Source: an uncultured Alphaproteobacteria bacterium
Lineage (GTDB): Bacteria; Pseudomonadota; Alphaproteobacteria; Micavibrionales; CSBR16-224
Assembly: GCA_950054485.1 (NCBI GenBank)
Contig: CATLPD010000001.1
Span: 186,001 to 250,000, forward strand
Direction: 5' to 3'
Length of the DNA: 64,000 bases
Shown piece by piece: positions 1-64,000 of this stretch. How positions within the stretch are numbered: position 1 is the stretch's first letter; every line of letters starts with the position of its first letter. The position numbers and the translations under genes were made by a program. The notes under the pieces were generated by a model. That model had not been told where the DNA came from. It was given only the letters and a program-made list of their open reading frames with translations, and made no database searches.

Positions 1-1
1 C

Positions 2-289
2 AATAGCGGGCGCGCTTTTAGATTGATGGCGCCCGTAACCGTCAAATTGATCGAGGCCGACCCGATACAAGGGTCAATGCTGTTTGAATTGCTGGAATAT
101 CACGGATCGCCTCTGCCGCCAAAAGGCGCTGTTTTAAGTCAGGGCAGACGCGGTCGCGGCGGGCCGAAACGGCAAAAGCCAAAAAACATGAAACAAAATA
201 ACGTCGGCAAGCGTAAGCCCCGTAAGAAAACAACCACGCCCAAGCATAAACGTAAGAACAAGGGTGGCGGCAAAGGAAAGAAAAAGTGA
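2..289 (+). CDS. rnr: Ribonuclease R, C-terminal end (partial)
   Basis: This is the 3' end of a gene that starts before the window. The first residues (..FRLMAPVTVKLIEADP..) read as the last strands of the S1 RNA-binding domain of RNase R, the processive 3'-5' exoribonuclease that degrades structured RNA. After the S1 domain comes a tail of about 45 residues made almost wholly of Lys, Arg, Gly, Pro and Thr, which is typical of RNase R and helps bind RNA. The catalytic RNB domain lies outside the window, so identity rests on the S1 edge and basic tail only. The TGA stop overlaps the GTG start of the next gene, so the two are probably co-transcribed. Confidence 0.75.
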   Translation, partial: NSGRAFRLMAPVTVKLIEADPIQGSMLFELLEYHGSPLPPKGAVLSQGRRGRGGPKRQKPKNMKQNNVGKRKPRKKTTTPKHKRKNKGGGKGKKK

Positions 290-1314
290 TATACCGTTTT
301 ACCCTTTTGGCCCTTTTGATGGTCGCTTTCACCCTGCCTGCTTATGCGCAAGACAGCGAAACGGGTGACGAACCCTATGCAAAAGATACGATTGTCAGCC
401 TGACAATTGAAAACGATTCATTGGGTAATGGCCGTGACGGTAATTATACCAGCGGCGTGCGTTTCAGCTATTTGAATCTGAATGCCGAGCTGCCCGATAT
501 TGCCTATACGATTGCAGATTCAATTCCGACGTTCGAGCTGAATGACAGCTCCAGCGTTTATTATTCATTTGGGCATAACATTTTTACGCCGAATGATATT
601 ACCTTGCCGAACCCGCCTGTCACAGACCGTCCTTATGCAGGCTATGTCTATGGATCACTGGGGTTGGTGACCGTAACGGGTGATCATGTCGACGATGTCG
701 AGGCGACCCTTGGCCTTGTGGGCCCGTGGGCATTGGGTGAGGAAATCCAAAGATTTGTGCACAAGGATATTTTTCCAAATGCACCCGACCCCGAAGGCTG
801 GGATTATCAATTGGATAACGAGCCCGCTTTGATGGTCGGCTGGCAACGTCGATATCCTGAATATTTTGAAGAAGAGTTTTTTGGCCTGAACTTCAGGGCC
901 GAGCCGAACTTCGGCGTCACCCTTGGTAACGTTTATACCTATGCCAGTACAGGAATTAACTTTCGCCTCAGCCCGGATACCGAGCGCTGGACAGATGCGC
1001 CGCCGCGTGTACGCCCTGCCATTCCGGGAACCGGCTACTTTGAAATCCCCGAAGACAAGCATTTCAGCTGGTATCTATTTGCAGGTCTGGATGGCCGCCT
1101 GATGGGCCGGAATATTTTTCTGGATGGAAATACATTTTCGAATTCGCGCAACGTTGATAAAAACTATCTGGTTGGCGATGCAAATGTCGGCATTGCCACA
1201 ACATTTGATCAAATGCGTGTCAGCTATACTTTGAATTACCGCACGCAAGAATTCCACGGTCAGCGCGAATCAAACGCCATATTCGGCGCTGTGAATGTCA
1301 GTTATAGATTCTAG
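286..1314 (+). CDS. lpxR: LpxR-family outer-membrane lipid A deacylase (DUF2219)
   Basis: This 342-residue protein has a cleavable signal peptide (hydrophobic core at residues 6-18, AYA-Q cleavage near residue 22). The mature part alternates like a beta-barrel and ends in an aromatic residue (SYRF), as outer-membrane proteins do. Family marks are the N-terminal ENDSLGNGRDGNYTSG segment, the DRPYAGY motif and a GPWALGEEIQ..VH segment that carries a likely catalytic His. LpxR enzymes remove the 3'-acyloxyacyl chain from lipid A in the outer membrane, which alters immune recognition or envelope packing. The GTG start overlaps the RNase R stop by four bases (GTGA) and has an AAAGGAAAG ribosome site. 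Substrate specificity here is inferred from the family. Confidence 0.78.
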   Translation: MIYRFTLLALLMVAFTLPAYAQDSETGDEPYAKDTIVSLTIENDSLGNGRDGNYTSGVRFSYLNLNAELPDIAYTIADSIPTFELNDSSSVYYSFGHNIFTPNDITLPNPPVTDRPYAGYVYGSLGLVTVTGDHVDDVEATLGLVGPWALGEEIQRFVHKDIFPNAPDPEGWDYQLDNEPALMVGWQRRYPEYFEEEFFGLNFRAEPNFGVTLGNVYTYASTGINFRLSPDTERWTDAPPRVRPAIPGTGYFEIPEDKHFSWYLFAGLDGRLMGRNIFLDGNTFSNSRNVDKNYLVGDANVGIATTFDQMRVSYTLNYRTQEFHGQRESNAIFGAVNVSYRF

Positions 1315-1336
1315 CAATTTAAAAAAGACTTATAAG

Positions 1337-2392
1337 TTACACGGCTGCAGGATCGTAAGCTTTAACGCGATTACGACCGGCTTGTTTCGCATCATACAAA
1401 GCCTCGTCCGCACGCGCGATCATTTTTTCAGGCGTATCGCCTTGGCCGAAGAATTCGGTTACCCCTACAGACAGTGTAATTTGGCCCAGGTTTTCGTTCG
1501 TTGTGCGGTTAATGACCTCTTTGCGCTCAACAACACGGCGCAGAGCGTTACCGACTGATACGCCACCCTGTACGTTGGTATCGGGCAGGATAATCGCAAA
1601 TTCTTCACCGCCATAGCGGGCAGCCAGATCGCGGCCTTTAATACCGTCTTTCAAGCTGCGGGCAACAAGGCGTAGAACCTGGTCACCAATCAGGTGACCG
1701 TATGTATCGTTGAATTTCTTAAAATGGTCAATATCCATCATTAACAAAACCAGCGTGCTTTTTTGCTCGGCCGCTTCGGCCATCGCCAATTCAAGATAAT
1801 TATCAAAAGCCTTGCGGTTTGACAAGCCTGTCAGGCTGTCTGTCATCGCTTCTTTACGCACAGTATCCAGGTTCTGGCGCAGCTCGGCCATTTGCTGGGT
1901 TGAATTACTCAACTGGCTTTCAAGCGACTTGTTATATTCAACAACTTTTTTGGTGCTTTGCACCATTTCAGATACAACCTCGCTAAGATCATCAAGGCTG
2001 TTGGCATTCTGGATCTTAACCGATGCCCCATCCAGCGTATCACCATATTCATTGGTCGCTGATTTAACCGATTTGAAAAGCCCCGCAATTTCAGCTAAAG
2101 CCTGCTGCAGCTCGTCACTGACCTTACGTATAGCGTCTTCATGCGAAGAGCTTTGTAAAAACCTGCGATAAACCTTATCGCAAACGGCCTCGTTTACTTT
2201 GTCACCAAATTTATCGATTGCACCGACCAGCTCGGCGTCGCCATCAAAGTATTTGTACCAAAGTTCAAAGTTTTCCGGGGTCGGGCTCAGATCAAGCTCC
2301 TCGATCCGCTCAAGCGCCTTCACAGCAATTTCCTGCGCTTTCGCCGCAGATGCATTGTCATTTTCTCTAGATTTTACAAATTCTTGTGCCAT
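1337..2392 (-). CDS. Diguanylate cyclase with GGEEF active site
   Basis: The protein has an N-terminal helical region of about 180 residues, with a coiled coil just before the catalytic part, then a complete GGDEF domain from MTDSLTGLSNRKAFD to the end. The active-site loop reads RYGGEEFAI, so it should condense two GTP to cyclic di-GMP. The product-inhibition site, normally RxxD five residues upstream, reads KGRD: Lys replaces Arg, which may weaken feedback inhibition. No transmembrane segment or signal peptide is visible, so the enzyme is probably cytoplasmic. I chose the ATG at 2392 preceded by GGTGGT; a TTG three codons earlier (2401) is also possible. A PilZ protein at 23835 is a possible receptor for the product. 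Confidence 0.88.
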   Translation of the reverse strand: MAQEFVKSRENDNASAAKAQEIAVKALERIEELDLSPTPENFELWYKYFDGDAELVGAIDKFGDKVNEAVCDKVYRRFLQSSSHEDAIRKVSDELQQALAEIAGLFKSVKSATNEYGDTLDGASVKIQNANSLDDLSEVVSEMVQSTKKVVEYNKSLESQLSNSTQQMAELRQNLDTVRKEAMTDSLTGLSNRKAFDNYLELAMAEAAEQKSTLVLLMMDIDHFKKFNDTYGHLIGDQVLRLVARSLKDGIKGRDLAARYGGEEFAIILPDTNVQGGVSVGNALRRVVERKEVINRTTNENLGQITLSVGVTEFFGQGDTPEKMIARADEALYDAKQAGRNRVKAYDPAAV

Positions 2393-2448
2393 ACCACCCA
2401 AAACCGAAAGTATTTATCTTTTTATCCTAAACCAAACATATGAATAAA

Positions 2449-2476
2449 TATATACCACGCCATATAAAAATTGCAA
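2449..2476 (-). promoter_or_regulatory. Candidate sigma-70 promoter for the diguanylate cyclase
   Basis: Read on the minus strand, TTGCAA (2476-2471) is followed after 16 bases by TATATA (2454-2449). Each hexamer is a fair match to consensus. The predicted start lies about 50 bases before the cyclase ATG. The region is AT-rich, so a chance match is possible. Confidence 0.38.
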
Positions 2477-2494
2477 AAAACGGTTAAGTTTTAG

Positions 2495-3085
2495 TTACAT
2501 TTTTTCAATACGCGCTGTTTTCTCTCCCTCAATATCATAAGAGTTCAAATAATTTATAATTTCTTCAACATTATCAGCCATATCGAACAAATCAAGGTGA
2601 TGTTCAGGTGTATAGCCGACACTGATCATATGCCGGATTTGCTCCAGCATTTTCGACCAATATCCATTAATATTTCCCATTATGACTGGTTTTTCATGCA
2701 GCCCCAGGTATTTCCAGGTCAGAATTTCGAAGGTTTCGTCCAATGTTCCCAGACCGCCCGGCATAGCAATAAAAGCGTCAGAATGTTCAACCATCTTCAT
2801 TTTTCGGGTGTGCATGGAATCGACGACATGTAATTCAGTAATATCATGATCCATGCCTTCGCGCGCGATGATATGCTCGGGAATAATGCCAATTACGCGC
2901 CCGCCCGCTTTCATTGCACTATTGGCCAACCGGCCCATAGTACCGGCAGAACCGCCGCCATATACAACCGTTTTCCCGGCCTCGGCCAAACGTCGGCCCA
3001 GCAGTTCGATTGCATTTTTATAATTATCATCAATGTTATCAGAGGCGCCACAATAGACGCATACGGAATGGATCAGTTTTGTCAT
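2495..3085 (-). CDS. LOG-family protein (TIGR00730, cytokinin riboside 5'-monophosphate phosphoribohydrolase-like)
   Basis: At 196 residues this matches the usual length of LOG-family proteins, once annotated as lysine decarboxylases. The N-terminus VCVYCGAS, the Rossmann-like YGGGSAGTMG and the signature PGGLGTLDE are all present. Family members hydrolyse the N-glycosidic bond of nucleoside 5'-monophosphates, releasing ribose 5-phosphate; the true bacterial substrate is often unknown. I chose the ATG at 3085 because homologues start a few residues before VCVYCG; an in-frame ATG at 3109 is possible. It is divergent from psd, and the shared upstream region holds a perfect inverted repeat. Confidence 0.85.
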   Translation of the reverse strand: MTKLIHSVCVYCGASDNIDDNYKNAIELLGRRLAEAGKTVVYGGGSAGTMGRLANSAMKAGGRVIGIIPEHIIAREGMDHDITELHVVDSMHTRKMKMVEHSDAFIAMPGGLGTLDETFEILTWKYLGLHEKPVIMGNINGYWSKMLEQIRHMISVGYTPEHHLDLFDMADNVEEIINYLNSYDIEGEKTARIEKM

Positions 3086-3128
3086 TCGGCGAATATACTG
3101 AATATTCATTTGATTTAAAAGCGTTTTC

Positions 3129-3152
3129 TCTTGAAATGCGATCTTTTCAAGA
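3129..3152. repeat. Perfect 8-bp inverted repeat in the LOG/psd divergent region
   Basis: TCTTGAAA (3129-3136) and TTTCAAGA (3145-3152) are exact inverted copies separated by eight bases, so the half-site centres are 16 bases apart. The repeat lies 44 bases upstream of the LOG start and 38 upstream of the psd start. Dyads of this shape are common operators for dimeric regulators. The TTGAAA in the left arm could also act as a weak -35 element for psd. No regulator gene is adjacent, so the role is inferred. Confidence 0.45.
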
Positions 3153-3189
3153 TTACCTTTGTTGCAACGAATAAAAGAAGGATTCTGAA

Positions 3190-3933
3190 ATGGAAAAAAT
3201 AATGCAACATGCCAGACAGGCTTTGAATACAATCTTTGTCCCCATCCATCCTGCAGGCTGGCCATTCATATTGGCGTTTGCATTTGCATCGATTATCCTT
3301 GCAATGATCGAAGATGACCTTGGCTTTATCGGGCTGATTTTAACAGCATGGTGTGTTTATTTCTTTCGTAACCCTGACCGCCACATACCCCAACGCAAAG
3401 GTCTGATTGTCAGCCCTGCTGACGGTACTGTTTCCATGATCACCAAAGCAACCCTGCCGCCTGAATTGGAAACATCAGATGAAACCGACCCGCTGTTCAA
3501 GGCTAAGACTCTGACACGCGTCAGCATTTTTCTGAATGTTTTTGATGTGCATGTTAACCGCAACCCCATCGCGGGCAAGGTTACACAGGCCGTCTATCAC
3601 CCCGGTAAGTTTTTTAACGCTGAACTGGACAAGGCCAGCGAGCATAACGAGCGCAATACCCTTGTCGTTAAAATCGATGACAATAAATCTTCGATTGCCT
3701 TTGTACAAATCGCGGGCCTTGTGGCGCGCCGCATTTTATCCGAAGCCAAAGTCGGTGATGATTTAAAAACCGGCGAGCGTTACGGCATGATCCGTTTCGG
3801 TAGCCGTGTTGATATTTATCTTCCGCCAAAAGTTATGCCCATGGTTTGCGTTGGCCAGAAAATGATCGGCGGCGAAAGCATCATCGCTGACCTTGATAGC
3901 AAGGAAAAACAGCGCGAAGCCGAGGTTGTTTAA
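3190..3933 (+). CDS. psd: Phosphatidylserine decarboxylase proenzyme, short form
   Basis: This enzyme decarboxylates phosphatidylserine to phosphatidylethanolamine at the inner membrane. Two hydrophobic segments occur near residues 20-52 (AGWPFILAFAFAS.. and GFIGLILTAWCVYFF). The catalytic part contains PADGTV, FLNVFDVHVNR and the self-cleavage motif RFGSRVDIYLP, where the Ser after Gly becomes the pyruvoyl group of the small subunit. The 247-residue length and the GS rather than LGST cleavage site mark the short alphaproteobacterial form. The ATG has an AGAAGGA ribosome site. The TAA overlaps the ATG of pssA by one base, so the two steps of phosphatidylethanolamine synthesis are translationally coupled. 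Confidence 0.95.
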   Translation: MEKIMQHARQALNTIFVPIHPAGWPFILAFAFASIILAMIEDDLGFIGLILTAWCVYFFRNPDRHIPQRKGLIVSPADGTVSMITKATLPPELETSDETDPLFKAKTLTRVSIFLNVFDVHVNRNPIAGKVTQAVYHPGKFFNAELDKASEHNERNTLVVKIDDNKSSIAFVQIAGLVARRILSEAKVGDDLKTGERYGMIRFGSRVDIYLPPKVMPMVCVGQKMIGGESIIADLDSKEKQREAEVV

Positions 3934-4739
3934 TGGCAAAAGCCGGAAAAAGAAAAAAACACAGCGACGATAGTGTAAACGGCCGTATGTCTATATACAG
4001 GCTGGTGCCGAACATGCTGACTTTGGCAGCACTGACGGCGGGTATGACATCTATACAATATGCCATACAGGGCCGATGGGAAAATGCTGTTATTGCGATC
4101 GTCATCGCCGGTTTTATTGACGGATTTGACGGGGCCGTTGCGCGCCTGATGAACGCATCTTCAAAACTGGGGGCAGAACTGGACACCCTTTCCGATTTTC
4201 TGTGTTTCGGCGTTGCGCCTGCCACCATCATGTATCTTTGGCTATTGCAAGACGCCGGAAAGATCGGCTGGATTGTGGCGGTTGTTTTCGCAATTGCCGT
4301 TGCCTTGCGTCTTGCGCGTTATAATGTCGAAGATAAAGAGGCTGAAAAGAGAGAATCCGCGGCCGATAAAAAGAAAACACATTTCACGGGTGTGCCATCG
4401 CCAACAGGGGCCGGAATGGCTATGCTCCCCCTGATCATGAGCCTTCAATTTGCCGAAGACGGGCATAAATTCGATGCCTTCATGACATCACCTGAATATG
4501 TCGCCCTTTGGATGTTGCTATTTGCAGTACTGATGGTCAGCCGCATCCCGACATTTTCAACAAAACAGGTTCGCCTGCATCCCAAAATGGCGGTGCCATT
4601 ATTGGGCGCTTTCGGTTTGCTGATTGCAGGGCTCATTCATGCAACCTGGATTACATTGATTTTCATGTGTACAGTCTATGCGATATCGATTCCGATCGCA
4701 TCTTACGTGACCTACCATAAAGATAAAAAATCCGACTGA
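3933..4739 (+). CDS. pssA: CDP-diacylglycerol--serine O-phosphatidyltransferase
   Basis: An integral membrane enzyme that makes phosphatidylserine from CDP-diacylglycerol and serine, the substrate for the upstream psd product. The CDP-alcohol phosphotransferase signature is intact from about residue 64: DGFDGAVAR, then eight residues, G, and a LDTLSD ending with the two metal-binding Asp residues. Around it are about seven or eight hydrophobic helices. A positively charged N-terminus (AKAGKRKKH) and a charged loop rich in Lys and Glu (near residues 132-148) lie in the cytoplasm. The start overlaps the psd stop (TAATG). Confidence 0.95.
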   Translation: MAKAGKRKKHSDDSVNGRMSIYRLVPNMLTLAALTAGMTSIQYAIQGRWENAVIAIVIAGFIDGFDGAVARLMNASSKLGAELDTLSDFLCFGVAPATIMYLWLLQDAGKIGWIVAVVFAIAVALRLARYNVEDKEAEKRESAADKKKTHFTGVPSPTGAGMAMLPLIMSLQFAEDGHKFDAFMTSPEYVALWMLLFAVLMVSRIPTFSTKQVRLHPKMAVPLLGAFGLLIAGLIHATWITLIFMCTVYAISIPIASYVTYHKDKKSD

Positions 4740-5471
4740 TTAAGAGGGCATACCCATCGTCATGCTTGCCTGAACCTTGGGTGCCGCGGCTTTGATTTTT
4801 TGTTCTGCCGCCTCTGATCCCGCATTCAACTCGGCTTCCATACGGCGTGATGTTGTCATTGCGCCTTGTACTTGTTCGGGCCCTTTGCGCTCGGCTTCGT
4901 TCAACTGGCCCAGATAGGCTTTAAAGTGATCCACATTCGGGATTTTGGCCAGATTTGAATTCGCTGCAATTCCTTTGTATCCGCTATCCGTTACTGACAT
5001 GCCGGCCAAGGCGACGTCCGCCGATAGGCCATCATCCTGTTTTTTAGACAGTTCGTATCCGGCGGTGAATTTGCCGAACATACCCTTTTTAGGTTTTTTT
5101 GATTTTTGATTGGCTTTCTGGCGCGCCTTCTTGTCATCATCTTTGATAATAAATGCGCCAAAAGTTTTTTGCCTGTCTTTGGCCTTATCTTTAAAACTTG
5201 ACATGACTTGCTCCAAAACAATCGCGCCAACCGTAACGATGGCAGGTGCACCAATTGCCGAAGCCGCAATTTCGAGCCCTACAGCCATATCCGTCATACC
5301 ACTGTCTGATGCCGCCGGTTCATTCGCGCCTTTTGCCTCGGGGTCAGATGCACCCGACGCATTCACAGCCGGTGCCTGCGCAACATTCTGCGCGGCCGAC
5401 ATTTCAGCCATCGTATTCTCAGTTTCTTGCTTGAAATTGACAGGTTCTGCCGTATTTACAAATTTACTCAT
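4740..5471 (-). CDS. Hypothetical Ala/Lys-rich protein with one hydrophobic segment
   Basis: I do not recognise a family in these 243 residues. The first 60 are polar and rich in Ala, Ser, Glu and Asn. Residues about 61-92 form an Ala/Ile/Val-rich hydrophobic stretch (VGLEIAASAIGAPAIVTVGA) that could be a membrane or packing helix. A very basic patch (KKARQKANQKSKKPKKG) follows, and the C-terminal third is helical and Ala-rich. No signal peptide is evident. It ends next to pssA, convergent with it, and lies downstream of comM on the same strand, but has its own good promoter at 5507-5535, so it is probably expressed independently. Confidence 0.6.
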   Translation of the reverse strand: MSKFVNTAEPVNFKQETENTMAEMSAAQNVAQAPAVNASGASDPEAKGANEPAASDSGMTDMAVGLEIAASAIGAPAIVTVGAIVLEQVMSSFKDKAKDRQKTFGAFIIKDDDKKARQKANQKSKKPKKGMFGKFTAGYELSKKQDDGLSADVALAGMSVTDSGYKGIAANSNLAKIPNVDHFKAYLGQLNEAERKGPEQVQGAMTTSRRMEAELNAGSEAAEQKIKAAAPKVQASMTMGMPS

Positions 5472-5506
5472 GTCCTAGTCCCTCACGCGCGTATATACAT
5501 AATATA

Positions 5507-5535
5507 ATAATAGGATAATATTAAGATTTCGTCAA
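5507..5535 (-). promoter_or_regulatory. Sigma-70-type promoter for the 4740-5471 gene
   Basis: On the minus strand TTGACG (5535-5530) is separated by exactly 17 bases from TATTAT (5512-5507). Both hexamers match consensus at five of six positions. Transcription would begin near 5500, giving a leader of about 30 bases with a GAGGGA ribosome site. Confidence 0.6.
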
Positions 5536-5543
5536 TATGCCCG

Positions 5544-7073
5544 CTATGCCGCGATGGCCTGACCCGGTCGAAAACGGCGGTAACCAATGGCCTCGGCGAT
5601 ATGATGGGGGTGGATATTTTCTGCGCTGTCCATATCAGCCAATGTCCGCGCAACGCGCAAGATTCGGTGATACCCGCGTGCTGATAATTTCATTTTCTCG
5701 GTCGCATCGATCAAAAGGCTGCGCCCCTTGTCATCCAACGGGGCAATTTTTTCCAGCGTTTCACCACTGGCATCTGCATTGACGCTATATTGATCAAACC
5801 CCATCGATTCAAAACGCTGTTTTTGAATATTGCGTGCCGCGGCAACGCGTTTTGCGACCTCTGCCGACCTTTCAGATTTTTCCGTTGCCGCCAGATGCAG
5901 CGGGTTCACAGCGGGCACATCGACATGTAGATCAATACGGTCAAACAACGGGCCTGAGATTTTAGCCTGATAATCAAGCGCACATTTCGGCGCACGCCCG
6001 CAGGCCAGCGCAGCATCATCCAGATGCCCACAACGGCACGGGTTCATTGCCGCGATCAGCTGAAAATCTGCAGGAAACGACACATGATAGTTCACGCGGC
6101 TGACCAAAGCCTCGCCATTTTCAAGGGGTTGGCGCAAGGCCTCCAGCGTGCCGCGCGCAAATTCGGGCAATTCATCTAAAAACAAGACGCCTTTGTGCGC
6201 CAGCGATATTTCACCGGGCTTGGCTTTGTTACCCCCACCAATCATAGCCGGCAGCGACGCCGAATGGTGCGGGTCACGATATGGGCGTTGACGCAAAAGG
6301 CGCCCGTCCTTTAATTGGCCTGCCACACTGTGGATCATTGAAACATCCAGCGCCTCTGACGCAGACAGGGGCGGCAAAATTGACGGTAATCGCGATGCCA
6401 GCATCGATTTCCCCGATCCGGGCGGCCCCGACATCAGCATATTGTGACCACCTGCTGCCGCGATTTCCAATGCGCGTTTTGCCGTTTCCTGTCCTTTGAC
6501 ATCGGCCAAATCCAGAAGTGTTTCTGCCATGTGGTTTTCGATTTCAGGTTCGGGCGGCGCGATAATCTGCGTGCCTTTAAAATGATTGATTAAAACCAAT
6601 AGTGACGCGGGGGCCAAAACGTTGATATCCGCCCAGGCCGCTTCGGCGCCGCAGGCAGCCGGGCAAATAATATCACGCCCGTGCGATGAAGCGCTGATGG
6701 CTGCCTCCAGAACGCCGTTCACAGCTGTGATCGATCCGTCCAATGATAATTCGCCCATAACCGTATATTGGCTAAGTTCTTCACGCGGGACGACATTCAT
6801 CGCCGCCAAAACCCCAAGGGCAATGGGCAAATCAAAGTGCGATCCTTCCTTCGGCACATCAGCGGGCGCCAGATTGACCGTCAATCTTTTGGGCGGCAAC
6901 GATACACCCAAAGCATGCAGCGCAGCGCGCACACGCTCCTTACTTTCCGCGACAGCTTTATCGGGCAGGCCTACAATCTGAAAGCTGGGTAAACCGCTCG
7001 ACAATTGCACCTGCACGTTAATTTCGCGCGGTTCAATCCCTTGAAATGTGACGGTATGGATTTGGGCGACCAT
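5544..7073 (-). CDS. comM: ComM/YifB-family Mg-chelatase-like AAA+ helicase
   Basis: A 509-residue AAA+ protein. Residues 1-170 form the ribosomal-S5/Lon-like N-domain (VGLPDKAVAESKERV.., LAPADVPKEGSHFDL). The ATPase core follows with Walker A GPPGSGKSM and Walker B LFLDELPEF, then a CRCG zinc-type motif and the Mg_chelatase_C domain. In naturally transformable bacteria ComM is a hexameric helicase that drives branch migration of incoming DNA. The start at 7073 (ATG, GAGG seven bases upstream) gives the family N-terminus MVAQIHTVTFQG. Its first 35 codons are repeated, diverged by about 10 percent, 950 bases upstream on the same strand, with a small secreted-type gene in between. Confidence 0.92.
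   Translation of the reverse strand: MVAQIHTVTFQGIEPREINVQVQLSSGLPSFQIVGLPDKAVAESKERVRAALHALGVSLPPKRLTVNLAPADVPKEGSHFDLPIALGVLAAMNVVPREELSQYTVMGELSLDGSITAVNGVLEAAISASSHGRDIICPAACGAEAAWADINVLAPASLLVLINHFKGTQIIAPPEPEIENHMAETLLDLADVKGQETAKRALEIAAAGGHNMLMSGPPGSGKSMLASRLPSILPPLSASEALDVSMIHSVAGQLKDGRLLRQRPYRDPHHSASLPAMIGGGNKAKPGEISLAHKGVLFLDELPEFARGTLEALRQPLENGEALVSRVNYHVSFPADFQLIAAMNPCRCGHLDDAALACGRAPKCALDYQAKISGPLFDRIDLHVDVPAVNPLHLAATEKSERSAEVAKRVAAARNIQKQRFESMGFDQYSVNADASGETLEKIAPLDDKGRSLLIDATEKMKLSARGYHRILRVARTLADMDSAENIHPHHIAEAIGYRRFRPGQAIAA
6969..7073 (-). repeat. 5' end of comM, repeat copy A
   Basis: These 105 bases, the first 35 codons of the intact comM gene, match 7919-8023 in the same orientation. 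I count about ten mismatches, mostly silent. Similarity begins at the start codon and stops abruptly after the codons for GLPSFQIVG. The two copies bound a segment that carries the gene at 7124-7846. Confidence 0.85.
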
Positions 7074-7123
7074 GTTAAACCTCAAAATCAAATGAAGTAG
7101 GATACATTAAAAAATCTTCGAAC

Positions 7124-7846
7124 TTAATGCCAACAATCGCAATCAAAGTTACCCCCTACAGTTGCAACACAAGAGCCACTAAAAGCGGATATAGTGCCAT
7201 CGCCGTTTATTATATAACCATTTGTGATTGTTGCTGATCCGCCACTGTCTGCTCCGCCACTCGTTGAACTTCCACATGCTGAGTTGCAAAAATTCATCCT
7301 CCAAGTAATCTCACCAGCGTTAAAAGCACCTGTTTCAGAAGAACATAGAATAGGGGTGTCTGAACCATCTGTTGTAAATATCAGCCCATTACAATGGTCA
7401 ACTGGGCCGAATACCCCCGTTCCCCATGAGTTACATCTTCCAAACAACCCCGTTCCCGCAGAGGCGTAAGTAGATGTATCAGGTGGCAGAATAGTCCCGA
7501 CAGGAACCGTTGGATCTAGATAATTGCCACAAGCTACAACTCCTGCGCCATCGCTATGAAATACAAAACACTCTGTGTCAGATGGATTTGTTGAATTCTC
7601 GTTCGTTCCATCCGCCAGTTCATAACTTATGTAGCTATCCGCACACCCATTCAGGATTTTCAATTTGTTGACACCATATTGAACACTTCCTTCACACTGT
7701 TCATTAACAGCATTATCCAGTTGCTCTTGTTCTTTTTCTATTCCACCGCCACCTCTGCTTGAACTCGTAATCGCGTAGGACAGTGATGCGAACAATGCAA
7801 CAGCAATTAAAATTAGGAAGAGTGCATTACCATTCGAGCTTTTCAC
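7124..7846 (-). CDS. Membrane-anchored or secreted Cys-rich protein with prepilin-like N-terminus
   Basis: The 240-residue product begins KSSNGNALFLILIAVALFA, a short basic start followed by one hydrophobic helix, similar in shape to pseudopilin N-termini. The remainder is Gly/Ser/Thr/Asn-rich with about 13 Cys residues, including a CDCWH terminus, suggesting disulfide bonding outside the cytoplasm. I do not recognise a family. The GTG start at 7846 has AAAGGA upstream. The gene is AT-richer by eye than neighbouring genes and sits exactly between the two copies of the comM 5' end, so it probably arrived by transfer. A role in surface structures or adhesion is a guess from its architecture. 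Confidence 0.65.
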   Translation of the reverse strand: MKSSNGNALFLILIAVALFASLSYAITSSSRGGGGIEKEQEQLDNAVNEQCEGSVQYGVNKLKILNGCADSYISYELADGTNENSTNPSDTECFVFHSDGAGVVACGNYLDPTVPVGTILPPDTSTYASAGTGLFGRCNSWGTGVFGPVDHCNGLIFTTDGSDTPILCSSETGAFNAGEITWRMNFCNSACGSSTSGGADSGGSATITNGYIINGDGTISAFSGSCVATVGGNFDCDCWH

Positions 7847-7852
7847 AACGAG

Positions 7853-8023
7853 CTATCCTTTAAAGTTTTTAATTATTCTACACTTTGAAAACCTTGATGA
7901 AAAGATGTTGTAAATATACCCCACGATCTGAAAGCTGGGTAGCCCGTTCGAGATTTGCACCTGCACGTTAATATCGCGCGGTTCAATCCCCTGAAATGTG
8001 ACGGTATGGATTTGCGCGACCAA
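7853..8023 (-). pseudogene. Truncated second copy of the comM 5' end
   Basis: A reading frame of 56 codons starts at TTG (8023-8021) with an ideal AGGAG seven bases upstream. Its first 35 codons encode VAQIHTVTFQGIEPR then D-INVQVQISNGLPSFQIVG, nearly identical to ComM (differences E to D, L to I, S to N). After this it runs into unrelated AT-rich sequence and stops at 7853. The ATG has become TTG. It is a remnant of a ComM start region, either the original start cut off by an insertion or one carried in by the insert. It may still be translated into a short peptide. Confidence 0.8.
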
Positions 8024-8106
8024 AGATCGTCTCCTGAATCGTTTGTACTCTATTTGTTCTAATGGAATATGCCAAAAATATCAAAACATTTTTTATAGGG
8101 TATTTT

Positions 8107-9273
8107 TTACTTGGTATTTTTACGCAATATCCCGGGCTTTGGTTTTTGATAGTGTAGCGGTTCAAACGACCGTGCGATTTCGGATGCGACATGTTCTGCA
8201 TCAGGCAGGTGCTTTTGTTGTAAAACCGTTTCCTCGGCGCGCATAATCTGGCCTTGCATATCCAGAAATTTAAACCGGCCTGACCTGAACATATATTTTA
8301 CAAATTTATAATGCTCCGTATTCATGGCCTCGTGGTTATAGACAACCACATTCTTGGGCGACAGGAAATCACAGGCTTCGGATATCATGGACGTCGACTC
8401 CCCGGGCACATAAATCTGTCCGCCTGTTTTCTGGACACTGTATAACAGCGATTTATATGCGCTGCTGACACCGTCTTTTGTAAACATGAAATCATAAAGG
8501 TAGAAATCCTGTTCGGGCTTCAGGCCCTCCTGCTCGAGCGCTTCAACAAAAGCATGTGTTACAGGGTCAAGTTTATATTCAATGGCATGACCCGTTTCAG
8601 GATCAAAATTTCTGTGTGTATTCGCATCCACACCCGTGTCCGGATCATGCTTTCCTGTGCGCGGACCGTTTGTCACCAGAAGCGGTTTTTGAATCCGGCC
8701 CTTGCGCACCAAATAGCGGGCAAAATCCGCCGCAGCTTTGGGCGTATAAAATTTCAAGTTGCCATCAGGCGTCAGGGCATCACCGCCCATAATAACGCAT
8801 GTGCATCCCTTTTCTGCAGACGGGATCTTAAAGCTGCCGGCGTTGTAAATATCCTTAAGGTGGTCCAGCGTCATTAAATGCGGAACGCCTGACATTTTGA
8901 TAATCTTGTGCATATGCCCCTTAAGACTATTCCTGACATCCTGGCCAATCGTATGGCCGGGCAACGCAATGTAATCAAACTGGTCGGCATAGCGCGAAAG
9001 GTCTGTATGATATTGATGCGAACCCCATGAAATTTTCAGATTTTTACGCCCTGACTTTTGCCTAAGCTCTGCCAAAGGCTGCATATTATGCGCCCCCGCC
9101 CCTATAACGAACAGCGGTTCCGCATTTTCGCCGCACAGTTTTTCCAACTGTTTTATATTCCCTTCAAGCACATCGGCATCCGGTATCTTTCGGCCCAATG
9201 CGCGCGCAACAGCACGGGCGTGATTATCGTCCCCTGCATGCTGCTCATCAATCAATGCAAAAACCCTGTACAT
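8107..9273 (-). CDS. ELM1/GtrOC1-like family protein
   Basis: A 388-residue soluble protein with no signal peptide. It starts with a Rossmann-like VFALIDEQHAGDDNHA segment. Its second half contains VTNGPRTGKH, where family members carry a TGRRTP-like loop, and a PGESTSMISEACDF motif like the nucleotide-sugar-binding Glu/Ser loop of glycosyltransferase-B folds. This resembles the mitochondrial fission ELM1 family (DUF1022), which bacteria carry with unknown function, often near envelope genes. The match is by motif only. The comM remnant lies downstream on the same strand, so before the insertion this gene and comM were probably adjacent. Confidence 0.5.
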   Translation of the reverse strand: MYRVFALIDEQHAGDDNHARAVARALGRKIPDADVLEGNIKQLEKLCGENAEPLFVIGAGAHNMQPLAELRQKSGRKNLKISWGSHQYHTDLSRYADQFDYIALPGHTIGQDVRNSLKGHMHKIIKMSGVPHLMTLDHLKDIYNAGSFKIPSAEKGCTCVIMGGDALTPDGNLKFYTPKAAADFARYLVRKGRIQKPLLVTNGPRTGKHDPDTGVDANTHRNFDPETGHAIEYKLDPVTHAFVEALEQEGLKPEQDFYLYDFMFTKDGVSSAYKSLLYSVQKTGGQIYVPGESTSMISEACDFLSPKNVVVYNHEAMNTEHYKFVKYMFRSGRFKFLDMQGQIMRAEETVLQQKHLPDAEHVASEIARSFEPLHYQKPKPGILRKNTK

Positions 9274-9307
9274 GATAGAAATATATCATGGCCTATTTAA
9301 CGTTCGG

Positions 9308-9865
9308 TTAAAGCTGCCGCTTGCGCCGCAGGTATAGATAGACCGCACCGCTGCCGCCATGCTGCGGACGGGCAATCGTGCGTTGTAAAATAATATCTGA
9401 TAATGGTGGCATACCGCACCATAACGGCAGTGCATTTTTTAGGACACCGCCGCCTTCGCCCGAACGAAGCCCTTTACCCGTAATTACCAAGATCAGTCTT
9501 TTACCGTTTTGATGCCCGGCCATGACCCTGCGCTTTAAAAGCGCATGCGCCTGATCCTGTGTCATGCCATGCAGGTCTATCGTCTCGTCAATTGCAATCT
9601 TGCCCTGTTTCAAACGCTGAAGTGTACGGGCATCAAGAGCCCTACCCTTTGGTTTTTCGGGCGCTTTCACTGACGGCTTCGGTGGCGGCGTTTTATGAGC
9701 CTTAGTAATCACCCGTTTTTTTACATCCTGATCTGTAATTGTAACGTCGGGCAAGGCTTTGTCCTGAACGATCGGCAACGATCTTTTGACAGTATCGGCA
9801 ACGCGCTGCCATAGGCTGCGGTCTTCGTCGGATAATAGGGTATGATCATCTTTTTTATCTGGCAT
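9308..9865 (-). CDS. Smr/MutS2-domain protein
   Basis: The 185-residue protein has a basic, Pro/Lys-rich N-terminal half and a C-terminal Smr domain from about residue 95. The Smr signatures are IDLHGMTQDQA, the ITGKG loop, and a closing GGSGAVYLYLRR. Smr domains are small nucleic-acid nickases or endonucleases; stand-alone forms are related to SmrB, which cleaves mRNA at collided ribosomes. It is divergent from the exported protein at 9941. The biological target is not visible from sequence. Confidence 0.85.
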   Translation of the reverse strand: MPDKKDDHTLLSDEDRSLWQRVADTVKRSLPIVQDKALPDVTITDQDVKKRVITKAHKTPPPKPSVKAPEKPKGRALDARTLQRLKQGKIAIDETIDLHGMTQDQAHALLKRRVMAGHQNGKRLILVITGKGLRSGEGGGVLKNALPLWCGMPPLSDIILQRTIARPQHGGSGAVYLYLRRKRQL

Positions 9866-9940
9866 TGGGGGATATCTGTTTATCTGTTCGTAACAATTAC
9901 GTTATAATATAAAAAGAAACTTTAACAAAAAACAGCAGTG

Positions 9941-10714
9941 ATGACACGTATATTACCCGTTTTAATGTTTTTAATGCTTTTGGCCCTGCCTGCAACAGCG
10001 CAGGAGACAGCACCCGTATCAAAAATCCCCAAGAAACCACAGGTCGGCGTTGACCCGTCAAAAACGCTAGAGGAACTGTCCAGCGTTAAACCGACAGAAA
10101 AGTTTACATCAAAAAAAACGGATAACCTGACCGTATCCATGCTGTTCCACAAATTGACAGGGCAGGACCCGGACTTTGTAAAATGGGCCAAAACATCCAA
10201 GACATATCAAAATGTGAGCGGCCCGCAACAAACCGTTGTTTTGAACGAAATGACAAACCGTTTGAAAACCAAATTTTCCCTTATGGGCATTAACGAGCCT
10301 ATTCACGTCGAACAATACGTAACGCTGAAACAATACAATCCGAAATCCGAAGGGATATTCATCGAAGAATTCACACCTAACACATTTTATACCTATCATT
10401 TTGATAACGAGTACTTTGCCGTGATCCCATCTGACCTGATGGATTATCAATATCTGAAAATTGGCAGCAAGAAGATGGCCGAATTGAAACCGCATCTGAC
10501 CGGCAAGAATCAGTTGTTTATGCGCCTCAGCCTTGTACCTATAAAAGGGGACGCCGAAACAAAAGTGCGCCTTTCAAACGGTCATCAAAACTGGCTGCTG
10601 GCCGCCAAGGTCATGGACATCGAACTATGGTCACCCAAAGACAAACGCCTGTTGTGGCGCAGTAATGAGGATTTCTACAGCCGTAAAAATCAATTGCTAA
10701 ACCTTTATCAATAA
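9941..10714 (+). CDS. Exported protein of unknown function (possibly DUF4852)
   Basis: Residues 1-20 are a signal peptide (ILPVLMFLMLLALPATAQ) with cleavage near ATA-Q. The 237-residue mature part begins with a Pro/Lys/Ser-rich linker and then a mixed alpha/beta domain with several aromatic strands (NTFYTYHFDNEYFAVIPSDL). It resembles exported proteins labelled DUF4852 in related alphaproteobacteria; I hold that loosely. I use the ATG at 9941 rather than the GTG just before it. A TATAAT box at 9903-9908 lies 32 bases upstream of the start, with a weak -35 (TTATCT). An AT-rich stem-loop follows the gene. Confidence 0.65.
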   Translation: MTRILPVLMFLMLLALPATAQETAPVSKIPKKPQVGVDPSKTLEELSSVKPTEKFTSKKTDNLTVSMLFHKLTGQDPDFVKWAKTSKTYQNVSGPQQTVVLNEMTNRLKTKFSLMGINEPIHVEQYVTLKQYNPKSEGIFIEEFTPNTFYTYHFDNEYFAVIPSDLMDYQYLKIGSKKMAELKPHLTGKNQLFMRLSLVPIKGDAETKVRLSNGHQNWLLAAKVMDIELWSPKDKRLLWRSNEDFYSRKNQLLNLYQ

Positions 10715-10722
10715 CCCAAAAT

Positions 10723-10751
10723 GAAAATATAGATTTTTAATTCATATTTTC
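10723..10751. repeat. AT-rich inverted repeat before the 10763 gene
   Basis: GAAAATAT (10723-10730) and ATATTTTC (10744-10751) are perfect inverted copies with a 13-base loop. The second arm ends immediately before the GGGGAT ribosome site of the next gene. There is no T-run, so it is a poor terminator. It could protect the upstream mRNA end or modulate initiation downstream. Confidence 0.4.
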
Positions 10752-10762
10752 GGGGGATAATC

Positions 10763-11128
10763 ATGTTTACAAATCTGGTCGGTTTTATAAAACCGCTTTT
10801 GAAAAAAGATTCCACAACCACAAAGACCATAGCAAAAACACGCGCCGTCGGTGAAGACGAACAAAAACAGTTCAAGAATTTTGAAGATCAACCTGATGTC
10901 GTTTATGGCGAAAAAGAAGGACAAAATCAAACCGACGCGCAGATAGCTGATGACAAGGTTGAATTATCACTGGCCGCATTGCGCCACCTGGTTGAACAGG
11001 CCGATGCCCGCGAGGAAGAAAAGGCCGCCGCCCTTGCCAAGGTTGCAGAACTTCAAAGTCGGGGCATTGAAACACTGGCCGTGCCGCCCGGATCATCGGT
11101 GGTCACATTTTTAAACAACACAGATTAA
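10763..11128 (+). CDS. Hypothetical small helical protein
   Basis: A 121-residue protein of no recognised family. The N-terminus is weakly amphipathic (MFTNLVGFIKPLLKKD). The middle is charged and disordered-looking. Residues about 65-100 form a predicted amphipathic or coiled helix rich in Ala, Glu and Lys (LRHLVEQADAREEEKAAALAKVAELQ). A short Val/Pro/Ser-rich tail follows. It is followed nine bases later by two PH-like membrane proteins, with which it may be co-transcribed. The ribosome site is GGGGAT, six bases from the ATG. Confidence 0.6.
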   Translation: MFTNLVGFIKPLLKKDSTTTKTIAKTRAVGEDEQKQFKNFEDQPDVVYGEKEGQNQTDAQIADDKVELSLAALRHLVEQADAREEEKAAALAKVAELQSRGIETLAVPPGSSVVTFLNNTD

Positions 11129-11137
11129 GACCGGAAA

Positions 11138-11755
11138 ATGGAACAGCAAAACAGGCCGCAGCCTATACTGACAATACGCCCCAAATATGTCGAAGATTTG
11201 GTGCGCATCGAAATCCTGTTTTATTGTTTTATTGCCACATTCGGGCTGACCATTCTGGGCGGCGTAGCTATTATGCTGGTCAGTATGATCCTTGGCCTCG
11301 GCAGTCTTTTACCGCCCTGGCTTGGTTTCTTTGCCCTGCTGGTTGCCTGCCTGATTTTCCTGCCGCCCCACATTCAGAAAACGATAAAATCGAATATGGC
11401 CGGTACATATTGTCATTTCTATCGCGACCATCTGTCCTATCAAAACTTTCAGTGGCTGATCTTTAAAAGAAAAGGCCGTATTAAATATGCGGATATTTCC
11501 GATGTTGCCGAACGCTCGAATATTTTTCAGACGCGATATAATGTTGGTGATATCTGGATTATTGCGCCCAACATGCCGCTTGATGCGGGGCAGCGTTTTC
11601 CCGGGGTCAAGATTCGCAATATTGCCTTAAACGCCAATTTGACAGACCAATTCGAAACAATAATTTTTCAAAACACAATGGATATTTATGCAGACACCTC
11701 AGCAGACACCCCAGCAGACACCAAAGAAAAAGCGGCTGACGAAAACGCTACCTGA
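11138..11755 (+). CDS. Two-helix membrane protein with PH-like domain (bPH2/YdbS-type), copy 1
   Basis: Of 205 residues, about 27-85 form two membrane helices (FYCFIATFGLTILGGVAIML and LPPWLGFFALLVACLIFL). The following domain has the strand pattern of bacterial PH-like domains: YCHFYRDHLSYQNF, then KGRIKYADISDVAE, then a strand with WIIAP. Such domains follow membrane helices in YdbS/YdbT-type proteins of unknown role. The C-terminus is a hydrophilic ADTSADTPADT repeat, and these bases also encode the start of the next gene in another frame. The pair looks like a diverged tandem duplication. Confidence 0.6.
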   Translation: MEQQNRPQPILTIRPKYVEDLVRIEILFYCFIATFGLTILGGVAIMLVSMILGLGSLLPPWLGFFALLVACLIFLPPHIQKTIKSNMAGTYCHFYRDHLSYQNFQWLIFKRKGRIKYADISDVAERSNIFQTRYNVGDIWIIAPNMPLDAGQRFPGVKIRNIALNANLTDQFETIIFQNTMDIYADTSADTPADTKEKAADENAT

Positions 11756-12230
11756 AACTCCGGATTTGAAAATCTGTCGCCAGTTCCGTCTTGCGGTTAT
11801 TGTCTGGCGCTATCCTATACGTTTGTTTCTTTGGCTAACCTTTATCGTTCTTTTTTATCCTGATCTGTCGCAGATGTCTTTTTCATCTCTGCTGGCCATC
11901 AGCCTTGGCGGCTTCCTTTTACTGTATGCAGGACCCGTTATAACGACATATCTGGAATATAAACGCATTCCCGTTTTTTTCTATAGTGACCGCATTGAAT
12001 TGCGTGAAAGCCTTTTGATAAAGGACAATTTAAAGATGCCCTATCGCAATGTCATCGAGGCCAAATGCACGGCAAATATGCTGCAAAAACACTACGGTCT
12101 GCAAACGCTTTGTATCAAACTGAAATCAGGATCAGATCATCGTAAAACTGGCGATTACTGGTTTAAGCTTGATGATATAAAACGCAGTGAAAATATAAAG
12201 GCCATCTGTTCGGCCTGTGGCGTCGATTAA
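11688..12230 (+). CDS. Two-helix membrane protein with PH-like domain, copy 2
   Basis: A 180-residue protein with a Gln/Thr/Pro start (QTPQQTPQQTPKKK), two membrane helices (near residues 38-58 and 64-84), and a PH-like domain (FFYSDRIELRESLLIKDN, then KMPYRNVIEAKC). Architecture and strand order repeat those of the upstream protein, but identity is low. The ATG at 11688 lies inside the upstream gene and overlaps it by 68 bases in a different frame. If that start is wrong, an in-frame start after 11755 would remove the first membrane helix, so the overlap is probably real. It ends convergently, overlapping the 12227 gene by four bases. Confidence 0.6.
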   Translation: MQTPQQTPQQTPKKKRLTKTLPETPDLKICRQFRLAVIVWRYPIRLFLWLTFIVLFYPDLSQMSFSSLLAISLGGFLLLYAGPVITTYLEYKRIPVFFYSDRIELRESLLIKDNLKMPYRNVIEAKCTANMLQKHYGLQTLCIKLKSGSDHRKTGDYWFKLDDIKRSENIKAICSACGVD

Positions 12231-13297
12231 TCGGTGCGCACGCAGCGGACATTGTGGGTTGTAAGCTTACTCCAGTTACCATAGGAAGGGCTGTTAACCA
12301 TGTGCGAGATGGTTACAACATTAGAGTTGCCAGAGTCTTCCGTAGAGCTCCAGTAAACAGACGTCGAGCCCGGCTGTTCATCATTAAACGTGCCATTTAA
12401 ACTACCGACTTTCCTGTTGCCGTCTAAAACCGCCAACTCTCCGCTGGATGGTAAATACCATTCCGATCCCAATGCCGTGCATAGATCAACCGCATAATAA
12501 GCTGTATCTGTAAATGCTGAAATAGTCGCAGTATTCGCGGCCCCATCCGAGGAAGAGTTCGCGCCCGTTGTGGTATAGGCAGCGGACCAAGCTACACGTC
12601 CCTGATCAAACAATGTTGTATAAAGTCGGTTTCCGCTGTAACTGCCGGCATAGACCAGACCACCGCAGACCTCGCCCACAGCCAATGACGTCAGGTCACA
12701 GCTGGCTTTCAAGACATAGGCTAAACACGATCCGGTCGCACAGGTGCCTGTCGCAGTGTCTACAGAAATCATCTCAGCAGGATAGGATGCATCAATTTGT
12801 GCCAAGGCTTCATCCCAAACGCTCGAGTCAATCGTGTAGTCAATCGACACTTCGACGTTTTGGCCTGGTGCATTGTAATAGGTGGTCGTATATTTCGTCG
12901 TATCACCCAGTAATTTGAAAAAGCGGCCCTTTGCAGGTGTGAAAATTGTTTCTCCCGACCCCGGACATTTGATATCGGCGATCACATCGCCGCTGACACC
13001 GGTTGAATCATCATTATAAATTGGATAAGGTGGATTTGGGTTATCTTCTGAATCAATATCACCATCGCCATCAACATCCACAGCATCGGGATATAAAAGA
13101 ATACATTCGTTTATGCCCGCACTGATTGTGGCCAAATCGGATGCCAGCTTGTTTTTAACATCCTGCAGTTTGATATTTGTTGTGGCGACGCTGGTTTCTT
13201 CCATCATCGTGGCCATCAGGACCCCTGACAGAAAAAGCGCCAGCAAAAGATAGGCAACCGCACTGCCCTTTTGATTTTTTAAATCAACCCCGATCAT
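12227..13297 (-). CDS. Surface protein: prepilin-like anchor plus DUF1566/Lcl-type C-terminal domain
   Basis: The 356-residue protein starts with a short leader and one hydrophobic helix (KGSAVAYLLLALFLSGVLMA). Residues about 70-83 hold a Ca-binding-like DVDGDGDIDSED loop. From about residue 205 the sequence has the signature of DUF1566/Lcl domains with a C-type-lectin-like fold: EWYLPSSGELAVL, YWSSTEDS and the terminal NVRCVR. Such domains occur in adhesins and Legionella collagen-like proteins. Surface display is inferred. The ATG overlaps the end of the upstream regulator gene by 14 bases, so the two form a coupled operon. Confidence 0.7.
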   Translation of the reverse strand: MIGVDLKNQKGSAVAYLLLALFLSGVLMATMMEETSVATTNIKLQDVKNKLASDLATISAGINECILLYPDAVDVDGDGDIDSEDNPNPPYPIYNDDSTGVSGDVIADIKCPGSGETIFTPAKGRFFKLLGDTTKYTTTYYNAPGQNVEVSIDYTIDSSVWDEALAQIDASYPAEMISVDTATGTCATGSCLAYVLKASCDLTSLAVGEVCGGLVYAGSYSGNRLYTTLFDQGRVAWSAAYTTTGANSSSDGAANTATISAFTDTAYYAVDLCTALGSEWYLPSSGELAVLDGNRKVGSLNGTFNDEQPGSTSVYWSSTEDSGNSNVVTISHMVNSPSYGNWSKLTTHNVRCVRTD

Positions 13298-13820
13298 CTT
13301 TTAAGTATAACATATATCCGTTATCGCGTGTTGTTATAATTTCTTCAAACAGCGGCGCTTTTTGCCGCAATCTATAGATATGCGTTTCAACCGTATGGGT
13401 CGTAACATCAGAATGATATTGCCAGACGTTCCTTAACAGCATGTCTTTCGTGCAATTTTCGCCCTTATGTTGATATAGAAAAATCAGCAACTCCGTTTCC
13501 AAATCGGTCAAAATGATATCACCGTCAGGTGTTTCAACTTTGCGTTTCACCGGATAAAAACAGGATTCATTCAATAGAAAACATCTGTTACGATCCCATT
13601 TGACCATAAGATCGGGAAAAATTTGCCGGGCCGATATTTGCCCCTTGCTCAAAAGGTAATATTTTTCCTGCCCGCTTTTATTATCACGGTCTGTCAGGAT
13701 AATATCCGCCTTGTCCGAATCTTCCAAAACAGAAAAATCCGCCATCTGCGAAATCAATTGTGTTAATCCGCTGCGTAAACGTGTATCCTGAATATCTAAG
13801 GCTATGGGTATCTGTTCCAT
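13284..13820 (-). CDS. OmpR/PhoB-type winged-helix regulator with degenerate N-domain
   Basis: The last 95 residues of this 178-residue protein form a Trans_reg_C winged-helix domain: LTDLETELLIFLYQHKGENC, then the recognition-helix segment TTHTVETHIYRLRQK, and the wing ITTRDNGYML. The first 60 residues have alternating strands and helices like a shortened receiver (ALDIQDTRLRSGL..ADIILTDRD) but lack a full acidic pocket. It therefore probably acts without classical phosphorylation. No histidine kinase is adjacent. Translational coupling to the lectin-like surface protein downstream suggests that it controls that gene or responds to a surface state. Confidence 0.75.
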   Translation of the reverse strand: MEQIPIALDIQDTRLRSGLTQLISQMADFSVLEDSDKADIILTDRDNKSGQEKYYLLSKGQISARQIFPDLMVKWDRNRCFLLNESCFYPVKRKVETPDGDIILTDLETELLIFLYQHKGENCTKDMLLRNVWQYHSDVTTHTVETHIYRLRQKAPLFEEIITTRDNGYMLYLKDDRG

Positions 13821-13865
13821 AGTTTCATTTTAAACGGTGTGAACTTCAGGACAAGAGTATTTGCT

Positions 13866-14159
13866 ATGAGCAATACCGTCGTAACAGATTATGATATTGT
13901 TTTTGCCCTGCATACGGGCGTCACTATTATGATGCAGCAGCAAAAAGATTTTGATAACAGCCCCGATGGCGAGCTGCCATTCACGGTGTCCGAGGCTGAT
14001 TCCGCCGTTCATATCGAAGCCGCATCAGGAAAAACAGTCATTATCGACAATATAAAATCGAATATGCTGGCCGAAATCAAAGGCCGCGCTTTTTTCATGA
14101 TTTATGAATTCGACGGCGAGGATATGACGCGCTGCACGCCCTGTGCCCTTAAAATGTAA
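13866..14159 (+). CDS. Hypothetical protein, 97 residues
   Basis: A small, acidic, soluble-looking protein of no family I recognise. It has alternating short strands (VTDYDIVFALHTGV, KTVIIDNI, AFFMIYEFDG), consistent with a compact beta-rich fold, and ends in CTPCALKM. I use the ATG at 13866; an in-frame GTG at 13839 would add nine residues but has no better ribosome site. It lies divergent from the winged-helix regulator and upstream of the sigma-54-driven gene. Confidence 0.5.
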   Translation: MSNTVVTDYDIVFALHTGVTIMMQQQKDFDNSPDGELPFTVSEADSAVHIEAASGKTVIIDNIKSNMLAEIKGRAFFMIYEFDGEDMTRCTPCALKM

Positions 14160-14183
14160 AATCATTCGCATATAAATTCTAAA

Positions 14184-14200
14184 TTGGCACGTCTGTTGCA
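14184..14200 (+). promoter_or_regulatory. Sigma-54 (RpoN) promoter, consensus match
   Basis: TTGGCACG (14184-14191), four bases, then TTGCA (14196-14200) reproduces the published TGGCACG-N4-TTGCW consensus. The invariant GG and GC are ten bases apart. Transcription would start near 14211, 16 bases before the ATG at 14227 and just ahead of its AGAGG ribosome site. Sigma-54 promoters need an enhancer-binding activator; none is encoded nearby. Confidence 0.8.
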
Positions 14201-14226
14201 TATCTAATCTGCAGAGAGGTTAGAGT

Positions 14227-15504
14227 ATGTCATACACGCATGCACATTACAGCAGTCGTACCGCAGGGGGCCATCATCGTGCCGCCGCAGGGGCATCCTT
14301 TAACAACAACGTATTATCAAATGGGCGGGGCACACTTTCCCCCAATCAAAATACCACCGTCCAAACCCCGAAGGGCAGCGCACATTCCCCCAACAGTGCC
14401 GCGCCCCGATTTGACGCCCTGCTGCAGGAGGCAAACGCGCACCCCCAAACGGATACTCCCCCATCCGGATTTGCGCCCAAAACGCCCCTCGCAGCAGGCA
14501 GTCAAACTTCAGAATTTCAAAAACAGGATCAATTGAATGCCGGGTTTCGCACTCCACACGATATGAACGATGCGAATAAACCGACACAGAACGAACGTGC
14601 TGACAGCCGTACGGCAAATCGCACCGTATCAACCAAAGATCGCGCGGCCTATAACGCTGATGGCGAGGAGATCAAATTCACCATTTGGGATTTTCTGGAT
14701 ATGATCAACCCGCTGCAGCACATTCCGATTGTCAGCAATATCTATAGATCATTGACCGGCGATGAAATTTCATCGCATGCGCGCATTATGGGCGGCGCCG
14801 TTTATGGTGGGCCCATTGGCGCCGCCGCAGGCGTTGCAAATGCCGTTGTGGCTGAAGCAAACGGCGGCGAAGATATCGGCGAAACAGTCGTTTCACTAGT
14901 ATCCGGGCGTAAACGGCCCGTTGAAAGTCTGGTTGAAAATGCCGACTTTGCCGCAACACAAAACAGTAATTTCAATATTTCAAAAGATGATATTAAATGG
15001 TCTCATCCATCAGACACTCTATCCCCCTCTAACACTCCGCGTCTGAATGAAGAGATCAAAGCCGGGAGCGCCCCTGCAGCGCCTTCTCCCTCCCCCTCCA
15101 ACGCGCGTGGAGCCTCCCGGTCTTTCCCCTTTACACAAACCATACAAAACCAGTTTTTATCACAGGCCCATCCTACACATACACATCCTACACATGCGGC
15201 CAGTGATAAATCAGGGGTATCGGCGACACCCTCCTTACACATGACGTCCGATGCCCAACCAAACGGAGCAGAACCCCGATCGTCTGTAGCCGCGCAAGCG
15301 GGAGAACGGAATCGAAAAGAAATTTCGTACGCAAGACAAGAAAACACGGGCTCACCACTGACTCCTTCACTGCATACGGTTCAGGCGGCGCGCGCAGAAT
15401 CCGCCACGTTGCCTGAACCCGCTGCAATTACCGACAAAATGGATTTGCATCTGAAAATGATGGCCGGCCTTGAAAAATATCAGGCGATGAAAACCGCGCA
15501 ATAA
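14227..15504 (+). CDS. Unknown 425-residue protein under sigma-54 control
   Basis: Most of the protein is low-complexity and rich in Ser, Pro, Thr, Ala, Asn and His, for example the HPTHTHPTHA repeat. One structured core lies at residues about 140-235: IKFTIWDFLDMINPLQHIPI, then VSNIYRSLTGDEISSHARIM, followed by a Gly-zipper-like hydrophobic stretch (GGAVYGGPIGAAAGVANAVV). I have the impression that this INPLQHIP..IYR..TGD core recurs in alphaproteobacterial hypothetical proteins, without known function. No signal peptide is seen. A consensus sigma-54 promoter lies directly upstream. In flagellated alphaproteobacteria such promoters often serve motility genes, so a motility-linked role is a reasonable guess but unproven. 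Confidence 0.7.
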   Translation: MSYTHAHYSSRTAGGHHRAAAGASFNNNVLSNGRGTLSPNQNTTVQTPKGSAHSPNSAAPRFDALLQEANAHPQTDTPPSGFAPKTPLAAGSQTSEFQKQDQLNAGFRTPHDMNDANKPTQNERADSRTANRTVSTKDRAAYNADGEEIKFTIWDFLDMINPLQHIPIVSNIYRSLTGDEISSHARIMGGAVYGGPIGAAAGVANAVVAEANGGEDIGETVVSLVSGRKRPVESLVENADFAATQNSNFNISKDDIKWSHPSDTLSPSNTPRLNEEIKAGSAPAAPSPSPSNARGASRSFPFTQTIQNQFLSQAHPTHTHPTHAASDKSGVSATPSLHMTSDAQPNGAEPRSSVAAQAGERNRKEISYARQENTGSPLTPSLHTVQAARAESATLPEPAAITDKMDLHLKMMAGLEKYQAMKTAQ

Positions 15505-15549
15505 ACAAAAATCTGTGACATTTTCCCTGCAAAAGTGTATGTAGGGACC

Positions 15550-16308
15550 ATGAAACAAAAATCACGTTCAAAAGACACTGCTTTATTTTCACCGCGTACG
15601 ATCAGCCTGGTTTTGATCGGTTTGATTGCGGGGCTGATCACAGCCTTTTACATCATGAATACGCGCGCCGCACAATATATCAGTGATCAGGCATCGCAAA
15701 TTTTTCAACTACCTGTCACGGTTGATGATGTTAATATCTCTTATGTTTCGCACAGTGTGCGCATCAGCGGTCTAAAAATCAAAAATCCCGATGGTTTTAC
15801 AGGTGATCATGTCGCCATCATTGAAGACATTCGTCTTTATTCCCGCGGCCTACATCAGGATCCGATCCCCGTTTCAAAAATTGAAATTAACGGCATCATT
15901 TTCTACCCCGAACGGGATGCAGCCGGTGAAACCAACCTTGCCTATTTGCTGGATGGAATTTTTGACCAAACCCCGCAGGATGCTGACATCACATTAAGCG
16001 TGCCCCTGAATAAAATCTTTATCAAGGATATGCGCCTGCGTCCGATTGGCGAGGATTACACCAAACTGGATCGAAAAATTATAATGGATAATCGCGCGCC
16101 ATTATCTGACGTTGAGGACATTATCGAAGTCACCCCCGAAGAGCTGGTACAAATGACAACACAAGCCCTGTCGCCGCAGATATTCCGTACGCTTTTAACC
16201 GCGCAGGTTACAGCCGGCATTGATAGCGCGGTTCAAGTCAGTCAGGATTTCATCCGCGATATTGAGCAGTTTTCCCGAAAGCTACAAAACGCTTTTTCCT
16301 CGGAATAA
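15550..16308 (+). CDS. AsmA/DUF748-like single-span membrane protein
   Basis: The product has one N-terminal membrane helix (TISLVLIGLIAGLITAFYIM) followed by an extracytoplasmic domain. Residues about 50-115 carry the LPVTVDDVNISYVSHSVRIS then GLKIKNPDGF pattern and an IEDIRLYSRGL strand, as in AsmA/DUF748-type proteins, which are bridge-like or LEA-like periplasmic repeat proteins linked to envelope lipid transport. The rest is helical. At 252 residues it is far shorter than classical AsmA and holds only the N-terminal unit. The start at 15550 is preferred over an upstream GTG. It is convergent with and directly abuts the CDF transporter gene. Confidence 0.55.
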   Translation: MKQKSRSKDTALFSPRTISLVLIGLIAGLITAFYIMNTRAAQYISDQASQIFQLPVTVDDVNISYVSHSVRISGLKIKNPDGFTGDHVAIIEDIRLYSRGLHQDPIPVSKIEINGIIFYPERDAAGETNLAYLLDGIFDQTPQDADITLSVPLNKIFIKDMRLRPIGEDYTKLDRKIIMDNRAPLSDVEDIIEVTPEELVQMTTQALSPQIFRTLLTAQVTAGIDSAVQVSQDFIRDIEQFSRKLQNAFSSE

Positions 16309-17265
16309 TCACTCTTCCAGACGGTCATCAAGGCGGTCATCATCAATGCCCGCGGGCTCCTGATGGATAATGACCTCTGCCGTTGGAAAGGCTTCGTAAA
16401 TCTGCAGTTCGATCTGTTCAGTCACATCATGCGCATCGTGCAGCGACATACTGCCATCCATCTCCAGATGAAACTCAATAAAACATTGCACCCCTGATGA
16501 TCGTGTGCGCAGATCATGAATAGAAAAGACCTCAGGGTGCAGCGTCACCAATGTTTCAATTTTTTCACGGTCGGCCTCGGGTAATTCTTTATCCATCAAC
16601 ATATCGACAGATTCTAAACCTATTTTCCAGGCACTGTTCATCAAGACTACAGCAACCAGAATGGCAAAGCCCGGGTCAAAATAAGGAAAGTCTGTGTAAT
16701 CAGATAACAACAGGGCTGCAATCACGCCGACGTTCATCAATAGATCGCCCTTGTAATGCAGACTGTCGGCCTCGATCGCAACTGATTTCGTGCGTTTAAT
16801 CACATAGGTTTGATAGGTGACCAGCACCAGCGTTAAAACAATTGAAAGCACCATAACCGAAACACCTAACATCGGGGCGGAAACCGCCTCGGGCTTTGCA
16901 AGTTTTGATAGCGCTTCGAAGACCAGAAAGATAGCAGATGCCCCGATAAAAAAGGCCTGCCCCAGTGATGCCAAGGGCTCCAGCTTGCCGTGGCCAAAAC
17001 GGTGGTGGCTGTCTGCCGGTTCCATCGCAGCGCGCACACTGAACAACATCAAAATCGAAACCACCGCATCCAATGTTGAATCCAGCAATGATGACAGGAT
17101 ACTAACAGATTCCGTCTGCACATAGGCCAGCAGTTTCGCCACAATCAATATCAAAGCAACCGAAACACTAAACATCGTTGCACGCTTGCGAAGCTTTGCT
17201 TCTTCCGGCGGAACGCTCGATTTATGTTTCAGGTTTTCTTCCAGATATGGATTGGCAATAGACAT
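16309..17265 (-). CDS. Cation diffusion facilitator (FieF/CzcD-type) metal efflux transporter
   Basis: A 318-residue inner-membrane CDF antiporter that exports divalent metal ions in exchange for protons. Helix 2 carries SLLDSTLDA with the metal-site Asp pair, followed by HHRFGHGKLEPL. Helix 5 has the LHYKGDLLMN segment. The C-terminal cytoplasmic ferredoxin-like domain (VFSIHDLRTRSSGVQCFIEF, then HDVTEQIE) is complete. The specific metal (Zn, Fe or Mn) cannot be read from this. The ATG overlaps the stop of the SDR gene (TAATG), making it the last gene of the radA-cvpA-SDR operon. Confidence 0.9.
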   Translation of the reverse strand: MSIANPYLEENLKHKSSVPPEEAKLRKRATMFSVSVALILIVAKLLAYVQTESVSILSSLLDSTLDAVVSILMLFSVRAAMEPADSHHRFGHGKLEPLASLGQAFFIGASAIFLVFEALSKLAKPEAVSAPMLGVSVMVLSIVLTLVLVTYQTYVIKRTKSVAIEADSLHYKGDLLMNVGVIAALLLSDYTDFPYFDPGFAILVAVVLMNSAWKIGLESVDMLMDKELPEADREKIETLVTLHPEVFSIHDLRTRSSGVQCFIEFHLEMDGSMSLHDAHDVTEQIELQIYEAFPTAEVIIHQEPAGIDDDRLDDRLEE

Positions 17266-17978
17266 TAGGCGGCCTTTACCATTTGACCATGGCCTTGAAA
17301 ATCAGACATCGCCAGTTCAATGAAACGCGCCGTAACATCCGATGGTTTCGGCAGAGTTTCCGCATCTTCCCCCGGATAGGCCAGCGCCCGCATTTCGGTT
17401 TTCACGCGGCCCGGATCAATCAGATTAACTTTCAGATTTGAATGCACAACTTCATCGGCATAGGCCAGAACCATTTTTTCCAAGGCCGCTTTGCTGGCAG
17501 CATATGCACCCCAATGGGCGCGGTCCTTGTGCGCCGCACCCGATGTCACAAACATCGCGCGCCCCGCATCCGACATACGCAATAACGGGTCAAGTGTGCG
17601 GATCAGGCGCTGGTTTGCCAGTACATTCAGTTTAAAACATTTCTCCCACATATCTGGGTTTGATCCGGCAACAGGGCCCAGAGTGCCCAGCATGGCGGCA
17701 TTACCAACCAGTATATCGACGCGGCCCAGATGCTGGTTTAATTGCGGGCCCAGCGCATCCAAAGCTTTCAGATCAAACAAATCCTGCGGAATCAAAAGGG
17801 CGTTTTCGCCGCCTGCCTGCTGGATTTCATCATCAAGCTCCTCGAGGGCGCCGACTGTCCGTGCAATCAGAACACATTTTGCACCTTCCGCCGCAAAGGC
17901 CTTGGCAACGGCGCGGCCAATACCACGTGATGCCCCTGTGATAACCGCAACGCGTCCTTTTAATGTCCCATTACTCAT
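17265..17978 (-). CDS. Short-chain dehydrogenase/reductase
   Basis: A classical 237-residue SDR oxidoreductase. It has the cofactor motif TGASRGIGRA, the NAA motif (VGNAAML), a catalytic Ser in VTSGAAH and the active-site YAASK. An Arg after the first strand region (IARTV) suggests NADP(H), but this is tentative. Substrate is unknown. It overlaps cvpA by eight bases and the CDF gene by one, so it is translated from the radA operon. Confidence 0.88.
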   Translation of the reverse strand: MSNGTLKGRVAVITGASRGIGRAVAKAFAAEGAKCVLIARTVGALEELDDEIQQAGGENALLIPQDLFDLKALDALGPQLNQHLGRVDILVGNAAMLGTLGPVAGSNPDMWEKCFKLNVLANQRLIRTLDPLLRMSDAGRAMFVTSGAAHKDRAHWGAYAASKAALEKMVLAYADEVVHSNLKVNLIDPGRVKTEMRALAYPGEDAETLPKPSDVTARFIELAMSDFQGHGQMVKAA

Positions 17979-18690
17979 TGGCTTCCCCTTCGATCAGGTC
18001 CTGCATTGCATCACGCTCGCCTTCCTGATAGCCGCTTTCGTTTTCAGCGGCAGGCGCTTCAGCGGGTGCATCATCGCCGATATATTCCTGGCGTACTTTA
18101 TCGATCATATCTTCGGACAGTTTTTCTTTTTCTTCTTCAGCGCGCTCTTCGGCATCTTCGATCGCCTCTTCCAATGGCTTTTCAAGGCCCGCGACATCAA
18201 TCGCCCATTGTGTGCTGTCTTCCACCAGCGGAATCAGCTTTGATTCTTTAACGAACTCGGGAAACTCGTCAGGCTCCATCACCAGCGAGAACGGCAGATA
18301 TAAAACAGCGATCAAAACCAGACCGCGGATCAATCCGAATATAACACCAAGGCTGCGGTCAACCGGCCCAAGCCCGATGGCCTGCGCCCCTTTTGACAGG
18401 AAATGGCCCAGCACACTTAATATAATGAAAATCAAAAGGAACACGGCGATATAGGCTACCGCCAGCGCAACAATGTCATCCGGCACAACATCAAAAAACT
18501 TGTAATCTTCATCCTCCGGATTAACGATCCAGTTTGTAAACATCGGCACAGCTTTACCACCGAACATGAAGGCACCAAAGGCCGCCCCACCCAAACCGAC
18601 AATGGTCAGCACTTCGTTAATAAGACCACGGAAAAAGGCAATAACGGCCGAAACCAGCATTATACCCAAAATGACAACGTCAAGGATCAT
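17971..18690 (-). CDS. CvpA-family inner-membrane protein
   Basis: This 239-residue protein has four membrane helices in the CvpA pattern, starting DVVILGIMLVSAVIAFFRGL with the helix-break FRG motif, and GLGPVDRSLGVIFGLIRGLV between helices 3 and 4. The C-terminal 90 residues are acidic and helical (EEAIEDAEERAEEEKEKL) and probably disordered or coiled in the cytoplasm; this tail is longer than in enteric CvpA. CvpA is needed for colicin V production and, in some species, bile and envelope stress tolerance. radA upstream is the usual alphaproteobacterial neighbour; purF, which often follows, is absent here. Confidence 0.88.
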   Translation of the reverse strand: MILDVVILGIMLVSAVIAFFRGLINEVLTIVGLGGAAFGAFMFGGKAVPMFTNWIVNPEDEDYKFFDVVPDDIVALAVAYIAVFLLIFIILSVLGHFLSKGAQAIGLGPVDRSLGVIFGLIRGLVLIAVLYLPFSLVMEPDEFPEFVKESKLIPLVEDSTQWAIDVAGLEKPLEEAIEDAEERAEEEKEKLSEDMIDKVRQEYIGDDAPAEAPAAENESGYQEGERDAMQDLIEGEANE

Positions 18691-18712
18691 ACGTATAAAA
18701 CTCCGAAATTAA

Positions 18713-20089
18713 TTATTCAGAAAACAACGGGATGACTTCATTCAAATGTTTCACATCCATCAGCTTTATATTTGCCTGATCTGCACCCGAAATACCAGAT
18801 TTTTTTCCTTTATTCGGCAATTCGGGCATGATGGCACGTGAAAAACCAAGTTTTGATGCTTCCTTGAAACGGGCCTGCGCCTGAGAGACATTTCGAACTT
18901 CGCCCGATAGGCCGATTTCACCGAAAACAACGGTATCAGCAGGCACCGCAACACCGGACAGGGCCGATATCAGTGCAACCGCAACAGCCAGATCGGCCGC
19001 AGGCTCGGAAATACGAAGGCCGCCCGCAACATTCAGATAGACATCGTTCATGCCGATTTGAAGGCCGCACCGTGCCTCGAGTACCGCCAAAATCATCGAC
19101 AGGCGGTTATTATCCCAACCGATAACAGCGCGCCGCGGCGTGCCCAATGATGATGGTGATACCAAAGCCTGAATTTCAACCAAAACGGGGCGCGTGCCCT
19201 CCATCGCGGCCAATACGGCAGATCCCGCAATATCCTTTTGCCTTTGCGCCAGAAACATTTCGGATGGGTTTAGAACCTCGACCAGCCCCTTGTCCTGCAT
19301 TTCAAAAACGCCGATTTCATCGGTCGGGCCAAAACGATTTTTAACCGCACGCAAGATGCGGAACTGATGGCCGCGATCGCCTTCGAAATATAAAACCGTA
19401 TCGACCATATGTTCCAAAACGCGGGGGCCTGCGATTTGCCCTTCTTTGGTCACATGTCCAACCAGAAACAGCGTGATACCGCGTTTTTTGGCAACGCGGA
19501 TTAATTCAGCTGCAGATGCACGAACCTGCGATACCGTACCCGGCGCGGAATCCAGATTATCCAGATACATGGTCTGAATGGAATCAATAATCACCAGATC
19601 ATACTGCCCGCTTTCCATTGTTGTGATGATGTCGCGAATATTTGTTGCCGATGCCAGATCAACCGGTGATTTATCAAGGCCAAGACGCGCCGCACGCAGA
19701 CGCACCTGATCAACAGCTTCCTCGCCCGAAATATAGGCGCAACGTAATTTCTTTGACAGCTGGCAGGTGACTTGCAGCAATATTGTTGACTTTCCAATGC
19801 CCGGATCACCACCGATCAATATGGCAGACCCTGCGACAAGACCCCCACCCGTCACACGGTCAAATTCGGAAAAATCGGTATTGGTTCGGGGCGGTTTTTC
19901 GGATGTTCCCGCCAGATCAACGAATTCAACCATACGTCCTTTACCGCGCGACAATCCCTTGGGCACGGTGTCGTTCGCCACCTCCTCGACATAGGTATTC
20001 CATTCGTTACACCCATCACATTTGCCGCTCCATTTCGGTGAAACAGACCCGCAAGATTGACAGACATATTGACGTTGGGTTTTGGCCAT
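18713..20089 (-). CDS. radA: DNA repair protein RadA
   Basis: A hexameric RecA-like helicase that promotes branch migration in recombination. The N-terminal zinc finger (YVCQSCG and CDGCNEW), Walker A GGDPGIGKST, the RadA-specific KNRFGPTDEIGVFEM motif and the C-terminal Lon-protease-like domain are all visible in 458 residues, the usual length. The ATG at 20089 has GGGAG eight bases upstream, so I reject the 16-residue upstream extension. A moderate promoter (TTCACT at 20145, 17 bases, TATTCT at 20122) could drive the radA-cvpA-SDR-CDF operon. Confidence 0.96.
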   Translation of the reverse strand: MAKTQRQYVCQSCGSVSPKWSGKCDGCNEWNTYVEEVANDTVPKGLSRGKGRMVEFVDLAGTSEKPPRTNTDFSEFDRVTGGGLVAGSAILIGGDPGIGKSTILLQVTCQLSKKLRCAYISGEEAVDQVRLRAARLGLDKSPVDLASATNIRDIITTMESGQYDLVIIDSIQTMYLDNLDSAPGTVSQVRASAAELIRVAKKRGITLFLVGHVTKEGQIAGPRVLEHMVDTVLYFEGDRGHQFRILRAVKNRFGPTDEIGVFEMQDKGLVEVLNPSEMFLAQRQKDIAGSAVLAAMEGTRPVLVEIQALVSPSSLGTPRRAVIGWDNNRLSMILAVLEARCGLQIGMNDVYLNVAGGLRISEPAADLAVAVALISALSGVAVPADTVVFGEIGLSGEVRNVSQAQARFKEASKLGFSRAIMPELPNKGKKSGISGADQANIKLMDVKHLNEVIPLFSE

Positions 20090-20167
20090 CGTGGTGCTCC
20101 CTTTTGTTCCTGAGTCAGAATAGCAGAACAAGAACAAAAAGTGAACTTATAAAAATTTGATTGCACC

Positions 20168-21109
20168 ATGTTGAAAAAAATGATAGATTATGAAAACAAA
20201 AATCAGCCCGAGAGACACCAGATGCGTCAAAAAGAATGGAAAGAAACGGTTGCAGAGCTTTTAAACAAGCATCCTGATAAAATCGACACCCATGCTGACA
20301 GCCAAAAACGCATTCAAAATATGAAATCCCTGCTTTCACATTCGGCAACAGGACGTATGTTACTGGGTTGGGCAGACGAAAATGGCGTTGAAATATGGAT
20401 GGACCATCAAGCTGACGGCTATTACGGATGTATTTATCCTGACAGTAACACCGTTATACTGAATGCGCGCTACAGCGATTTTATTCTTTCATCAACACTT
20501 GGGCATGAAATACAGCATCTCTACCAAGACAGTCTGGACATACTGCCATGTGTTATTGAAGATATTGAAACCTATGTTGTAATGAGGCTGCTGGCCGAAG
20601 CCGGCGCATACGCCGTGCAGGGTCAAATTATCAGTGAATTGCGAGATACAAATTCGGACATTTTTACAAACCGCCATCTTTGGAACAGAACCCGTTGCGC
20701 GACAAGCATAAAAGATTGGCAAGAGCGAAATGATTTAAAAGCATCTGTTTTTACGAATTTTTTATCCTCGCGGGCAACATCATATTTTATAAAATCCATC
20801 ACGGAAAGCGCCATTGATCAGATACTGGGTCAGCCCCCAAGAACACCTGTTAAGTCAGAATATATAAAGCCTGGTCTTAAGTTTGAGTTTAATCACAAAT
20901 CGGCACCGCCAGCTGCAACATTGTCAGCACGGACAATTGGCCCGTTCGGAGCATTACCTGATGGCTCAAATTTTTTAAGGGGCAAACTTTGCATGCCTGG
21001 TCTGCAATATGACTTTGCGCATTTGTTTACCCCTATTGAACGACAGATTTCCGACCTTGCCCTAAGGCGTGAAGTTATCGAACTCAAAAAGGCCCGCATA
21101 AATCCATAA
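20168..21109 (+). CDS. Putative zinc-metallopeptidase-like protein with HEIQH motif
   Basis: The 313-residue protein contains LGHEIQHLYQD at about residue 113, an HExxH zinc-binding helix, preceded by a predicted strand (NTVILNARY). A third ligand might be one of the Glu residues in the next helix region (MRLLAEAGAY), which resembles the pattern of putative metallopeptidases labelled DUF6782. No signal peptide is present, so it is cytoplasmic or exported by another route. The C-terminal third is polar and ends in a helical LALRREVIELKKA. No strong ribosome site precedes the ATG at 20168; an in-frame ATG at 20222 (GAGAG upstream) is a possible alternative start. It is divergent from radA. Confidence 0.65.
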   Translation: MLKKMIDYENKNQPERHQMRQKEWKETVAELLNKHPDKIDTHADSQKRIQNMKSLLSHSATGRMLLGWADENGVEIWMDHQADGYYGCIYPDSNTVILNARYSDFILSSTLGHEIQHLYQDSLDILPCVIEDIETYVVMRLLAEAGAYAVQGQIISELRDTNSDIFTNRHLWNRTRCATSIKDWQERNDLKASVFTNFLSSRATSYFIKSITESAIDQILGQPPRTPVKSEYIKPGLKFEFNHKSAPPAATLSARTIGPFGALPDGSNFLRGKLCMPGLQYDFAHLFTPIERQISDLALRREVIELKKARINP

Positions 21110-21115
21110 GGCTTT

Positions 21116-22936
21116 CTATTCCAGTTCCCGCGTTTGTTTTTCTTTTAAAAACCCGCCTGATTGCAACGACCACAATTTGGCATAGACCCCATTTTGGGCC
21201 AAAAGTTCATCGTGGGTTCCATCTTCGACAATCTTGCCATCCTGCATTACGATCAAGCGGTCAAGATGCGAGATGGTTGATAAACGGTGCGCAATCGCAA
21301 TCACCGTCTTGCCGCGCATAAGGCCTTCGAAACTTTTTTGTATCAAATGCTCGGATTCACTATCAAGCGCGCTGGTGGCCTCATCTAAAATCAGTATTGG
21401 GGAATCTTTTAAAATAGCCCGCGCAATCGCAACGCGCTGGCGCTGACCGCCTGACAGTTTTACACCACGTTCACCAACTTCCGTATCATAACCATCCGGC
21501 ATTGATTTTATAAAGTCATGGACATATGCCTTTTTTGCGGCTGCCCGAACCTGTGCATCGGATGCATCCGGTCGCCCGTAACGGATATTTTCCATCAGGC
21601 TATCCTGAAATAGCGACGTATCTTGCGGAATAATACTGATCGCATCGCGCAGGCTTTGCCCGTTAACATGATAGATATTTTGCCCGTCAATCTTGACGTC
21701 CAGACTACGGTCAGGGTTAAAACGCTGCAGAATATTGACAAGACTGCTTTTACCCGCTCCGGAGGGGCCTATAATTCCAACCTTCTGTCCCGCGGGAATA
21801 TCAAGGTTTAAATTGATGAAAACCGTGTTTTTGCCGTCATAGGAAAAAGACAAGTCTTTAAATTCGACATGACCGCCCGTGATTTGCAGATCCGGTTCAT
21901 GATCATCGTTAATACCGGAAACGTCATAGCTTTCTAAAATCGGCTGTGTTGACCTAAGGTCTGTATAACCTTGCACAAGCTGAAGATAAAGGCCCGCAAC
22001 ATTAAAAATCACCCCGTCCAGCCGCTGCATATATTGGAATATCGTAACCAGCGTTCCCAATAGCAAAACCTGTGACGGTTGCAAATGATACCAGATATAG
22101 AACAGTAAAATGGCAAAATGGCTGATCACAACCAAAATCATCATAACGAACCATTTATATTCATTGAGGATAATTTTCTCCCTGTACGGCGGATAGAAAT
22201 CGTCAAATCTGTTCTTCAAGTGGGTGCGCGTCAAATCCGCAGAATTGAAGGTTATGACATTGTAGATATTCGAAATGAAATCAAATTTGAAAGAGGAAAA
22301 AATATGCTCCCCTTCGTTAACGGTATGAATTTTGCGCATGATAATGCGGTCAAACTTATTCAGAATAAAAAACAAACCTATGGTAAATACAAATAACGCA
22401 ACACTGACACGCCAGTCAATCAGCGCAAGGGCAATAAAAACGGCGCCCATTCTGACGATAATCTCTATGTATAAAAACTGTCGGTCAGAAAAAGAATATA
22501 AAGATTCCGCCGATTTATTAATTCTGTTGATCGTGTTACCTGAATGGTTTTTATGATGCCAACTGAATGGCATTCGCGTCAGTATGTCATAGAATTTCAG
22601 ATTGAAGTTACGCTTGATAAAAAAGCTCAGCTTTCTTTCAATAACCCTTGCCGGCCCATGGAATATCCAGAATACCAGCATTGACCCGACATAAAGCCCC
22701 AGCCAAAAAGCTGTCTGACGCAACAGGTCATCGCCGCCTGTTTGCAGCGTATTGATCAGCTTGCCAATCAGCCAGGGCTGAAACATAAACGCGACATTCG
22801 CCAGCGCAAACAGAATGTAAATCAATATCATCTGCTTTTTGCGGTTGCCGCAATAATCCCATGTCGCCTTGATCATGTGCCAGTATTGGCTGACAATCGG
22901 GGGCATATCTTTTATGTCTGTTATCTGGTCCGACAT
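21116..22936 (-). CDS. ABC exporter, fused membrane and ATPase domains (MsbA-like)
   Basis: A 606-residue half-transporter. Six membrane helices span residues about 35-310. The nucleotide-binding domain then has Walker A GPSGAGKSS, Q-loop IPQDTSLFQ, signature LSGGQRQRVAIARA, Walker B ILILDEATSALD and the switch His (AIAHRLS). It would act as a homodimer. Members of this group export lipids, lipopolysaccharide precursors or peptides; nothing adjacent fixes the substrate. It lies downstream of rpmI-rplT but beyond their terminator. Confidence 0.9.
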   Translation of the reverse strand: MSDQITDIKDMPPIVSQYWHMIKATWDYCGNRKKQMILIYILFALANVAFMFQPWLIGKLINTLQTGGDDLLRQTAFWLGLYVGSMLVFWIFHGPARVIERKLSFFIKRNFNLKFYDILTRMPFSWHHKNHSGNTINRINKSAESLYSFSDRQFLYIEIIVRMGAVFIALALIDWRVSVALFVFTIGLFFILNKFDRIIMRKIHTVNEGEHIFSSFKFDFISNIYNVITFNSADLTRTHLKNRFDDFYPPYREKIILNEYKWFVMMILVVISHFAILLFYIWYHLQPSQVLLLGTLVTIFQYMQRLDGVIFNVAGLYLQLVQGYTDLRSTQPILESYDVSGINDDHEPDLQITGGHVEFKDLSFSYDGKNTVFINLNLDIPAGQKVGIIGPSGAGKSSLVNILQRFNPDRSLDVKIDGQNIYHVNGQSLRDAISIIPQDTSLFQDSLMENIRYGRPDASDAQVRAAAKKAYVHDFIKSMPDGYDTEVGERGVKLSGGQRQRVAIARAILKDSPILILDEATSALDSESEHLIQKSFEGLMRGKTVIAIAHRLSTISHLDRLIVMQDGKIVEDGTHDELLAQNGVYAKLWSLQSGGFLKEKQTRELE

Positions 22937-22983
22937 GCTTCAGCTTTCAGTCTTAATTCCGGATTACTGTATCATCATTTCAT

Positions 22984-23018
22984 AAATAAAAAACCCGCCG
23001 AGAACACTCAGGCGGGCT
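22984..23018 (-). terminator. Rho-independent terminator of rpmI-rplT
   Basis: On the minus strand CCCGCC (23016-23011) and GGCGGG (22999-22994) form a stem, extended by flanking AT pairs, with an 11-base loop. A T-rich run (TTTTTTATTT, 22993-22984) follows. It lies 23 bases after the rplT stop. Confidence 0.85.
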
Positions 23019-23040
23019 TTAAATTTTATATGCCTTTATA

Positions 23041-23400
23041 TTAAGACTTTAGCGCCTTACCGGCTGTTTCAGCCAGGGCTTTGAAACCATCAGCATCATT
23101 CACGGCAATATCGGCCAGAACCTTGCGGTCTAGTTCGATACCTGATTTTTTCAGGCCGTTCATGAATGTAGAATATTTCAGGCCGTGCAGGCGGGCTGCA
23201 GCGTTAATACGCTGAATCCACAATGCGCGGAACGTACGCTTTTTGTTACGACGGTCGCGGTATGCATATTGCAGACCTTTTTCAACGCGCTGTACCGCAA
23301 TGCGGAAACAGTTTTTCGCGCGGCCGCGGTAGCCTTTAGCCATTTTAATTACTTTTCTGTGACGTGCGTGTGACGTCTTTCCACCTTTTACGCGAGCCAT
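23041..23400 (-). CDS. rplT: 50S ribosomal protein L20
   Basis: A 119-residue, strongly basic protein with the conserved start [20 protein letters not shown], then [14 protein letters not shown] and [20 protein letters not shown]. It binds 23S rRNA early in 50S assembly and in many bacteria represses its own operon. The ATG overlaps the rpmI stop (TAATG), so translation is coupled. Confidence 0.98.
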
Positions 23401-23648
23401 TATTTCTCTCCTTGATCGCTAGAAGATTGTGATTTACGTTTTTTCTTGCGGTTATAAGGCAAGAAGTTACGCAGAACAATGCGCTCGTCCGCATCACACA
23501 ATATGGTTGTGCCGCGTGCTTTGCGTTTCATTGATTTCGGTTTGTTGGTCATCATGTGACGTGCATACGCCTGTTTGACCTTTAGTTTACCGGTCGCTGT
23601 GCGTGAAAAACGCTTTTTCGCACCGGATTTGGTTTTCATCTTTGGCAT
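23400..23648 (-). CDS. rpmI: 50S ribosomal protein L35, C-terminally extended
   Basis: The first 65 residues match L35: [33 protein letters not shown] and [13 protein letters not shown]35 is usually 64-67 residues; here 82 residues end in an extra Lys/Ser/Gln tail ([13 protein letters not shown]). The gene is normally preceded by infC (IF3), but here a divergent PilZ gene lies upstream and rpmI has its own strong promoter and leader. The ATG has a GAGGAT ribosome site. Confidence 0.97.
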
Positions 23649-23728
23649 TTTATCCTCACTTTTGGGTTTAGATTAACATCTTGAATGGACGAGGCAGCCA
23701 ATATTCGCCTGCCCATTACGAACAGCAG

Positions 23729-23758
23729 TTTATACGCGGGTTTGCACCTACTTGTCAA
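23729..23758 (-). promoter_or_regulatory. Strong sigma-70 promoter for rpmI-rplT with structured leader
   Basis: On the minus strand TTGACA (23758-23753) is followed after 18 bases by TATAAA (23734-23729). Transcription should start near 23722, giving a leader of about 74 bases. The leader can fold a hairpin pairing ATGGGCAG with CTGC and CCAT around 23683-23719. A leader stem-loop is where L20 binds in other bacteria, so autoregulation is possible but untested. Confidence 0.72.
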
Positions 23759-23834
23759 GGATTCGCTTTGGGGTTCGCTATCGATTGACTTTTTACCCTT
23801 TTTTAAATATGTTGATAGTGGGGAGTTGTAGAAA

Positions 23835-24230
23835 ATGATTAAAAATCTTATCAACCGTTTTACCGAAGATACAGCCGATTATGGCTTTAACGATTTGCGT
23901 GAATATACACGCATTCCGGAGGAGTTTGCATCGATCATCATTGGTGGAAACGAATACCAGATTATAGACTGGAGCAAAGGCGGCGCGCACATCAAAGGGA
24001 TCGCGAATACCATTCATCTTGATGACCACCTGCCTTTTACATTAAAATTTAACCTGCCGCATGAAACCGTCATGATACAGCATAGTGGTTTTGTCGTTCG
24101 CAAACAGCCGAACAGCTTTGCACTGGCGTTTGATTTGCACACAGAACAGTCAAAACGCAATTTTGCCAAAGTTATGGATGGTGTTCTCAGCCGCGGATTT
24201 GCAGATTCTTCGCTTGCCACATACGAATAA
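23835..24230 (+). CDS. PilZ-domain protein (cyclic di-GMP receptor candidate)
   Basis: The 131-residue protein is essentially one PilZ domain. Both c-di-GMP-binding motifs are present: RxxxR in REYTRIP (about residue 22) and the D/NxSxxG motif as DWSKGG (about residue 47). The remaining strands (FTLKFNLPHETVMIQHSGFV) complete the barrel. It lacks an output domain, so it probably acts by binding another protein. The ATG has GGGGAG nine bases upstream. It is divergent from rpmI and may be co-transcribed with the membrane protein and pyrE downstream. Confidence 0.88.
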   Translation: MIKNLINRFTEDTADYGFNDLREYTRIPEEFASIIIGGNEYQIIDWSKGGAHIKGIANTIHLDDHLPFTLKFNLPHETVMIQHSGFVVRKQPNSFALAFDLHTEQSKRNFAKVMDGVLSRGFADSSLATYE

Positions 24231-24280
24231 TCGTTCCTATACTAAAGATCAGAAATGATTAGTGCTGCGCGGGGACTGTG

Positions 24281-24598
24281 ATGCTTGATACAGGTTTTGT
24301 TATGATTGCCATGCTGGTTTTAGCCGGCGTTATGGTCTGGGCCTTTTTTACCTTTAATCCTGAATATGTCGATAAAAAGACCGTCAACGCGTATAATTAT
24401 TCGGTCATATTTATCATCTTTTTATTCTGCACCGGGTTCAGTTTTAAATCATATGCCTATCTGGAAGGATCGAAGTATGTCGATTTTTTACCGGTGCTTT
24501 TATTCCTTTCCAATATGATGATTGTGGCAGTCGGCCTGATGGTCGGTTTTTTAGTGCGTAATTTCTTTATATTCCGATCCGGACGGGGGATGTTTTAA
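24281..24598 (+). CDS. Small three-helix membrane protein
   Basis: A protein of about 105 residues with three clear hydrophobic helices (FVMIAMLVLAGVMVWAFFTF, SVIFIIFLFCTGFSF and LFLSNMMIVAVGLMVGFLV) and a short basic C-terminus (FRSGRGMF). No family is recognised. I use the ATG at 24281 with GGGGA upstream instead of the adjoining GTG. Its TAA directly touches the pyrE ATG, so the two are very probably co-translated. Confidence 0.65.
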   Translation: MLDTGFVMIAMLVLAGVMVWAFFTFNPEYVDKKTVNAYNYSVIFIIFLFCTGFSFKSYAYLEGSKYVDFLPVLLFLSNMMIVAVGLMVGFLVRNFFIFRSGRGMF

Positions 24599-25264
24599 AT
24601 GATTGTACGTCCACCCGAAGATATCGCGCTGAAATGTGCCGAACTGTTTTTGGATATGAACGTTGTTGAAATCGCAAAAGGCGATGATTTATTTACCTTT
24701 ACATCAGGGATCAAAAGCCCGGTTTACGTTGATGCACACCGCCCGATTTCCTTTGTTTACGAACGTAATATCATGCTGGGTCATGCCGAAGCCCTGCTGG
24801 ACAAACTCGAGTTCGACTATCTGGCCGGGGGCGAGACAGCAGGCATTCCTTATGCCGCCTTTCTGGCAGAACGGTTTAAAAAGCCGATGCTTTATGTTCG
24901 TAAAAAACCGAAAGGTTTTGGCCGCATGGCGCAAATTGAAGGTATCTTTGAGACTGAAGCCAAAGTCATCCTGATCGAAGACCTGACAACCGACGGCGGC
25001 AGTAAAATTAAGTTTTGCGATGCCTTACGCGGCGCCGGGGCCAAAGTGACGGATATCTTTTCCCTGTTTTATTACGATTCATTCGATTATGCCGAAAAAG
25101 ACCTTAGCGATGCAGGGGTCAAACTGCATTACCTGACATCCTGGGATTATATTTTAAAAGTTGCTGAACAGCGCGGCGATATTAATCCGCAAAAAATTTC
25201 AGACATAAAAGAATTTTTAAACGACCCGCAAACCTGGCAGAAAAAGCTGTCCGCCACAAAATAG
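24599..25264 (+). CDS. pyrE: Orotate phosphoribosyltransferase
   Basis: This 221-residue enzyme joins orotate and PRPP to form orotidine 5'-monophosphate in de novo pyrimidine synthesis. The N-terminal FTFTSGIKSPVYVD hood, the flexible-loop Lys-rich LYVRKKPKGFGR and the PRPP-binding loop VILIEDLTTDGGS are all present. It starts directly after the membrane protein stop with no spacer and is convergent with the prepilin gene. Confidence 0.93.
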   Translation: MIVRPPEDIALKCAELFLDMNVVEIAKGDDLFTFTSGIKSPVYVDAHRPISFVYERNIMLGHAEALLDKLEFDYLAGGETAGIPYAAFLAERFKKPMLYVRKKPKGFGRMAQIEGIFETEAKVILIEDLTTDGGSKIKFCDALRGAGAKVTDIFSLFYYDSFDYAEKDLSDAGVKLHYLTSWDYILKVAEQRGDINPQKISDIKEFLNDPQTWQKKLSATK

Positions 25265-25271
25265 CGGGAAC

Positions 25272-26030
25272 TTACGGAACCTTATAAAACAAAACGCAAC
25301 CGCCAGATCTCTGCTCAACACGGTACCTGGCTTGGCCCCCTGTCGTCTGTTTACATGTATTCGTGCCCGTCACCCCGTAATCCGCGATCAATGAGCCCGT
25401 ACTTGGTTTACCGTCGTCAATTTTCTGATCCAGCATAAAAGCATCCTGCTGTGTTGCAACCGGCGTTGCCAAGGCTCCCGGCGGGCCATTCGTCATGCGA
25501 ACAATATGTCCTGACGTCAAACCACCCTGGCTTCCCCCTGACACCATAATGCGGTCATAATAAAATTCGAACCCCCCGCCGATCGGAGCAATCGGATTGC
25601 TTGCCCCGTAAACAGGGTTTGAAGGATCAGCACTAGGGTCTATACCTCCGATCATACCCGCCAGAGTCAAATGCTTCCAGAACTGGTATGGTTCAGGGTC
25701 GGTAATTGCCGAACGCCATGTCGGATCTGTATTGCCGGTAATAACGCGGTTATTACCATCGCCGTTCACACAAAAATTTGCCGGCGTACAATCTCTAAGT
25801 CTGCTAACGGCATTCGACATATCGCCGGGCATCGCCGAATAGGTGTCAAAAAATGTAGTTTTTGCCGCCTCTACGGTTTGAAGCAACTGCACCGTTTTTT
25901 TAACGCGCGTATTGTTGATTAATTCCTGCCCCTTGACGATCCCGCCAATCAAAAATCCGATAATCATCATCACGATTGCAAGCTCGACCAGTGTAAAACC
26001 GCTGTTATTTTTATATACTGTTTTTAACAA
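25272..26030 (-). CDS. Type IV prepilin-like (pseudopilin) protein
   Basis: The N-terminus has a textbook prepilin peptidase site: NNSG then FTLVE, with Glu at position 5 of the mature chain and a hydrophobic helix (AIVMMIIGFLIGG). After a conserved GQELINNTRVKKTVQLLQTV segment, the C-terminal domain is Gly/Pro-rich with paired Cys residues near its ends, as in minor pilins. The 252-residue length exceeds the usual pilin length of about 160. It could be part of a type IV pilus or a type II secretion pseudopilus; no assembly gene is near. The start lies 20 bases inside the upstream site-2 protease gene. Confidence 0.88.
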   Translation of the reverse strand: MLKTVYKNNSGFTLVELAIVMMIIGFLIGGIVKGQELINNTRVKKTVQLLQTVEAAKTTFFDTYSAMPGDMSNAVSRLRDCTPANFCVNGDGNNRVITGNTDPTWRSAITDPEPYQFWKHLTLAGMIGGIDPSADPSNPVYGASNPIAPIGGGFEFYYDRIMVSGGSQGGLTSGHIVRMTNGPPGALATPVATQQDAFMLDQKIDDGKPSTGSLIADYGVTGTNTCKQTTGGQARYRVEQRSGGCVLFYKVP

Positions 26031-27168
26031 TTTTTCCGCGCTCCAATTTCATCATGATTGCCAGGTAATTTGTAATATCCGACCTATTAAGCATCCCCAC
26101 AAGCTTTTTTTCCTGTGTGACCATTAATGTATTTATATTTAAGCGCCCCATCATATCAAGTGCTTCGGATGCAGGCGATGCAATATCTACTGTATAGATT
26201 TCGTCCAATGTTGTCATCTGCGATGCGACATGTGTCCAGCTCCAGCGTTTACGGTCCTGCTGCATAATTTTGTGCACATCAATCAACCCCACCAGCTTTT
26301 GGCCGTCCACAACAGGGAAATTCTGCTGATAATATTTGTAAACGTATTTTTCGACAAAGTCATTCAGCGTCAGGTCAGGGGAAACACTAACAAAGTCCGC
26401 TGAAATAAAATCACGGACATCCTGTCCTTCCAGTAAGGACCAGCTTTCCGTCTGACGCACGGCATAATGCCCCGCCCCCAACATAAAAATGCCCATCAGA
26501 CCGATCCAGAGGGCCCCGATGATATCGTCGAAAAAGCTGAGGCGATAACAGGCATAGCCCATAATCAGATAGGTAAAAATCTCTCCCAGGTTTGATGCAT
26601 AACGTGTCGCCAAAACCAGATTTTTCTTTTTGTGCCACACAGCTGCGCGCAGTGCACGTCCTCCATCAAGCGGAAAAGCCGGTATCAGATTAAAAACCGC
26701 CAGCCAGAAATTCAAATACCCCAGATATTGGAAAGATTGGGATGTCGGGCCGACACCGAAATTCTGCGATAAAACGATATGTGTTGCCCAGAAAAACAGC
26801 GCCAGAAAAAAGCTCATGATCGGGCCAGCAATCGCCATAAAAAATTCGCCGCGCGGATGACTGGGGCGCCCTTTGAATTCTGCAACGCCGCCAAAAATAA
26901 ACAGCCTTATACTTAAAATCGGCATATTGTAATATTCTGCAATAACCGCATGGGCCAATTCGTGTACGATAATCGAAAAAATCAGACCGAACAGGGACCA
27001 TACCGCCATATGACGATATGTTTCGATTTCATAGCCGGGAAAATTGGCCGGAAAGACAGTATTCATGAACGTCCAGGTGATCAGCACCGACAGGAAAAGC
27101 CAACTGCTGTCAGCCTTGACATCAAAGCCAAAAACATTGAATAAAGTGACCGGTTTCGATATGAACAT
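26011..27168 (-). CDS. Site-2 protease (M50) with C-terminal CBS pair
   Basis: This 385-residue membrane metalloprotease has the zinc motif HELAH in helix 2, a central MAIAGPIMSFFLAL helix, and the second zinc-site motif NLIPAFPLDGGR. Residues about 250-375 form two CBS motifs (FVSVSPDLTLNDFVEK.. and YTVDIASPASEALDMM..), which usually bind adenine nucleotides. The arrangement matches the SpoIVFB-like CBS-domain branch. Targets are membrane-spanning proteins, often anti-sigma factors; none is encoded beside it. Its 3' end overlaps the start of a prepilin gene, which suggests joint expression. Confidence 0.92.
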   Translation of the reverse strand: MFISKPVTLFNVFGFDVKADSSWLFLSVLITWTFMNTVFPANFPGYEIETYRHMAVWSLFGLIFSIIVHELAHAVIAEYYNMPILSIRLFIFGGVAEFKGRPSHPRGEFFMAIAGPIMSFFLALFFWATHIVLSQNFGVGPTSQSFQYLGYLNFWLAVFNLIPAFPLDGGRALRAAVWHKKKNLVLATRYASNLGEIFTYLIMGYACYRLSFFDDIIGALWIGLMGIFMLGAGHYAVRQTESWSLLEGQDVRDFISADFVSVSPDLTLNDFVEKYVYKYYQQNFPVVDGQKLVGLIDVHKIMQQDRKRWSWTHVASQMTTLDEIYTVDIASPASEALDMMGRLNINTLMVTQEKKLVGMLNRSDITNYLAIMMKLERGKIVKNSI

Positions 27169-27193
27169 GATTTAACTTACGCCCCCTACCTAC

Positions 27194-27223
27194 AGTATAG
27201 GTTTATGCTGACAATTTTGTCAT
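27194..27223 (-). promoter_or_regulatory. Candidate promoter of the M50 gene overlapped by a palindrome
   Basis: On the minus strand ATGACA (27223-27218), 18 bases, then TATACT (27199-27194) form a good promoter with a start near 27187. The 14-base perfect palindrome TGACAATTTTGTCA (27209-27222) covers the -35 element, where a repressor would block RNA polymerase. Confidence 0.5.
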
Positions 27224-27290
27224 GGTCTTTTTCTTTTCATACGAAATAAATTTCCCTACAATGATAAAGATCAAAGATTGTGGATCCGAA

Positions 27291-27821
27291 ATGAAACTCA
27301 AACTTTCTATAGTGGTTGTTTTAACCTGCCTGTCGGTATCATCATGTAAAACCGTTCAGGATATGAAAATGTCTGATATTCAAATGCCGGACATTACACA
27401 TTTGTTCCAATTTGGAAACACCGCAAAGAAAGCGCCCGATCAAGATAAAAACCTCATTACCGAACCCACTGTTGATATTTCCAGCCCGCCATTAAAATGC
27501 AAAGTTTATGATGGCACCGCTTATATTCAAAAAGACTGGTACAGATATCAAAAGGCTTCTTTCAACATTCGTAAAAACCAGACCGGCCTGTTTTCGGTTT
27601 ACAATAAATCAGGCGAAAGCCACAGTAAGATACAGGTGCGGTTCGATCAGGATGGCCAAAAACTTGTTTTTTGCCCTGCGGCCCTTATCAACGGGGATAA
27701 TAAAATCCTGTGTACCAGTATATATGCTCTGGAGGATGACTTCATTACCGGCATAAAACGCACACTCGATATTTCGAATGCGCTGCGCGGCGGTACCATG
27801 GAATGCAAGATGCTTCAGTGA
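27291..27821 (+). CDS. Lipoprotein of unknown function
   Basis: The ATG at 27291 gives KLKLSIVVVLTCLSVSSC, a lipoprotein signal peptide with lipobox VSSC, so the mature protein begins at a lipid-modified Cys. The in-frame upstream extension would destroy this signal and is rejected. A linker with KMSDIQMPDI follows, then a beta-rich domain of about 110 residues with three more Cys residues. No family is recognised. It is divergent from the M50 protease. Confidence 0.7.
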   Translation: MKLKLSIVVVLTCLSVSSCKTVQDMKMSDIQMPDITHLFQFGNTAKKAPDQDKNLITEPTVDISSPPLKCKVYDGTAYIQKDWYRYQKASFNIRKNQTGLFSVYNKSGESHSKIQVRFDQDGQKLVFCPAALINGDNKILCTSIYALEDDFITGIKRTLDISNALRGGTMECKMLQ

Positions 27822-27824
27822 TCA

Positions 27825-28448
27825 TCAGAACGGTTTGCGGCCGATTTTCTTGAAGCTTTCGGGGGTCTGCCCCTCAAGGCGCGGTAAACCAATCAGCAAA
27901 TCGCCATTTTCGCGGGCCTGAATACTTTTGATCTGTAAGACCACTTCATCACAACGTGCTGTCAATTTAGGGCAATTTAATGACTTCAGTTCCGGCAGTC
28001 TGTTGCTGATCAGATAAATCTGGGCGGCCAGGTCTTCCATCTGTTCTTTGATCAGCGGGTTAAATTCTTCATACTCTTTAATGGTTTCATATTCTTTGAC
28101 CACGTATTCTGTCGATGCGATCATCTGTGCGAAGATGACAGCCTTGAATTTATCATCTAGAACCGAAAAATTTTGCGGCCCCGCACGGAAGCCCTTGCGG
28201 ATATTTTTGGTATGATCGACAACCGAGGCGTTAAAAACACTGCTAAGGTCCTCATCTTTGAAACCGTTATACAACATTGTTGAAGCTAAAAATTCGGGAT
28301 CTTCAGAAAAGCCGGTTGTGTATAGAATGCTGGCCGCACGCAAACGTATTTCCGCAACCTCAGGGTTTTGCTTGGCCATTGACTCAAGGCTTTTGACGGC
28401 CGTTTTTATAAAGGGGTGGTCCGGCAATTTATGTGGATCGCGTGACAT
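27825..28448 (-). CDS. Hypothetical all-helical cytoplasmic protein
   Basis: A 207-residue protein with no signal peptide or membrane segment and a strong helical pattern throughout. Residues about 25-110 (EIRLRAASILYTTGFSEDPE, then FLASTMLYNGFKDEDL) resemble the helix order of HD-type hydrolase domains such as RelA/SpoT, but the HD metal ligands are not visible, so I do not assign a function. It is convergent with the lipoprotein gene and divergent from argE. Confidence 0.55.
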   Translation of the reverse strand: MSRDPHKLPDHPFIKTAVKSLESMAKQNPEVAEIRLRAASILYTTGFSEDPEFLASTMLYNGFKDEDLSSVFNASVVDHTKNIRKGFRAGPQNFSVLDDKFKAVIFAQMIASTEYVVKEYETIKEYEEFNPLIKEQMEDLAAQIYLISNRLPELKSLNCPKLTARCDEVVLQIKSIQARENGDLLIGLPRLEGQTPESFKKIGRKPF

Positions 28449-28582
28449 TGTGCGCTATCTTTCTTTTTCAATTCCTAGTGATATTGATACATTAACCAGC
28501 CACCGTTTATCTGTAAAGAATATTCGGTGTTCATTGCAAGATTTCCTTTTAAAAATAACAGCAAACGGATATTCTGAACCCT

Positions 28583-29755
28583 ATGAAAAGAACAAAAACA
28601 TCCACAGAAATTTTATCCGATCTGATCGGCTTTGATACGACCAGCCATAAAAGCAATCTGGACCTGATGCATTATATTCAGGATTATCTGGATGGATTTG
28701 GCATCAAATCCAGATTGATCAAAAGCGAGGACGGCGAAAAGGCAAATCTGCACGCGGTCATCGGGCCTGCCGATGTGCCCGGAATCATCCTATCAGGTCA
28801 CAGTGATGTTGTTCCCGTTGACGGTCAGGACTGGAACAGTGATCCGTTCACCCTGACTGAAAAAAATGAAATGTTATTCGGACGCGGCACCTGTGATATG
28901 AAAGGCTTTATCGCCTGCGCCCTTGCGAAAGTTCCTGAAATGGCAGCCGCCCCGCTGGTGCGCCCGATCCACTTTGGTTTTTCCTATGACGAGGAAGTGG
29001 GATGTACCGGTGTTGAATCGCTGATCGATTTTCTGCGCGATGAAATCGAAGTTAAGCCCGCAATGTGCATCGTCGGCGAACCCACATCCATGCGCCCGAT
29101 CAACGCGCATAAAGGCGGCCATCATTTGAATTGCCGGGTAACAGGGCATGAATGTCATTCTTCGCTGGCGCCGACAGGGGTCAATGCGTTGGAATATGCG
29201 GCGAATATTGTATCCTTTGTAACCAAAATCAAAAAACGGATTGCTGAGCAAGGCCCATTTAACAGCGATTTTGTTCCGCCATATACCACCATCAATACGG
29301 GTATATTCAACAGCGGCACGGCGATGAATATCGTACCCAATTTGGCCGAATTCGAATTTGAAATCCGCCCGATCCCCGAAGAAAACCCACAGCATATCAT
29401 CGACGAAATCCGCGAATATGCCTTTAAGATTCTGGAACCGCAAATGAAGGCTATTGACCCGAAAACAGGTTTTGAATTTACCGAGCCTGTAAAGATACCG
29501 GCCTTTCACTGTGGCGAAGACAGCGAAATCGTGCAGGTTGCACTGAATATCACGGGCGAAAACACCGCCCACAAGGTCAGTTTCGCAACCGAGGCCGGAT
29601 TGTTTCAGAATATAGACATACCCACGGTTGTCTGCGGCCCCGGCAGTATCGAACAAGCCCATAAACCTGATGAATTTATCAAGACCGAACAAATGATCAA
29701 ATGTGATAATTTTCTGGGCAGCCTGATCGGTCTTTATTCACAGGATTTAACTTGA
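28583..29755 (+). CDS. argE: Acetylornithine deacetylase (M20 family)
   Basis: A 390-residue M20 zinc hydrolase. Metal and catalytic motifs are SGHSDVVPVDG, GRGTCDMKGF and DEEVGCTG, with GEPT and a dimerisation domain (NAHKGGHHLNCRVTGHECHS). The pattern fits ArgE, which removes acetyl from N-acetylornithine in arginine synthesis; related succinyl-diaminopimelate desuccinylases differ around the GRGTCDMKG motif. No other arginine gene is adjacent. The gene has a weak ribosome site. Confidence 0.88.
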   Translation: MKRTKTSTEILSDLIGFDTTSHKSNLDLMHYIQDYLDGFGIKSRLIKSEDGEKANLHAVIGPADVPGIILSGHSDVVPVDGQDWNSDPFTLTEKNEMLFGRGTCDMKGFIACALAKVPEMAAAPLVRPIHFGFSYDEEVGCTGVESLIDFLRDEIEVKPAMCIVGEPTSMRPINAHKGGHHLNCRVTGHECHSSLAPTGVNALEYAANIVSFVTKIKKRIAEQGPFNSDFVPPYTTINTGIFNSGTAMNIVPNLAEFEFEIRPIPEENPQHIIDEIREYAFKILEPQMKAIDPKTGFEFTEPVKIPAFHCGEDSEIVQVALNITGENTAHKVSFATEAGLFQNIDIPTVVCGPGSIEQAHKPDEFIKTEQMIKCDNFLGSLIGLYSQDLT

Positions 29756-29816
29756 AATTAATCTTAAGGCGTGACACTCTTCAATAAAGGTTTTTGAAAA
29801 ATAAAGGAATATTCAG

Positions 29817-30440
29817 ATGTATGATAAAATCAAATGGCAAGCCGTAACAGGTAACGAGGTTCAACCGTTCCTGAATGCTGTAAACCCGATCAGCGGGAAA
29901 TACACAGCCAAGCCTGACAGTGTGAAAGTCGAATGGGGCCAATTGCCGTTTTATAACAACATCGCTTTGGTGCGTGTCAGTGATACATCATGGGGCGCCG
30001 ATACCGGACCTTTCTGGTTTTTGGCAAAGCAAGGTCAAATGTTCCACCTGGATGGCACCAGCGCGCCGATCCATGATGCCAATGAAGCCGGCCCGATCAA
30101 AGTGACAGAAGATAATGTTCTGGATTACCTGCGCTTTTTCTGCTTTTTCGTTCACGGCGATGAAGGTCCATTCCTGATTTTGGAAGACATCAACGACCCG
30201 GCGCTGGATCAAAGCAAAATGGATGATGGCACCAAGAAAATCATCGAAAACGCTTTGCTGCCGGCATCATTCGAAGGCAAGGACGATAAAGGCCAGTTTG
30301 TGGCAGCCGCACTTGTTCTTTATGGCGATGCCCTGTTTTCTGCACGTTTCGCACTGACTGAAGACGGCATGATCGAGATGACCGATGATGACCCGATTGC
30401 AGGTGATCTGCCGGTGAAACCATACAGACCCAAAGCTTAA
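29817..30440 (+). CDS. Hypothetical protein, 207 residues
   Basis: A soluble-looking protein of mixed alpha/beta character and no recognised family. It has several aromatic strand segments (GPFWFLAKQGQMFHLDG, YLRFFCFFVHGDEGPFLILE) and an acidic C-terminus ending PVKPYRPKA. No signal peptide is seen. An AAGGA ribosome site precedes the ATG. It lies 12 bases before the FemAB-like gene and may be co-transcribed with it and the UbiH-type gene. Confidence 0.62.
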   Translation: MYDKIKWQAVTGNEVQPFLNAVNPISGKYTAKPDSVKVEWGQLPFYNNIALVRVSDTSWGADTGPFWFLAKQGQMFHLDGTSAPIHDANEAGPIKVTEDNVLDYLRFFCFFVHGDEGPFLILEDINDPALDQSKMDDGTKKIIENALLPASFEGKDDKGQFVAAALVLYGDALFSARFALTEDGMIEMTDDDPIAGDLPVKPYRPKA

Positions 30441-30452
30441 AAGTACTATCCC

Positions 30453-31388
30453 ATGCATATCAAGTGGGATGACCTTTCAATAGCAGAATGGTATGCGATC
30501 TATAATCAGCTGCCAAAATCAAACATTGTGCAAACATATGCCTATGCCAAAGCTATGCGGCAAATTCATTTTCAGGACACCGGTTTTGGCGTGATTAAAA
30601 ATACCGGCGGTGACCCGATGGGTTTGGTACAAGCGCAATATGTTTCATCTTTCGGCTTTAAACGCTTTTTCATTGATCGCGGCCCGCTGTGGATCAAACC
30701 CAACAATTTTAATCATCAAAGACAATTCTGGGAGCTGATCGCCACCGAACGCCCGAAAAGTTTTCTATCAAAACGCCGCTTTATTCCCGAAATTGATTAC
30801 AGCCCATACGCGCTGAAACTTTTTGAAAAGCTGGGCTTTAATCATAAAGCCGACGGGTATCAAACCATATGGCTTAATCTGGACCCCGATCTAGCGGATC
30901 TGGAGAAAAACCTTGATAAAAGCTGGCGCGGCGCCCTGAACAAAGCACGTAAATCCTCGCTTGAAATCAAACTTGATCCGCATAGTCATGATCTGGAACG
31001 CCTGTTAAAAAAATACACTCATGACCGCTTTAAAAAGAAATATGCCGGCGCATCGCCGAAACTGGTGCGCGCCATGGAGCGTTATAAATCCGAGTATGAA
31101 AACAGTTTTATCATCAGCGCAACCGATGAAAACGGCAAGGTCTGCGCCATGATGTATTTCTGGATACATGGCACTTCGGCCACCTATCAAATCGGGTGGA
31201 GCGATAAGAACGGCCGCACCCATAACGCCCATAACTTGATGATGTGGCGCGCAATCGAACATCTGAAACCACAAAACATCAACTGGCTGGATCTGGGCGG
31301 CATCAATACCGACAAAGCCGAAGGGGTCACCCGTTTTAAATCAGGCTTGAATGGTGAGATTTTTATCAGCGCCGGTATCTTTTGTTAA
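30453..31388 (+). CDS. FemAB/FmhB-like GNAT-fold acyltransferase
   Basis: The 311-residue protein has the two-lobed GNAT pattern of FemAB-related transferases: an N-terminal lobe with QTYAYAKAM and GLVQAQYVSSFGFKRFFIDR, a middle LDKSWRGALNKARK segment as in FemABX proteins, and a C-terminal lobe with ATYQIGWSDKNGR and WLDLGGINTD. Gram-positive FemAB proteins add amino acids from aminoacyl-tRNA to lipid II. In proteobacteria related proteins have other or unknown acceptors, so I claim only fold and family. Confidence 0.78.
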   Translation: MHIKWDDLSIAEWYAIYNQLPKSNIVQTYAYAKAMRQIHFQDTGFGVIKNTGGDPMGLVQAQYVSSFGFKRFFIDRGPLWIKPNNFNHQRQFWELIATERPKSFLSKRRFIPEIDYSPYALKLFEKLGFNHKADGYQTIWLNLDPDLADLEKNLDKSWRGALNKARKSSLEIKLDPHSHDLERLLKKYTHDRFKKKYAGASPKLVRAMERYKSEYENSFIISATDENGKVCAMMYFWIHGTSATYQIGWSDKNGRTHNAHNLMMWRAIEHLKPQNINWLDLGGINTDKAEGVTRFKSGLNGEIFISAGIFC

Positions 31389-31440
31389 AACAGTTTTGTG
31401 TTATATTCCTTTTGATAGAGATTAAAAACGAGACACCACA

Positions 31441-32670
31441 ATGAGCGAACAAAAAACTGAAATTGCAATTATCGGCGGCGGCCTTGCCGGCCTGACGATG
31501 GCAGCGGTTTTGGATGCCTATGGTTTTAAGGCCGTCTGCATCGACCGCGATAAACCGCAAAAGCAAGCAACGGAAAAATTTGACGGGCGCACAACGGCCA
31601 TTTCTGCGGGATCACGACGCCTGCTGGATGCGATTGGTATCTGGGACGACATCAAGGATCACGCCTGTCCGATTGAACAAATCCGCGTTGCGGACGGCAC
31701 ATCACCCAAGTTTCTGCATTTCGATTCCCTTGAAACGGGCCTCGGCGATTTCGGCTGGATCATAGAAAATTATCGCCTGCGCCGCTTGCTGATTAATCGT
31801 ATCGAAAACAGCAAACATATCGATTATAAAACAGGCGTCGCTGTCGATCACTTTGAACGTCAGAAAAGCGCTGTTCAACTGAACTTGTCTGACAAAACTG
31901 TCATCACTGCAAATCTCGTAATCGCAGCGGACGGCGTAAAATCCAAAACACGTGAATGGCTGGGCATCCCCGTCAGGAAATGGAGTTACGATCAAACTGC
32001 GATCGTTTGCACGGTCGAACATGAACTGGATCACGAAAACATCGCGGTCGAACATTTCATGCCCGCAGGGCCCTTTGCCATTTTGCCAATGACGGACGAT
32101 GAAAAAGGCCACCACAGATCATCACTGGTCTGGACGGAACACGGCGGCGACGCGCCTGAAATTCTGGCATTGCCCGATAAAGATTTTAACAAGATGCTGG
32201 ATATCAAATTCGGTGGTCAATTGGGCGCCGTCAAGGCTGTGACAAAACCGCAAAATTTTACACTTGATTTGTGCCACGCCAAAAAATATATCGCGCCAAA
32301 TGCCGTTTTAATTGCGGAGGCTGCACACCGCATCCACCCGATTGCGGGCCAAGGTCTAAACCTCAGCCTGCGTGATGTCGCCTGCCTGTCAGAGGTTCTG
32401 GTCGAAGCGCGCAATCTGGGCCTTGAATATTCCAATCTTTCTGTTCTGCAAAAATATCAGAATTGGCGCCGCACTGATAATCTTGCGATGGCGGTTATGA
32501 CCGATGGGTTAAACCGTTTATTTTCGAACAATATCGGCGCTGTCAGGGCGCTCCGCACAACGGGCCTTGGCATCATTCAGAAAATGCCACCCGTTAAACG
32601 GTTTTTTGAAAAACAGGCGATGGGATTGTCAGGAAAACTGCCGAAAATTATAAAGACAGGTACGCTTTAG
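31441..32670 (+). CDS. UbiH/UbiF-type FAD-dependent hydroxylase
   Basis: A 409-residue flavin monooxygenase of the ubiquinone hydroxylase family. It has the FAD Rossmann motif IIGGGLAGL, the family segment FDGRTTAIS, the ADGVKS DG motif and the second FAD motif EAAHRIHPIAGQGLNLSL (with Glu replacing the usual Gly-Asp start). These enzymes hydroxylate the aromatic ring of ubiquinone precursors; which ring position is modified cannot be told from sequence. The 3' end overlaps the convergent gene at 32667 by four bases. Confidence 0.9.
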   Translation: MSEQKTEIAIIGGGLAGLTMAAVLDAYGFKAVCIDRDKPQKQATEKFDGRTTAISAGSRRLLDAIGIWDDIKDHACPIEQIRVADGTSPKFLHFDSLETGLGDFGWIIENYRLRRLLINRIENSKHIDYKTGVAVDHFERQKSAVQLNLSDKTVITANLVIAADGVKSKTREWLGIPVRKWSYDQTAIVCTVEHELDHENIAVEHFMPAGPFAILPMTDDEKGHHRSSLVWTEHGGDAPEILALPDKDFNKMLDIKFGGQLGAVKAVTKPQNFTLDLCHAKKYIAPNAVLIAEAAHRIHPIAGQGLNLSLRDVACLSEVLVEARNLGLEYSNLSVLQKYQNWRRTDNLAMAVMTDGLNRLFSNNIGAVRALRTTGLGIIQKMPPVKRFFEKQAMGLSGKLPKIIKTGTL

Positions 32671-33845
32671 AATCTTTTTAGGGGCGGGCGTTTTTGTTTT
32701 TGCGAAAGCTCGCGGGTTAAACGTTTTTCGGGTGCATTTAAGATATTATAATTCGCCCGGGCGCTTTCTTCGTGATGATAACGATCAAAATCATCTAAAA
32801 CATCGTACAGGCGGCGCATGCTTTGGTGGGAATCAAACCACATCTCCGCATTGAAGATGTTAAAATTTGATCTGTTCAGAACATCAATTACGCAAACACT
32901 GCTAAGGTCCTCGTCGTACAAATCTTCGTGCGTCAGGCGCTCGTCATCGTCTTTGGCGATCAAGGCAACCGCTTTGTTAAATTGCTGTTTCAAGGCCAAA
33001 GCCATCAAACCGTTAATCTGGTAACTTTGTCCGTCTTTCAAGAAACTGTAGCGCTGTTCACGCAAGTCATCGAGACTTTCAAATGGCTCCATTTTAATAT
33101 CGGGCGCCTGTTCTGACAGCCAGTGGAAATAGGCATCACGGCTAAGGCATTTTTCAAAAAACGATGCCGTCTCTTCGCTTTCGCCTATAAAATCATGCAA
33201 TTCCTGAAAGCGCTGGATCAGTTGAACCATAGGCGTGCGCAACATTAATTTCAGGGCTTTGGTATCTTCACGGACAAAGGCTTCTAGCAACGGGGGGCGT
33301 TCCCGCCCCAGGCCCAAACCATTTGCGCCATTGGCCAATAAAAAAGTGATCATGTCGTAATCTTTGCGCCGCAACAGCATTCTAAAATCATCCGCGAAAA
33401 AACGATCCATTGTGGGTTTGTATTTTCGAATAATATGTTTGACTGTCGGGCCTGCCGATTTTGAATACATCGCACCATATAAAGCACTATGGACAAACAT
33501 TTCGCGCGATTGCCCGTCAAGTTTTTCGGCATAGATTTCCAATAATTCGGGTCTGTTCCAAAAACCAAGGTATGCTGCAAAGGGGATTGTCTGGGTCATC
33601 ATATATTGTTCGGCATTGCGCAAAACAAAATGCCCGGGTCTATATTTATGGATGTCTTTCAGATGTGGGTTTTTAATCAGTGTCCTAAAGCTATCGTGAT
33701 CATTGCGTATGATGGCTTGTGATAATTTGTGCAATGCATCTTTGGCCTCTTGGTTGCCGTTTCCAAAGACAACAGGCTGGCCCAGCTCGGCTGTGATACT
33801 GTCTATAGACTTGAAATCGGGTGTTGCGATGCTTGATTTTGACAT
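32667..33845 (-). CDS. Hypothetical protein with degenerate ankyrin-like repeats
   Basis: This 392-residue protein is helical throughout. Segments such as LSQAIIRNDHDSFRTLIKN, LRRKDYDMITFLLANGANG and AFVREDTKALKLMLRTP have the helix-turn-helix spacing of ankyrin repeats but lack most consensus residues. The C-terminus is basic (RLTRELSQKQKRPPLKRF). No membrane segment or signal peptide is seen. It differs from the clearer ankyrin pair at 59384-61090 and lacks their C-terminal domain. Confidence 0.58.
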   Translation of the reverse strand: MSKSSIATPDFKSIDSITAELGQPVVFGNGNQEAKDALHKLSQAIIRNDHDSFRTLIKNPHLKDIHKYRPGHFVLRNAEQYMMTQTIPFAAYLGFWNRPELLEIYAEKLDGQSREMFVHSALYGAMYSKSAGPTVKHIIRKYKPTMDRFFADDFRMLLRRKDYDMITFLLANGANGLGLGRERPPLLEAFVREDTKALKLMLRTPMVQLIQRFQELHDFIGESEETASFFEKCLSRDAYFHWLSEQAPDIKMEPFESLDDLREQRYSFLKDGQSYQINGLMALALKQQFNKAVALIAKDDDERLTHEDLYDEDLSSVCVIDVLNRSNFNIFNAEMWFDSHQSMRRLYDVLDDFDRYHHEESARANYNILNAPEKRLTRELSQKQKRPPLKRF

Positions 33846-33876
33846 AAGGGCAAACTAGTCAGATTCTCGGCCCCTG

Positions 33877-35127
33877 TCAAGCAATCAACGCCTCCAACTT
33901 CTTTAAACTCTCTGAACGTCCGGGCTTAAAGTCTTGTTCAATCCACCAGCTTTCGACCTCTTTTAATATCCTACCCAGGCCTGCACCTTTTTTCACATTA
34001 CGGTCGATCAGATCCTGCCCACGTATGGGGAATTCCGGCAGGCGAATTCGGGTTACAAACTCATAGGCCGGCCTGATATCTTCGGCGTTTTTATTATCCG
34101 CCGCCGCATCCATCAGAATACGGCTACGTACAATATCGATATCACTGAAATACACAGCCTTGCGTAATTCTGTTTCTGATACCCCTGCTGATATCTTCGC
34201 ATCCCGATCACACAAAATAATCAGCATATCGCGATTATCATTTGAAAGTTTCAAACCTTCTGCAACCTGTCTGGCCGCATTAATATCAAAGCCGATCAAA
34301 GCAGCAAGACGGCGAATATTATAGGCCGGACTTTCCAAACCAGCTTCCAAGGCAATCATATTTTGCAGGGCATGAATGTTTTTCGCCTGCGGCAAAATAA
34401 CATCAACCACACCGTCATCCAGCATCAAGCCCCAAAGCTTGTCAGCTTGCCGTGCGTTCAACAATTTTAAAGTTTCAATCTGGATCCGTTCTGCCGATAT
34501 GCCGTTTAATTTTTCTGCATATTTCGCGCAAGCCTGACGCGCACCCAAATCCATTTTTTTCAGATCGGCATAATGCGCTGAAAAACGGTAATATCTTAAT
34601 ATGCGTAAATAATCTTCCTGAATGCGTTTGTCGGCATCGTCGATAAAACGGACGATACCTTTATGCGCATCTTCCAGACCATTGAAATAATCGTAAACCT
34701 CGCCGCGAACGTTGCAGTAAAGGGCATTCATCGTAAAATCACGGCGACGCGCATCTTCGCGCCATTCTTCGGTAAAGCGCACGACCGCATGGCGGCCATC
34801 GGTTTTTATATCATGACGCAGGGTTGTAATCTCGAACGTTGCATCATTCACAACAGCTGTCACCGTCCCGTGATCTATACCTGTCGGCACAGCCTTTATA
34901 CCGGCAGATTTTAAACGGCGCGTGACCTCTTGCGGCTCAAAAACGCAGGCGATGTCGACATCATAGGCTTTGATATTCAAAACTGCATCCCGTACACAAC
35001 CACCAACAAAGCGCGCTTCATCGCCCTTGTCATCAGTACCGCCACATAATGCCATCATAACTGTCAGGGTTTCATCGGCATTCATCCATGCCGTGCGGCT
35101 GATCTTAGCAACGGGATTATCGCTCAT
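33877..35127 (-). CDS. CCA tRNA nucleotidyltransferase
   Basis: A 416-residue class II nucleotidyltransferase that adds or repairs the CCA end of tRNAs. The head domain has FVGGCVRDAVL and YDVDIACVF (the DxD metal site), then HGTVTAV and the RRDFTMNALY motif. The tail is helical and includes FIDDADKRIQEDYLRILRYY. It could in principle be a poly(A) polymerase, but the alphaproteobacterial context next to DUF1285 favours the CCA enzyme. Its ATG overlaps the DUF1285 stop by four bases. Confidence 0.9.
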   Translation of the reverse strand: MSDNPVAKISRTAWMNADETLTVMMALCGGTDDKGDEARFVGGCVRDAVLNIKAYDVDIACVFEPQEVTRRLKSAGIKAVPTGIDHGTVTAVVNDATFEITTLRHDIKTDGRHAVVRFTEEWREDARRRDFTMNALYCNVRGEVYDYFNGLEDAHKGIVRFIDDADKRIQEDYLRILRYYRFSAHYADLKKMDLGARQACAKYAEKLNGISAERIQIETLKLLNARQADKLWGLMLDDGVVDVILPQAKNIHALQNMIALEAGLESPAYNIRRLAALIGFDINAARQVAEGLKLSNDNRDMLIILCDRDAKISAGVSETELRKAVYFSDIDIVRSRILMDAAADNKNAEDIRPAYEFVTRIRLPEFPIRGQDLIDRNVKKGAGLGRILKEVESWWIEQDFKPGRSESLKKLEALIA

Positions 35128-35597
35128 GCCTCGGCCTTTCCCAGACGAAAGAACAATCCATCTGACTTTATGCCGATCTCGTCTTTATTCTTTTCGGCCC
35201 ACTTCACAAGATCATAATAATGGGTACGGGCGATGCGCACCTCCAGATTCTTTTCAACCTCAAGATAAGGCACAGCGTCACGAACAATCAGCGGAAACTC
35301 TTTGCTGATTTTATAGCTCTTATCAATATTCGAGGTAACCCGAATATCACTCCCATCCCGTTTGACTGATGTTGAAACATAGGCGGAATCTTCGACATCG
35401 ATCCGTCCCTTTTCAACAGGGGTTTTCAGCCAATGCTGGCCATCTTCGTCTTTTGACAAAACAGTCGCAAATAATTTCACAAGCGCCATGCGCTTTATTG
35501 GGCTGCCCTGATGCAGCCATGTGCCGTCACGCAGAATTTTGATTTCAAATTCTTCCTCTGCCGATTTTTTAATATCTTTCGTAACGTGATCTTTCAC
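35124..35597 (-). CDS. DUF1285 family protein
   Basis: The 157 residues match DUF1285: ILRDGTWLHQGSPIKRMALV, KLFATVLSKDEDGQHWL, TPVEKGRIDVED and a C-terminal HYYDLVKWA. Function is unknown. In many alphaproteobacteria the gene sits in a block with a CoA pyrophosphatase and the CCA enzyme and beside moxR; here the pyrophosphatase is missing and the CCA gene overlaps directly (ATGA). Confidence 0.88.
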   Translation of the reverse strand: MKDHVTKDIKKSAEEEFEIKILRDGTWLHQGSPIKRMALVKLFATVLSKDEDGQHWLKTPVEKGRIDVEDSAYVSTSVKRDGSDIRVTSNIDKSYKISKEFPLIVRDAVPYLEVEKNLEVRIARTHYYDLVKWAEKNKDEIGIKSDGLFFRLGKAEA

Positions 35598-35611
35598 TTG
35601 GCTTTACCTCT

Positions 35612-35640
35612 TTGGCATCTTATATTTTTAAGTATATATA
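35612..35640 (+). promoter_or_regulatory. Candidate promoter of moxR
   Basis: TTGGCA (35612-35617), 17 bases, then TATATA (35635-35640), within the 61-base DUF1285/moxR divergent region. The leader would be about 12 bases with a GGGAAA ribosome site. Confidence 0.45.
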
Positions 35641-35658
35641 ATTTACCGGGAAAAAACG

Positions 35659-36639
35659 ATGTCCAAAAAAGCCGCTGCCAAAAAAACAGATAATCTTGCA
35701 AATGATTTCATGACAGCCCGCAAACAGGTGCAAAAATTCCTGCTGGGACAAGACCGCGTTATCGATCTGACCCTGACATCCATTCTGGCGGGTGGGCACG
35801 CCGTTCTGGTCGGCCTGCCGGGCCTTGGCAAAACGCGTCTGGTGCATACGATCAGCACCGTTTTGGGCCTCGACAGCCGCCGCATTCAATGTACGCCCGA
35901 TCTGATGCCCGCCGACATTCTGGGATCGGAAATTTTACAACAGGATGAAAAAGGCCAGCGTCATTTCAAATTTATCAAGGGCCCGGTTTTCTGCCAGCTT
36001 TTGATGGCGGACGAGATTAACCGCGCCAGCCCACGCACGCAGTCTGCATTGCTCGAGGCGATGCAGGAACGCCGCGTCACCATTGCCGGCCACAGTCACG
36101 ATCTGCCTGCCCCATTTCACGTGCTGGCCACGCAAAACCCGCTGGAACAAGAGGGGACATACCCCCTGCCTGAAGCCCAGCGCGATCGTTTTTTAATGCA
36201 AATCGATATCACCTATCCCGATTTCAAAGATGAAAAGGCGATGGTTCTGGCGACAACTGCAGGTGTTGAGGATAAAGTCAAAACCCTGTTTTCGGCCGAT
36301 CAATTGATGGATCTGCAATCTGAAATTCGTAATATGCCATTGGGTGATAAAATCTTGGAAACAGCCTTGAAACTCGTCACATCATTGCGTCCTGATGCCG
36401 GGCAAGATAACCCCTTAAAGGAATTGATCGCCTGGGGCCCGGGCCCGCGCGCATCGCAAACATTGGTGCAAACCGCCAAAGCCTATGCCTTTTTGAACGG
36501 GCGCGAGGCCCCTGTTGTGGAAGATATCGAGACACTGGCTGTACCGGTTTTAAAACACCGTATGGAGCTGACCCTGTCCGCACGCGCTGATGGCCGTCAA
36601 ATTGATGACGTCATTTTGAATGCGGTCAAAGCACTCTAG
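35659..36639 (+). CDS. MoxR-family AAA+ ATPase
   Basis: A 326-residue MoxR ATPase with Walker A GLPGLGKTRL, Walker B LLMADEINRASPRTQSALLE and the EQEGTYPLPEAQRDRFLM sensor region. MoxR proteins act as chaperones that mature or activate partner complexes, generally with a DUF58/VWA protein encoded next door. Here no DUF58 or VWA gene follows; the next gene is a convergent cupin. Its partners must be encoded elsewhere or be lost. Confidence 0.94.
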   Translation: MSKKAAAKKTDNLANDFMTARKQVQKFLLGQDRVIDLTLTSILAGGHAVLVGLPGLGKTRLVHTISTVLGLDSRRIQCTPDLMPADILGSEILQQDEKGQRHFKFIKGPVFCQLLMADEINRASPRTQSALLEAMQERRVTIAGHSHDLPAPFHVLATQNPLEQEGTYPLPEAQRDRFLMQIDITYPDFKDEKAMVLATTAGVEDKVKTLFSADQLMDLQSEIRNMPLGDKILETALKLVTSLRPDAGQDNPLKELIAWGPGPRASQTLVQTAKAYAFLNGREAPVVEDIETLAVPVLKHRMELTLSARADGRQIDDVILNAVKAL

Positions 36640-36644
36640 ATTTT

Positions 36645-36959
36645 TTATTTACAGTTAAACCAGAATTCAATCTGTTCGGTTTCAACATCGCATTTGGCGC
36701 AATGTTCTGCATTTGCGGGAATATGATACCATTCGCCCGTTTTATAGGTATGGGCATCGCCGTTAATAATCAGGGTCATTTCACCTTTGGTGATCACGCC
36801 GTAATTATCGGTATCATGGCTGTGGGGTTCAATGTCAGCGCCGGGCGGATAGGTTGCAAAAAAGATTTCGCATTTTTCGGCGCATAGTTTTGTCGCCTCG
36901 AAACGACATTTATGTTTGGCCAATTCACGGATTTTTTCCGGAAAAGATTCAAATTTCAT
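36645..36959 (-). CDS. Single-domain cupin
   Basis: A 104-residue cupin barrel. Motif 1 is PHSHDTDNYGVITKGE, with the His-x-His and the later Glu expected to bind metal; motif 2 is GEWYHIPANAEHCAKC. The start at 36959 has GAGGA five bases upstream, so the 13-residue upstream extension is rejected. Cys residues near the N-terminus (CRFEATKLCAEKC) are unusual and could form a second metal or redox site. The role is not predictable. Confidence 0.85.
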   Translation of the reverse strand: MKFESFPEKIRELAKHKCRFEATKLCAEKCEIFFATYPPGADIEPHSHDTDNYGVITKGEMTLIINGDAHTYKTGEWYHIPANAEHCAKCDVETEQIEFWFNCK

Positions 36960-37039
36960 TTGATCCTCGTTATTTATTATTTTCTCAAAGGTTGGCACAC
37001 TATAACAAATTTCCCGAAAAAGGAAACCGTGTGGATAAA

Positions 37040-38242
37040 TCAGCCCAGAAACTTCGGCATTTTTGGCACTTTAACACCCAGGATACGCTTTTCTTTTTTC
37101 TTCGGCTCTTCAGCCGGGGGCTGGGCAGGCTGGGCTTCAGATGGCGCAGGTGCTACTTTCGCCTCTTGAACAGGTGCCATCATTTCTGTGGTTAATTCCA
37201 ACGCTTCGTCTTGTGGTGTGGCTGGTTGGGTCGGCACGTTTTCAACATTCATTGGCGCAGTCTTTTCTAATTCTTTCTTAGGTGCGGGCACCGTTTGTTT
37301 TACAGGGGCTTTCTTTTTCTGTTTGGCATCAAATTCACGGCGAACTTCACCCACAATCGCATCAAATCTGCCGTTTCCTTCTATGGGGGCTAACAAATTC
37401 TGAATGTCCTGATCATCGTTTTGGGCATCTTTTTTCGCCTGATTTATAACCTGCAGATCTTTTACCTTGGCCAGTGATAATTTCAGAGACTCCGCACGCA
37501 AATCATCGTTTCGGAGGCTCAGGGCCTCTACATCACTTTGGACCAGATCTTTTTTGCTGCTGGCTGTCACAATATCTTGCAACAATTCTGCTGTTTTTTT
37601 CAGTTGTAAATCCGCACTTTCAATATATTTTGCGCAGTTTTCATCGGGTATTTGATTCTCGGGTATATTTTTAGCGTTATGAATTTCAATAGCACATTCA
37701 AATTCCGTGAAAGATTTTGCCATCAAGCGGACAGCGTAATGCAAATTTATCAGCTCTGCTTTCGGATCCCCACCGGTGTCTTTCAGGACATCCGGTTTTT
37801 GGTTCCAGACGTTTTCACCGCGCGCTTTTTTCTTTTCCGCGATGGTCTCTTCCACTTCAAACCGCAGGTCGTACGTCAAACGGTAAAGACCTTTATACAC
37901 AGCATACAAATCGCCGATATCCTGATCGGCAACATTCGAAAGATCACTTGCCTGCATATCCTCAACCTGACGCAACATTTTTGTCAGGGTCTTAAGGCCT
38001 GTCTGGCATTTAACTCCAACATCCTCGACATAGTTGACATCGAGTGTCTGTCCTGCGGGTGCTAGAATATTATCTTCGGCAATCATAGCTTTTATGCGTG
38101 GGAAGATTGACGCGACAAAGCCGATATTGCGGTGCGCACCTGCAAGCCAGCCGGATTTTTCATCAGGTGTCAAAGGCGTATCGGCCTTTAGCTTATCCTG
38201 ACCGTTGACAATTGCCTGATCCAGTTCTTCCATTTTGCCCAT
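37040..38242 (-). CDS. Hypothetical coiled, Pro/Ala-tailed cytoplasmic protein
   Basis: The first 270 residues of this 400-residue protein are helical, with likely coiled coils (LQLKKTAELLQDIVTASSKK, LSLRNDDLRAESLKLSLAKV). Residues about 295-385 are a low-complexity linker rich in Pro, Ala, Val, Glu and Lys (APVKQTVPAPKKELEKTAP). The end is a short basic motif (KKEKRILGVKVPKMPKFLG) that may bind a partner or membrane. No family is recognised. It has its own strong promoter. Confidence 0.65.
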   Translation of the reverse strand: MGKMEELDQAIVNGQDKLKADTPLTPDEKSGWLAGAHRNIGFVASIFPRIKAMIAEDNILAPAGQTLDVNYVEDVGVKCQTGLKTLTKMLRQVEDMQASDLSNVADQDIGDLYAVYKGLYRLTYDLRFEVEETIAEKKKARGENVWNQKPDVLKDTGGDPKAELINLHYAVRLMAKSFTEFECAIEIHNAKNIPENQIPDENCAKYIESADLQLKKTAELLQDIVTASSKKDLVQSDVEALSLRNDDLRAESLKLSLAKVKDLQVINQAKKDAQNDDQDIQNLLAPIEGNGRFDAIVGEVRREFDAKQKKKAPVKQTVPAPKKELEKTAPMNVENVPTQPATPQDEALELTTEMMAPVQEAKVAPAPSEAQPAQPPAEEPKKKEKRILGVKVPKMPKFLG

Positions 38243-38278
38243 TTTCTGACCTTTAATTTTTATATGAAACAGGGCTAT

Positions 38279-38307
38279 ATACTACCTTTAATTTTTCATA
38301 ATGTCAA
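38279..38307 (-). promoter_or_regulatory. Sigma-70 promoter of the 37040-38242 gene
   Basis: On the minus strand TTGACA (38307-38302) is separated by 17 bases from TAGTAT (38284-38279). The start near 38272 gives a leader of about 30 bases with an AAAGG ribosome site. Confidence 0.62.
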
Positions 38308-38345
38308 GACTGGGGGATGGAATTTCTTACAGGCAGCGTTTTGGT

Positions 38346-38891
38346 TTAATGCTTCAGGTCAAAATCATGGTGTTTAAAATAGGGACCGGGATGACGGCTC
38401 GAATAGAGGGCAAAGTTTAAAACATCGAATGGGGGCACCGATTTTTCAGCGTTATCCGTCACAAACCTGTCAATTTCGTTCTGACCAATGTCCTCGTCAG
38501 AACGCGCCAGAGTGATATGCGGTCGATATCTGTTTTCATGGCGGCGGGGCTCCAACCCGTTTTTCAAACAGGCCGAATCAATCTGGTCTTTCAGTTCTTG
38601 CAGAGGGGGCGTTAGATTTATATCTGCGGCAAAAAAATGATTGCGATATGATGGGCCCGGACCAAAATAACATCCGCCCTGCCCTGACACGCTGAAAGGC
38701 GAAAGCGCGATGGCTTGCAGATCAGCCAACACATTATCATAGCGATCATCCGGGACATCCCCGATATAGGCCAGCGTTATATGTAGATCTTCACGGCGCT
38801 GTTTTCGCACCCCTTCACCTGCCGGTAAAATAAAATCATTTAATGCCCTAACGATGTTATCGGGGATATCAAGCGCCAGAAAATATCCCAT
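38346..38891 (-). CDS. thpR: RNA 2',3'-cyclic phosphodiesterase (2H family)
   Basis: A 181-residue 2H phosphoesterase. The two catalytic HxT motifs are DLHITLAYIG (about residue 36) and YRPHITLARS (about residue 127). ThpR-type enzymes (formerly LigT) open 2',3'-cyclic phosphate ends on RNA; the biological substrate is uncertain. It is translationally coupled to the upstream aldo/keto reductase (TGATG), which has no obvious functional link. Confidence 0.9.
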   Translation of the reverse strand: MGYFLALDIPDNIVRALNDFILPAGEGVRKQRREDLHITLAYIGDVPDDRYDNVLADLQAIALSPFSVSGQGGCYFGPGPSYRNHFFAADINLTPPLQELKDQIDSACLKNGLEPRRHENRYRPHITLARSDEDIGQNEIDRFVTDNAEKSVPPFDVLNFALYSSRHPGPYFKHHDFDLKH

Positions 38892-39952
38892 CAGCTTTTG
38901 CCGTCCAGTTCTGTCGGGTTCGGGTTGGCGTAATGGATACGGTTAATGCCCTCGATCACATCTTCATCCAGTTTCATATCATGGGCGGCAATATTAATTT
39001 TCAACTGTTCCATCGATGTGGCGCCGATAATATTTGATGTGACCCATGGCTGCATATTCACAAAAGCAATCGCCATCTGACACGGATCCAGACCGTGGCT
39101 TTCTGCCAGAGCGACGTAATCCTGCGTTGCTTTTTCAGCGCGTGGTCCGTCATAACGCCCGGGCCTGTTATCAATTGCTTTGGCCGTTCCTTCGGGTAAT
39201 GCACCGCCCAGATATTTACCGGAAAGGCGACCCCGCCCAAGGGGGGAATAGGCAAGCAGTCCGATTTTCTCCATCACCGAAACTTCGGCCATGCCAACCT
39301 CGTGCACACGGTTTAAAAGATTATAGGCGTTTTGAACAGACTGCATGCGCGGCAGGTCATGTTTTTCAGCCAGCTGGATGAATTTCATCATGCCCCATGG
39401 TGTCTCGTTCGACAGGCCGACATGGCGGATTTTTCCCGCCTTAACATACCCGTCCAGTGCATGAAGCGCCTCCAGAATACCATCTTCAGCCTTTGGGGTA
39501 ATCATATCCGCGGTATAATCCAGCGTGCCGAAATTATTGGCGCCGCGGTACGGCCAATGTAACTGATACAGGTCAATGTAATCTGTTTTCAACCGCTTCA
39601 GGCTTTCGTGCAGCGCATGTTCGATATGTTTTCTTGAAAAACTGTTGCCTTCACGATTTGCAAACCACTGCAGGGACGATGGCCCTGCAATTTTACTCGC
39701 CAGAATAACTTCATCGCGCTTGCCTGATTTTTCAAACCATGTACCGATAATCTCTTCGGTGCGGCCTTGCGATTCTTTGCTGGGCGGAATGGCATACAGC
39801 TCGGCCGTATCAAAAAAATTGATACCGTGGTCCACCGCATAATCCATTTGCTGATGGCCTTCGTCTTCGCTGTTTTGCTGGCCCCATGTCATCGTACCTA
39901 AACAAATCAGACTGATATCAATATCCGTTGTACCCAGCTTGCGTTTTTCCAT
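38891..39952 (-). CDS. Aldo/keto reductase (Tas-like)
   Basis: A 353-residue NADPH-dependent TIM-barrel reductase. It has FFDTAELY (catalytic Asp/Tyr), VILASKIAG with the active-site Lys, the substrate-region LHWPYRGANNFG and the cofactor segment IIGATSMEQL. The pattern resembles the Tas protein of E. coli. The ATG at 39952 has AGGAG eight bases upstream; a 34-residue upstream extension is rejected. Substrate is unknown. Confidence 0.9.
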   Translation of the reverse strand: MEKRKLGTTDIDISLICLGTMTWGQQNSEDEGHQQMDYAVDHGINFFDTAELYAIPPSKESQGRTEEIIGTWFEKSGKRDEVILASKIAGPSSLQWFANREGNSFSRKHIEHALHESLKRLKTDYIDLYQLHWPYRGANNFGTLDYTADMITPKAEDGILEALHALDGYVKAGKIRHVGLSNETPWGMMKFIQLAEKHDLPRMQSVQNAYNLLNRVHEVGMAEVSVMEKIGLLAYSPLGRGRLSGKYLGGALPEGTAKAIDNRPGRYDGPRAEKATQDYVALAESHGLDPCQMAIAFVNMQPWVTSNIIGATSMEQLKINIAAHDMKLDEDVIEGINRIHYANPNPTELDGKS

Positions 39953-40084
39953 CTTGCGTCTCCTGTATTTCTTTAAAACGACCATAGCAAAATAGTTTTC
40001 CAAACTCACACAAAAAAGCTTTACAGAGCATGATTCTATTGTTATGTAATTCATGTATGTTAATTTTTATATTGGAGAAAAAAC

Positions 40085-40423
40085 ATGAAACTACCAAAGG
40101 TAACACGTAAAATGGCATTCGCCACTGCTGCAGGCGCATGCCTGATCGGAACAACAGGCTGTACCGATGCTACACGCGCGAAATGGGGAAACACACTTGG
40201 CGATACTTACGCTCAGGTTATTTGCTATTCAGGTGAACGTGAAATCTATAACGGATTTTCAACGGGAAAAGTTAGAAGCGAGCAAAACTCTGATGGTTAC
40301 TACTTCACTGAGCAACAAACTGGCGTTCTAAAAGAAGTCAGCGGTAACTGTGACATCACATATTTTGAATCTGATGAAGGGCCTTCACCGACAAAACGTC
40401 CAGCGCCACCACGCCGTCGCTAA
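40085..40423 (+). CDS. Small lipoprotein
   Basis: The 112-residue product has a basic start, a short hydrophobic stretch (MAFATAAGACLIG) and lipobox GTTGC, giving a mature lipoprotein of about 87 residues. It has two further Cys residues, a Tyr/Glu-rich middle and a basic PTKRPAPPRRR tail. No family is recognised. A TGGAGAA ribosome site lies six bases before the ATG. It is divergent from the aldo/keto reductase. Confidence 0.68.
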   Translation: MKLPKVTRKMAFATAAGACLIGTTGCTDATRAKWGNTLGDTYAQVICYSGEREIYNGFSTGKVRSEQNSDGYYFTEQQTGVLKEVSGNCDITYFESDEGPSPTKRPAPPRRR

Positions 40424-41037
40424 TCTTTTAAAAATGGAATAACATGGGGCTTCAGATTATCTGCGATAATCCGGGCCCCTTTTTCATTGGGGTGCAATCC
40501 GTCATCCTGATTCAGACTACGGTCTGCCGCAACGCCTTCCAGTAAAAACGGGTAAAGCTTAACATCATACTCCTCGGTCAGCGCAGGAAAAATTGCGTTA
40601 AATTGATCCCCATATTCAGCACCGAAATTCGGCGGTGCATACATGCCCAGCAGCAAGACATCAATATCTTTCGCCTGCAGTTTTTCAATCATCTTTGACA
40701 GGTTTTCCTTTGCCAGATCTGGTGAGATTTTGCGCAAGGCATCATTCGCCCCCAGACCCAATAAAACCAGATCGGGTTCGTGTTGCAGCGTCCAATCCAA
40801 ACGGCTGAGGCCGCCGCTGGTCGTCTCGCCGGATACGCCTGCATTTATAACCGCGACGTCGTATCCATCTGCCTTCAGGTTCTGTTCAAGCAAAACGGGA
40901 AAGGCCTTGTCCTGCGACAAGCCGTAGCCCGCCGTCAAACTATCACCAAAGGCCAGTATTTTATACGTATCCGCCATCGCGGGCAGCGCTGTAAAAATAA
41001 ACAAAAATGTCAGCAGTAAAACCTTGATAAGGCGCAT
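40420..41037 (-). CDS. tesA: TesA-like SGNH arylesterase/lysophospholipase
   Basis: A 205-residue periplasmic esterase with signal peptide RLIKVLLLTFLFIFTALPA. All four SGNH blocks are visible: FGDSLTAGYG (Ser nucleophile), NAGVSGETTSGG, LGANDAL, and DGLHPNEKG (Asp-His pair). The ATG at 41037 is chosen for the signal peptide. It is transcribed divergently from an ABC ATPase-permease pair, the same arrangement as tesA/ybbA-ybbP in E. coli, which supports the assignment. Confidence 0.9.
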   Translation of the reverse strand: MRLIKVLLLTFLFIFTALPAMADTYKILAFGDSLTAGYGLSQDKAFPVLLEQNLKADGYDVAVINAGVSGETTSGGLSRLDWTLQHEPDLVLLGLGANDALRKISPDLAKENLSKMIEKLQAKDIDVLLLGMYAPPNFGAEYGDQFNAIFPALTEEYDVKLYPFLLEGVAADRSLNQDDGLHPNEKGARIIADNLKPHVIPFLKD

Positions 41038-41074
41038 AAAATCTCCATACTTTATTGTAGAAAGGAACATCCTC

Positions 41075-41770
41075 ATGTCTAAAGGTAATACGAAACGCGG
41101 CAAAAAACCACTCGCCCAATTATCGAACGTCAAATTATCCCTCGGCAGTGATGCCGGTAAAGTCGATATCCTGCGCGGTGTATCGCTTGATATATTCGAA
41201 GGCGAACGTCTTTCAATTGTCGGCCCTTCAGGGTCGGGCAAAACAACGTTGCTGATGGTTTTATCCGGCCTGCAAAACCCGACATCAGGCAAGGTTAAAA
41301 TTGGCGGGCGCATCATCACGACAATGGACGAAGATGATCTGGCCGCATTCAGGCGTGATAATGTCGGTATTGTCTTTCAGAATTTTCATTTGGTTCCAAC
41401 GATGACCGCGCTTGAAAATGTATCGACGCCGCTGGAATTTGCCGGTGACGAAAAAGCGATGAAAAAGGCGGAAGATGTTTTAAAAGCCGTCGGGCTTGGC
41501 CATCGCCTGACCCATTATCCGTCCCAATTATCGGGCGGCGAACAACAGCGCGTTGCCTTGGCAAGGGCGCTTGTCGTTAAGCCGAAATTATTACTGGCTG
41601 ACGAGCCGACAGGAAACCTTGACGGTGAAACAGGTGAGACCGTTATCAAACAATTATTCAAACTATCGAAGGATTACGGCACCACCCTGGTTTTGGTCAC
41701 GCATGATAAAACGCTTGCCAAACGTTGCACGCGTCAAATTTCAATGGAAGACGGAAAGCTCGCGAAATGA
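41075..41770 (+). CDS. ABC transporter ATPase, YbbA/LolD-like
   Basis: This 231-residue ATPase has Walker [10 protein letters not shown], signature [15 protein letters not shown], Walker [13 protein letters not shown] and switch His (LVTHD). The [10 protein letters not shown] form is typical of the LolD/MacB/YbbA group that works with FtsX-type permeases. The start at 41075 has AAAGGA upstream. The stop overlaps the start of the permease gene (ATGA), so they form one complex. Confidence 0.92.
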
Positions 41771-44352
41771 GGGAACTTGCAACAGCCGTTAAACTCACAC
41801 GCCGCGAGCTAAGATCAGGCTTGCGCGGATTTTGGGTGTTTCTTTTATGCCTGATATTAGGTGTGGGCGCGATTGCGGCTGTGCAGTCCCTATCAAAGGG
41901 TTTAATGAATGCGCTGGAGCAAAACGGCAAATATATTCTGGGCGGTGATATTGCCCTTCGCACTATTTATCAACCCGCATCAGATGAACAAATTAAATTT
42001 TTGCGCCAAAAAATCGGCCCGACAACTGTGATTGCTGAAACACGGGCCATGGCCCGCACGGCAGATGAATCCCGTGCCACACTGGTGGAGCTAAAAGCTG
42101 TTGATGTCTTCTATCCGCATTACGGCACTTTTGATTTTTGGGATAAAAACGGCACCTTGCAAAAACTGTCGATGAATACATCTGCAGGACTGCTACCTGA
42201 TACCCTACCGAATGGTGATTATGGCGATAACTGGGGTGCCTATATTGAACCCGAGCTGACCGAAAGCATAGGCGTCACATTGGGCGATTCCATTTTTATC
42301 GGTAATCAAAAATTCGAAATTCGCGGCATCATCGAAAACGAGCCCGATCGTCTGGGCAGCGAGCGTTTTACCTATGCCCCGCGTGTCATGGTTAGCCGCT
42401 CTGCTTTTTCACGTACGGGTTTGCTGCAACAGGGCAGCCAGATTTATTACGATCATAAGGTCATCTTGTTCGGCAAAAAACAATACGAAGAATTGGGAGC
42501 GGTTCAAAAACGCATCAGTGACGCGTTTCCCGATGCCAAATGGAAGGGGCGAAATTATTTTAACGCATCCCCCCGTATCGAGCGTTTTATCATCAAGCTG
42601 ACACAGTTTTTAACCCTCGTCGGTTTAACATCTCTGCTGGTGGGCGGGATCGGCATCAGCAATGCGGTGCGCAGTTATCTGGAACAAAATTACGCGAATA
42701 TCGCGACATTCAAATGTCTGGGTGCATCAAAACGGCTGGTCTTTAAAATCTATTTCTGGCGCATCATGTTTTTCGGGCTTGTCGGCTCTGCCATCGGCTG
42801 TTTGATCGGCGCCGTTGTTCCTTATGCTTTATTACCCATTTTGGCCGAACAATTATCGCTGACCGAAACATCGGTTTCAATTTACTGGCCTGAATTGGCG
42901 CTGTCATTGATCTTCGGATTACTGACTGTTGCCCTGTTCAGCCTGTACCCGCTGGGGCGCGCCTGCGAAGTCCGCGCCGCAGACCTGTTCCGCAGCCTGA
43001 TTACATTGACACGTACACGTCCGCAAAAAAACATTCTGATCGGCATTGCAATTGTCGCGCAAATGTTGGCGCTTTTGATTATTTTGTCCGGCAGTGACCA
43101 GCGCCTTTCCGTCGGGTTTATTGCCGGCACGATTATCATCATGACGGTTTTTTTCCTGATTGCATGGCTGATCAAACAGGTGATGAAATTATTCCGCAAG
43201 GTCAAGAACCCATCCGTCCGTTTTGCGATTTCGAACCTTTACCGTCCGGGTAACAATACAAATGCACTGGTTTTATCTTTGGGGCTGGGGCTGACTGTTT
43301 TTGCGGCCATCGGTTTGATTGAATATAACTTCTCGCAAAAACTGCGGGATAATATCAGTGACAAGACACCGTCCTTTTTCTTTCTGGATATTCAGCCCAG
43401 CCAGATCAACGCCTTTGAATATGCGATCAATTCGATCGATAGCGCCGAAAACCTAAGACTGACCCCGCAGTTGCGCGGGCGTATCGTACGCGTCAATGGC
43501 ATTGATGCGCAAACAGCATTGGTCAACGAAGAAGAAAGTTGGGTTTTACGTGGTGATCGCGGTTTCACATGGACAACCGACCTGCCCGATAACAGCGTGA
43601 TCACCAGTGGCGAATGGTGGCCCGCCGATTATAACGGCCCGCCGATTGTCTCGATTTCACAGGATGTTGCAACCGCCTTTGAAATCGGTGTGGGGGATGA
43701 ACTGACAATCAATATTCTCGGCTTTGATATTACCGCCAAGGTCGCAAACGTGCGCGAAGTGAACTGGGGCGCGTTCTCTATGAATTTTGCCGTAACCTTT
43801 GCCCCGGGTGCTTTGGAAAACGCGCCTGCGACATGGCTTGCGACTGTTATGCTTGATAAAGATGACGAGATGGAGGCCCAGACCCTGATCGCCAAAAGCT
43901 TTCCGAACATCAGCGCCATCCGCGTGCGCGATGCTTTGAATCTGGCGGCGAAGATTCTGACATCTGTCGCCGTTGCTGTGCGCTATGCCGCCGCCCTGAC
44001 ATTAATTGCGGGGATGCTGGTTCTGGCAGGTGCGCTGGCCGCCGGGCAAAAGCGCCGCCTTTATGATGCTGTCATATTCAAAGTCATGGGCGTGCGTCGC
44101 AAACAGATCATGGGCATTTATATCACCGAATATATTATTCTGGGTCTGATTGCTGCCTTTGCCGCTGCCATTCTAGGCACAGGGGCCGCCTATGCGATAC
44201 AAACAGGAATCATGGATCTGGATTGGAATTTCAGCCTGCTGGCCTTGTCATACGTGATTGCGATTGCATTGGTCGTGTCGGTGCTGTTTGGATTGGCCGC
44301 CGTATGGCGGATTTTGCAGGTTAAACCTGCCCCTTATTTACGCAACGAATAA
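41767..44352 (+). CDS. FtsX-family ABC permease, YbbP-like
   Basis: The 861-residue permease has an N-terminal helix and large periplasmic domain, three helices around residues 285-400 with the FtsX-type FKCLGASKRLVFKIYFWRIM segment, a central part of further helices, a second periplasmic domain, and three C-terminal helices with a matching FKVMGVRRKQIMGIYITEY segment. This duplicated, about ten-helix layout is that of YbbP. The ATPase-permease pair is thought to act mechanically at the envelope, and the tesA-ybbA-ybbP neighbourhood hints at lipid or hydrophobic substrates. Confidence 0.9.
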   Translation: MRELATAVKLTRRELRSGLRGFWVFLLCLILGVGAIAAVQSLSKGLMNALEQNGKYILGGDIALRTIYQPASDEQIKFLRQKIGPTTVIAETRAMARTADESRATLVELKAVDVFYPHYGTFDFWDKNGTLQKLSMNTSAGLLPDTLPNGDYGDNWGAYIEPELTESIGVTLGDSIFIGNQKFEIRGIIENEPDRLGSERFTYAPRVMVSRSAFSRTGLLQQGSQIYYDHKVILFGKKQYEELGAVQKRISDAFPDAKWKGRNYFNASPRIERFIIKLTQFLTLVGLTSLLVGGIGISNAVRSYLEQNYANIATFKCLGASKRLVFKIYFWRIMFFGLVGSAIGCLIGAVVPYALLPILAEQLSLTETSVSIYWPELALSLIFGLLTVALFSLYPLGRACEVRAADLFRSLITLTRTRPQKNILIGIAIVAQMLALLIILSGSDQRLSVGFIAGTIIIMTVFFLIAWLIKQVMKLFRKVKNPSVRFAISNLYRPGNNTNALVLSLGLGLTVFAAIGLIEYNFSQKLRDNISDKTPSFFFLDIQPSQINAFEYAINSIDSAENLRLTPQLRGRIVRVNGIDAQTALVNEEESWVLRGDRGFTWTTDLPDNSVITSGEWWPADYNGPPIVSISQDVATAFEIGVGDELTINILGFDITAKVANVREVNWGAFSMNFAVTFAPGALENAPATWLATVMLDKDDEMEAQTLIAKSFPNISAIRVRDALNLAAKILTSVAVAVRYAAALTLIAGMLVLAGALAAGQKRRLYDAVIFKVMGVRRKQIMGIYITEYIILGLIAAFAAAILGTGAAYAIQTGIMDLDWNFSLLALSYVIAIALVVSVLFGLAAVWRILQVKPAPYLRNE

Positions 44353-44429
44353 TCGCCGAAACCCCTTTAAATCGGTATAATCCGGTGCTATATTACTTTC
44401 ATAACGTTTTTCACAAAGGAGAAATGCAA

Positions 44430-45152
44430 ATGGATTACAACAGAAACACGCAAACCCAGACAGCTACACAGTCGGGTGTTCGCGAATTTGACGCCGGTTT
44501 GCAGGCGCACATGCAAAAAGTATACAAGGTCATGTCTTACGGCCTAGTCGTAACAGCGCTAGTCGGTCTTGGGATTGCCAGCTCGCAGGCTGCAATTGAC
44601 CTGATTTTCAACACGCCGTTGCAATGGGTGATCCTGTTTGCTCCGCTGGCGATCATTTGGTTCGGATTTACACCACAACGTGCCCACCGCATGTCGACCG
44701 GTAAGTTACGTGGCGTCTTTTATCTGCTATCGGCCCTATATGGCGCTACATTCTCGATTTTGTTCGTGATGTTTACAGGTGAAAGCCTGATGCGCGTCTT
44801 TTTCATCACCGCCGGTACATTCGCCGCGATGAGCATTTGGGGTTACACCACCAAAAAAGACCTGACATCTATGGGATCGTTTCTGATTATGGGTCTGATC
44901 GGTATCATTATTGCCAGCATCGTCAATATTTTCATCGCCAGCAGCATGGTAAGCTTTATTGTATCTATTCTGGGTGTTGGTATTTTCACATTGATGACAG
45001 CTTTTGATACACAACGCATTAAAGAAACATATGCATACAGCCACGGCACCGAAGCCAACGACAAAATGGCGACATTAGGCGCCCTGTCGCTGTATCTGAA
45101 CTTTGTCCTGCTGTTCCAGAATCTGGTACATCTGATGGGCGACCAAAGATAA
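44430..45152 (+). CDS. Bax inhibitor-1/YccA-family membrane protein
   Basis: A 240-residue protein with a polar Thr/Gln-rich start and seven hydrophobic helices. The family hallmark occurs in the last part: GIFTLMTAFDTQRIKETY, with the Asp of the pH-sensing pair, then LYLNFVLLFQNLVHLMG. TMBIM-family proteins leak Ca2+ or H+ and bind FtsH in E. coli (YccA). Two ATGs compete; AAAGGAG lies eight bases before 44430 and only two before 44424, so 44430 is chosen. A strong terminator follows. Confidence 0.93.
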   Translation: MDYNRNTQTQTATQSGVREFDAGLQAHMQKVYKVMSYGLVVTALVGLGIASSQAAIDLIFNTPLQWVILFAPLAIIWFGFTPQRAHRMSTGKLRGVFYLLSALYGATFSILFVMFTGESLMRVFFITAGTFAAMSIWGYTTKKDLTSMGSFLIMGLIGIIIASIVNIFIASSMVSFIVSILGVGIFTLMTAFDTQRIKETYAYSHGTEANDKMATLGALSLYLNFVLLFQNLVHLMGDQR

Positions 45153-45173
45153 GCAAAATATTATACCAATTCA

Positions 45174-45205
45174 AAACCCCGCCGATTGTGCGGGGTTTCT
45201 TTTTG
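45174..45205 (+). terminator. Rho-independent terminator after the Bax-inhibitor-1 gene
   Basis: AAACCCCGC (45174-45182) pairs perfectly with GCGGGGTTT (45190-45198) across a seven-base loop and is followed by CTTTTTGC. Confidence 0.87.
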
Positions 45206-45206
45206 C

Positions 45207-45235
45207 TTGAAAGACGGAAGCGATTCCAGTATATC
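45207..45235 (+). promoter_or_regulatory. Sigma-70 promoter of tRNA-Ala
   Basis: TTGAAA (45207-45212), 17 bases, then TATATC (45230-45235). The start near 45242 gives a leader of about 57 bases to be trimmed before the tRNA 5' end at 45299. Confidence 0.68.
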
Positions 45236-45298
45236 TTGTGGAAACCCAACTATAAATCCCGAGCGCACAGCGCGACGATGCATTTATAGAATTTATAC

Positions 45299-45374
<76 letters not shown>

Positions 45375-45394
45375 TTACATTTCCAAATCAGATT

Positions 45395-45478
45395 TTATAC
45401 AAACTGCACCAGCGCCGCCATAACGACGGCGAACAAGGCAACTGATAACAATCCCTTAAATTCTCTCGGTAAAAACAT
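45395..45478 (-). CDS. Candidate 27-residue single-span membrane peptide
   Basis: A short frame encodes MFLPREFKG followed by one hydrophobic helix (LLSVALFAVVMAALVQFV) and a stop. The ATG at 45478 has GGGGAGAAGG upstream with GGAG eight bases from the start, a much better ribosome site than many annotated genes here. Basic residues before the helix predict an N-in topology. Size and shape recall small transporter or oxidase subunits such as KdpF or CydX, but no sequence match is claimed. It lies just after the tRNA on the opposite strand. Confidence 0.5.
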   Translation of the reverse strand: MFLPREFKGLLSVALFAVVMAALVQFV

Positions 45479-45552
45479 TACACCTTCTCCCCATAGTATC
45501 AGTATAGCTGAAGAAGGTTAAATAACGTTTAAACGCTTATTATCGTATAAAT

Positions 45553-45918
45553 TTATGGGCAGGTGATATTCCGTGTCGGAAGATATTCCTCACCTAAAAT
45601 GGTACCGCCAACACTGCCACCAATTGTTGCAGCCGTTTTACCATTACCTTTACCGAATTGGCTGCCGACAACACCGCCGGCAACACCACCGATAACTTTA
45701 CCGGCGATGTTATCATCGTCACAAGTCGCAACACGTTGTGTCGGGGCTGGTGCTTTCGCAGCAGTGGTCGTGGTTGTTTTCACAGTCGTGACCTGTGTGG
45801 TTTCAGCCTGTGCGGCATCTGCCTTTTTTCCCTGTGTAACGTACGCACCTGCGGCTGCGGATACGGCAACAATCGCAACAGTCGCGGCAACAACAATCAA
45901 TGCTTTTCCTTTATGCAT
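45553..45918 (-). CDS. Glycine-zipper envelope protein
   Basis: A 121-residue protein with an N-terminal signal or anchor helix (ALIVVAATVAIVAVSAAAGA), a Thr/Ala-rich linker (TTQVTTVKTTTTTAAKAPAP) and a C-terminal glycine-zipper segment, GKVIGGVAGGVVGSQFGKG then TAATIGGSVGGTILG. Glycine-zipper 2TM domains occur in outer-membrane or periplasmic proteins such as SlyB and Rickettsia 17-kDa antigen. No lipobox is present. The ATG has AGGAG eight bases upstream. Confidence 0.82.
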   Translation of the reverse strand: MHKGKALIVVAATVAIVAVSAAAGAYVTQGKKADAAQAETTQVTTVKTTTTTAAKAPAPTQRVATCDDDNIAGKVIGGVAGGVVGSQFGKGNGKTAATIGGSVGGTILGEEYLPTRNITCP

Positions 45919-46005
45919 TTTAATCTCCTAAAAAAATTGCACACAGGAAACATACTTTTATGATTTAACTCGGGTTCCCTGAAAACGACGATAAGACGGT
46001 TTTTT

Positions 46006-46593
46006 TTAAAGTCTGGAAACCAGCTGTTGCTGCACATCGGCAAAAGCATTCAGAAAAGCCACATGAATGGCAGCCGTTGTATTATCAATAGCCTGATGGC
46101 CAGCGCGCAAGGTAAAGCTTTTAACCGTTGCATCTGTTTTTACATCCACGACATCGAAATCGATTTCAATGCGCACTTCAGGCGGGCGTTCCATATAAGC
46201 CGGATAGACGGCTTCGAAATGACGAATGTGTGACTTTAAAAGATGTCCATCGCCAAGGCCGGCGTCATCACTGCGTACAAACGCATATGTACCAGACAGG
46301 GCCAATGTTTCAGTCAATGTGGTTTGCACGATGACCGGTAAGAAATCGGTCCAACGGGTTGCGGCGTAATAATCAAGGGTGCCGTTCGGACGCATTAAAG
46401 CAACGCGGCTTGTATCAACCTCGCCGGCTGATGTCGGATAATCAATTACAAGGCGCCCCGTATTTGCGCCCGCGTTTTTGTCAACTTTAACGGGGCGCAG
46501 CGCCAGCATATTACCTTCGCCGCGATCAACAGGATTAATCGAACAGGCCGTTATCAGCAAACAACAAAAAAAGGCGATCAAAACTCTCATCAT
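46006..46593 (-). CDS. ABC-type transport auxiliary lipoprotein (PqiC-like)
   Basis: The 195-residue product has a signal peptide with lipobox (LLITACS) and a mature domain of the ABC_trans_aux type: LVIDYPTSAGEVDTSRVALM, YYAATRWTDFLPVIVQTTLT and FDVVDVKTDATVKSFTLRA. Such lipoproteins dock MCE/Mla-type lipid transporters to the outer membrane. The ATG overlaps the mlaD stop (TAATG), placing it as the last gene of mlaF-mlaD-aux. Confidence 0.88.
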   Translation of the reverse strand: MMRVLIAFFCCLLITACSINPVDRGEGNMLALRPVKVDKNAGANTGRLVIDYPTSAGEVDTSRVALMRPNGTLDYYAATRWTDFLPVIVQTTLTETLALSGTYAFVRSDDAGLGDGHLLKSHIRHFEAVYPAYMERPPEVRIEIDFDVVDVKTDATVKSFTLRAGHQAIDNTTAAIHVAFLNAFADVQQQLVSRL

Positions 46594-47381
46594 TAGTCTC
46601 TCAGCTCGTAGCCTTTATGTTTTGAACCACGGATAATCTTTGATGGGTCTTCGCGCAAGGTTTTAGCAAGCAATTTATATTCGCGCAAAGTCGTTTTAAC
46701 CTCGATCATCGCAGCATCGGTGTTGCGGATCAGGCTTTCAACGGCCTCCTGATTATTTTCATCGAAAAACTTTTCAATATTATCCATCAAGTTGGCAAAA
46801 CTGCGCTGATTATCATGGCCGATAATTTCATCAACACTGTGTAGGATAGATTGCAAAGATTCCAGATTCTCATCATCCAGCATTTTTTTAACCTGTGTTG
46901 AAACATCTGAAATTTTGGCCAGTACTTCGGGCGCACTGGACAGGGCCGCATATAAATCGGACTGATCCGATTGGATGATCGGATAACGCTGACCCTTTTG
47001 TATTTCAAGGAAAACCGGCGGGCGTTCGGGTTGTTTGTTTTCCAGGAAGACATAGCTACCCCCCGTAATCCCCTGAAAACGTATGGAGGCGACGGTGTCT
47101 TCACGAACAGGCGCGTTATCTTCAATATCGACCAGAACTTCGATCATATCATCCTGATAGGAATGAAAACCGATGCTGTGGACATGACCGACTTCGATAC
47201 CTTTCAGGGTCACTTGTGCGCCCTCAGTCAAACCTGACACCGCCCCTTCAAAATAGATCGCATAGCGTTTGAATTTCTGTTCCGGTTCATCAAAAATAAA
47301 AGTCATCATAAATAAAACAGCCAAAACCGTTGCCGCCAAGAAAAAGGCACCGACCCGCATATAATATTTATCTGTTTCCAT
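46593..47381 (-). CDS. mlaD: MlaD-family MCE protein
   Basis: A 262-residue protein with one N-terminal membrane helix (RVGAFFLAATVLAVLFMMTF), then an MCE domain (YAIYFEGAVSGLTEGAQVTL, KGIEVGHVHSIGF, IRFQGITGGSYVFLEN) and a helical tail. MlaD forms a hexameric periplasmic ring that carries phospholipid between the inner-membrane permease and outer-membrane acceptors. The gene follows mlaF and is coupled to the auxiliary lipoprotein. Confidence 0.92.
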   Translation of the reverse strand: METDKYYMRVGAFFLAATVLAVLFMMTFIFDEPEQKFKRYAIYFEGAVSGLTEGAQVTLKGIEVGHVHSIGFHSYQDDMIEVLVDIEDNAPVREDTVASIRFQGITGGSYVFLENKQPERPPVFLEIQKGQRYPIIQSDQSDLYAALSSAPEVLAKISDVSTQVKKMLDDENLESLQSILHSVDEIIGHDNQRSFANLMDNIEKFFDENNQEAVESLIRNTDAAMIEVKTTLREYKLLAKTLREDPSKIIRGSKHKGYELRD

Positions 47382-47402
47382 TTTATCCCTGTCTGTCTGC
47401 TA

Positions 47403-48167
47403 TCAGGCAATTGCCCCTTTTGCACGTTGCCCATGGAAGTAATCCTGCATCCATGGATGCGGATCTTTTAGATGTTCTTTCAGTGTAGCAACTTTAATCT
47501 TTTTGTCGAGCAGTACGGCCACCTTATCCGACAGACGCGCCAGACTGTCCAGATCATGCGTAATCATGAAAACAGATATATTTAAAGCGCGCACAAGTTC
47601 AAGAATAAGATTGTCGAACTTTTCGGCTGAAATCGGATCGAGGCCTGATGTCGGCTCGTCCAGAAACAGGATTTTCGGGTCAAGCGCCAATGACCGTGCC
47701 AAAGCTGCGCGCTTAACCATACCGCCGGATAGCTCAGACGGGTATTTCATCGCGGCCTCGTCCCCAAGGCCAACCATTTTCAACTTCATCATGGCAATAT
47801 CACGAATAAGATCGCGCGGCAGGTCCGTATGTTCCTTAAGCTGGAATTCAATATTTTCCAAGACAGTCTGGTTCGAAAACAAAGCGCCGCTTTGAAATAA
47901 AACGCCCCACAATTTTTGCGCATCCAGAAAATCCATCGGCTCGCATTCATGAATATCCGTGCCCAAAACATTGACCGTTCCCGATGTCGGTTTATGCAGA
48001 CCGATCAAGGTGCGGAGCAAAACCGATTTACCTGTGCCAGATCCGCCGACAACACCGATAATTTCACTTTCATGAATTTCAAAGTTCAATTTGTCATGCA
48101 CATTATGATCACCAAAACGGTTGGTGATGTTTCTGGCCTTAATCAAAATGTCTTTCTTTTTTGTCAT
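47403..48167 (-). CDS. mlaF: Mla/MKL-type ABC transporter ATPase
   Basis: A 254-residue ATPase with Walker A GGSGTGKSV, Q-loop LFQSGALFSNQT typical of MlaF/MKL proteins, signature LSGGMVKRAALARSLA and Walker B ILFLDEPTSGLDP, then MITHD. It energises lipid transport through MlaE. In most genomes it is adjacent to mlaE; here mlaE lies upstream on the same strand, but a gene on the opposite strand separates them. mlaF must therefore have its own promoter; a TAGAAT box occurs just upstream. Confidence 0.93.
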   Translation of the reverse strand: MTKKKDILIKARNITNRFGDHNVHDKLNFEIHESEIIGVVGGSGTGKSVLLRTLIGLHKPTSGTVNVLGTDIHECEPMDFLDAQKLWGVLFQSGALFSNQTVLENIEFQLKEHTDLPRDLIRDIAMMKLKMVGLGDEAAMKYPSELSGGMVKRAALARSLALDPKILFLDEPTSGLDPISAEKFDNLILELVRALNISVFMITHDLDSLARLSDKVAVLLDKKIKVATLKEHLKDPHPWMQDYFHGQRAKGAIA

Positions 48168-48216
48168 CGCGCTTGATTCTAACGCAGAAAAAATGTGAAG
48201 GACAGCGTCATTTTAA

Positions 48217-48244
48217 TTGACATATTTGCGTGCCGCGTTATGGT
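48217..48244 (+). promoter_or_regulatory. Promoter of the gene inserted in the mla locus
   Basis: TTGACA (48217-48222), 16 bases, then TATGGT (48239-48244). The start near 48251 gives a leader of about 25 bases before the ATG at 48276. Confidence 0.55.
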
Positions 48245-48275
48245 TAGCATCGTAATTTCTGAAATGGAGAAATAA

Positions 48276-48728
48276 ATGCATTGGAGCCATAAAAATCTGG
48301 ATCAGGCCAAACAGGCACTATTGCGTGATACATTGGGCCCATCTCAGGAAGAAATAGACAATATTATTGACCGTGTGACTCAGGTACATCAGGCGCTGCG
48401 TACAGCCTTTATAGAAACAAAAGGCGGTGCTCCTTATCACGTGCGGGTCTATAAAACCCCACAAACATACCGTATTCATTTGACGATTGAAGATGGCGGA
48501 CGCGAGCGCGCGATCAAACGTTTTTCGGTCAATTACGAAAACGGTATATTCGAATATGACAGCGGACGTAAAACAACACGTGATGTCACTGAAGTCATGC
48601 GCTTTATCGGCGAGCGTGCCCGCCGTGATTATACACCTGCATTCTTTGAAAAATTTGTTGCCGCACTGAAAGATACATCATCAGTTCCGGCACCTAAAAA
48701 GGGCACAGCGGCAAAACCGTCACGCTAA
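48276..48728 (+). CDS. Hypothetical protein located inside the mla locus on the opposite strand
   Basis: A 150-residue soluble protein with no recognised family. An N-terminal helix pair (LDQAKQALLRDTLGPSQEEI) is followed by a strand-rich middle (YHVRVYKTPQTYRIHLTIED) and helices, then a Lys/Ala/Pro tail. It has its own promoter and a GGAGAA ribosome site. It separates mlaE from mlaF and its last four bases overlap the mlaE 3' end, so the two converge. Confidence 0.62.
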   Translation: MHWSHKNLDQAKQALLRDTLGPSQEEIDNIIDRVTQVHQALRTAFIETKGGAPYHVRVYKTPQTYRIHLTIEDGGRERAIKRFSVNYENGIFEYDSGRKTTRDVTEVMRFIGERARRDYTPAFFEKFVAALKDTSSVPAPKKGTAAKPSR

Positions 48729-49843
48729 ATATCAAGGTTTGTAAAGATAATCGAGAATACGGAATCCATCAGAATGACCATAAAAATCGATTGTACAACT
48801 GCATGCGTTGTATGTTTACCGACGTCTTCGGCGGAATGACGCACCTGCATGCCCTGCATGCACCCGACGGCACCAATGATCAGCGCGAAAACAGGTGCCT
48901 TGATCATACCCGTCCAAAAATGTGCGGGCGTAATAACACTGCCCAGACGGTTCATGAATTGACTGAGCGTAATATCCAGCGCGATATCGCAATAAATATA
49001 TAATCCGATAAAGGCGACGATATTGGCCAGAAACGTCAGAACTGGCAGCGCGATTAGAATCCCTGCCAGCCGAGGCAAAATAAGAGCATTAAACGGCGAT
49101 ACCCCCATTGTTTGCAGGGCATCGATTTCTTCGTTCAACTTCATTGTTCCAAGCTGTGCGGCAAAAGCACTTCCCGTTCGACCCGCTACCATAATGGCTG
49201 TCAGTAAAACGCCCATTTCACGCAAGACCGAAATCGCGACCAGGTCAATCGTATATATGGTTGCGCCAAAGTTTTGCAACTGGGTCGCACCCTGATAGCC
49301 CATAACAAGAGATATCGCAAAAGCCATCAGAAAAATGACTGGCAAGGCGCGAATTCCAATTTCATTGATATGATAGACGATACTGCGGGGACGAAAACGC
49401 TGACGGCCGGCCCCGATCTGGATCAGGTTATAAATAAATTGCCCGAAAATCGATAATATGTATGAACCCAATTGCCAAAAGGATTCTGCCTTACGGCCGT
49501 ACATCATCAATAAAGTGCGCCAAGTCAATTCAGGTTGCTGATGCGATGGGGGCTTGCATGAATATTGCCCGACCAAATCAAACATCTCGCGGTGATTTTT
49601 TGAAAACCCCTTTAATTCGACATGAAGGGCGTCATCTTTTTCAAGCTTTTGCAGATAGGCCGCAGCGGAAGTATCCAGACCCTCGACATTTTTTCCATCG
49701 AAAACCGTTTTTTTCCAGTTTTGAAAATTTTCGCGCGATACGTCCTTATAGATCTCCGACAGGTTTTCGACCGTCCAATCGCCTTTTAACAGCAGGTGCT
49801 TTTCTTTTCTGCGCTTCAGGCGTTTGACGGTGTAAAACTGCAC
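48725..49843 (-). CDS. mlaE: MlaE-family permease with fused N-terminal STAS domain
   Basis: The 372-residue protein joins two parts. Residues 1-100 form a STAS/MlaB-like domain (KGDWTVENLSEIYK, VFDGKNVEGLDTSAAAYLQK). The rest is an MlaE permease with five or six helices, including VGRTGSAF in the form MVAGRTGSAFAAQLGTMKLN then EEIDALQTMGVSP, the conserved coupling region. In E. coli the MlaB part is separate, so the fusion explains the absence of mlaB. The GTG start directly follows the FNT stop, with AGGTGA upstream, so the two genes are coupled. Confidence 0.93.
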   Translation of the reverse strand: MQFYTVKRLKRRKEKHLLLKGDWTVENLSEIYKDVSRENFQNWKKTVFDGKNVEGLDTSAAAYLQKLEKDDALHVELKGFSKNHREMFDLVGQYSCKPPSHQQPELTWRTLLMMYGRKAESFWQLGSYILSIFGQFIYNLIQIGAGRQRFRPRSIVYHINEIGIRALPVIFLMAFAISLVMGYQGATQLQNFGATIYTIDLVAISVLREMGVLLTAIMVAGRTGSAFAAQLGTMKLNEEIDALQTMGVSPFNALILPRLAGILIALPVLTFLANIVAFIGLYIYCDIALDITLSQFMNRLGSVITPAHFWTGMIKAPVFALIIGAVGCMQGMQVRHSAEDVGKHTTHAVVQSIFMVILMDSVFSIIFTNLDI

Positions 49844-50761
49844 TTAGTCACCTACGACAATTTCCTGCGTTTTGCGGATATGTCCGTAATTCAAAATAGC
49901 CACAAAGAAACTTCCGCCGACAAGGTTACCGATAATGGCAAAAAACAGTGTGTGCAAAATTTCAGGAATGGAAACAGCCTGATTGATCAGAAATGCTGTA
50001 AATAATTCTGCCGACCCGGCAATACAGTGGTGCAATCCGCCAATACCGATCAGGAAGGTTACAATGTAAATTCCCAGAATTTGCGCACTGGATGTCGACA
50101 TCGCCATAATGAGCCAGCTGCCCAAGGCCATCAACCAGCCCGCCAACATGGCACTGACAAAGATTTGTCCGCCGGTGAAATGTACCAAGTGCTGCGCAAC
50201 ATAGGTATAACCGCTTTCAGCCTGAATAATTGGTTCGCCCAAATACAAAAGGAACGAGCTGAGGCTTGTCCCGACGAGGTTACCAACCAGAACCAGAACC
50301 CATAAACGAACCAGTTTTTTAAGACTGCACATGCGTTCAAGATAGGGATAAACCGCCAGCGCCGTATGCTCGGTGAAAAGTTCAGTCCGCGACATGATAC
50401 AAACAATAAAGCCAAGCGGATAAACCAAACCCATTCCGAGACGTTTAAAGTTCGCCGATGCTGTTTCAGGCATCAGGGTTACGATAAAAGAAACCGACAT
50501 CGCCGCAAAACCCAAAATCAGGCCCGCAGAAATCGCAGACAGGATCAATGACCATCCCGGTCTGATAACCTGTTCGGCACCATCATCAATGGCCATTTGC
50601 AGAACGTCATCCGGGTGTTTAAAGGCTGCATCATTACGTTTGATGATAACGGATGCGTATTCGTGCTCTTCCTCCATACGCTGAATTGTGCGTTCGGATT
50701 GCGTACCGCGCTCCGCATGGACAGGATCACCGCTAGGGGATAAAACTTCTTTTTTTGACAT
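49844..50761 (-). CDS. Formate/nitrite transporter (FNT) family channel, YfdC-like
   Basis: A 305-residue membrane protein with a charged N-terminus of about 70 residues and six helices. FNT marks are the loop SRTELFTEHT, the repeated NLVGT and NLVGG motifs and the HHCIAGSAELF segment holding a channel His. The acidic extension and SRTELFTEH loop resemble YfdC rather than FocA or NirC. The transported anion is not known. mlaE follows with no spacer, so a physiological link between the two is possible. Confidence 0.88.
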   Translation of the reverse strand: MSKKEVLSPSGDPVHAERGTQSERTIQRMEEEHEYASVIIKRNDAAFKHPDDVLQMAIDDGAEQVIRPGWSLILSAISAGLILGFAAMSVSFIVTLMPETASANFKRLGMGLVYPLGFIVCIMSRTELFTEHTALAVYPYLERMCSLKKLVRLWVLVLVGNLVGTSLSSFLLYLGEPIIQAESGYTYVAQHLVHFTGGQIFVSAMLAGWLMALGSWLIMAMSTSSAQILGIYIVTFLIGIGGLHHCIAGSAELFTAFLINQAVSIPEILHTLFFAIIGNLVGGSFFVAILNYGHIRKTQEIVVGD

Positions 50762-50827
50762 GATCTACGCTCCGTTATTATAAAAGTTTTTTCTATTATA
50801 AGACTGTTTTCGCGAAAGGCACGGATT

Positions 50828-53698
50828 TTATGCCGCTGACGTCAAAAGCTCGGTCGGCATAGCCTCCACAACCTCGGCACAACGTGCACATACTGGCGGA
50901 TGTTTCGGGTTTGATCCGACGTCGGTCGTGTATTTCCAGCAGCGTTCGCACTTATCCCCTTCAGCAGCCTCGATGATCACGGCGATCCCTTTGACATCAT
51001 CAAGTGTAAAGGCGCCGTCCGGGGCAAAGCCTTCCTTAACGGCAATGTCAGACGTAATCACAAAATCAGCAAAATTGCTTTCGGATACCAGCTTGCGCAG
51101 CGCTTCATCCTCGATATAGACAACAGGTTTTGCCTCAAGGGATGATCTGATGATTTTATCACGGCGTTTCACTTCGATCGCGCCTGTAACAACTTTGCGC
51201 ACATCCAGCAATTTTTCAATTTTCGCCTTTACGGCTTCGTTCTTCCAGGGCGCCGGAACCTTGGCATAGGTTTCCAGATGGACGCTGTTTTCGCGGTCAT
51301 CAAATGTCAGCCCCTTACGCGCCAGATAGGCTTCCTCCGCTGTGAAACACAGGATCGGTGCCAGCCAGCGCACCAGATGAATGAACACTTTGTTCAAAAC
51401 GTACTGGCAGGCCAAACGTTCATCACTACCGCTTGCGTTACAATAGAGGTTGTCTTTATTGATATCGAAATAGAGCGCCGACAAATCGCTGTTGCAGAAA
51501 TGGTGCAGCGTTGTCACCATCTTGTGCAAATCAAAGCTTTCAAGCGCCTCTGCCAGCGTGGCATCAACCTCGGTCATGCGGTGCAGGATGTAACGGTCCA
51601 GATCAGACAGCATATCATATTCACGCAGCTTTTGATCTTCGGCAAAATCGCCCAAATTCCCCAATAGGAAACATAGGGTATTGCGAATACGCAAATAAAT
51701 ATCAACATGACCTTTCAGAATTTTCGGGCCGACTTTTAAATCAGATGTATAATCCGATCCGACAACCCAAAGACGCATGATGTCTGCACCATATTCCTGA
51801 CACAGATCCAGCGGTGCCAAACCGTTTCCGCCTGATTTCGACATCTTATAGCCTTTTTCATCCAGCAAAAATCCGTGCGTCAGAACGGTTTTAAAAGGCG
51901 CGCGACCACGTGTGGCGGTTGACACCAACAATGAAGATTGGAACCATCCGCGATGCTGGTCTGATCCTTCCAGATACAGGTCGGCAGGCGATGTTAGTTC
52001 CTCGCGATCTTCACAGACAAAACCATGTGTTGATCCGGATTCAAACCAGACATCGATGATATCTTTAATTTGTTCAAAATCATCAACGTTATATTTATTA
52101 CCCAAGAAATCCTGCGCGGGGCGTTGATACCAAGCATCCGATCCTTCTTTTTCAAAAACCTCGAGGATGCGCGCATCAACTTCCGGATCATCCAAAAGCC
52201 CGCCGCCGTCCTTGTATACGAAAACGGCGATCGGTACCCCCCACGCGCGCTGGCGTGAAATACACCAGTCGCCGCGGTTTTCAACCATTGCCGTGATACG
52301 GTTTTCACCTTTTTCAGGCACCCAGCGTGTCTTTTTAATTTCAGCCAGGGCCTTTTTACGCAGATCATTTTCATCCATCGAAATAAACCATTGCGGCGTA
52401 TTGCGAAAGATAACGGGTGCCTTTGAACGCCAAGAATGCGGATAGCTGTGGCGCAGATGTCCGCGCGCAACCAGTGCACCAACATCTTTCATTTTTTCCA
52501 TCACAATTTTATTCGCCAGGCCTTTTTTACCCTCGGATGTGTAAACTTCGATACCCTCAAGGCCGGGGGCCTCGGCGGTATATTTACCATCACCGCCCAC
52601 GGTGTGCGGGATCGGCAGGCCGAATTTTATGCCCAGTTTGTAATCGTCCTCACCATGGCTGGGCGCGCAATGAACAAAGCCCGTTCCGGTTTCAGTCGTC
52701 ACGAAATCGCCCGGCAGAACGCGGACATCAAAATCATAGCCGCTGTCGTGCAATGGGTGATGACAAATCATATCTTTGAAATCATCGCCTGTACCTGACC
52801 AGATAATTTCGGCTTCCGTGATTTTGGCGTCAGACTTGAATTGTTCAACCAGATCTTCAGCAACATATAACAAATCACCGACGATGGCTTCGGATTCCGC
52901 GTCAACCGCCTTAATTTTCAAACCGACATATTTGATATGCTCGCCATAGGCAACCGCACGGTTGGCCGGCAGCGTCCAGGGCGTTGTCGTCCAGATCACG
53001 ATATGGCCTTCTGAAATTTCTTTCGACGGCACCTTAATCGGGAATTTAATCCAGACTGTGTTGGATGTGTAATCATGATATTCGACCTCGGCCTCGGCCA
53101 GGGCGGTTTTTTCCGGCACAGACCACATGACGGGTTTTGACCCGCGATAGAGGCCGCCGTTTTTGGCAAACTTGTGGATTTCACCTGTAATCAAAGATTC
53201 TGCGCGGTGATCCATCGTCACATAGGGGTTGTCCCAATCGCCATTGATACCAAGGCGCTGGAATTGTTCGCCCTGCACGTCAATCCACTTTTGTGCGAAA
53301 TCACGGCATTCTTTGCGGAAATCAACGATATCGATATCATCTTTGTCTTTACCCGCTTTACGGTATTTTTCCTCGATCTTCCATTCGATCGGCAGACCGT
53401 GACAATCATATCCTGGCACATACGGCGTTTTGAAACCCTGCATATTTTTGGAGCGGATGACAACATCCTTCAGGATTTTGTTCATCGCGTGCCCCATGTG
53501 GATATCACCATTCGCATACGGCGGGCCGTCATGTAAAACCCACAGTGGACGGTCTTTTTGCACGTCTTGTTGCTTATGATAGAAATCCATGTCCCGCCAG
53601 CGTTTGACGATGACAGGTTCTTTATCCGCCAATCCCGCACGGCGCGGGAAGTCTGTCGATGGCAATTTGATCGTTTTTCCGTAGTTTATATCGGACAT
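50828..53698 (-). CDS. ileS: Isoleucyl-tRNA synthetase
   Basis: A 956-residue class I synthetase of the standard bacterial type. The HIGH box is GDIHMGH (about residue 70), the editing domain contains WTTTPWTLPANRAVAYG, the KMSKS loop is GYKMSKSGGN, and a C-terminal zinc finger (CERCWK and CARCAE) is intact. AAGGA lies seven bases before the ATG. No T-box or ribF/lspA neighbour is present; a hydrolase gene lies upstream instead. Confidence 0.98.
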   Translation of the reverse strand: MSDINYGKTIKLPSTDFPRRAGLADKEPVIVKRWRDMDFYHKQQDVQKDRPLWVLHDGPPYANGDIHMGHAMNKILKDVVIRSKNMQGFKTPYVPGYDCHGLPIEWKIEEKYRKAGKDKDDIDIVDFRKECRDFAQKWIDVQGEQFQRLGINGDWDNPYVTMDHRAESLITGEIHKFAKNGGLYRGSKPVMWSVPEKTALAEAEVEYHDYTSNTVWIKFPIKVPSKEISEGHIVIWTTTPWTLPANRAVAYGEHIKYVGLKIKAVDAESEAIVGDLLYVAEDLVEQFKSDAKITEAEIIWSGTGDDFKDMICHHPLHDSGYDFDVRVLPGDFVTTETGTGFVHCAPSHGEDDYKLGIKFGLPIPHTVGGDGKYTAEAPGLEGIEVYTSEGKKGLANKIVMEKMKDVGALVARGHLRHSYPHSWRSKAPVIFRNTPQWFISMDENDLRKKALAEIKKTRWVPEKGENRITAMVENRGDWCISRQRAWGVPIAVFVYKDGGGLLDDPEVDARILEVFEKEGSDAWYQRPAQDFLGNKYNVDDFEQIKDIIDVWFESGSTHGFVCEDREELTSPADLYLEGSDQHRGWFQSSLLVSTATRGRAPFKTVLTHGFLLDEKGYKMSKSGGNGLAPLDLCQEYGADIMRLWVVGSDYTSDLKVGPKILKGHVDIYLRIRNTLCFLLGNLGDFAEDQKLREYDMLSDLDRYILHRMTEVDATLAEALESFDLHKMVTTLHHFCNSDLSALYFDINKDNLYCNASGSDERLACQYVLNKVFIHLVRWLAPILCFTAEEAYLARKGLTFDDRENSVHLETYAKVPAPWKNEAVKAKIEKLLDVRKVVTGAIEVKRRDKIIRSSLEAKPVVYIEDEALRKLVSESNFADFVITSDIAVKEGFAPDGAFTLDDVKGIAVIIEAAEGDKCERCWKYTTDVGSNPKHPPVCARCAEVVEAMPTELLTSAA

Positions 53699-53728
53699 AT
53701 CTGATTCCTTTATTTTTCCAGCGCCAGA

Positions 53729-54649
53729 CTAGCGGTTTTTTTCAAAGAATTCCAGCGTTTTGCCCAGAAATTCATCGCGGATAATATCGCGCTCCATCAT
53801 GATTTCATGCTGCGAGTCATGAAATTCGTGCCCGACCCCGTTCGGCAGGCGCATAACGGCACGGCGCGATGCCCTGTTATCGACGATCTGATCGCCTTCT
53901 GCCATACCAATAAAAACAGGGGTTTCGATTGATTCCAGAAAGCCTTTTTTCTCGGTTTCGACAATCGATTTCAGCGCATGATAAATCCATTCGAAACTGA
54001 CATCACCAACGCGCAGTTCCGCATCTTTTTCACACCATTCATAATGTACAGCGCGGCGAACAGGGTCACGCGAGCGGGGGTCTTTATGGATCGGCGGCTT
54101 TTTATAACGCCAACTGCCGCCGCCAAAACCTTTTTTCTGCCATTTCAAGGCGCGTACAATTTTAAGAATGCCCCAGGCCAAAAATTTCGGCATCGGTAAG
54201 CGAAATTGTACCATCGGCGCTGACAGGGCTGCCGCCTTAAATAAATGCGGATATAATTTCAGCGTTTTCAAGGCAATGTGCCCCCCCATCGAATGCGCCA
54301 AGGCATAGGTGGGTAAATCATTTTGCGGCACAATTACTGAAACAAAATAATGAAGGTTCTGCGCATCCTTATCAAAACCATCATGGTAAACTTGCTCCAG
54401 ATTATCATCAAACCAGCGTTTTGATTTTCCCTGCCCGCGCCAGTCGAACGTGTAAACGTTATAACCTGCGGCATGTAAATCGCGGATTGTTTCAAAAAAC
54501 TTTTCGATAAATTCGGTAAAACCGTGCAGCAACACAATGTTACCCTTTGCATCTTCACGCGTTAAAAAGCCATAGCGGTGCATAACACCATCCGGCGTTA
54601 CAAATTGCTTAAACTGAAAGCCTTCAGGCTGTAAAAAACGTGTTTCCAA
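53729..54649 (-). CDS. Alpha/beta hydrolase, lysophospholipase/monoacylglycerol-lipase-like
   Basis: A Hydrolase_4-type enzyme of about 306 residues: oxyanion region IVLLHGFTEF, VYTFDWRGQGKS, nucleophile elbow LAHSMGGHIAL (Ser, with Ala in place of the first Gly), and a C-terminal DSQHEIMME with the likely catalytic His. The frame stays open upstream to 54742, but that overlaps the divergent tetR start. I prefer the TTG at 54649, ten bases after AAGGA, giving METRFLQPEGF. The divergent tetR is a candidate regulator of this gene. Confidence 0.85.
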   Translation of the reverse strand: METRFLQPEGFQFKQFVTPDGVMHRYGFLTREDAKGNIVLLHGFTEFIEKFFETIRDLHAAGYNVYTFDWRGQGKSKRWFDDNLEQVYHDGFDKDAQNLHYFVSVIVPQNDLPTYALAHSMGGHIALKTLKLYPHLFKAAALSAPMVQFRLPMPKFLAWGILKIVRALKWQKKGFGGGSWRYKKPPIHKDPRSRDPVRRAVHYEWCEKDAELRVGDVSFEWIYHALKSIVETEKKGFLESIETPVFIGMAEGDQIVDNRASRRAVMRLPNGVGHEFHDSQHEIMMERDIIRDEFLGKTLEFFEKNR

Positions 54650-54733
54650 AATTTTGCTTTCCTTCGAATCTGAATACTGTAAACTTTTAAATAGAACAAT
54701 AAGACAAACCAAATAAGGCCGTTCGGGGGAATT

Positions 54734-55318
54734 ATGGCACAAGCACTAAAGAAAACAAGTTATCATCATGGAAATCTAAAAGAGGCGCTGGTCGAAACAG
54801 CCCTTGAAATGCTGAAAACACTTAAACCGGATGACTTGTCACTGCGCAAGCTGGCTGGCCAGTTGGGCGTTTCTCAAACCGCCGTTTACTCGCATTTCAA
54901 AGACAAAACCGCGCTGATCGCCGCGATCGCCGCACACGGATTTCATGATCAGGCGCGTTACATGACAGATCGGATCCGTGACATAAAGGACCCTTATTTA
55001 CGTCTGGAAGAAATCGCCGTTGCCTATATGCAATTTGCTTTTGATAATCGCGCCCTGTTTCAGGTGATGTTCTCGCGAGATGTGCAGGATTTACCCGAGC
55101 ACGCCGAATTATCGCTGAATGCCGGTAAGCCCTACAGCCTTTTTGCCGCTGCATGGTCACGCTACCGCCCCGATCACGCCCACCAGATGCCTTTTATCTG
55201 GTCGATGATCCACGGGCAAACAGTCCTGATGTGTGATCCGAAATTCGGGCCCGCCATGTCACGCGGCCTATCGCCAAAAGATCTTGCGCAAAAATCAATT
55301 CAGGTTTTTAAAGGGTAA
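54734..55318 (+). CDS. TetR/AcrR-family regulator
   Basis: The 194-residue protein has an N-terminal helix-turn-helix (SLRKLAGQLGVSQTAVYSHF then KDKTALIAAIA) and a C-terminal ligand domain with the WHG-type pattern (AYMQFAFDNRALFQVMFSRD). It is divergent from the hydrolase and upstream of a YciI-like gene; both are likely targets. GGGGGA precedes the ATG. Confidence 0.9.
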   Translation: MAQALKKTSYHHGNLKEALVETALEMLKTLKPDDLSLRKLAGQLGVSQTAVYSHFKDKTALIAAIAAHGFHDQARYMTDRIRDIKDPYLRLEEIAVAYMQFAFDNRALFQVMFSRDVQDLPEHAELSLNAGKPYSLFAAAWSRYRPDHAHQMPFIWSMIHGQTVLMCDPKFGPAMSRGLSPKDLAQKSIQVFKG

Positions 55319-55322
55319 TTTT

Positions 55323-55622
55323 ATGCCGCAATTCATTGTAATCGGAAAAGACGCCACCGATGCCGAGGCCCCGGCCCGCCGCGCCGCCGCGCGCGACGCC
55401 CACATCAAAATGGTCGAGGAAAAACACGCCAAAGGCGAACAGTTGATGGGTGCGGCTATGCTGGATGACGATGGCAATATGATCGGATCTGTGATGACGG
55501 TTGATTTTCCATCGCGCGAAGCGCTTGATGAATGGCTAGCGGCCGAACCCTACGTTCTGCAAAAAGTCTGGCAAAATATCGAAATCATCCCCTGCAAAAT
55601 TCCGCCTGTATTTTTGAAATAA
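55323..55622 (+). CDS. YciI-like protein
   Basis: A 99-residue YciI-family domain of dimeric ferredoxin-like fold: FIVIGKDATDAEAPARRAAA, then RDAHIKMVEEKHAKGEQLMG and DFPSREALDEWLAAEPYV. The conserved Asp-His pair appears as RDAHIK. Enzymatic role is generally unknown. It starts four bases after the tetR stop, so it is co-transcribed. Convergent with the fructosamine kinase, directly abutting its stop. Confidence 0.88.
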   Translation: MPQFIVIGKDATDAEAPARRAAARDAHIKMVEEKHAKGEQLMGAAMLDDDGNMIGSVMTVDFPSREALDEWLAAEPYVLQKVWQNIEIIPCKIPPVFLK

Positions 55623-56474
55623 TCAGATAAAGGTTTCAACAGCCTTATAGACTTTGCGTGCATAACTGCGCCCAAACAGAACGGCGTGAACCAAAAGCGG
55701 ATAGATATTATACAGCGTACGCCGTTCTTCGAAAAAGCCGGGTTTGATTTCGATTTCTTCCTCGTAGCGCGCAAAGAAATGCTGGTCGGCGGTATTGAAG
55801 AGGGTCAGGAAGGCCAGTTCTATTTCATGATCGGCGTAATACATTGCCGGATCGATAAAGGCTTTGATCTGTCCCTGATATGGCAGAATATTACCGCCCC
55901 AGCAATCGCCGTGGATCAAAACAGGGCGGTTGCCTTGCCCGATGATCGATGAGGCTTTGGATGCCAGAATATCAATCTTATGCATTAATTCCGTATTGAT
56001 TGCCTGCTGTCTGTATGCCAGTCCCGCCATATGCAATAGACGATTATTTATAAAAAACTCGGCCCAGTCGGTTGTTTGCGTGTTTGACTGCAAAATATTG
56101 GCAATATGCGTATCAAATTCAAATCCGTAACGGTCGCTTTCAACCTTGTGCAGGCGCGCCAGATGGGCGGCTGCATCCCTTTGGGCAGATTCATTCATAA
56201 TCCAGTCGGAATGAATCGTTTCCATGATCAAAAGATTGGGTGATGCGTGATAAATTTTCGGCACCGGCAGGCCGCCCTTGTCCTGCAGATAGGTGATCAT
56301 CTTTGCCTCTTCATCCAGTGAATGCGGGGACCGTTTCGCGACATAGCGATCACCGTTATCCATGACGATTTTAAAACTTTCCGCATGTTCCGCCGATGAA
56401 AGGGGGGATACCGTCATCACCTTGTCACCGAATAATTCGGTAATTTTCTTTTTCAGATCGTCGTTACTCAGCAT
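55623..56474 (-). CDS. Fructosamine/ketosamine 3-kinase family protein
   Basis: A 283-residue kinase of the FN3K family with aminoglycoside-kinase fold. The catalytic loop is LIHGDCWGGNIL, the metal Asp is in FIDPAMYYADHEIELAFLTL, and YVAKRS holds the ATP Lys. Family enzymes phosphorylate sugar adducts (fructosamine, ribulosamine, erythrulosamine) on proteins so that the adduct falls off. The start overlaps the upstream phosphatase gene by 11 bases. In other bacteria such kinase-phosphatase neighbours act together on glycated proteins. Confidence 0.85.
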   Translation of the reverse strand: MLSNDDLKKKITELFGDKVMTVSPLSSAEHAESFKIVMDNGDRYVAKRSPHSLDEEAKMITYLQDKGGLPVPKIYHASPNLLIMETIHSDWIMNESAQRDAAAHLARLHKVESDRYGFEFDTHIANILQSNTQTTDWAEFFINNRLLHMAGLAYRQQAINTELMHKIDILASKASSIIGQGNRPVLIHGDCWGGNILPYQGQIKAFIDPAMYYADHEIELAFLTLFNTADQHFFARYEEEIEIKPGFFEERRTLYNIYPLLVHAVLFGRSYARKVYKAVETFI

Positions 56475-56910
56475 TTTTCAAATCCTTTAAAACACTGTCC
56501 GCCCCTTCACGAATAATGTCCCATGTTTTCACAAAATGGCGTTCATCCCCATACCAGGGGTCGGGCACATCGTAATCCGGGTGATACATCTTTAACTGCG
56601 CGTGTGCACCTGTCGGCTTTTTGGCCTTCAAATGCTGCATATGCCCCGCATCCATCGCATATATAATATCAAAACGATCAAAGTCATCCGCTGTTACCTG
56701 CCGCGCGCGCAGACCCGAAATATCAATCCCTTTATTTTTCGCCAGTGTAATCGCTCTGTGGTCCGGCGCCTCGCCCGCATGCAGGCCATGTGTGCCTGCA
56801 GAATCAAACGTGTTGCCCACAAGACCATCGCTTTCGCATAAATGGCGCATCAGTCCTTCGGCGGTGGGCGAACGGCAGATGTTTCCGCTGCATACGAAAA
56901 GAATTTTCAT
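56464..56910 (-). CDS. Low-molecular-weight protein-tyrosine-phosphatase family
   Basis: A 148-residue phosphatase with the P-loop VCSGNICRSPTAEG (Cys nucleophile, C-x5-R) and the general-acid Asp in VPDPWYGDE. The ATG at 56910 overlaps the stop of the upstream acetyltransferase gene (ATGA), which rejects the longer upstream start. Members of this family can remove phosphate from protein-bound ribulosamine 5-phosphate; the coupled FN3K-type kinase supports that role more than tyrosine phosphatase activity, but the substrate is inferred. Confidence 0.9.
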   Translation of the reverse strand: MKILFVCSGNICRSPTAEGLMRHLCESDGLVGNTFDSAGTHGLHAGEAPDHRAITLAKNKGIDISGLRARQVTADDFDRFDIIYAMDAGHMQHLKAKKPTGAHAQLKMYHPDYDVPDPWYGDERHFVKTWDIIREGADSVLKDLKNAE

Positions 56911-57470
56911 TTTTGTTTTTCTTCTTTTATTTTTTTCCATTCGCTGGCGCGCATACCGTAAAGTTTCATATCCAGAAAATGATCATGATTCCACAGATCA
57001 TCGCGCAGCGTACCTTCATAAACGAAACCCAGTTTTTCTGCGATCGCCCAGCTGGCTTTATTTTTTGGCGTTGCTTTAATATGAATGTGGTTCAAGTCCA
57101 ATTCATCAAACGCATAATCCAATATAGCCGCAACACATCGTGTCATGATCCCGTTGCCGGTTTTATCTTTTGACAGCCAGTATCCAATAGATGATCTGCG
57201 GTTCGCATGATCAATTTCGTGCAAAGATATTTTTCCGACCAGTTCGCCCTTAAAGAAAATACCACAGTCAACCGCGCCGTTTTCCGCCCACAGCTTTCTT
57301 TGTGCCTTATTATATTCCAGACTGTCTTCCCATTTCTGGGTGCGCCGTTCCCATGGCATAAATTCGCCAAGGTGTTTTCTGTTACGATCAATAAGCGCAA
57401 ACAATTCCTTTGCATGGTAATCCTGCAATGGTTTAAGTTCGATATCGTCATTTACTTTATAACTAAACAT
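56907..57470 (-). CDS. RimJ/RimL-type GNAT N-acetyltransferase
   Basis: A 187-residue acetyltransferase: N-terminal LKPLQDYHAKELFALIDRNR, substrate segment LGEFMPWERR, SIGYWLSKDKTGNGIMT at the acetyl-CoA loop, and ATPKNKASWAIAEKLGFVYE. This pattern is that of RimL/YdaF-type enzymes, which acetylate protein N-termini or small molecules. It is the first gene of the operon with the phosphatase and FN3K kinase, and divergent from mnmC. Confidence 0.9.
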   Translation of the reverse strand: MFSYKVNDDIELKPLQDYHAKELFALIDRNRKHLGEFMPWERRTQKWEDSLEYNKAQRKLWAENGAVDCGIFFKGELVGKISLHEIDHANRRSSIGYWLSKDKTGNGIMTRCVAAILDYAFDELDLNHIHIKATPKNKASWAIAEKLGFVYEGTLRDDLWNHDHFLDMKLYGMRASEWKKIKEEKQK

Positions 57471-57485
57471 GGAACCGAGTTTAGC

Positions 57486-59387
57486 GTGACTCTAACACCG
57501 GCACAAATTGAATTTGATGATCAGGGGCGTCTGGTTTCAACCGCCTATGGCGATATCTATTTTCAGCCCGAAAATTCAATCGCAGAATCCGAATATGTTT
57601 TTCTGGATAAAGGCGGTTTTTTCAATGCCGTTCAAAACGGATCAAACGATCTGACAGTCGCCGAACTTGGGTTTGGTACGGGCCTGAATTTTTTATTGTG
57701 TCTGCAGGCATGGCAAAAGCGCGCAGATAAAAAACGCCAGCTCCATTTTATATCATTTGAAAAGCACCCGATTGTAAAAGCGGACCTTGAAAAGATTTAC
57801 ACCTATTGGCCGCAACTTTCCGAATATGCTGATGCGCTTTTAAAAACCTATCCCACCCTAACTGCAGGGATACACCCGCTGCATTTTCCTAAGTTCGGCG
57901 CCAGTCTGACATTGTGTCTGGGCGATGTACGCGATCTGCTATCTGATATGCAATTTCAATCGGACATCTGGTTTCTGGATGGATTTGCTCCGGCCAAAAA
58001 TCCGGATATGTGGGCCGAGAAATTATGGCGCCCCATCGCACATAATACAAAACAGGATGGTCGGATCACAACCTTTACAGCCGCCGGCGCGGTCAAACGC
58101 GGCCTGCAAGATGCCGGTTTCGAGATCGAAAAAGTCAATGGATACGGCCGCAAGCGCGATATGATCGTCGGCAGGCTGGCGCAAAGGTCTGCGTCCGCAA
58201 AATTCGATGCCAAACTCCTTCCGGTTCACACACCCGAAAAGCCGAAAACTATTGCTGTCATAGGTGCGGGAATTGCAGGCTGCGCATTGGCCGATGCCCT
58301 GACCCGCCATGGATTGCACGTAACCTTATATGATTGGCATGACGGGCCCGCATCTGAAGCCTCCGGCAATCCGCTCGCGGCTGTCTATCCGAAACTGGGC
58401 GCGCAAAAATCCGCCGCAGATCAAATCTATCGACAGGCTTTTTGCTATACCGAAAAATTCTACAGACATCTTGATGGATCAACGTTTGATCCGTGCGGGG
58501 TCTTTCAGATCGACCGCAATAACGAAACGAAAACACGACATCAAAAAATTGCCGCCCGCAATTTGTCTGATGATCTGGTTATATATATAGAAACGGATAC
58601 GGTCAGCGGCCTTGATCTGGAATGTGGCGGTCTTTTTATACCGCGCGGCGGCATGATCAGCCCGCCGGCACTTTGCCAAACGCTGTTAAACCGCGCCAGC
58701 GAAACAGGACGGCTGAAAACCCAATTTAATTTCGATTTCAACGATCTTGATCAGATTGATGCAGATATCATTATTTTGTCAGACGGGGTCAGCATATCAT
58801 CCACGCCGCAAACCTCATGGATACCGACCGAGATTGTGCGCGGTCAAATCACAGAATGGACGGGCAATGGCGCAACACAGAAATTGAAAACCGTTATCTG
58901 CCATAAAGGCTATATAACCCCGCAACATAACGGGGCGCATTGTTTTGGTGCGACTTTTGATAAGGGCGAAACAAAAACACAAACCCCGACGAACAAAAAT
59001 CACGAGCGTAATTTCGAACAGCTGTTCAAAGAACTGCCAATTCTGCAATCAGATTATAACCTTAGCGATACAACGGGCCGTCAGGGAAACCGCGTCGCAA
59101 CACCTGATCGCCTGCCGCTTTGCGGCCCTGTGATTGATCCTGAAAAATTCAAAAAGGATTTCACAGCGTTATCACAAGATGCTTCAAACCTTTTTGATTA
59201 CCCCCCACGATATTATGATCGTTTAAATATTCTGGGTGCGCTGGGATCGCACGGTATGACAACCGCCCCATGGCTTGCCGAGATTTTGGCGCGGCAATTA
59301 TCCGGCGCGCCTGTTCCGGCATCCGTGCCGATTTATAATGCCATCAGCCCATCGCGTTTTGCTGTGCGGACTCTCATTAAAAGTTAG
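57486..59387 (+). CDS. mnmC: Bifunctional tRNA wobble-uridine modification enzyme MnmC
   Basis: A 633-residue two-domain enzyme. Residues 1-235 are the SAM-dependent methyltransferase (AELGFGTGLNFL, then DIWFLDGFAPAKNPDMW). The rest is the FAD-dependent oxidase (IAVIGAGIAGCALADAL, ASGNPLAAVYPKL). It converts carboxymethylaminomethyl-(2-thio)uridine at position 34 to the methylaminomethyl form. GTG at 57486 gives VTLTPAQIEFDDQG, close to the family start; upstream in-frame codons run into the divergent acetyltransferase gene. It overlaps the convergent ankyrin gene by four bases. Confidence 0.93.
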   Translation: MTLTPAQIEFDDQGRLVSTAYGDIYFQPENSIAESEYVFLDKGGFFNAVQNGSNDLTVAELGFGTGLNFLLCLQAWQKRADKKRQLHFISFEKHPIVKADLEKIYTYWPQLSEYADALLKTYPTLTAGIHPLHFPKFGASLTLCLGDVRDLLSDMQFQSDIWFLDGFAPAKNPDMWAEKLWRPIAHNTKQDGRITTFTAAGAVKRGLQDAGFEIEKVNGYGRKRDMIVGRLAQRSASAKFDAKLLPVHTPEKPKTIAVIGAGIAGCALADALTRHGLHVTLYDWHDGPASEASGNPLAAVYPKLGAQKSAADQIYRQAFCYTEKFYRHLDGSTFDPCGVFQIDRNNETKTRHQKIAARNLSDDLVIYIETDTVSGLDLECGGLFIPRGGMISPPALCQTLLNRASETGRLKTQFNFDFNDLDQIDADIIILSDGVSISSTPQTSWIPTEIVRGQITEWTGNGATQKLKTVICHKGYITPQHNGAHCFGATFDKGETKTQTPTNKNHERNFEQLFKELPILQSDYNLSDTTGRQGNRVATPDRLPLCGPVIDPEKFKKDFTALSQDASNLFDYPPRYYDRLNILGALGSHGMTTAPWLAEILARQLSGAPVPASVPIYNAISPSRFAVRTLIKS

Positions 59388-60313
59388 CTAGATCTTTTGG
59401 TGGGATCAATTGAAGGTGCAGCCTTTTTATGCTCAAGAACATCGGGGCTGCCGCCCTGTTTTTTTAATTCCGCCTTGGCGCTATCCACTTCGACCGTGCT
59501 TGCCAGATCATTAAAGTAAACCGGATCCAAAGAATGGCGCGCGCCTGTATTCTGAACCTCGATAATGCGATCAATGCGTTCAGCGGCAAAATCGAAAATC
59601 TCCTGTAATCTTTGACCACCTGCCCATGGGCTGAAGCGGATAATTTGCGTATCCGCCAAACGCGCCCATTGTTCAGGTATGTCATCATTTGCAGGCGAAG
59701 GGCCTGGATCAACCGTTTTGTGGTTTTCGTCTTCAGCCTCCGCAACCCATGCCTGAACATCATTCATACTGATATCTACGCGCTTACCTAATTGGCGACC
59801 AATTGTATCGCCATCCCTGCTGTCGCGTATATCCAAATTTGATCCGGCCTGTACCAAGGCTTTTATCAGATTTAAAGACCGATCTCTATGCAGTGCGACA
59901 TAAAGAGCATTAACGGAGCCCCTTAAGGCCACATTTACGTCGGCACCGCGCTTGATAAGATACAATGCGATATCTTCATGATTTCTTTCAACTGCCCAGA
60001 ATAAGGGGGTTCTCTTATCGTATTTATAATCAATATTGGCACCCGCATCCAAAAGAATTTCTACAATGTGCTTATGCCCATGAAATACCGCCCTGTGTAA
60101 TGCCGTGTAGCCGCCTGTGTTAATATCGACATTTGATGTTAACTTCAAAATTTCTTGGATAACATCCGCAGCCCCATATTCTGCCGCATTCATCAAAGCC
60201 TTTTGCCCGTATTTTATAAAATCGGCCCCTTTGTCCATAGCATCCAAAAATAAGGCGACATCATTGGCCTTTACGGCTCTTAACAGCTGTTTATTTTCTG
60301 CGCTTTTAAACAT
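59384..60313 (-). CDS. Ankyrin-repeat protein with conserved C-terminal domain, paralogue 1
   Basis: The first 190 residues of this 309-residue protein hold about five ankyrin repeats, clearest at GYTALHRAVFHGHKHIVEIL and TPLFWAVERNHEDIALYLIK. Residues about 215-290 form a second domain (EQWARLADTQIIRF, LQEIFDFAAERIDRI, FNDLAS, AELKKQGG) that the upstream gene shares. No signal peptide is present, so it is either cytoplasmic or a candidate effector. It begins right after the stop of the upstream paralogue. Confidence 0.85.
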   Translation of the reverse strand: MFKSAENKQLLRAVKANDVALFLDAMDKGADFIKYGQKALMNAAEYGAADVIQEILKLTSNVDINTGGYTALHRAVFHGHKHIVEILLDAGANIDYKYDKRTPLFWAVERNHEDIALYLIKRGADVNVALRGSVNALYVALHRDRSLNLIKALVQAGSNLDIRDSRDGDTIGRQLGKRVDISMNDVQAWVAEAEDENHKTVDPGPSPANDDIPEQWARLADTQIIRFSPWAGGQRLQEIFDFAAERIDRIIEVQNTGARHSLDPVYFNDLASTVEVDSAKAELKKQGGSPDVLEHKKAAPSIDPTKRSS

Positions 60314-61090
60314 TTATGCCTCCAGCTTTCGGGATTGTGGCTGGCGCGCGGATATTATACGCAAGATGTCTTCGGGCGGGTTGCCTTTCAATTTGACCAG
60401 TTTATCGAACATCGGCTTCATTGACGACGGATCATCAAGGTCCGAGAATTTCGTATTTTGCTCGGATAATTTTACGCCGTCTTTGGTTTGAACCCGCGTG
60501 ATGTCACCGATTAAAAAATTAAAGACAGTTGTCAGTTCAACACCCGATTTACTGGTGACTGTTTGCAGCAGCTGATTATCATCAAGACGTTCATAAATTT
60601 CGCTAGGCTGCATTTTTGTATGGGCTTTGGGCTTCTTTTCGTTTCCTATAATAGCTTCGGGGTCAATTCCCGCCGCCCGTAGTAAACGATTTTTATCATT
60701 TTCGTTTAAACTTAAAATATATCCTTTGTTACTCATATTATGGTCATCTTTTTTTTCCAAATCAGCGCCCGCTTTAACAAGTAATTCGGCTATTTCTATA
60801 CGGACGGTGTTTTGCCAACATAAAGCCTGTCGTAGAGGCGAAAGATAATATCTATCAACCGATGCATCAGATTTACAAGACAAATTAACATTTGCACCCT
60901 GATTGATAAGCTCTCTAACAACTTCAATGTTATTTCTTTCCGTTGCTAAAACCAGCGCCGTCTCACTAAACCGCCCTTCCGTGTAGTCTATATTTGCGCC
61001 ATTTTTTATGGCTTCCTTTAAGGATTTCAGGTCACCTTTCTTGGCGGCTTTAATCAGCTTTTTATCCCAATTTGTTTTAAATACTTCCAT
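60314..61090 (-). CDS. Ankyrin-repeat protein with conserved C-terminal domain, paralogue 2
   Basis: A 258-residue protein with three or four ankyrin repeats (DKKLIKAAKKGDLKSLKEAI, ETALVLATERNNIEVVRELI, IEIAELLVKAGADLEKKDD). The C-terminal domain (EIYERLDDNQLLQT, LTTVFNFLIGDITRV, FSDLDD, KLVKLKGNPPEDIL) aligns with that of paralogue 1. The start at 61090 has no clear ribosome site, but a promoter whose predicted start point coincides with the ATG suggests a leaderless message. It is divergent from dnaK. Confidence 0.82.
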   Translation of the reverse strand: MEVFKTNWDKKLIKAAKKGDLKSLKEAIKNGANIDYTEGRFSETALVLATERNNIEVVRELINQGANVNLSCKSDASVDRYYLSPLRQALCWQNTVRIEIAELLVKAGADLEKKDDHNMSNKGYILSLNENDKNRLLRAAGIDPEAIIGNEKKPKAHTKMQPSEIYERLDDNQLLQTVTSKSGVELTTVFNFLIGDITRVQTKDGVKLSEQNTKFSDLDDPSSMKPMFDKLVKLKGNPPEDILRIISARQPQSRKLEA

Positions 61091-61097
61091 GCCCAAA

Positions 61098-61126
61098 ACA
61101 ATAAAATAATTATGACAAATTGTCAA
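61098..61126 (-). promoter_or_regulatory. Consensus promoter placed for a leaderless ankyrin transcript
   Basis: On the minus strand TTGACA (61126-61121), 17 bases, then TATTGT (61103-61098). Only seven bases separate the -10 box from the ATG at 61090. A palindrome TGACAAATTGTCA (61113-61125) overlaps the -35 element. Confidence 0.55.
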
Positions 61127-61147
61127 GCGTGAAATTATCCGATAAGA

Positions 61148-61177
61148 CTTGCCAAAACCGACTCTGCGACTTATATT
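61148..61177 (+). promoter_or_regulatory. Overlapping heat-shock and housekeeping promoter of dnaK
   Basis: CTTG (61148-61151), 18 bases, then CTTATAT (61170-61176) matches the alphaproteobacterial RpoH consensus CTTG-N17/18-CyTATnT. The same bases contain TTGCCA (61149-61154), 17 bases, TATATT (61172-61177), a good sigma-70 promoter. The start near 61184 gives a leader of about 100 bases with a GACGG/CCGTC hairpin at 61183-61208. No CIRCE element is present. Confidence 0.68.
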
Positions 61178-61285
61178 CCTCTTGACGGTTGTATTTCGAT
61201 AGGCCGTCGCATATATATAAATGGAAATCAGCGATTATTGCCGAATTGTCGGGGTAATCCACAGAATTTGCCAAAGGAGAATAGA

Positions 61286-63250
61286 ATGAGCAAAGTAATC
61301 GGTATCGATCTCGGTACAACAAACTCTTGTGTCGCGGTAATGGACGGCGACAAACCCAAAGTCATCGAAAACGCAGAAGGTAACAGAACGACCCCATCTA
61401 TGGTGGCGTTTACCGAAGGCGACGAACGTCTGGTCGGCCAGCCTGCCAAGCGTCAGGCGGTGACAAACCCCGAAAAAACACTTTATGCGATCAAACGCCT
61501 GATTGGCCGCCGCTTTGATGAAAAGCAGGTGAAAGAATTGCGCGACAAGGCGCCGTTCAATATTGTCGAGGGCGAAAACGGCGATGCATGGGTTGAAGTT
61601 GACGGCGAAAAATACGCCCCTTCACAAATCAGCGCTATGATCCTGCAAAAAATGAAGGAAACAGCCGAAAGCTATCTGGGTGACAAGGTCACACAGGCGG
61701 TTATTACCGTTCCGGCCTATTTCAACGATTCACAGCGTCAGGCAACCAAAGATGCTGGTAAGATTGCCGGTCTGGAAGTCCTGCGCATCATTAACGAGCC
61801 CACAGCGGCCGCCCTTGCCTATGGTCTTGATAAAAAAGATCATGGCACAATCGTCGTTTATGATTTGGGTGGTGGTACATTTGACGTGTCCGTACTGGAA
61901 GTCGGCGATGGTGTATTCGAAGTGAAATCCACAAATGGTGATACGTTCCTGGGTGGTGAAGACTTTGATTCAAAAATCATCGATTATCTGGCTGACGAAT
62001 TCAAAAAAGAGCAAGGCATTGACCTGCGCGGTGACAAGCTGGCCCTGCAACGCCTGAAAGAGGCTGCAGAAAAAGCCAAGATTGAACTGTCATCTGCAAC
62101 GCAAACCGAAGTCAACCTGCCGTTCGTGACCGCTGATGCATCAGGCCCGAAACACCTGAACGTTAAACTGTCACGTGCGAAGCTGGAATCACTGGTTGAA
62201 GAATTGGTACAGGCCACACTGAAACCATGTAAAGCAGCCCTGAAAGACGCAGGCCTGAAAGCATCCGAAATCGACGATGTTATTCTGGTTGGCGGTATGA
62301 CCCGTATGCCGAAAATTCAGGAAGTTGTGAAAGACTTCTTTGGCAAAGAACCACACAAAGGTGTGAACCCTGATGAAGTTGTGGCCGACGGTGCAGCGAT
62401 TCAGGGTGGTGTTCTGGCCGGTGACGTTAAAGACGTTCTGCTTTTGGATGTCACGCCATTGTCACTGGGTATCGAAACATTGGGCGGCGTCTTTACACGC
62501 CTGATCGATCGCAATACGACGATCCCGACCAAGAAATCACAAACATTCTCGACGGCGGAAGACAGCCAGAGCGCTGTGACCATCCGCGTTGCTCAGGGTG
62601 AACGTGAAATGGCAGCCGATAACAAGATGCTGGGTCAGTTCGATCTGGTCGGCATTCCACCGGCCCCGCGCGGCGTTCCGCAAATCGAAGTAACCTTCGA
62701 CATTGATGCGAACGGTATTGTTCAGGTTTCAGCCAAAGACAAAGCCACAGGCAAGGAACAACAAATCCGCATTCAGGCCAGCGGCGGTTTGTCGGACGCA
62801 GATATTGATCAAATGGTCAAAGATGCCGAGGCAAACGCCGAAGGCGATAAGGCCAAGCGCGAGCTGATCGAAGCCAAAAACGGTGCCGAGGCATTGATCC
62901 ATTCGACCGAAAAATCCATTTCGGATCTGGGTGACAAGGCCCCTGCCGAAGACGTCGAGCCTGTCGAGGCAGCAATCGCTGAGTTAAAAACCGCGATGGA
63001 AGGCGATGATCTTGAAGAAATCAAGAACAAGACCAACGTCCTGCAGGAAGCGGCGATGAAGATCGGCGAACACCTTTATCGTATGCAGCAAGAGCAAGCA
63101 GCCGAGGGCGGCGAAGACGCCACAGGTGATGCTGATGTTGCCGAAGCGACAGACGCCGAAGAATCTGAAATTGTGGATGCTGAATTTACCGAAGTCGACG
63201 AAGATGACGACGATGACTCTCGGGACGATAAAAAAGCAGGAAAAGCATAA
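61286..63250 (+). CDS. dnaK: Molecular chaperone DnaK (Hsp70)
   Basis: A 654-residue Hsp70. The ATPase domain begins [19 protein letters not shown] and includes [35 protein letters not shown] and [11 protein letters not shown]. The linker [15 protein letters not shown] leads to the substrate-binding domain and an acidic C-terminal tail rich in Asp and Glu. AAAGGAG lies before the ATG at 61286; an upstream in-frame extension is rejected. It is followed by dnaJ, the usual order, with a stem-loop between. Confidence 0.99.
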
Positions 63251-63267
63251 CGCAAATTTACCGTGTT

Positions 63268-63292
63268 AAAGGCGGGGGCTTTCCCCGCCTTT
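63268..63292 (+). terminator. Stem-loop between dnaK and dnaJ (partial terminator)
   Basis: AAAGGCGGGG (63268-63277) pairs with CCCCGCCTTT (63283-63292) across a five-base loop. The T-run is only three bases, so it probably lets part of the transcription through, keeping DnaJ below DnaK, or protects the dnaK mRNA end. Confidence 0.75.
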
Positions 63293-63324
63293 AAGCTGTT
63301 TATCAGGTTGGAAATAAAACAAAA

Positions 63325-64000
63325 ATGTCTAAACGCGATTATTACGAAGTTCTGGGTGTAAAAAAAGGCGCAGATGCGGCCGAATTAAAAAAGGCATACC
63401 GCAAGCTGGCGATGCAATATCACCCTGACCGCAATCCGGACGATAAAGATGCAGAATCCAAGTTTAAGGAATTGAACGAGGCCTATGACACGCTGAAAGA
63501 CGACCAAAAGCGTGCCGCCTATGACCAGTTCGGCCATGCCGGTGCACAAGGCTTTGGCGGCGGCGGTGGCGCAGGTGGTTTTGGCGGCGGCTTTGCTGGT
63601 GCAGGCGCTTTTTCCGATATATTCGAAGAAATGTTCGGCGGCGGATTTTCCGCAGGCGGCGCGCGATCTTCAGGTGGAGGTGGCAGCGGCGCACGACGCG
63701 GCTCCGATCTATCCTATGAACTTGATATCTCTTTAGAAGACGCCTTTGGCGGCAAAAGCGCAACCATCAATGTTCCGACATGGGAAACATGTGATACCTG
63801 TCACGGTAATGGCGCGGCCAAAGGGTCGAAACCTGTTATCTGTGATACCTGTAATGGCGTCGGCCGTGTGCGCGCACAGCAGGGCTTCTTTACGGTCGAA
63901 CGCACCTGCCCGACCTGTCACGGTCAGGGCGAAATGATCAAGGACCCCTGCAAATCATGCGGCGGGTCTGGACGTAAACGTAAAGAAAAAAAGCTGTCAG
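63325..64000 (+). CDS. dnaJ: Molecular chaperone DnaJ, N-terminal part (cut by window end)
   Basis: The first 225 codons of DnaJ. The J-domain reads [20 protein letters not shown] with the HPD motif (MQYHPDRNP), then a Gly/Phe-rich stretch (residues about 75-125) and the zinc-finger region with [24 protein letters not shown] and CKSCGGSG. DnaJ delivers clients to DnaK and stimulates its ATPase. The C-terminal client-binding domain is beyond the window. Confidence 0.98.

Follow-up and report, generated by a model that had tools for sequence, protein, structure and literature searches.

The window analysed here, a 64,000-nt stretch from an uncultured alphaproteobacterium of the order Micavibrionales, carries a sigma-54-type promoter sequence directly before a gene for a 425-aa protein (gene X). 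The locus raises two questions: which sigma-54 regulon does the gene belong to, and what may its protein do?

Promoter and leader of gene X

The elements at the 5' end of the locus are as follows.

14184 to 14200, + strand: sigma-54 (-24/-12) promoter TTGGCACG-TCTG-TTGCA, with GG at 14186-14187 and GC at 14198-14199 (sequence and conservation)
14213 to 14219, + strand: putative ribosome-binding site AGAGAGG (read from sequence)
14227 to 15504, + strand: gene X, encoding a 425-aa protein with a conserved core and low-complexity flanks

The segment TTGGCACGTCTGTTGCA occupies 14184-14200, and ten bases separate its GG from its GC. TGGCACG-N4-TTGCA lies at 14185-14200 and the ATG of the gene X ORF (14227) is 27 nt downstream. 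With transcription predicted to start near 14211, the leader would be about 16 nt long. In the 2.28-Mb genome, TGGCACGN4TTGC is found without mismatch only once, in front of gene X. With 11 fixed bases and 4.56 Mb of strand, chance alone would give about one exact match. The single match is thus weak proof, and it would suit a chance occurrence before an ordinary gene. It is the conservation across orthologous loci that raises the site above chance. Using a threshold of 12.5/15 or more within the 500 nt preceding the core, we found a sigma-54 site at 47/47 loci of the order, 74/80 loci of the class and 74/80 loci of the named set. The class-wide total is 148/160 (92%), the class and named sets sharing a few genomes, and addition of the order brings it to 195/207. 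The controls gave 6.5-6.9% (shuffled) and 2.5-17% (reverse strand). GG and GC are retained in 206 of the 207 best sites; since the score rewards those very bases, the fair comparison is by threshold. The same gene being preceded by a site at so many loci refutes a chance hit, which we consider hardly conceivable. The RpoN consensus with GG and GC ten bases apart, as given in the original prediction, is confirmed in the sequence and conserved at these loci, and the rpoN gene on which that prediction relied is present in the window genome (PF04552, E=1e-63).

At about 20 gene X loci (e.g., L066, L088, L095, L107, L153, L154, L156, L173, L190, and L201) the ATG is located 10-14 nt past the -12 GC, at the expected start of transcription. 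A gap in the ATG-to-GC distances follows this group, and the next group starts at 21 nt. Judged from the spacing, these genes look like leaderless mRNAs transcribed from a sigma-54 promoter.

The gene X protein and its family

Within gene X the following features were recognized.

14257 to 14268, + strand: N-terminal RTAG peptide motif, R[TM][AG]GxxPVW in its fuller form in relatives (28/47 order homologues)
14683 to 14904, + strand: conserved core domain, F..D..L D..NPLQHIP..YR..TGD.I....R..GG..YGG..G.....N....TG.D (two alignments; class and phylum searches)
14773 to 14859, + strand: predicted long glycine-zipper helix of the core (AlphaFold2, pLDDT about 80 there with a low pTM of 0.35; hydropathy)
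15433 to 15501, + strand: C-terminal helix motif KMMAGLEKYQAMK, family form MMxxLxKY (homologue alignments)

The window protein has no match above cut-off in Pfam, NCBIfam or PHROG. A set of 118 core sequences gave only stray single matches in Pfam/NCBIfam, and a PDB profile search returned one meaningless match. The protein had been called uncharacterised from its sequence, and by these family searches it is. A single-protein pattern scan of the genome contigs found no relatives; the core profile alone found them. Each positive genome has a single copy of the core, and such genomes make up 47 of 55 in the order and 113 of 289 in the Alphaproteobacteria. Outside the class, the core is also present in the same phylum, mostly in one genus of about 17 genomes. 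A named scan raised at least 568 relatives, including Azospirillum, Magnetospirillum, Kiloniella, Terasakiella, Pelagibius and Micavibrio, and a plasmid search with the Azospirillum copy gave no match. As far as sequence comparison can tell, gene X is a widespread family without a name in the libraries searched.

The protein is arranged as a loose N-terminus in which no Sec signal was apparent, the core (short helices and one long glycine-zipper helix), a loose linker and the C-terminal helix motif. The core is about 75 aa long and has the short pattern D..NP.QHIP..YR..TGD..R..GG..GG..G. With a mean hydropathy of 1.48 across 19 columns, its zipper helix is only borderline as a transmembrane segment. 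In the core alignment G52, G57, G58 and G61 are invariant or nearly so, and the glycine zipper of the original prediction is in this respect real. The description of the protein as mostly disordered would likewise fit its sequence and the lack of conservation beyond the core and the C-terminal helix. MMxxLxKY is found in 15/47, 30/80 and 51/80 homologues. Two AlphaFold2 runs gave all-helical models of low confidence (pLDDT 66 and 68, pTM 0.32 and 0.35), for which Foldseek detected no fold match. Because R[TM][AG]GxxPVW keeps a GGC...TGCC appearance through its T/M and M/V swaps, it was also considered as a DNA enhancer within the reading frame. Codons at the motif show no bias; the enhancer was ruled out and the motif is taken as a peptide motif.

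Sigma-54 regulon of the window genome

The window genome has only two strong sigma-54 activators. One is FlbD-like and carries GAFTGA, and its gene is flanked by a MotA-like gene and flhA. The other is an NtrX (L299:1066-2487) with no GAFTGA loop (ELFGVEQESKILKRG). NtrC was not found among the strong activator matches. FlbD drives the sigma-54 flagellar genes of Caulobacter and GAFTGA is required (PMC12421884). NtrX-type proteins from several FlhA-negative genomes also have no GAFTGA. Other intergenic sigma-54 promoters of the window genome precede genes for flagellin, FlgF, FliL, FliK and an SLT-type transglycosylase, in a list that may be incomplete as it was read from one-mismatch sites and chosen stretches.

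Two of these genes deserve separate description. The sigma-54-driven flagellin on contig 1 near 8.9 kb (L342:8864-10408) has a concanavalin A-like domain (Laminin_G_3, E=4e-15) C-terminal to its N-terminal flagellin region, and it is possible that this domain acts as a lectin on the filament. The SLT-type transglycosylase-like gene on contig 3 (L344:7265-8263) is located immediately behind its sigma-54 site and probably encodes a wall-opening enzyme of the flagellar regulon.

A promoter class common to fliK and flagellin could also be expected if the gene X protein were a late substrate exported via the flagellar type III apparatus, like FliK or FlgD, instead of residing in the membrane. The loose N-terminus and the absence of a visible Sec signal agree with export, but the core contains a hydrophobic glycine-zipper helix and the protein has no homology to known substrates. 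We consider an exported protein improbable.

A second promoter element

A dyad search without prior identified a second element, CGGCA-N5-TGCCG, roughly 70-110 bp upstream at gene X homologues. At 9/10 or better the palindrome was present at 51/80 and 57/80 loci as compared with 3 and 5 of 80 shuffled sequences, almost always at -59 to -131 from the sigma-54 site. A matrix built from the named set recovered it at 61 of 80 held-out class loci at 10 bits (shuffled, 0.1%). Most Micavibrionales have no upstream palindrome; 12-13 of 47 loci have a perfect or near-perfect intragenic copy at about +145 to +303. In the window genome no copy of 9/10 or better was found between -500 and the 3' end of gene X, the best matches there being 8/10.

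14612 to 14626, + strand: CGGCAAATCGCACCG, 8/10 match to the class palindrome, weak and possibly due to chance (sequence)

The same combination of sigma-54 site and palindrome was detected at four flagellin promoters (L358 at -99, L365 at -99, L368 at -116, and L364 at -90), at a fliK-like gene (L377, -91), at flhG (L347) and at an apparent flgD; at the remaining flagellin loci examined the two were not both present. In the window genome only fliK has the shared palindrome, at +291. The palindrome fits the ftr site of Caulobacter FlbD, which we take to be CGGC..AAA..GC.G. An ftr site may stand upstream or downstream of the transcription start. Aspects of FlbD/ftr biology are reviewed in PMC3930126. 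NtrC-type sites (GCAC-N5-7-GTGC) upstream of gene X numbered 0-1 per set, as by chance.

Co-occurrence with flagella

The co-occurrence with flagella, a check named in the original prediction, turned out to be strong, though not total, in the class-wide search of the core (113 of 289 genomes). Among 112 core-positive genomes (the weak match G057 being excluded), the core is accompanied by FlhA in 95 (odds ratio 8.3, p=1e-14), by RpoN in 108 (odds ratio 17, p=4e-13) and by FlhA or flagellin in 105. Seventeen core-positive genomes are FlhA-negative. Flagellin is present in ten of these, and flagellin promoters of three (G210, G248, and G114) carry the palindrome, so FlhA and the adjoining FlbD are probably missing from those assemblies. 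No FlbD-like activator was recognized among the loci read in 16 FlhA-negative core-positive genomes. Five near-complete core-positive genomes (G081, G121, G167, G270, and G291) have neither FlhA nor flagellin. Conversely, 71 FlhA-positive genomes lack the core, which indicates that it is not required for flagella as such and is accessory instead of universal. Gene X is situated outside the flagellar gene clusters.

The core follows RpoN more closely than FlhA, as would be expected if gene X belonged to a nitrogen or envelope-stress regulon (NtrC, NtrX or other) and flagella co-occurred only through a common need for RpoN. NtrC and NtrX are the common activators in the 16 FlhA-negative core-positive genomes, and several FlhA-negative core-positive genomes retain a good palindrome. 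However, among RpoN-positive genomes alone core and FlhA remain associated (odds ratio 5, p=1e-6). No NtrC match was found in the window genome, its NtrX has no GAFTGA, GCAC-N5-7-GTGC sites are not above chance, and the same palindrome is found at flagellin promoters. A nitrogen or stress regulon is considered unlikely. The original prediction had left the choice between flagellar and nitrogen genes: the flagellar part is supported by the FlbD-like activator, the flagellar promoters and the shared palindrome, and the nitrogen part is not, given no NtrC among the strong matches and no NtrC sites above chance. The promoter, the class palindrome, the architecture common to flagellin promoters and the activator repertoire, all seen in the comparison, suggest with good probability that gene X belongs to the flagellar sigma-54 regulon. 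Since a flagellin/hook-type promoter drives the family, its product is very probably an unrecognised accessory part of the flagellum programme.

Neighbouring genes and the link to YkuD

The genes around gene X in the window are the following.

13284 to 13820, - strand: divergent OmpR-type winged-helix regulator (conserved neighbour, 33/47 order and 60/80 class loci)
13866 to 14159, + strand: small upstream gene with no clear family (ORF and family search)
15550 to 16308, + strand: AsmA/DUF748-like gene, in the place that YkuD has in most class members (family search, neighbourhood comparison)

The common order in the class is ribA, gene X, ykuD, and then yggS on the opposite strand, with an OmpR-type regulator upstream, also on the opposite strand. 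The window genome retains the regulator alone of these usual neighbours, with no YkuD directly downstream of gene X. A YkuD gene is next on the same strand at 48/80 and 58/80 class loci and at 7/47 order loci; it was not seen beside gene X at two outside-class loci. Gene X and ykuD are mostly separated by -1 to about 120 nt, and in about ten cases they overlap translationally. From this arrangement, gene X and the L,D-transpeptidase are probably co-transcribed in many species, which would suggest that peptidoglycan is worked on locally, close to the basal body or stator. The catalytic motif is retained in 111 of 113 YkuD proteins, and hydropathy revealed no signal peptide or N-terminal hydrophobic segment in any of the 113.

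The receiver half of the window regulator (13284-13820) has no Response_reg match and class relatives have a full receiver; the receiver appears to be degenerate in the window lineage. The end of the regulator gene is overlapped by a minus-strand gene (12227-13297) whose product has a pilin-like hydrophobic helix at the N-terminus and, at the C-terminus, an Lcl_C match below cut-off.

The YkuD linkage and the retained catalytic motif would also suit a peptidoglycan-remodelling pair of X and YkuD that is timed with the flagellum, at the pole or at division, and is not part of it. A few genomes with no flagellar matches retain the core, and, as a lead, an Aeromonas YkuD-like gene alters cell length and so motility (PMC4398505). 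However, YkuD adjoins gene X at few order loci and was unseen at the two outside-class loci, so the link is either not ancestral to all or not required, and the YkuD proteins have no signal peptide or N-terminal hydrophobic segment. We regard a pair that is only timed with the flagellum as rather doubtful. A pair coupled to the flagellum itself, in which a glycine-zipper membrane assembly of X at the flagellar base recruits the L,D-transpeptidase, or passes it without Sec, to re-crosslink peptidoglycan round the rod or stators, would be unlikely in that specific form.

Proposed role and comparison with known systems

For a member of the flagellar regulon, the following course of events is proposed. 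RpoN holoenzyme would bind the -24/-12 site of gene X. An FlbD-type activator, made beside flhA, would fire gene X with the flagellin, rod, hook-length and fliL genes, presumably by binding the CGGCA-N5-TGCCG palindrome. The protein would be made late in flagellum building and would lie on or in the inner membrane via its glycine-zipper helix, where its loose tails and C-terminal helix may hold partners at the flagellar pole. In species that have YkuD, the two proteins may act on nearby peptidoglycan. We tentatively propose, at low confidence, a late-made, membrane-associated accessory that holds partners at the pole as the likeliest role. The flagellar regulon would gain a widespread unnamed family (more than 500 sequenced genomes), the second class-wide promoter element would make the regulon predictable from sequence, and the operon partner points to a cell-wall crosslinking enzyme.

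The closest regulatory parallel is the FlbD/ftr regulon of Caulobacter crescentus (class III/IV), which likewise has a -24/-12 promoter, an FlbD-type activator and a palindrome that fits what we take to be ftr. In contrast, the gene X protein is not a known flagellar part, its gene lies outside the clusters and no clear palindrome accompanies the window copy. Like the motility-linked YkuD L,D-transpeptidases (A. caviae AHA0618 and H. pylori Csd6), the class partner of gene X is a YkuD with the catalytic motif, but this partner has no signal peptide and the window genome has no YkuD beside gene X. Gene X differs from FliL, FliX, FlgJ and FliK in having no Pfam/NCBIfam sequence match and no fold match, but its regulation is common with that of FliL and FliK in the window genome.
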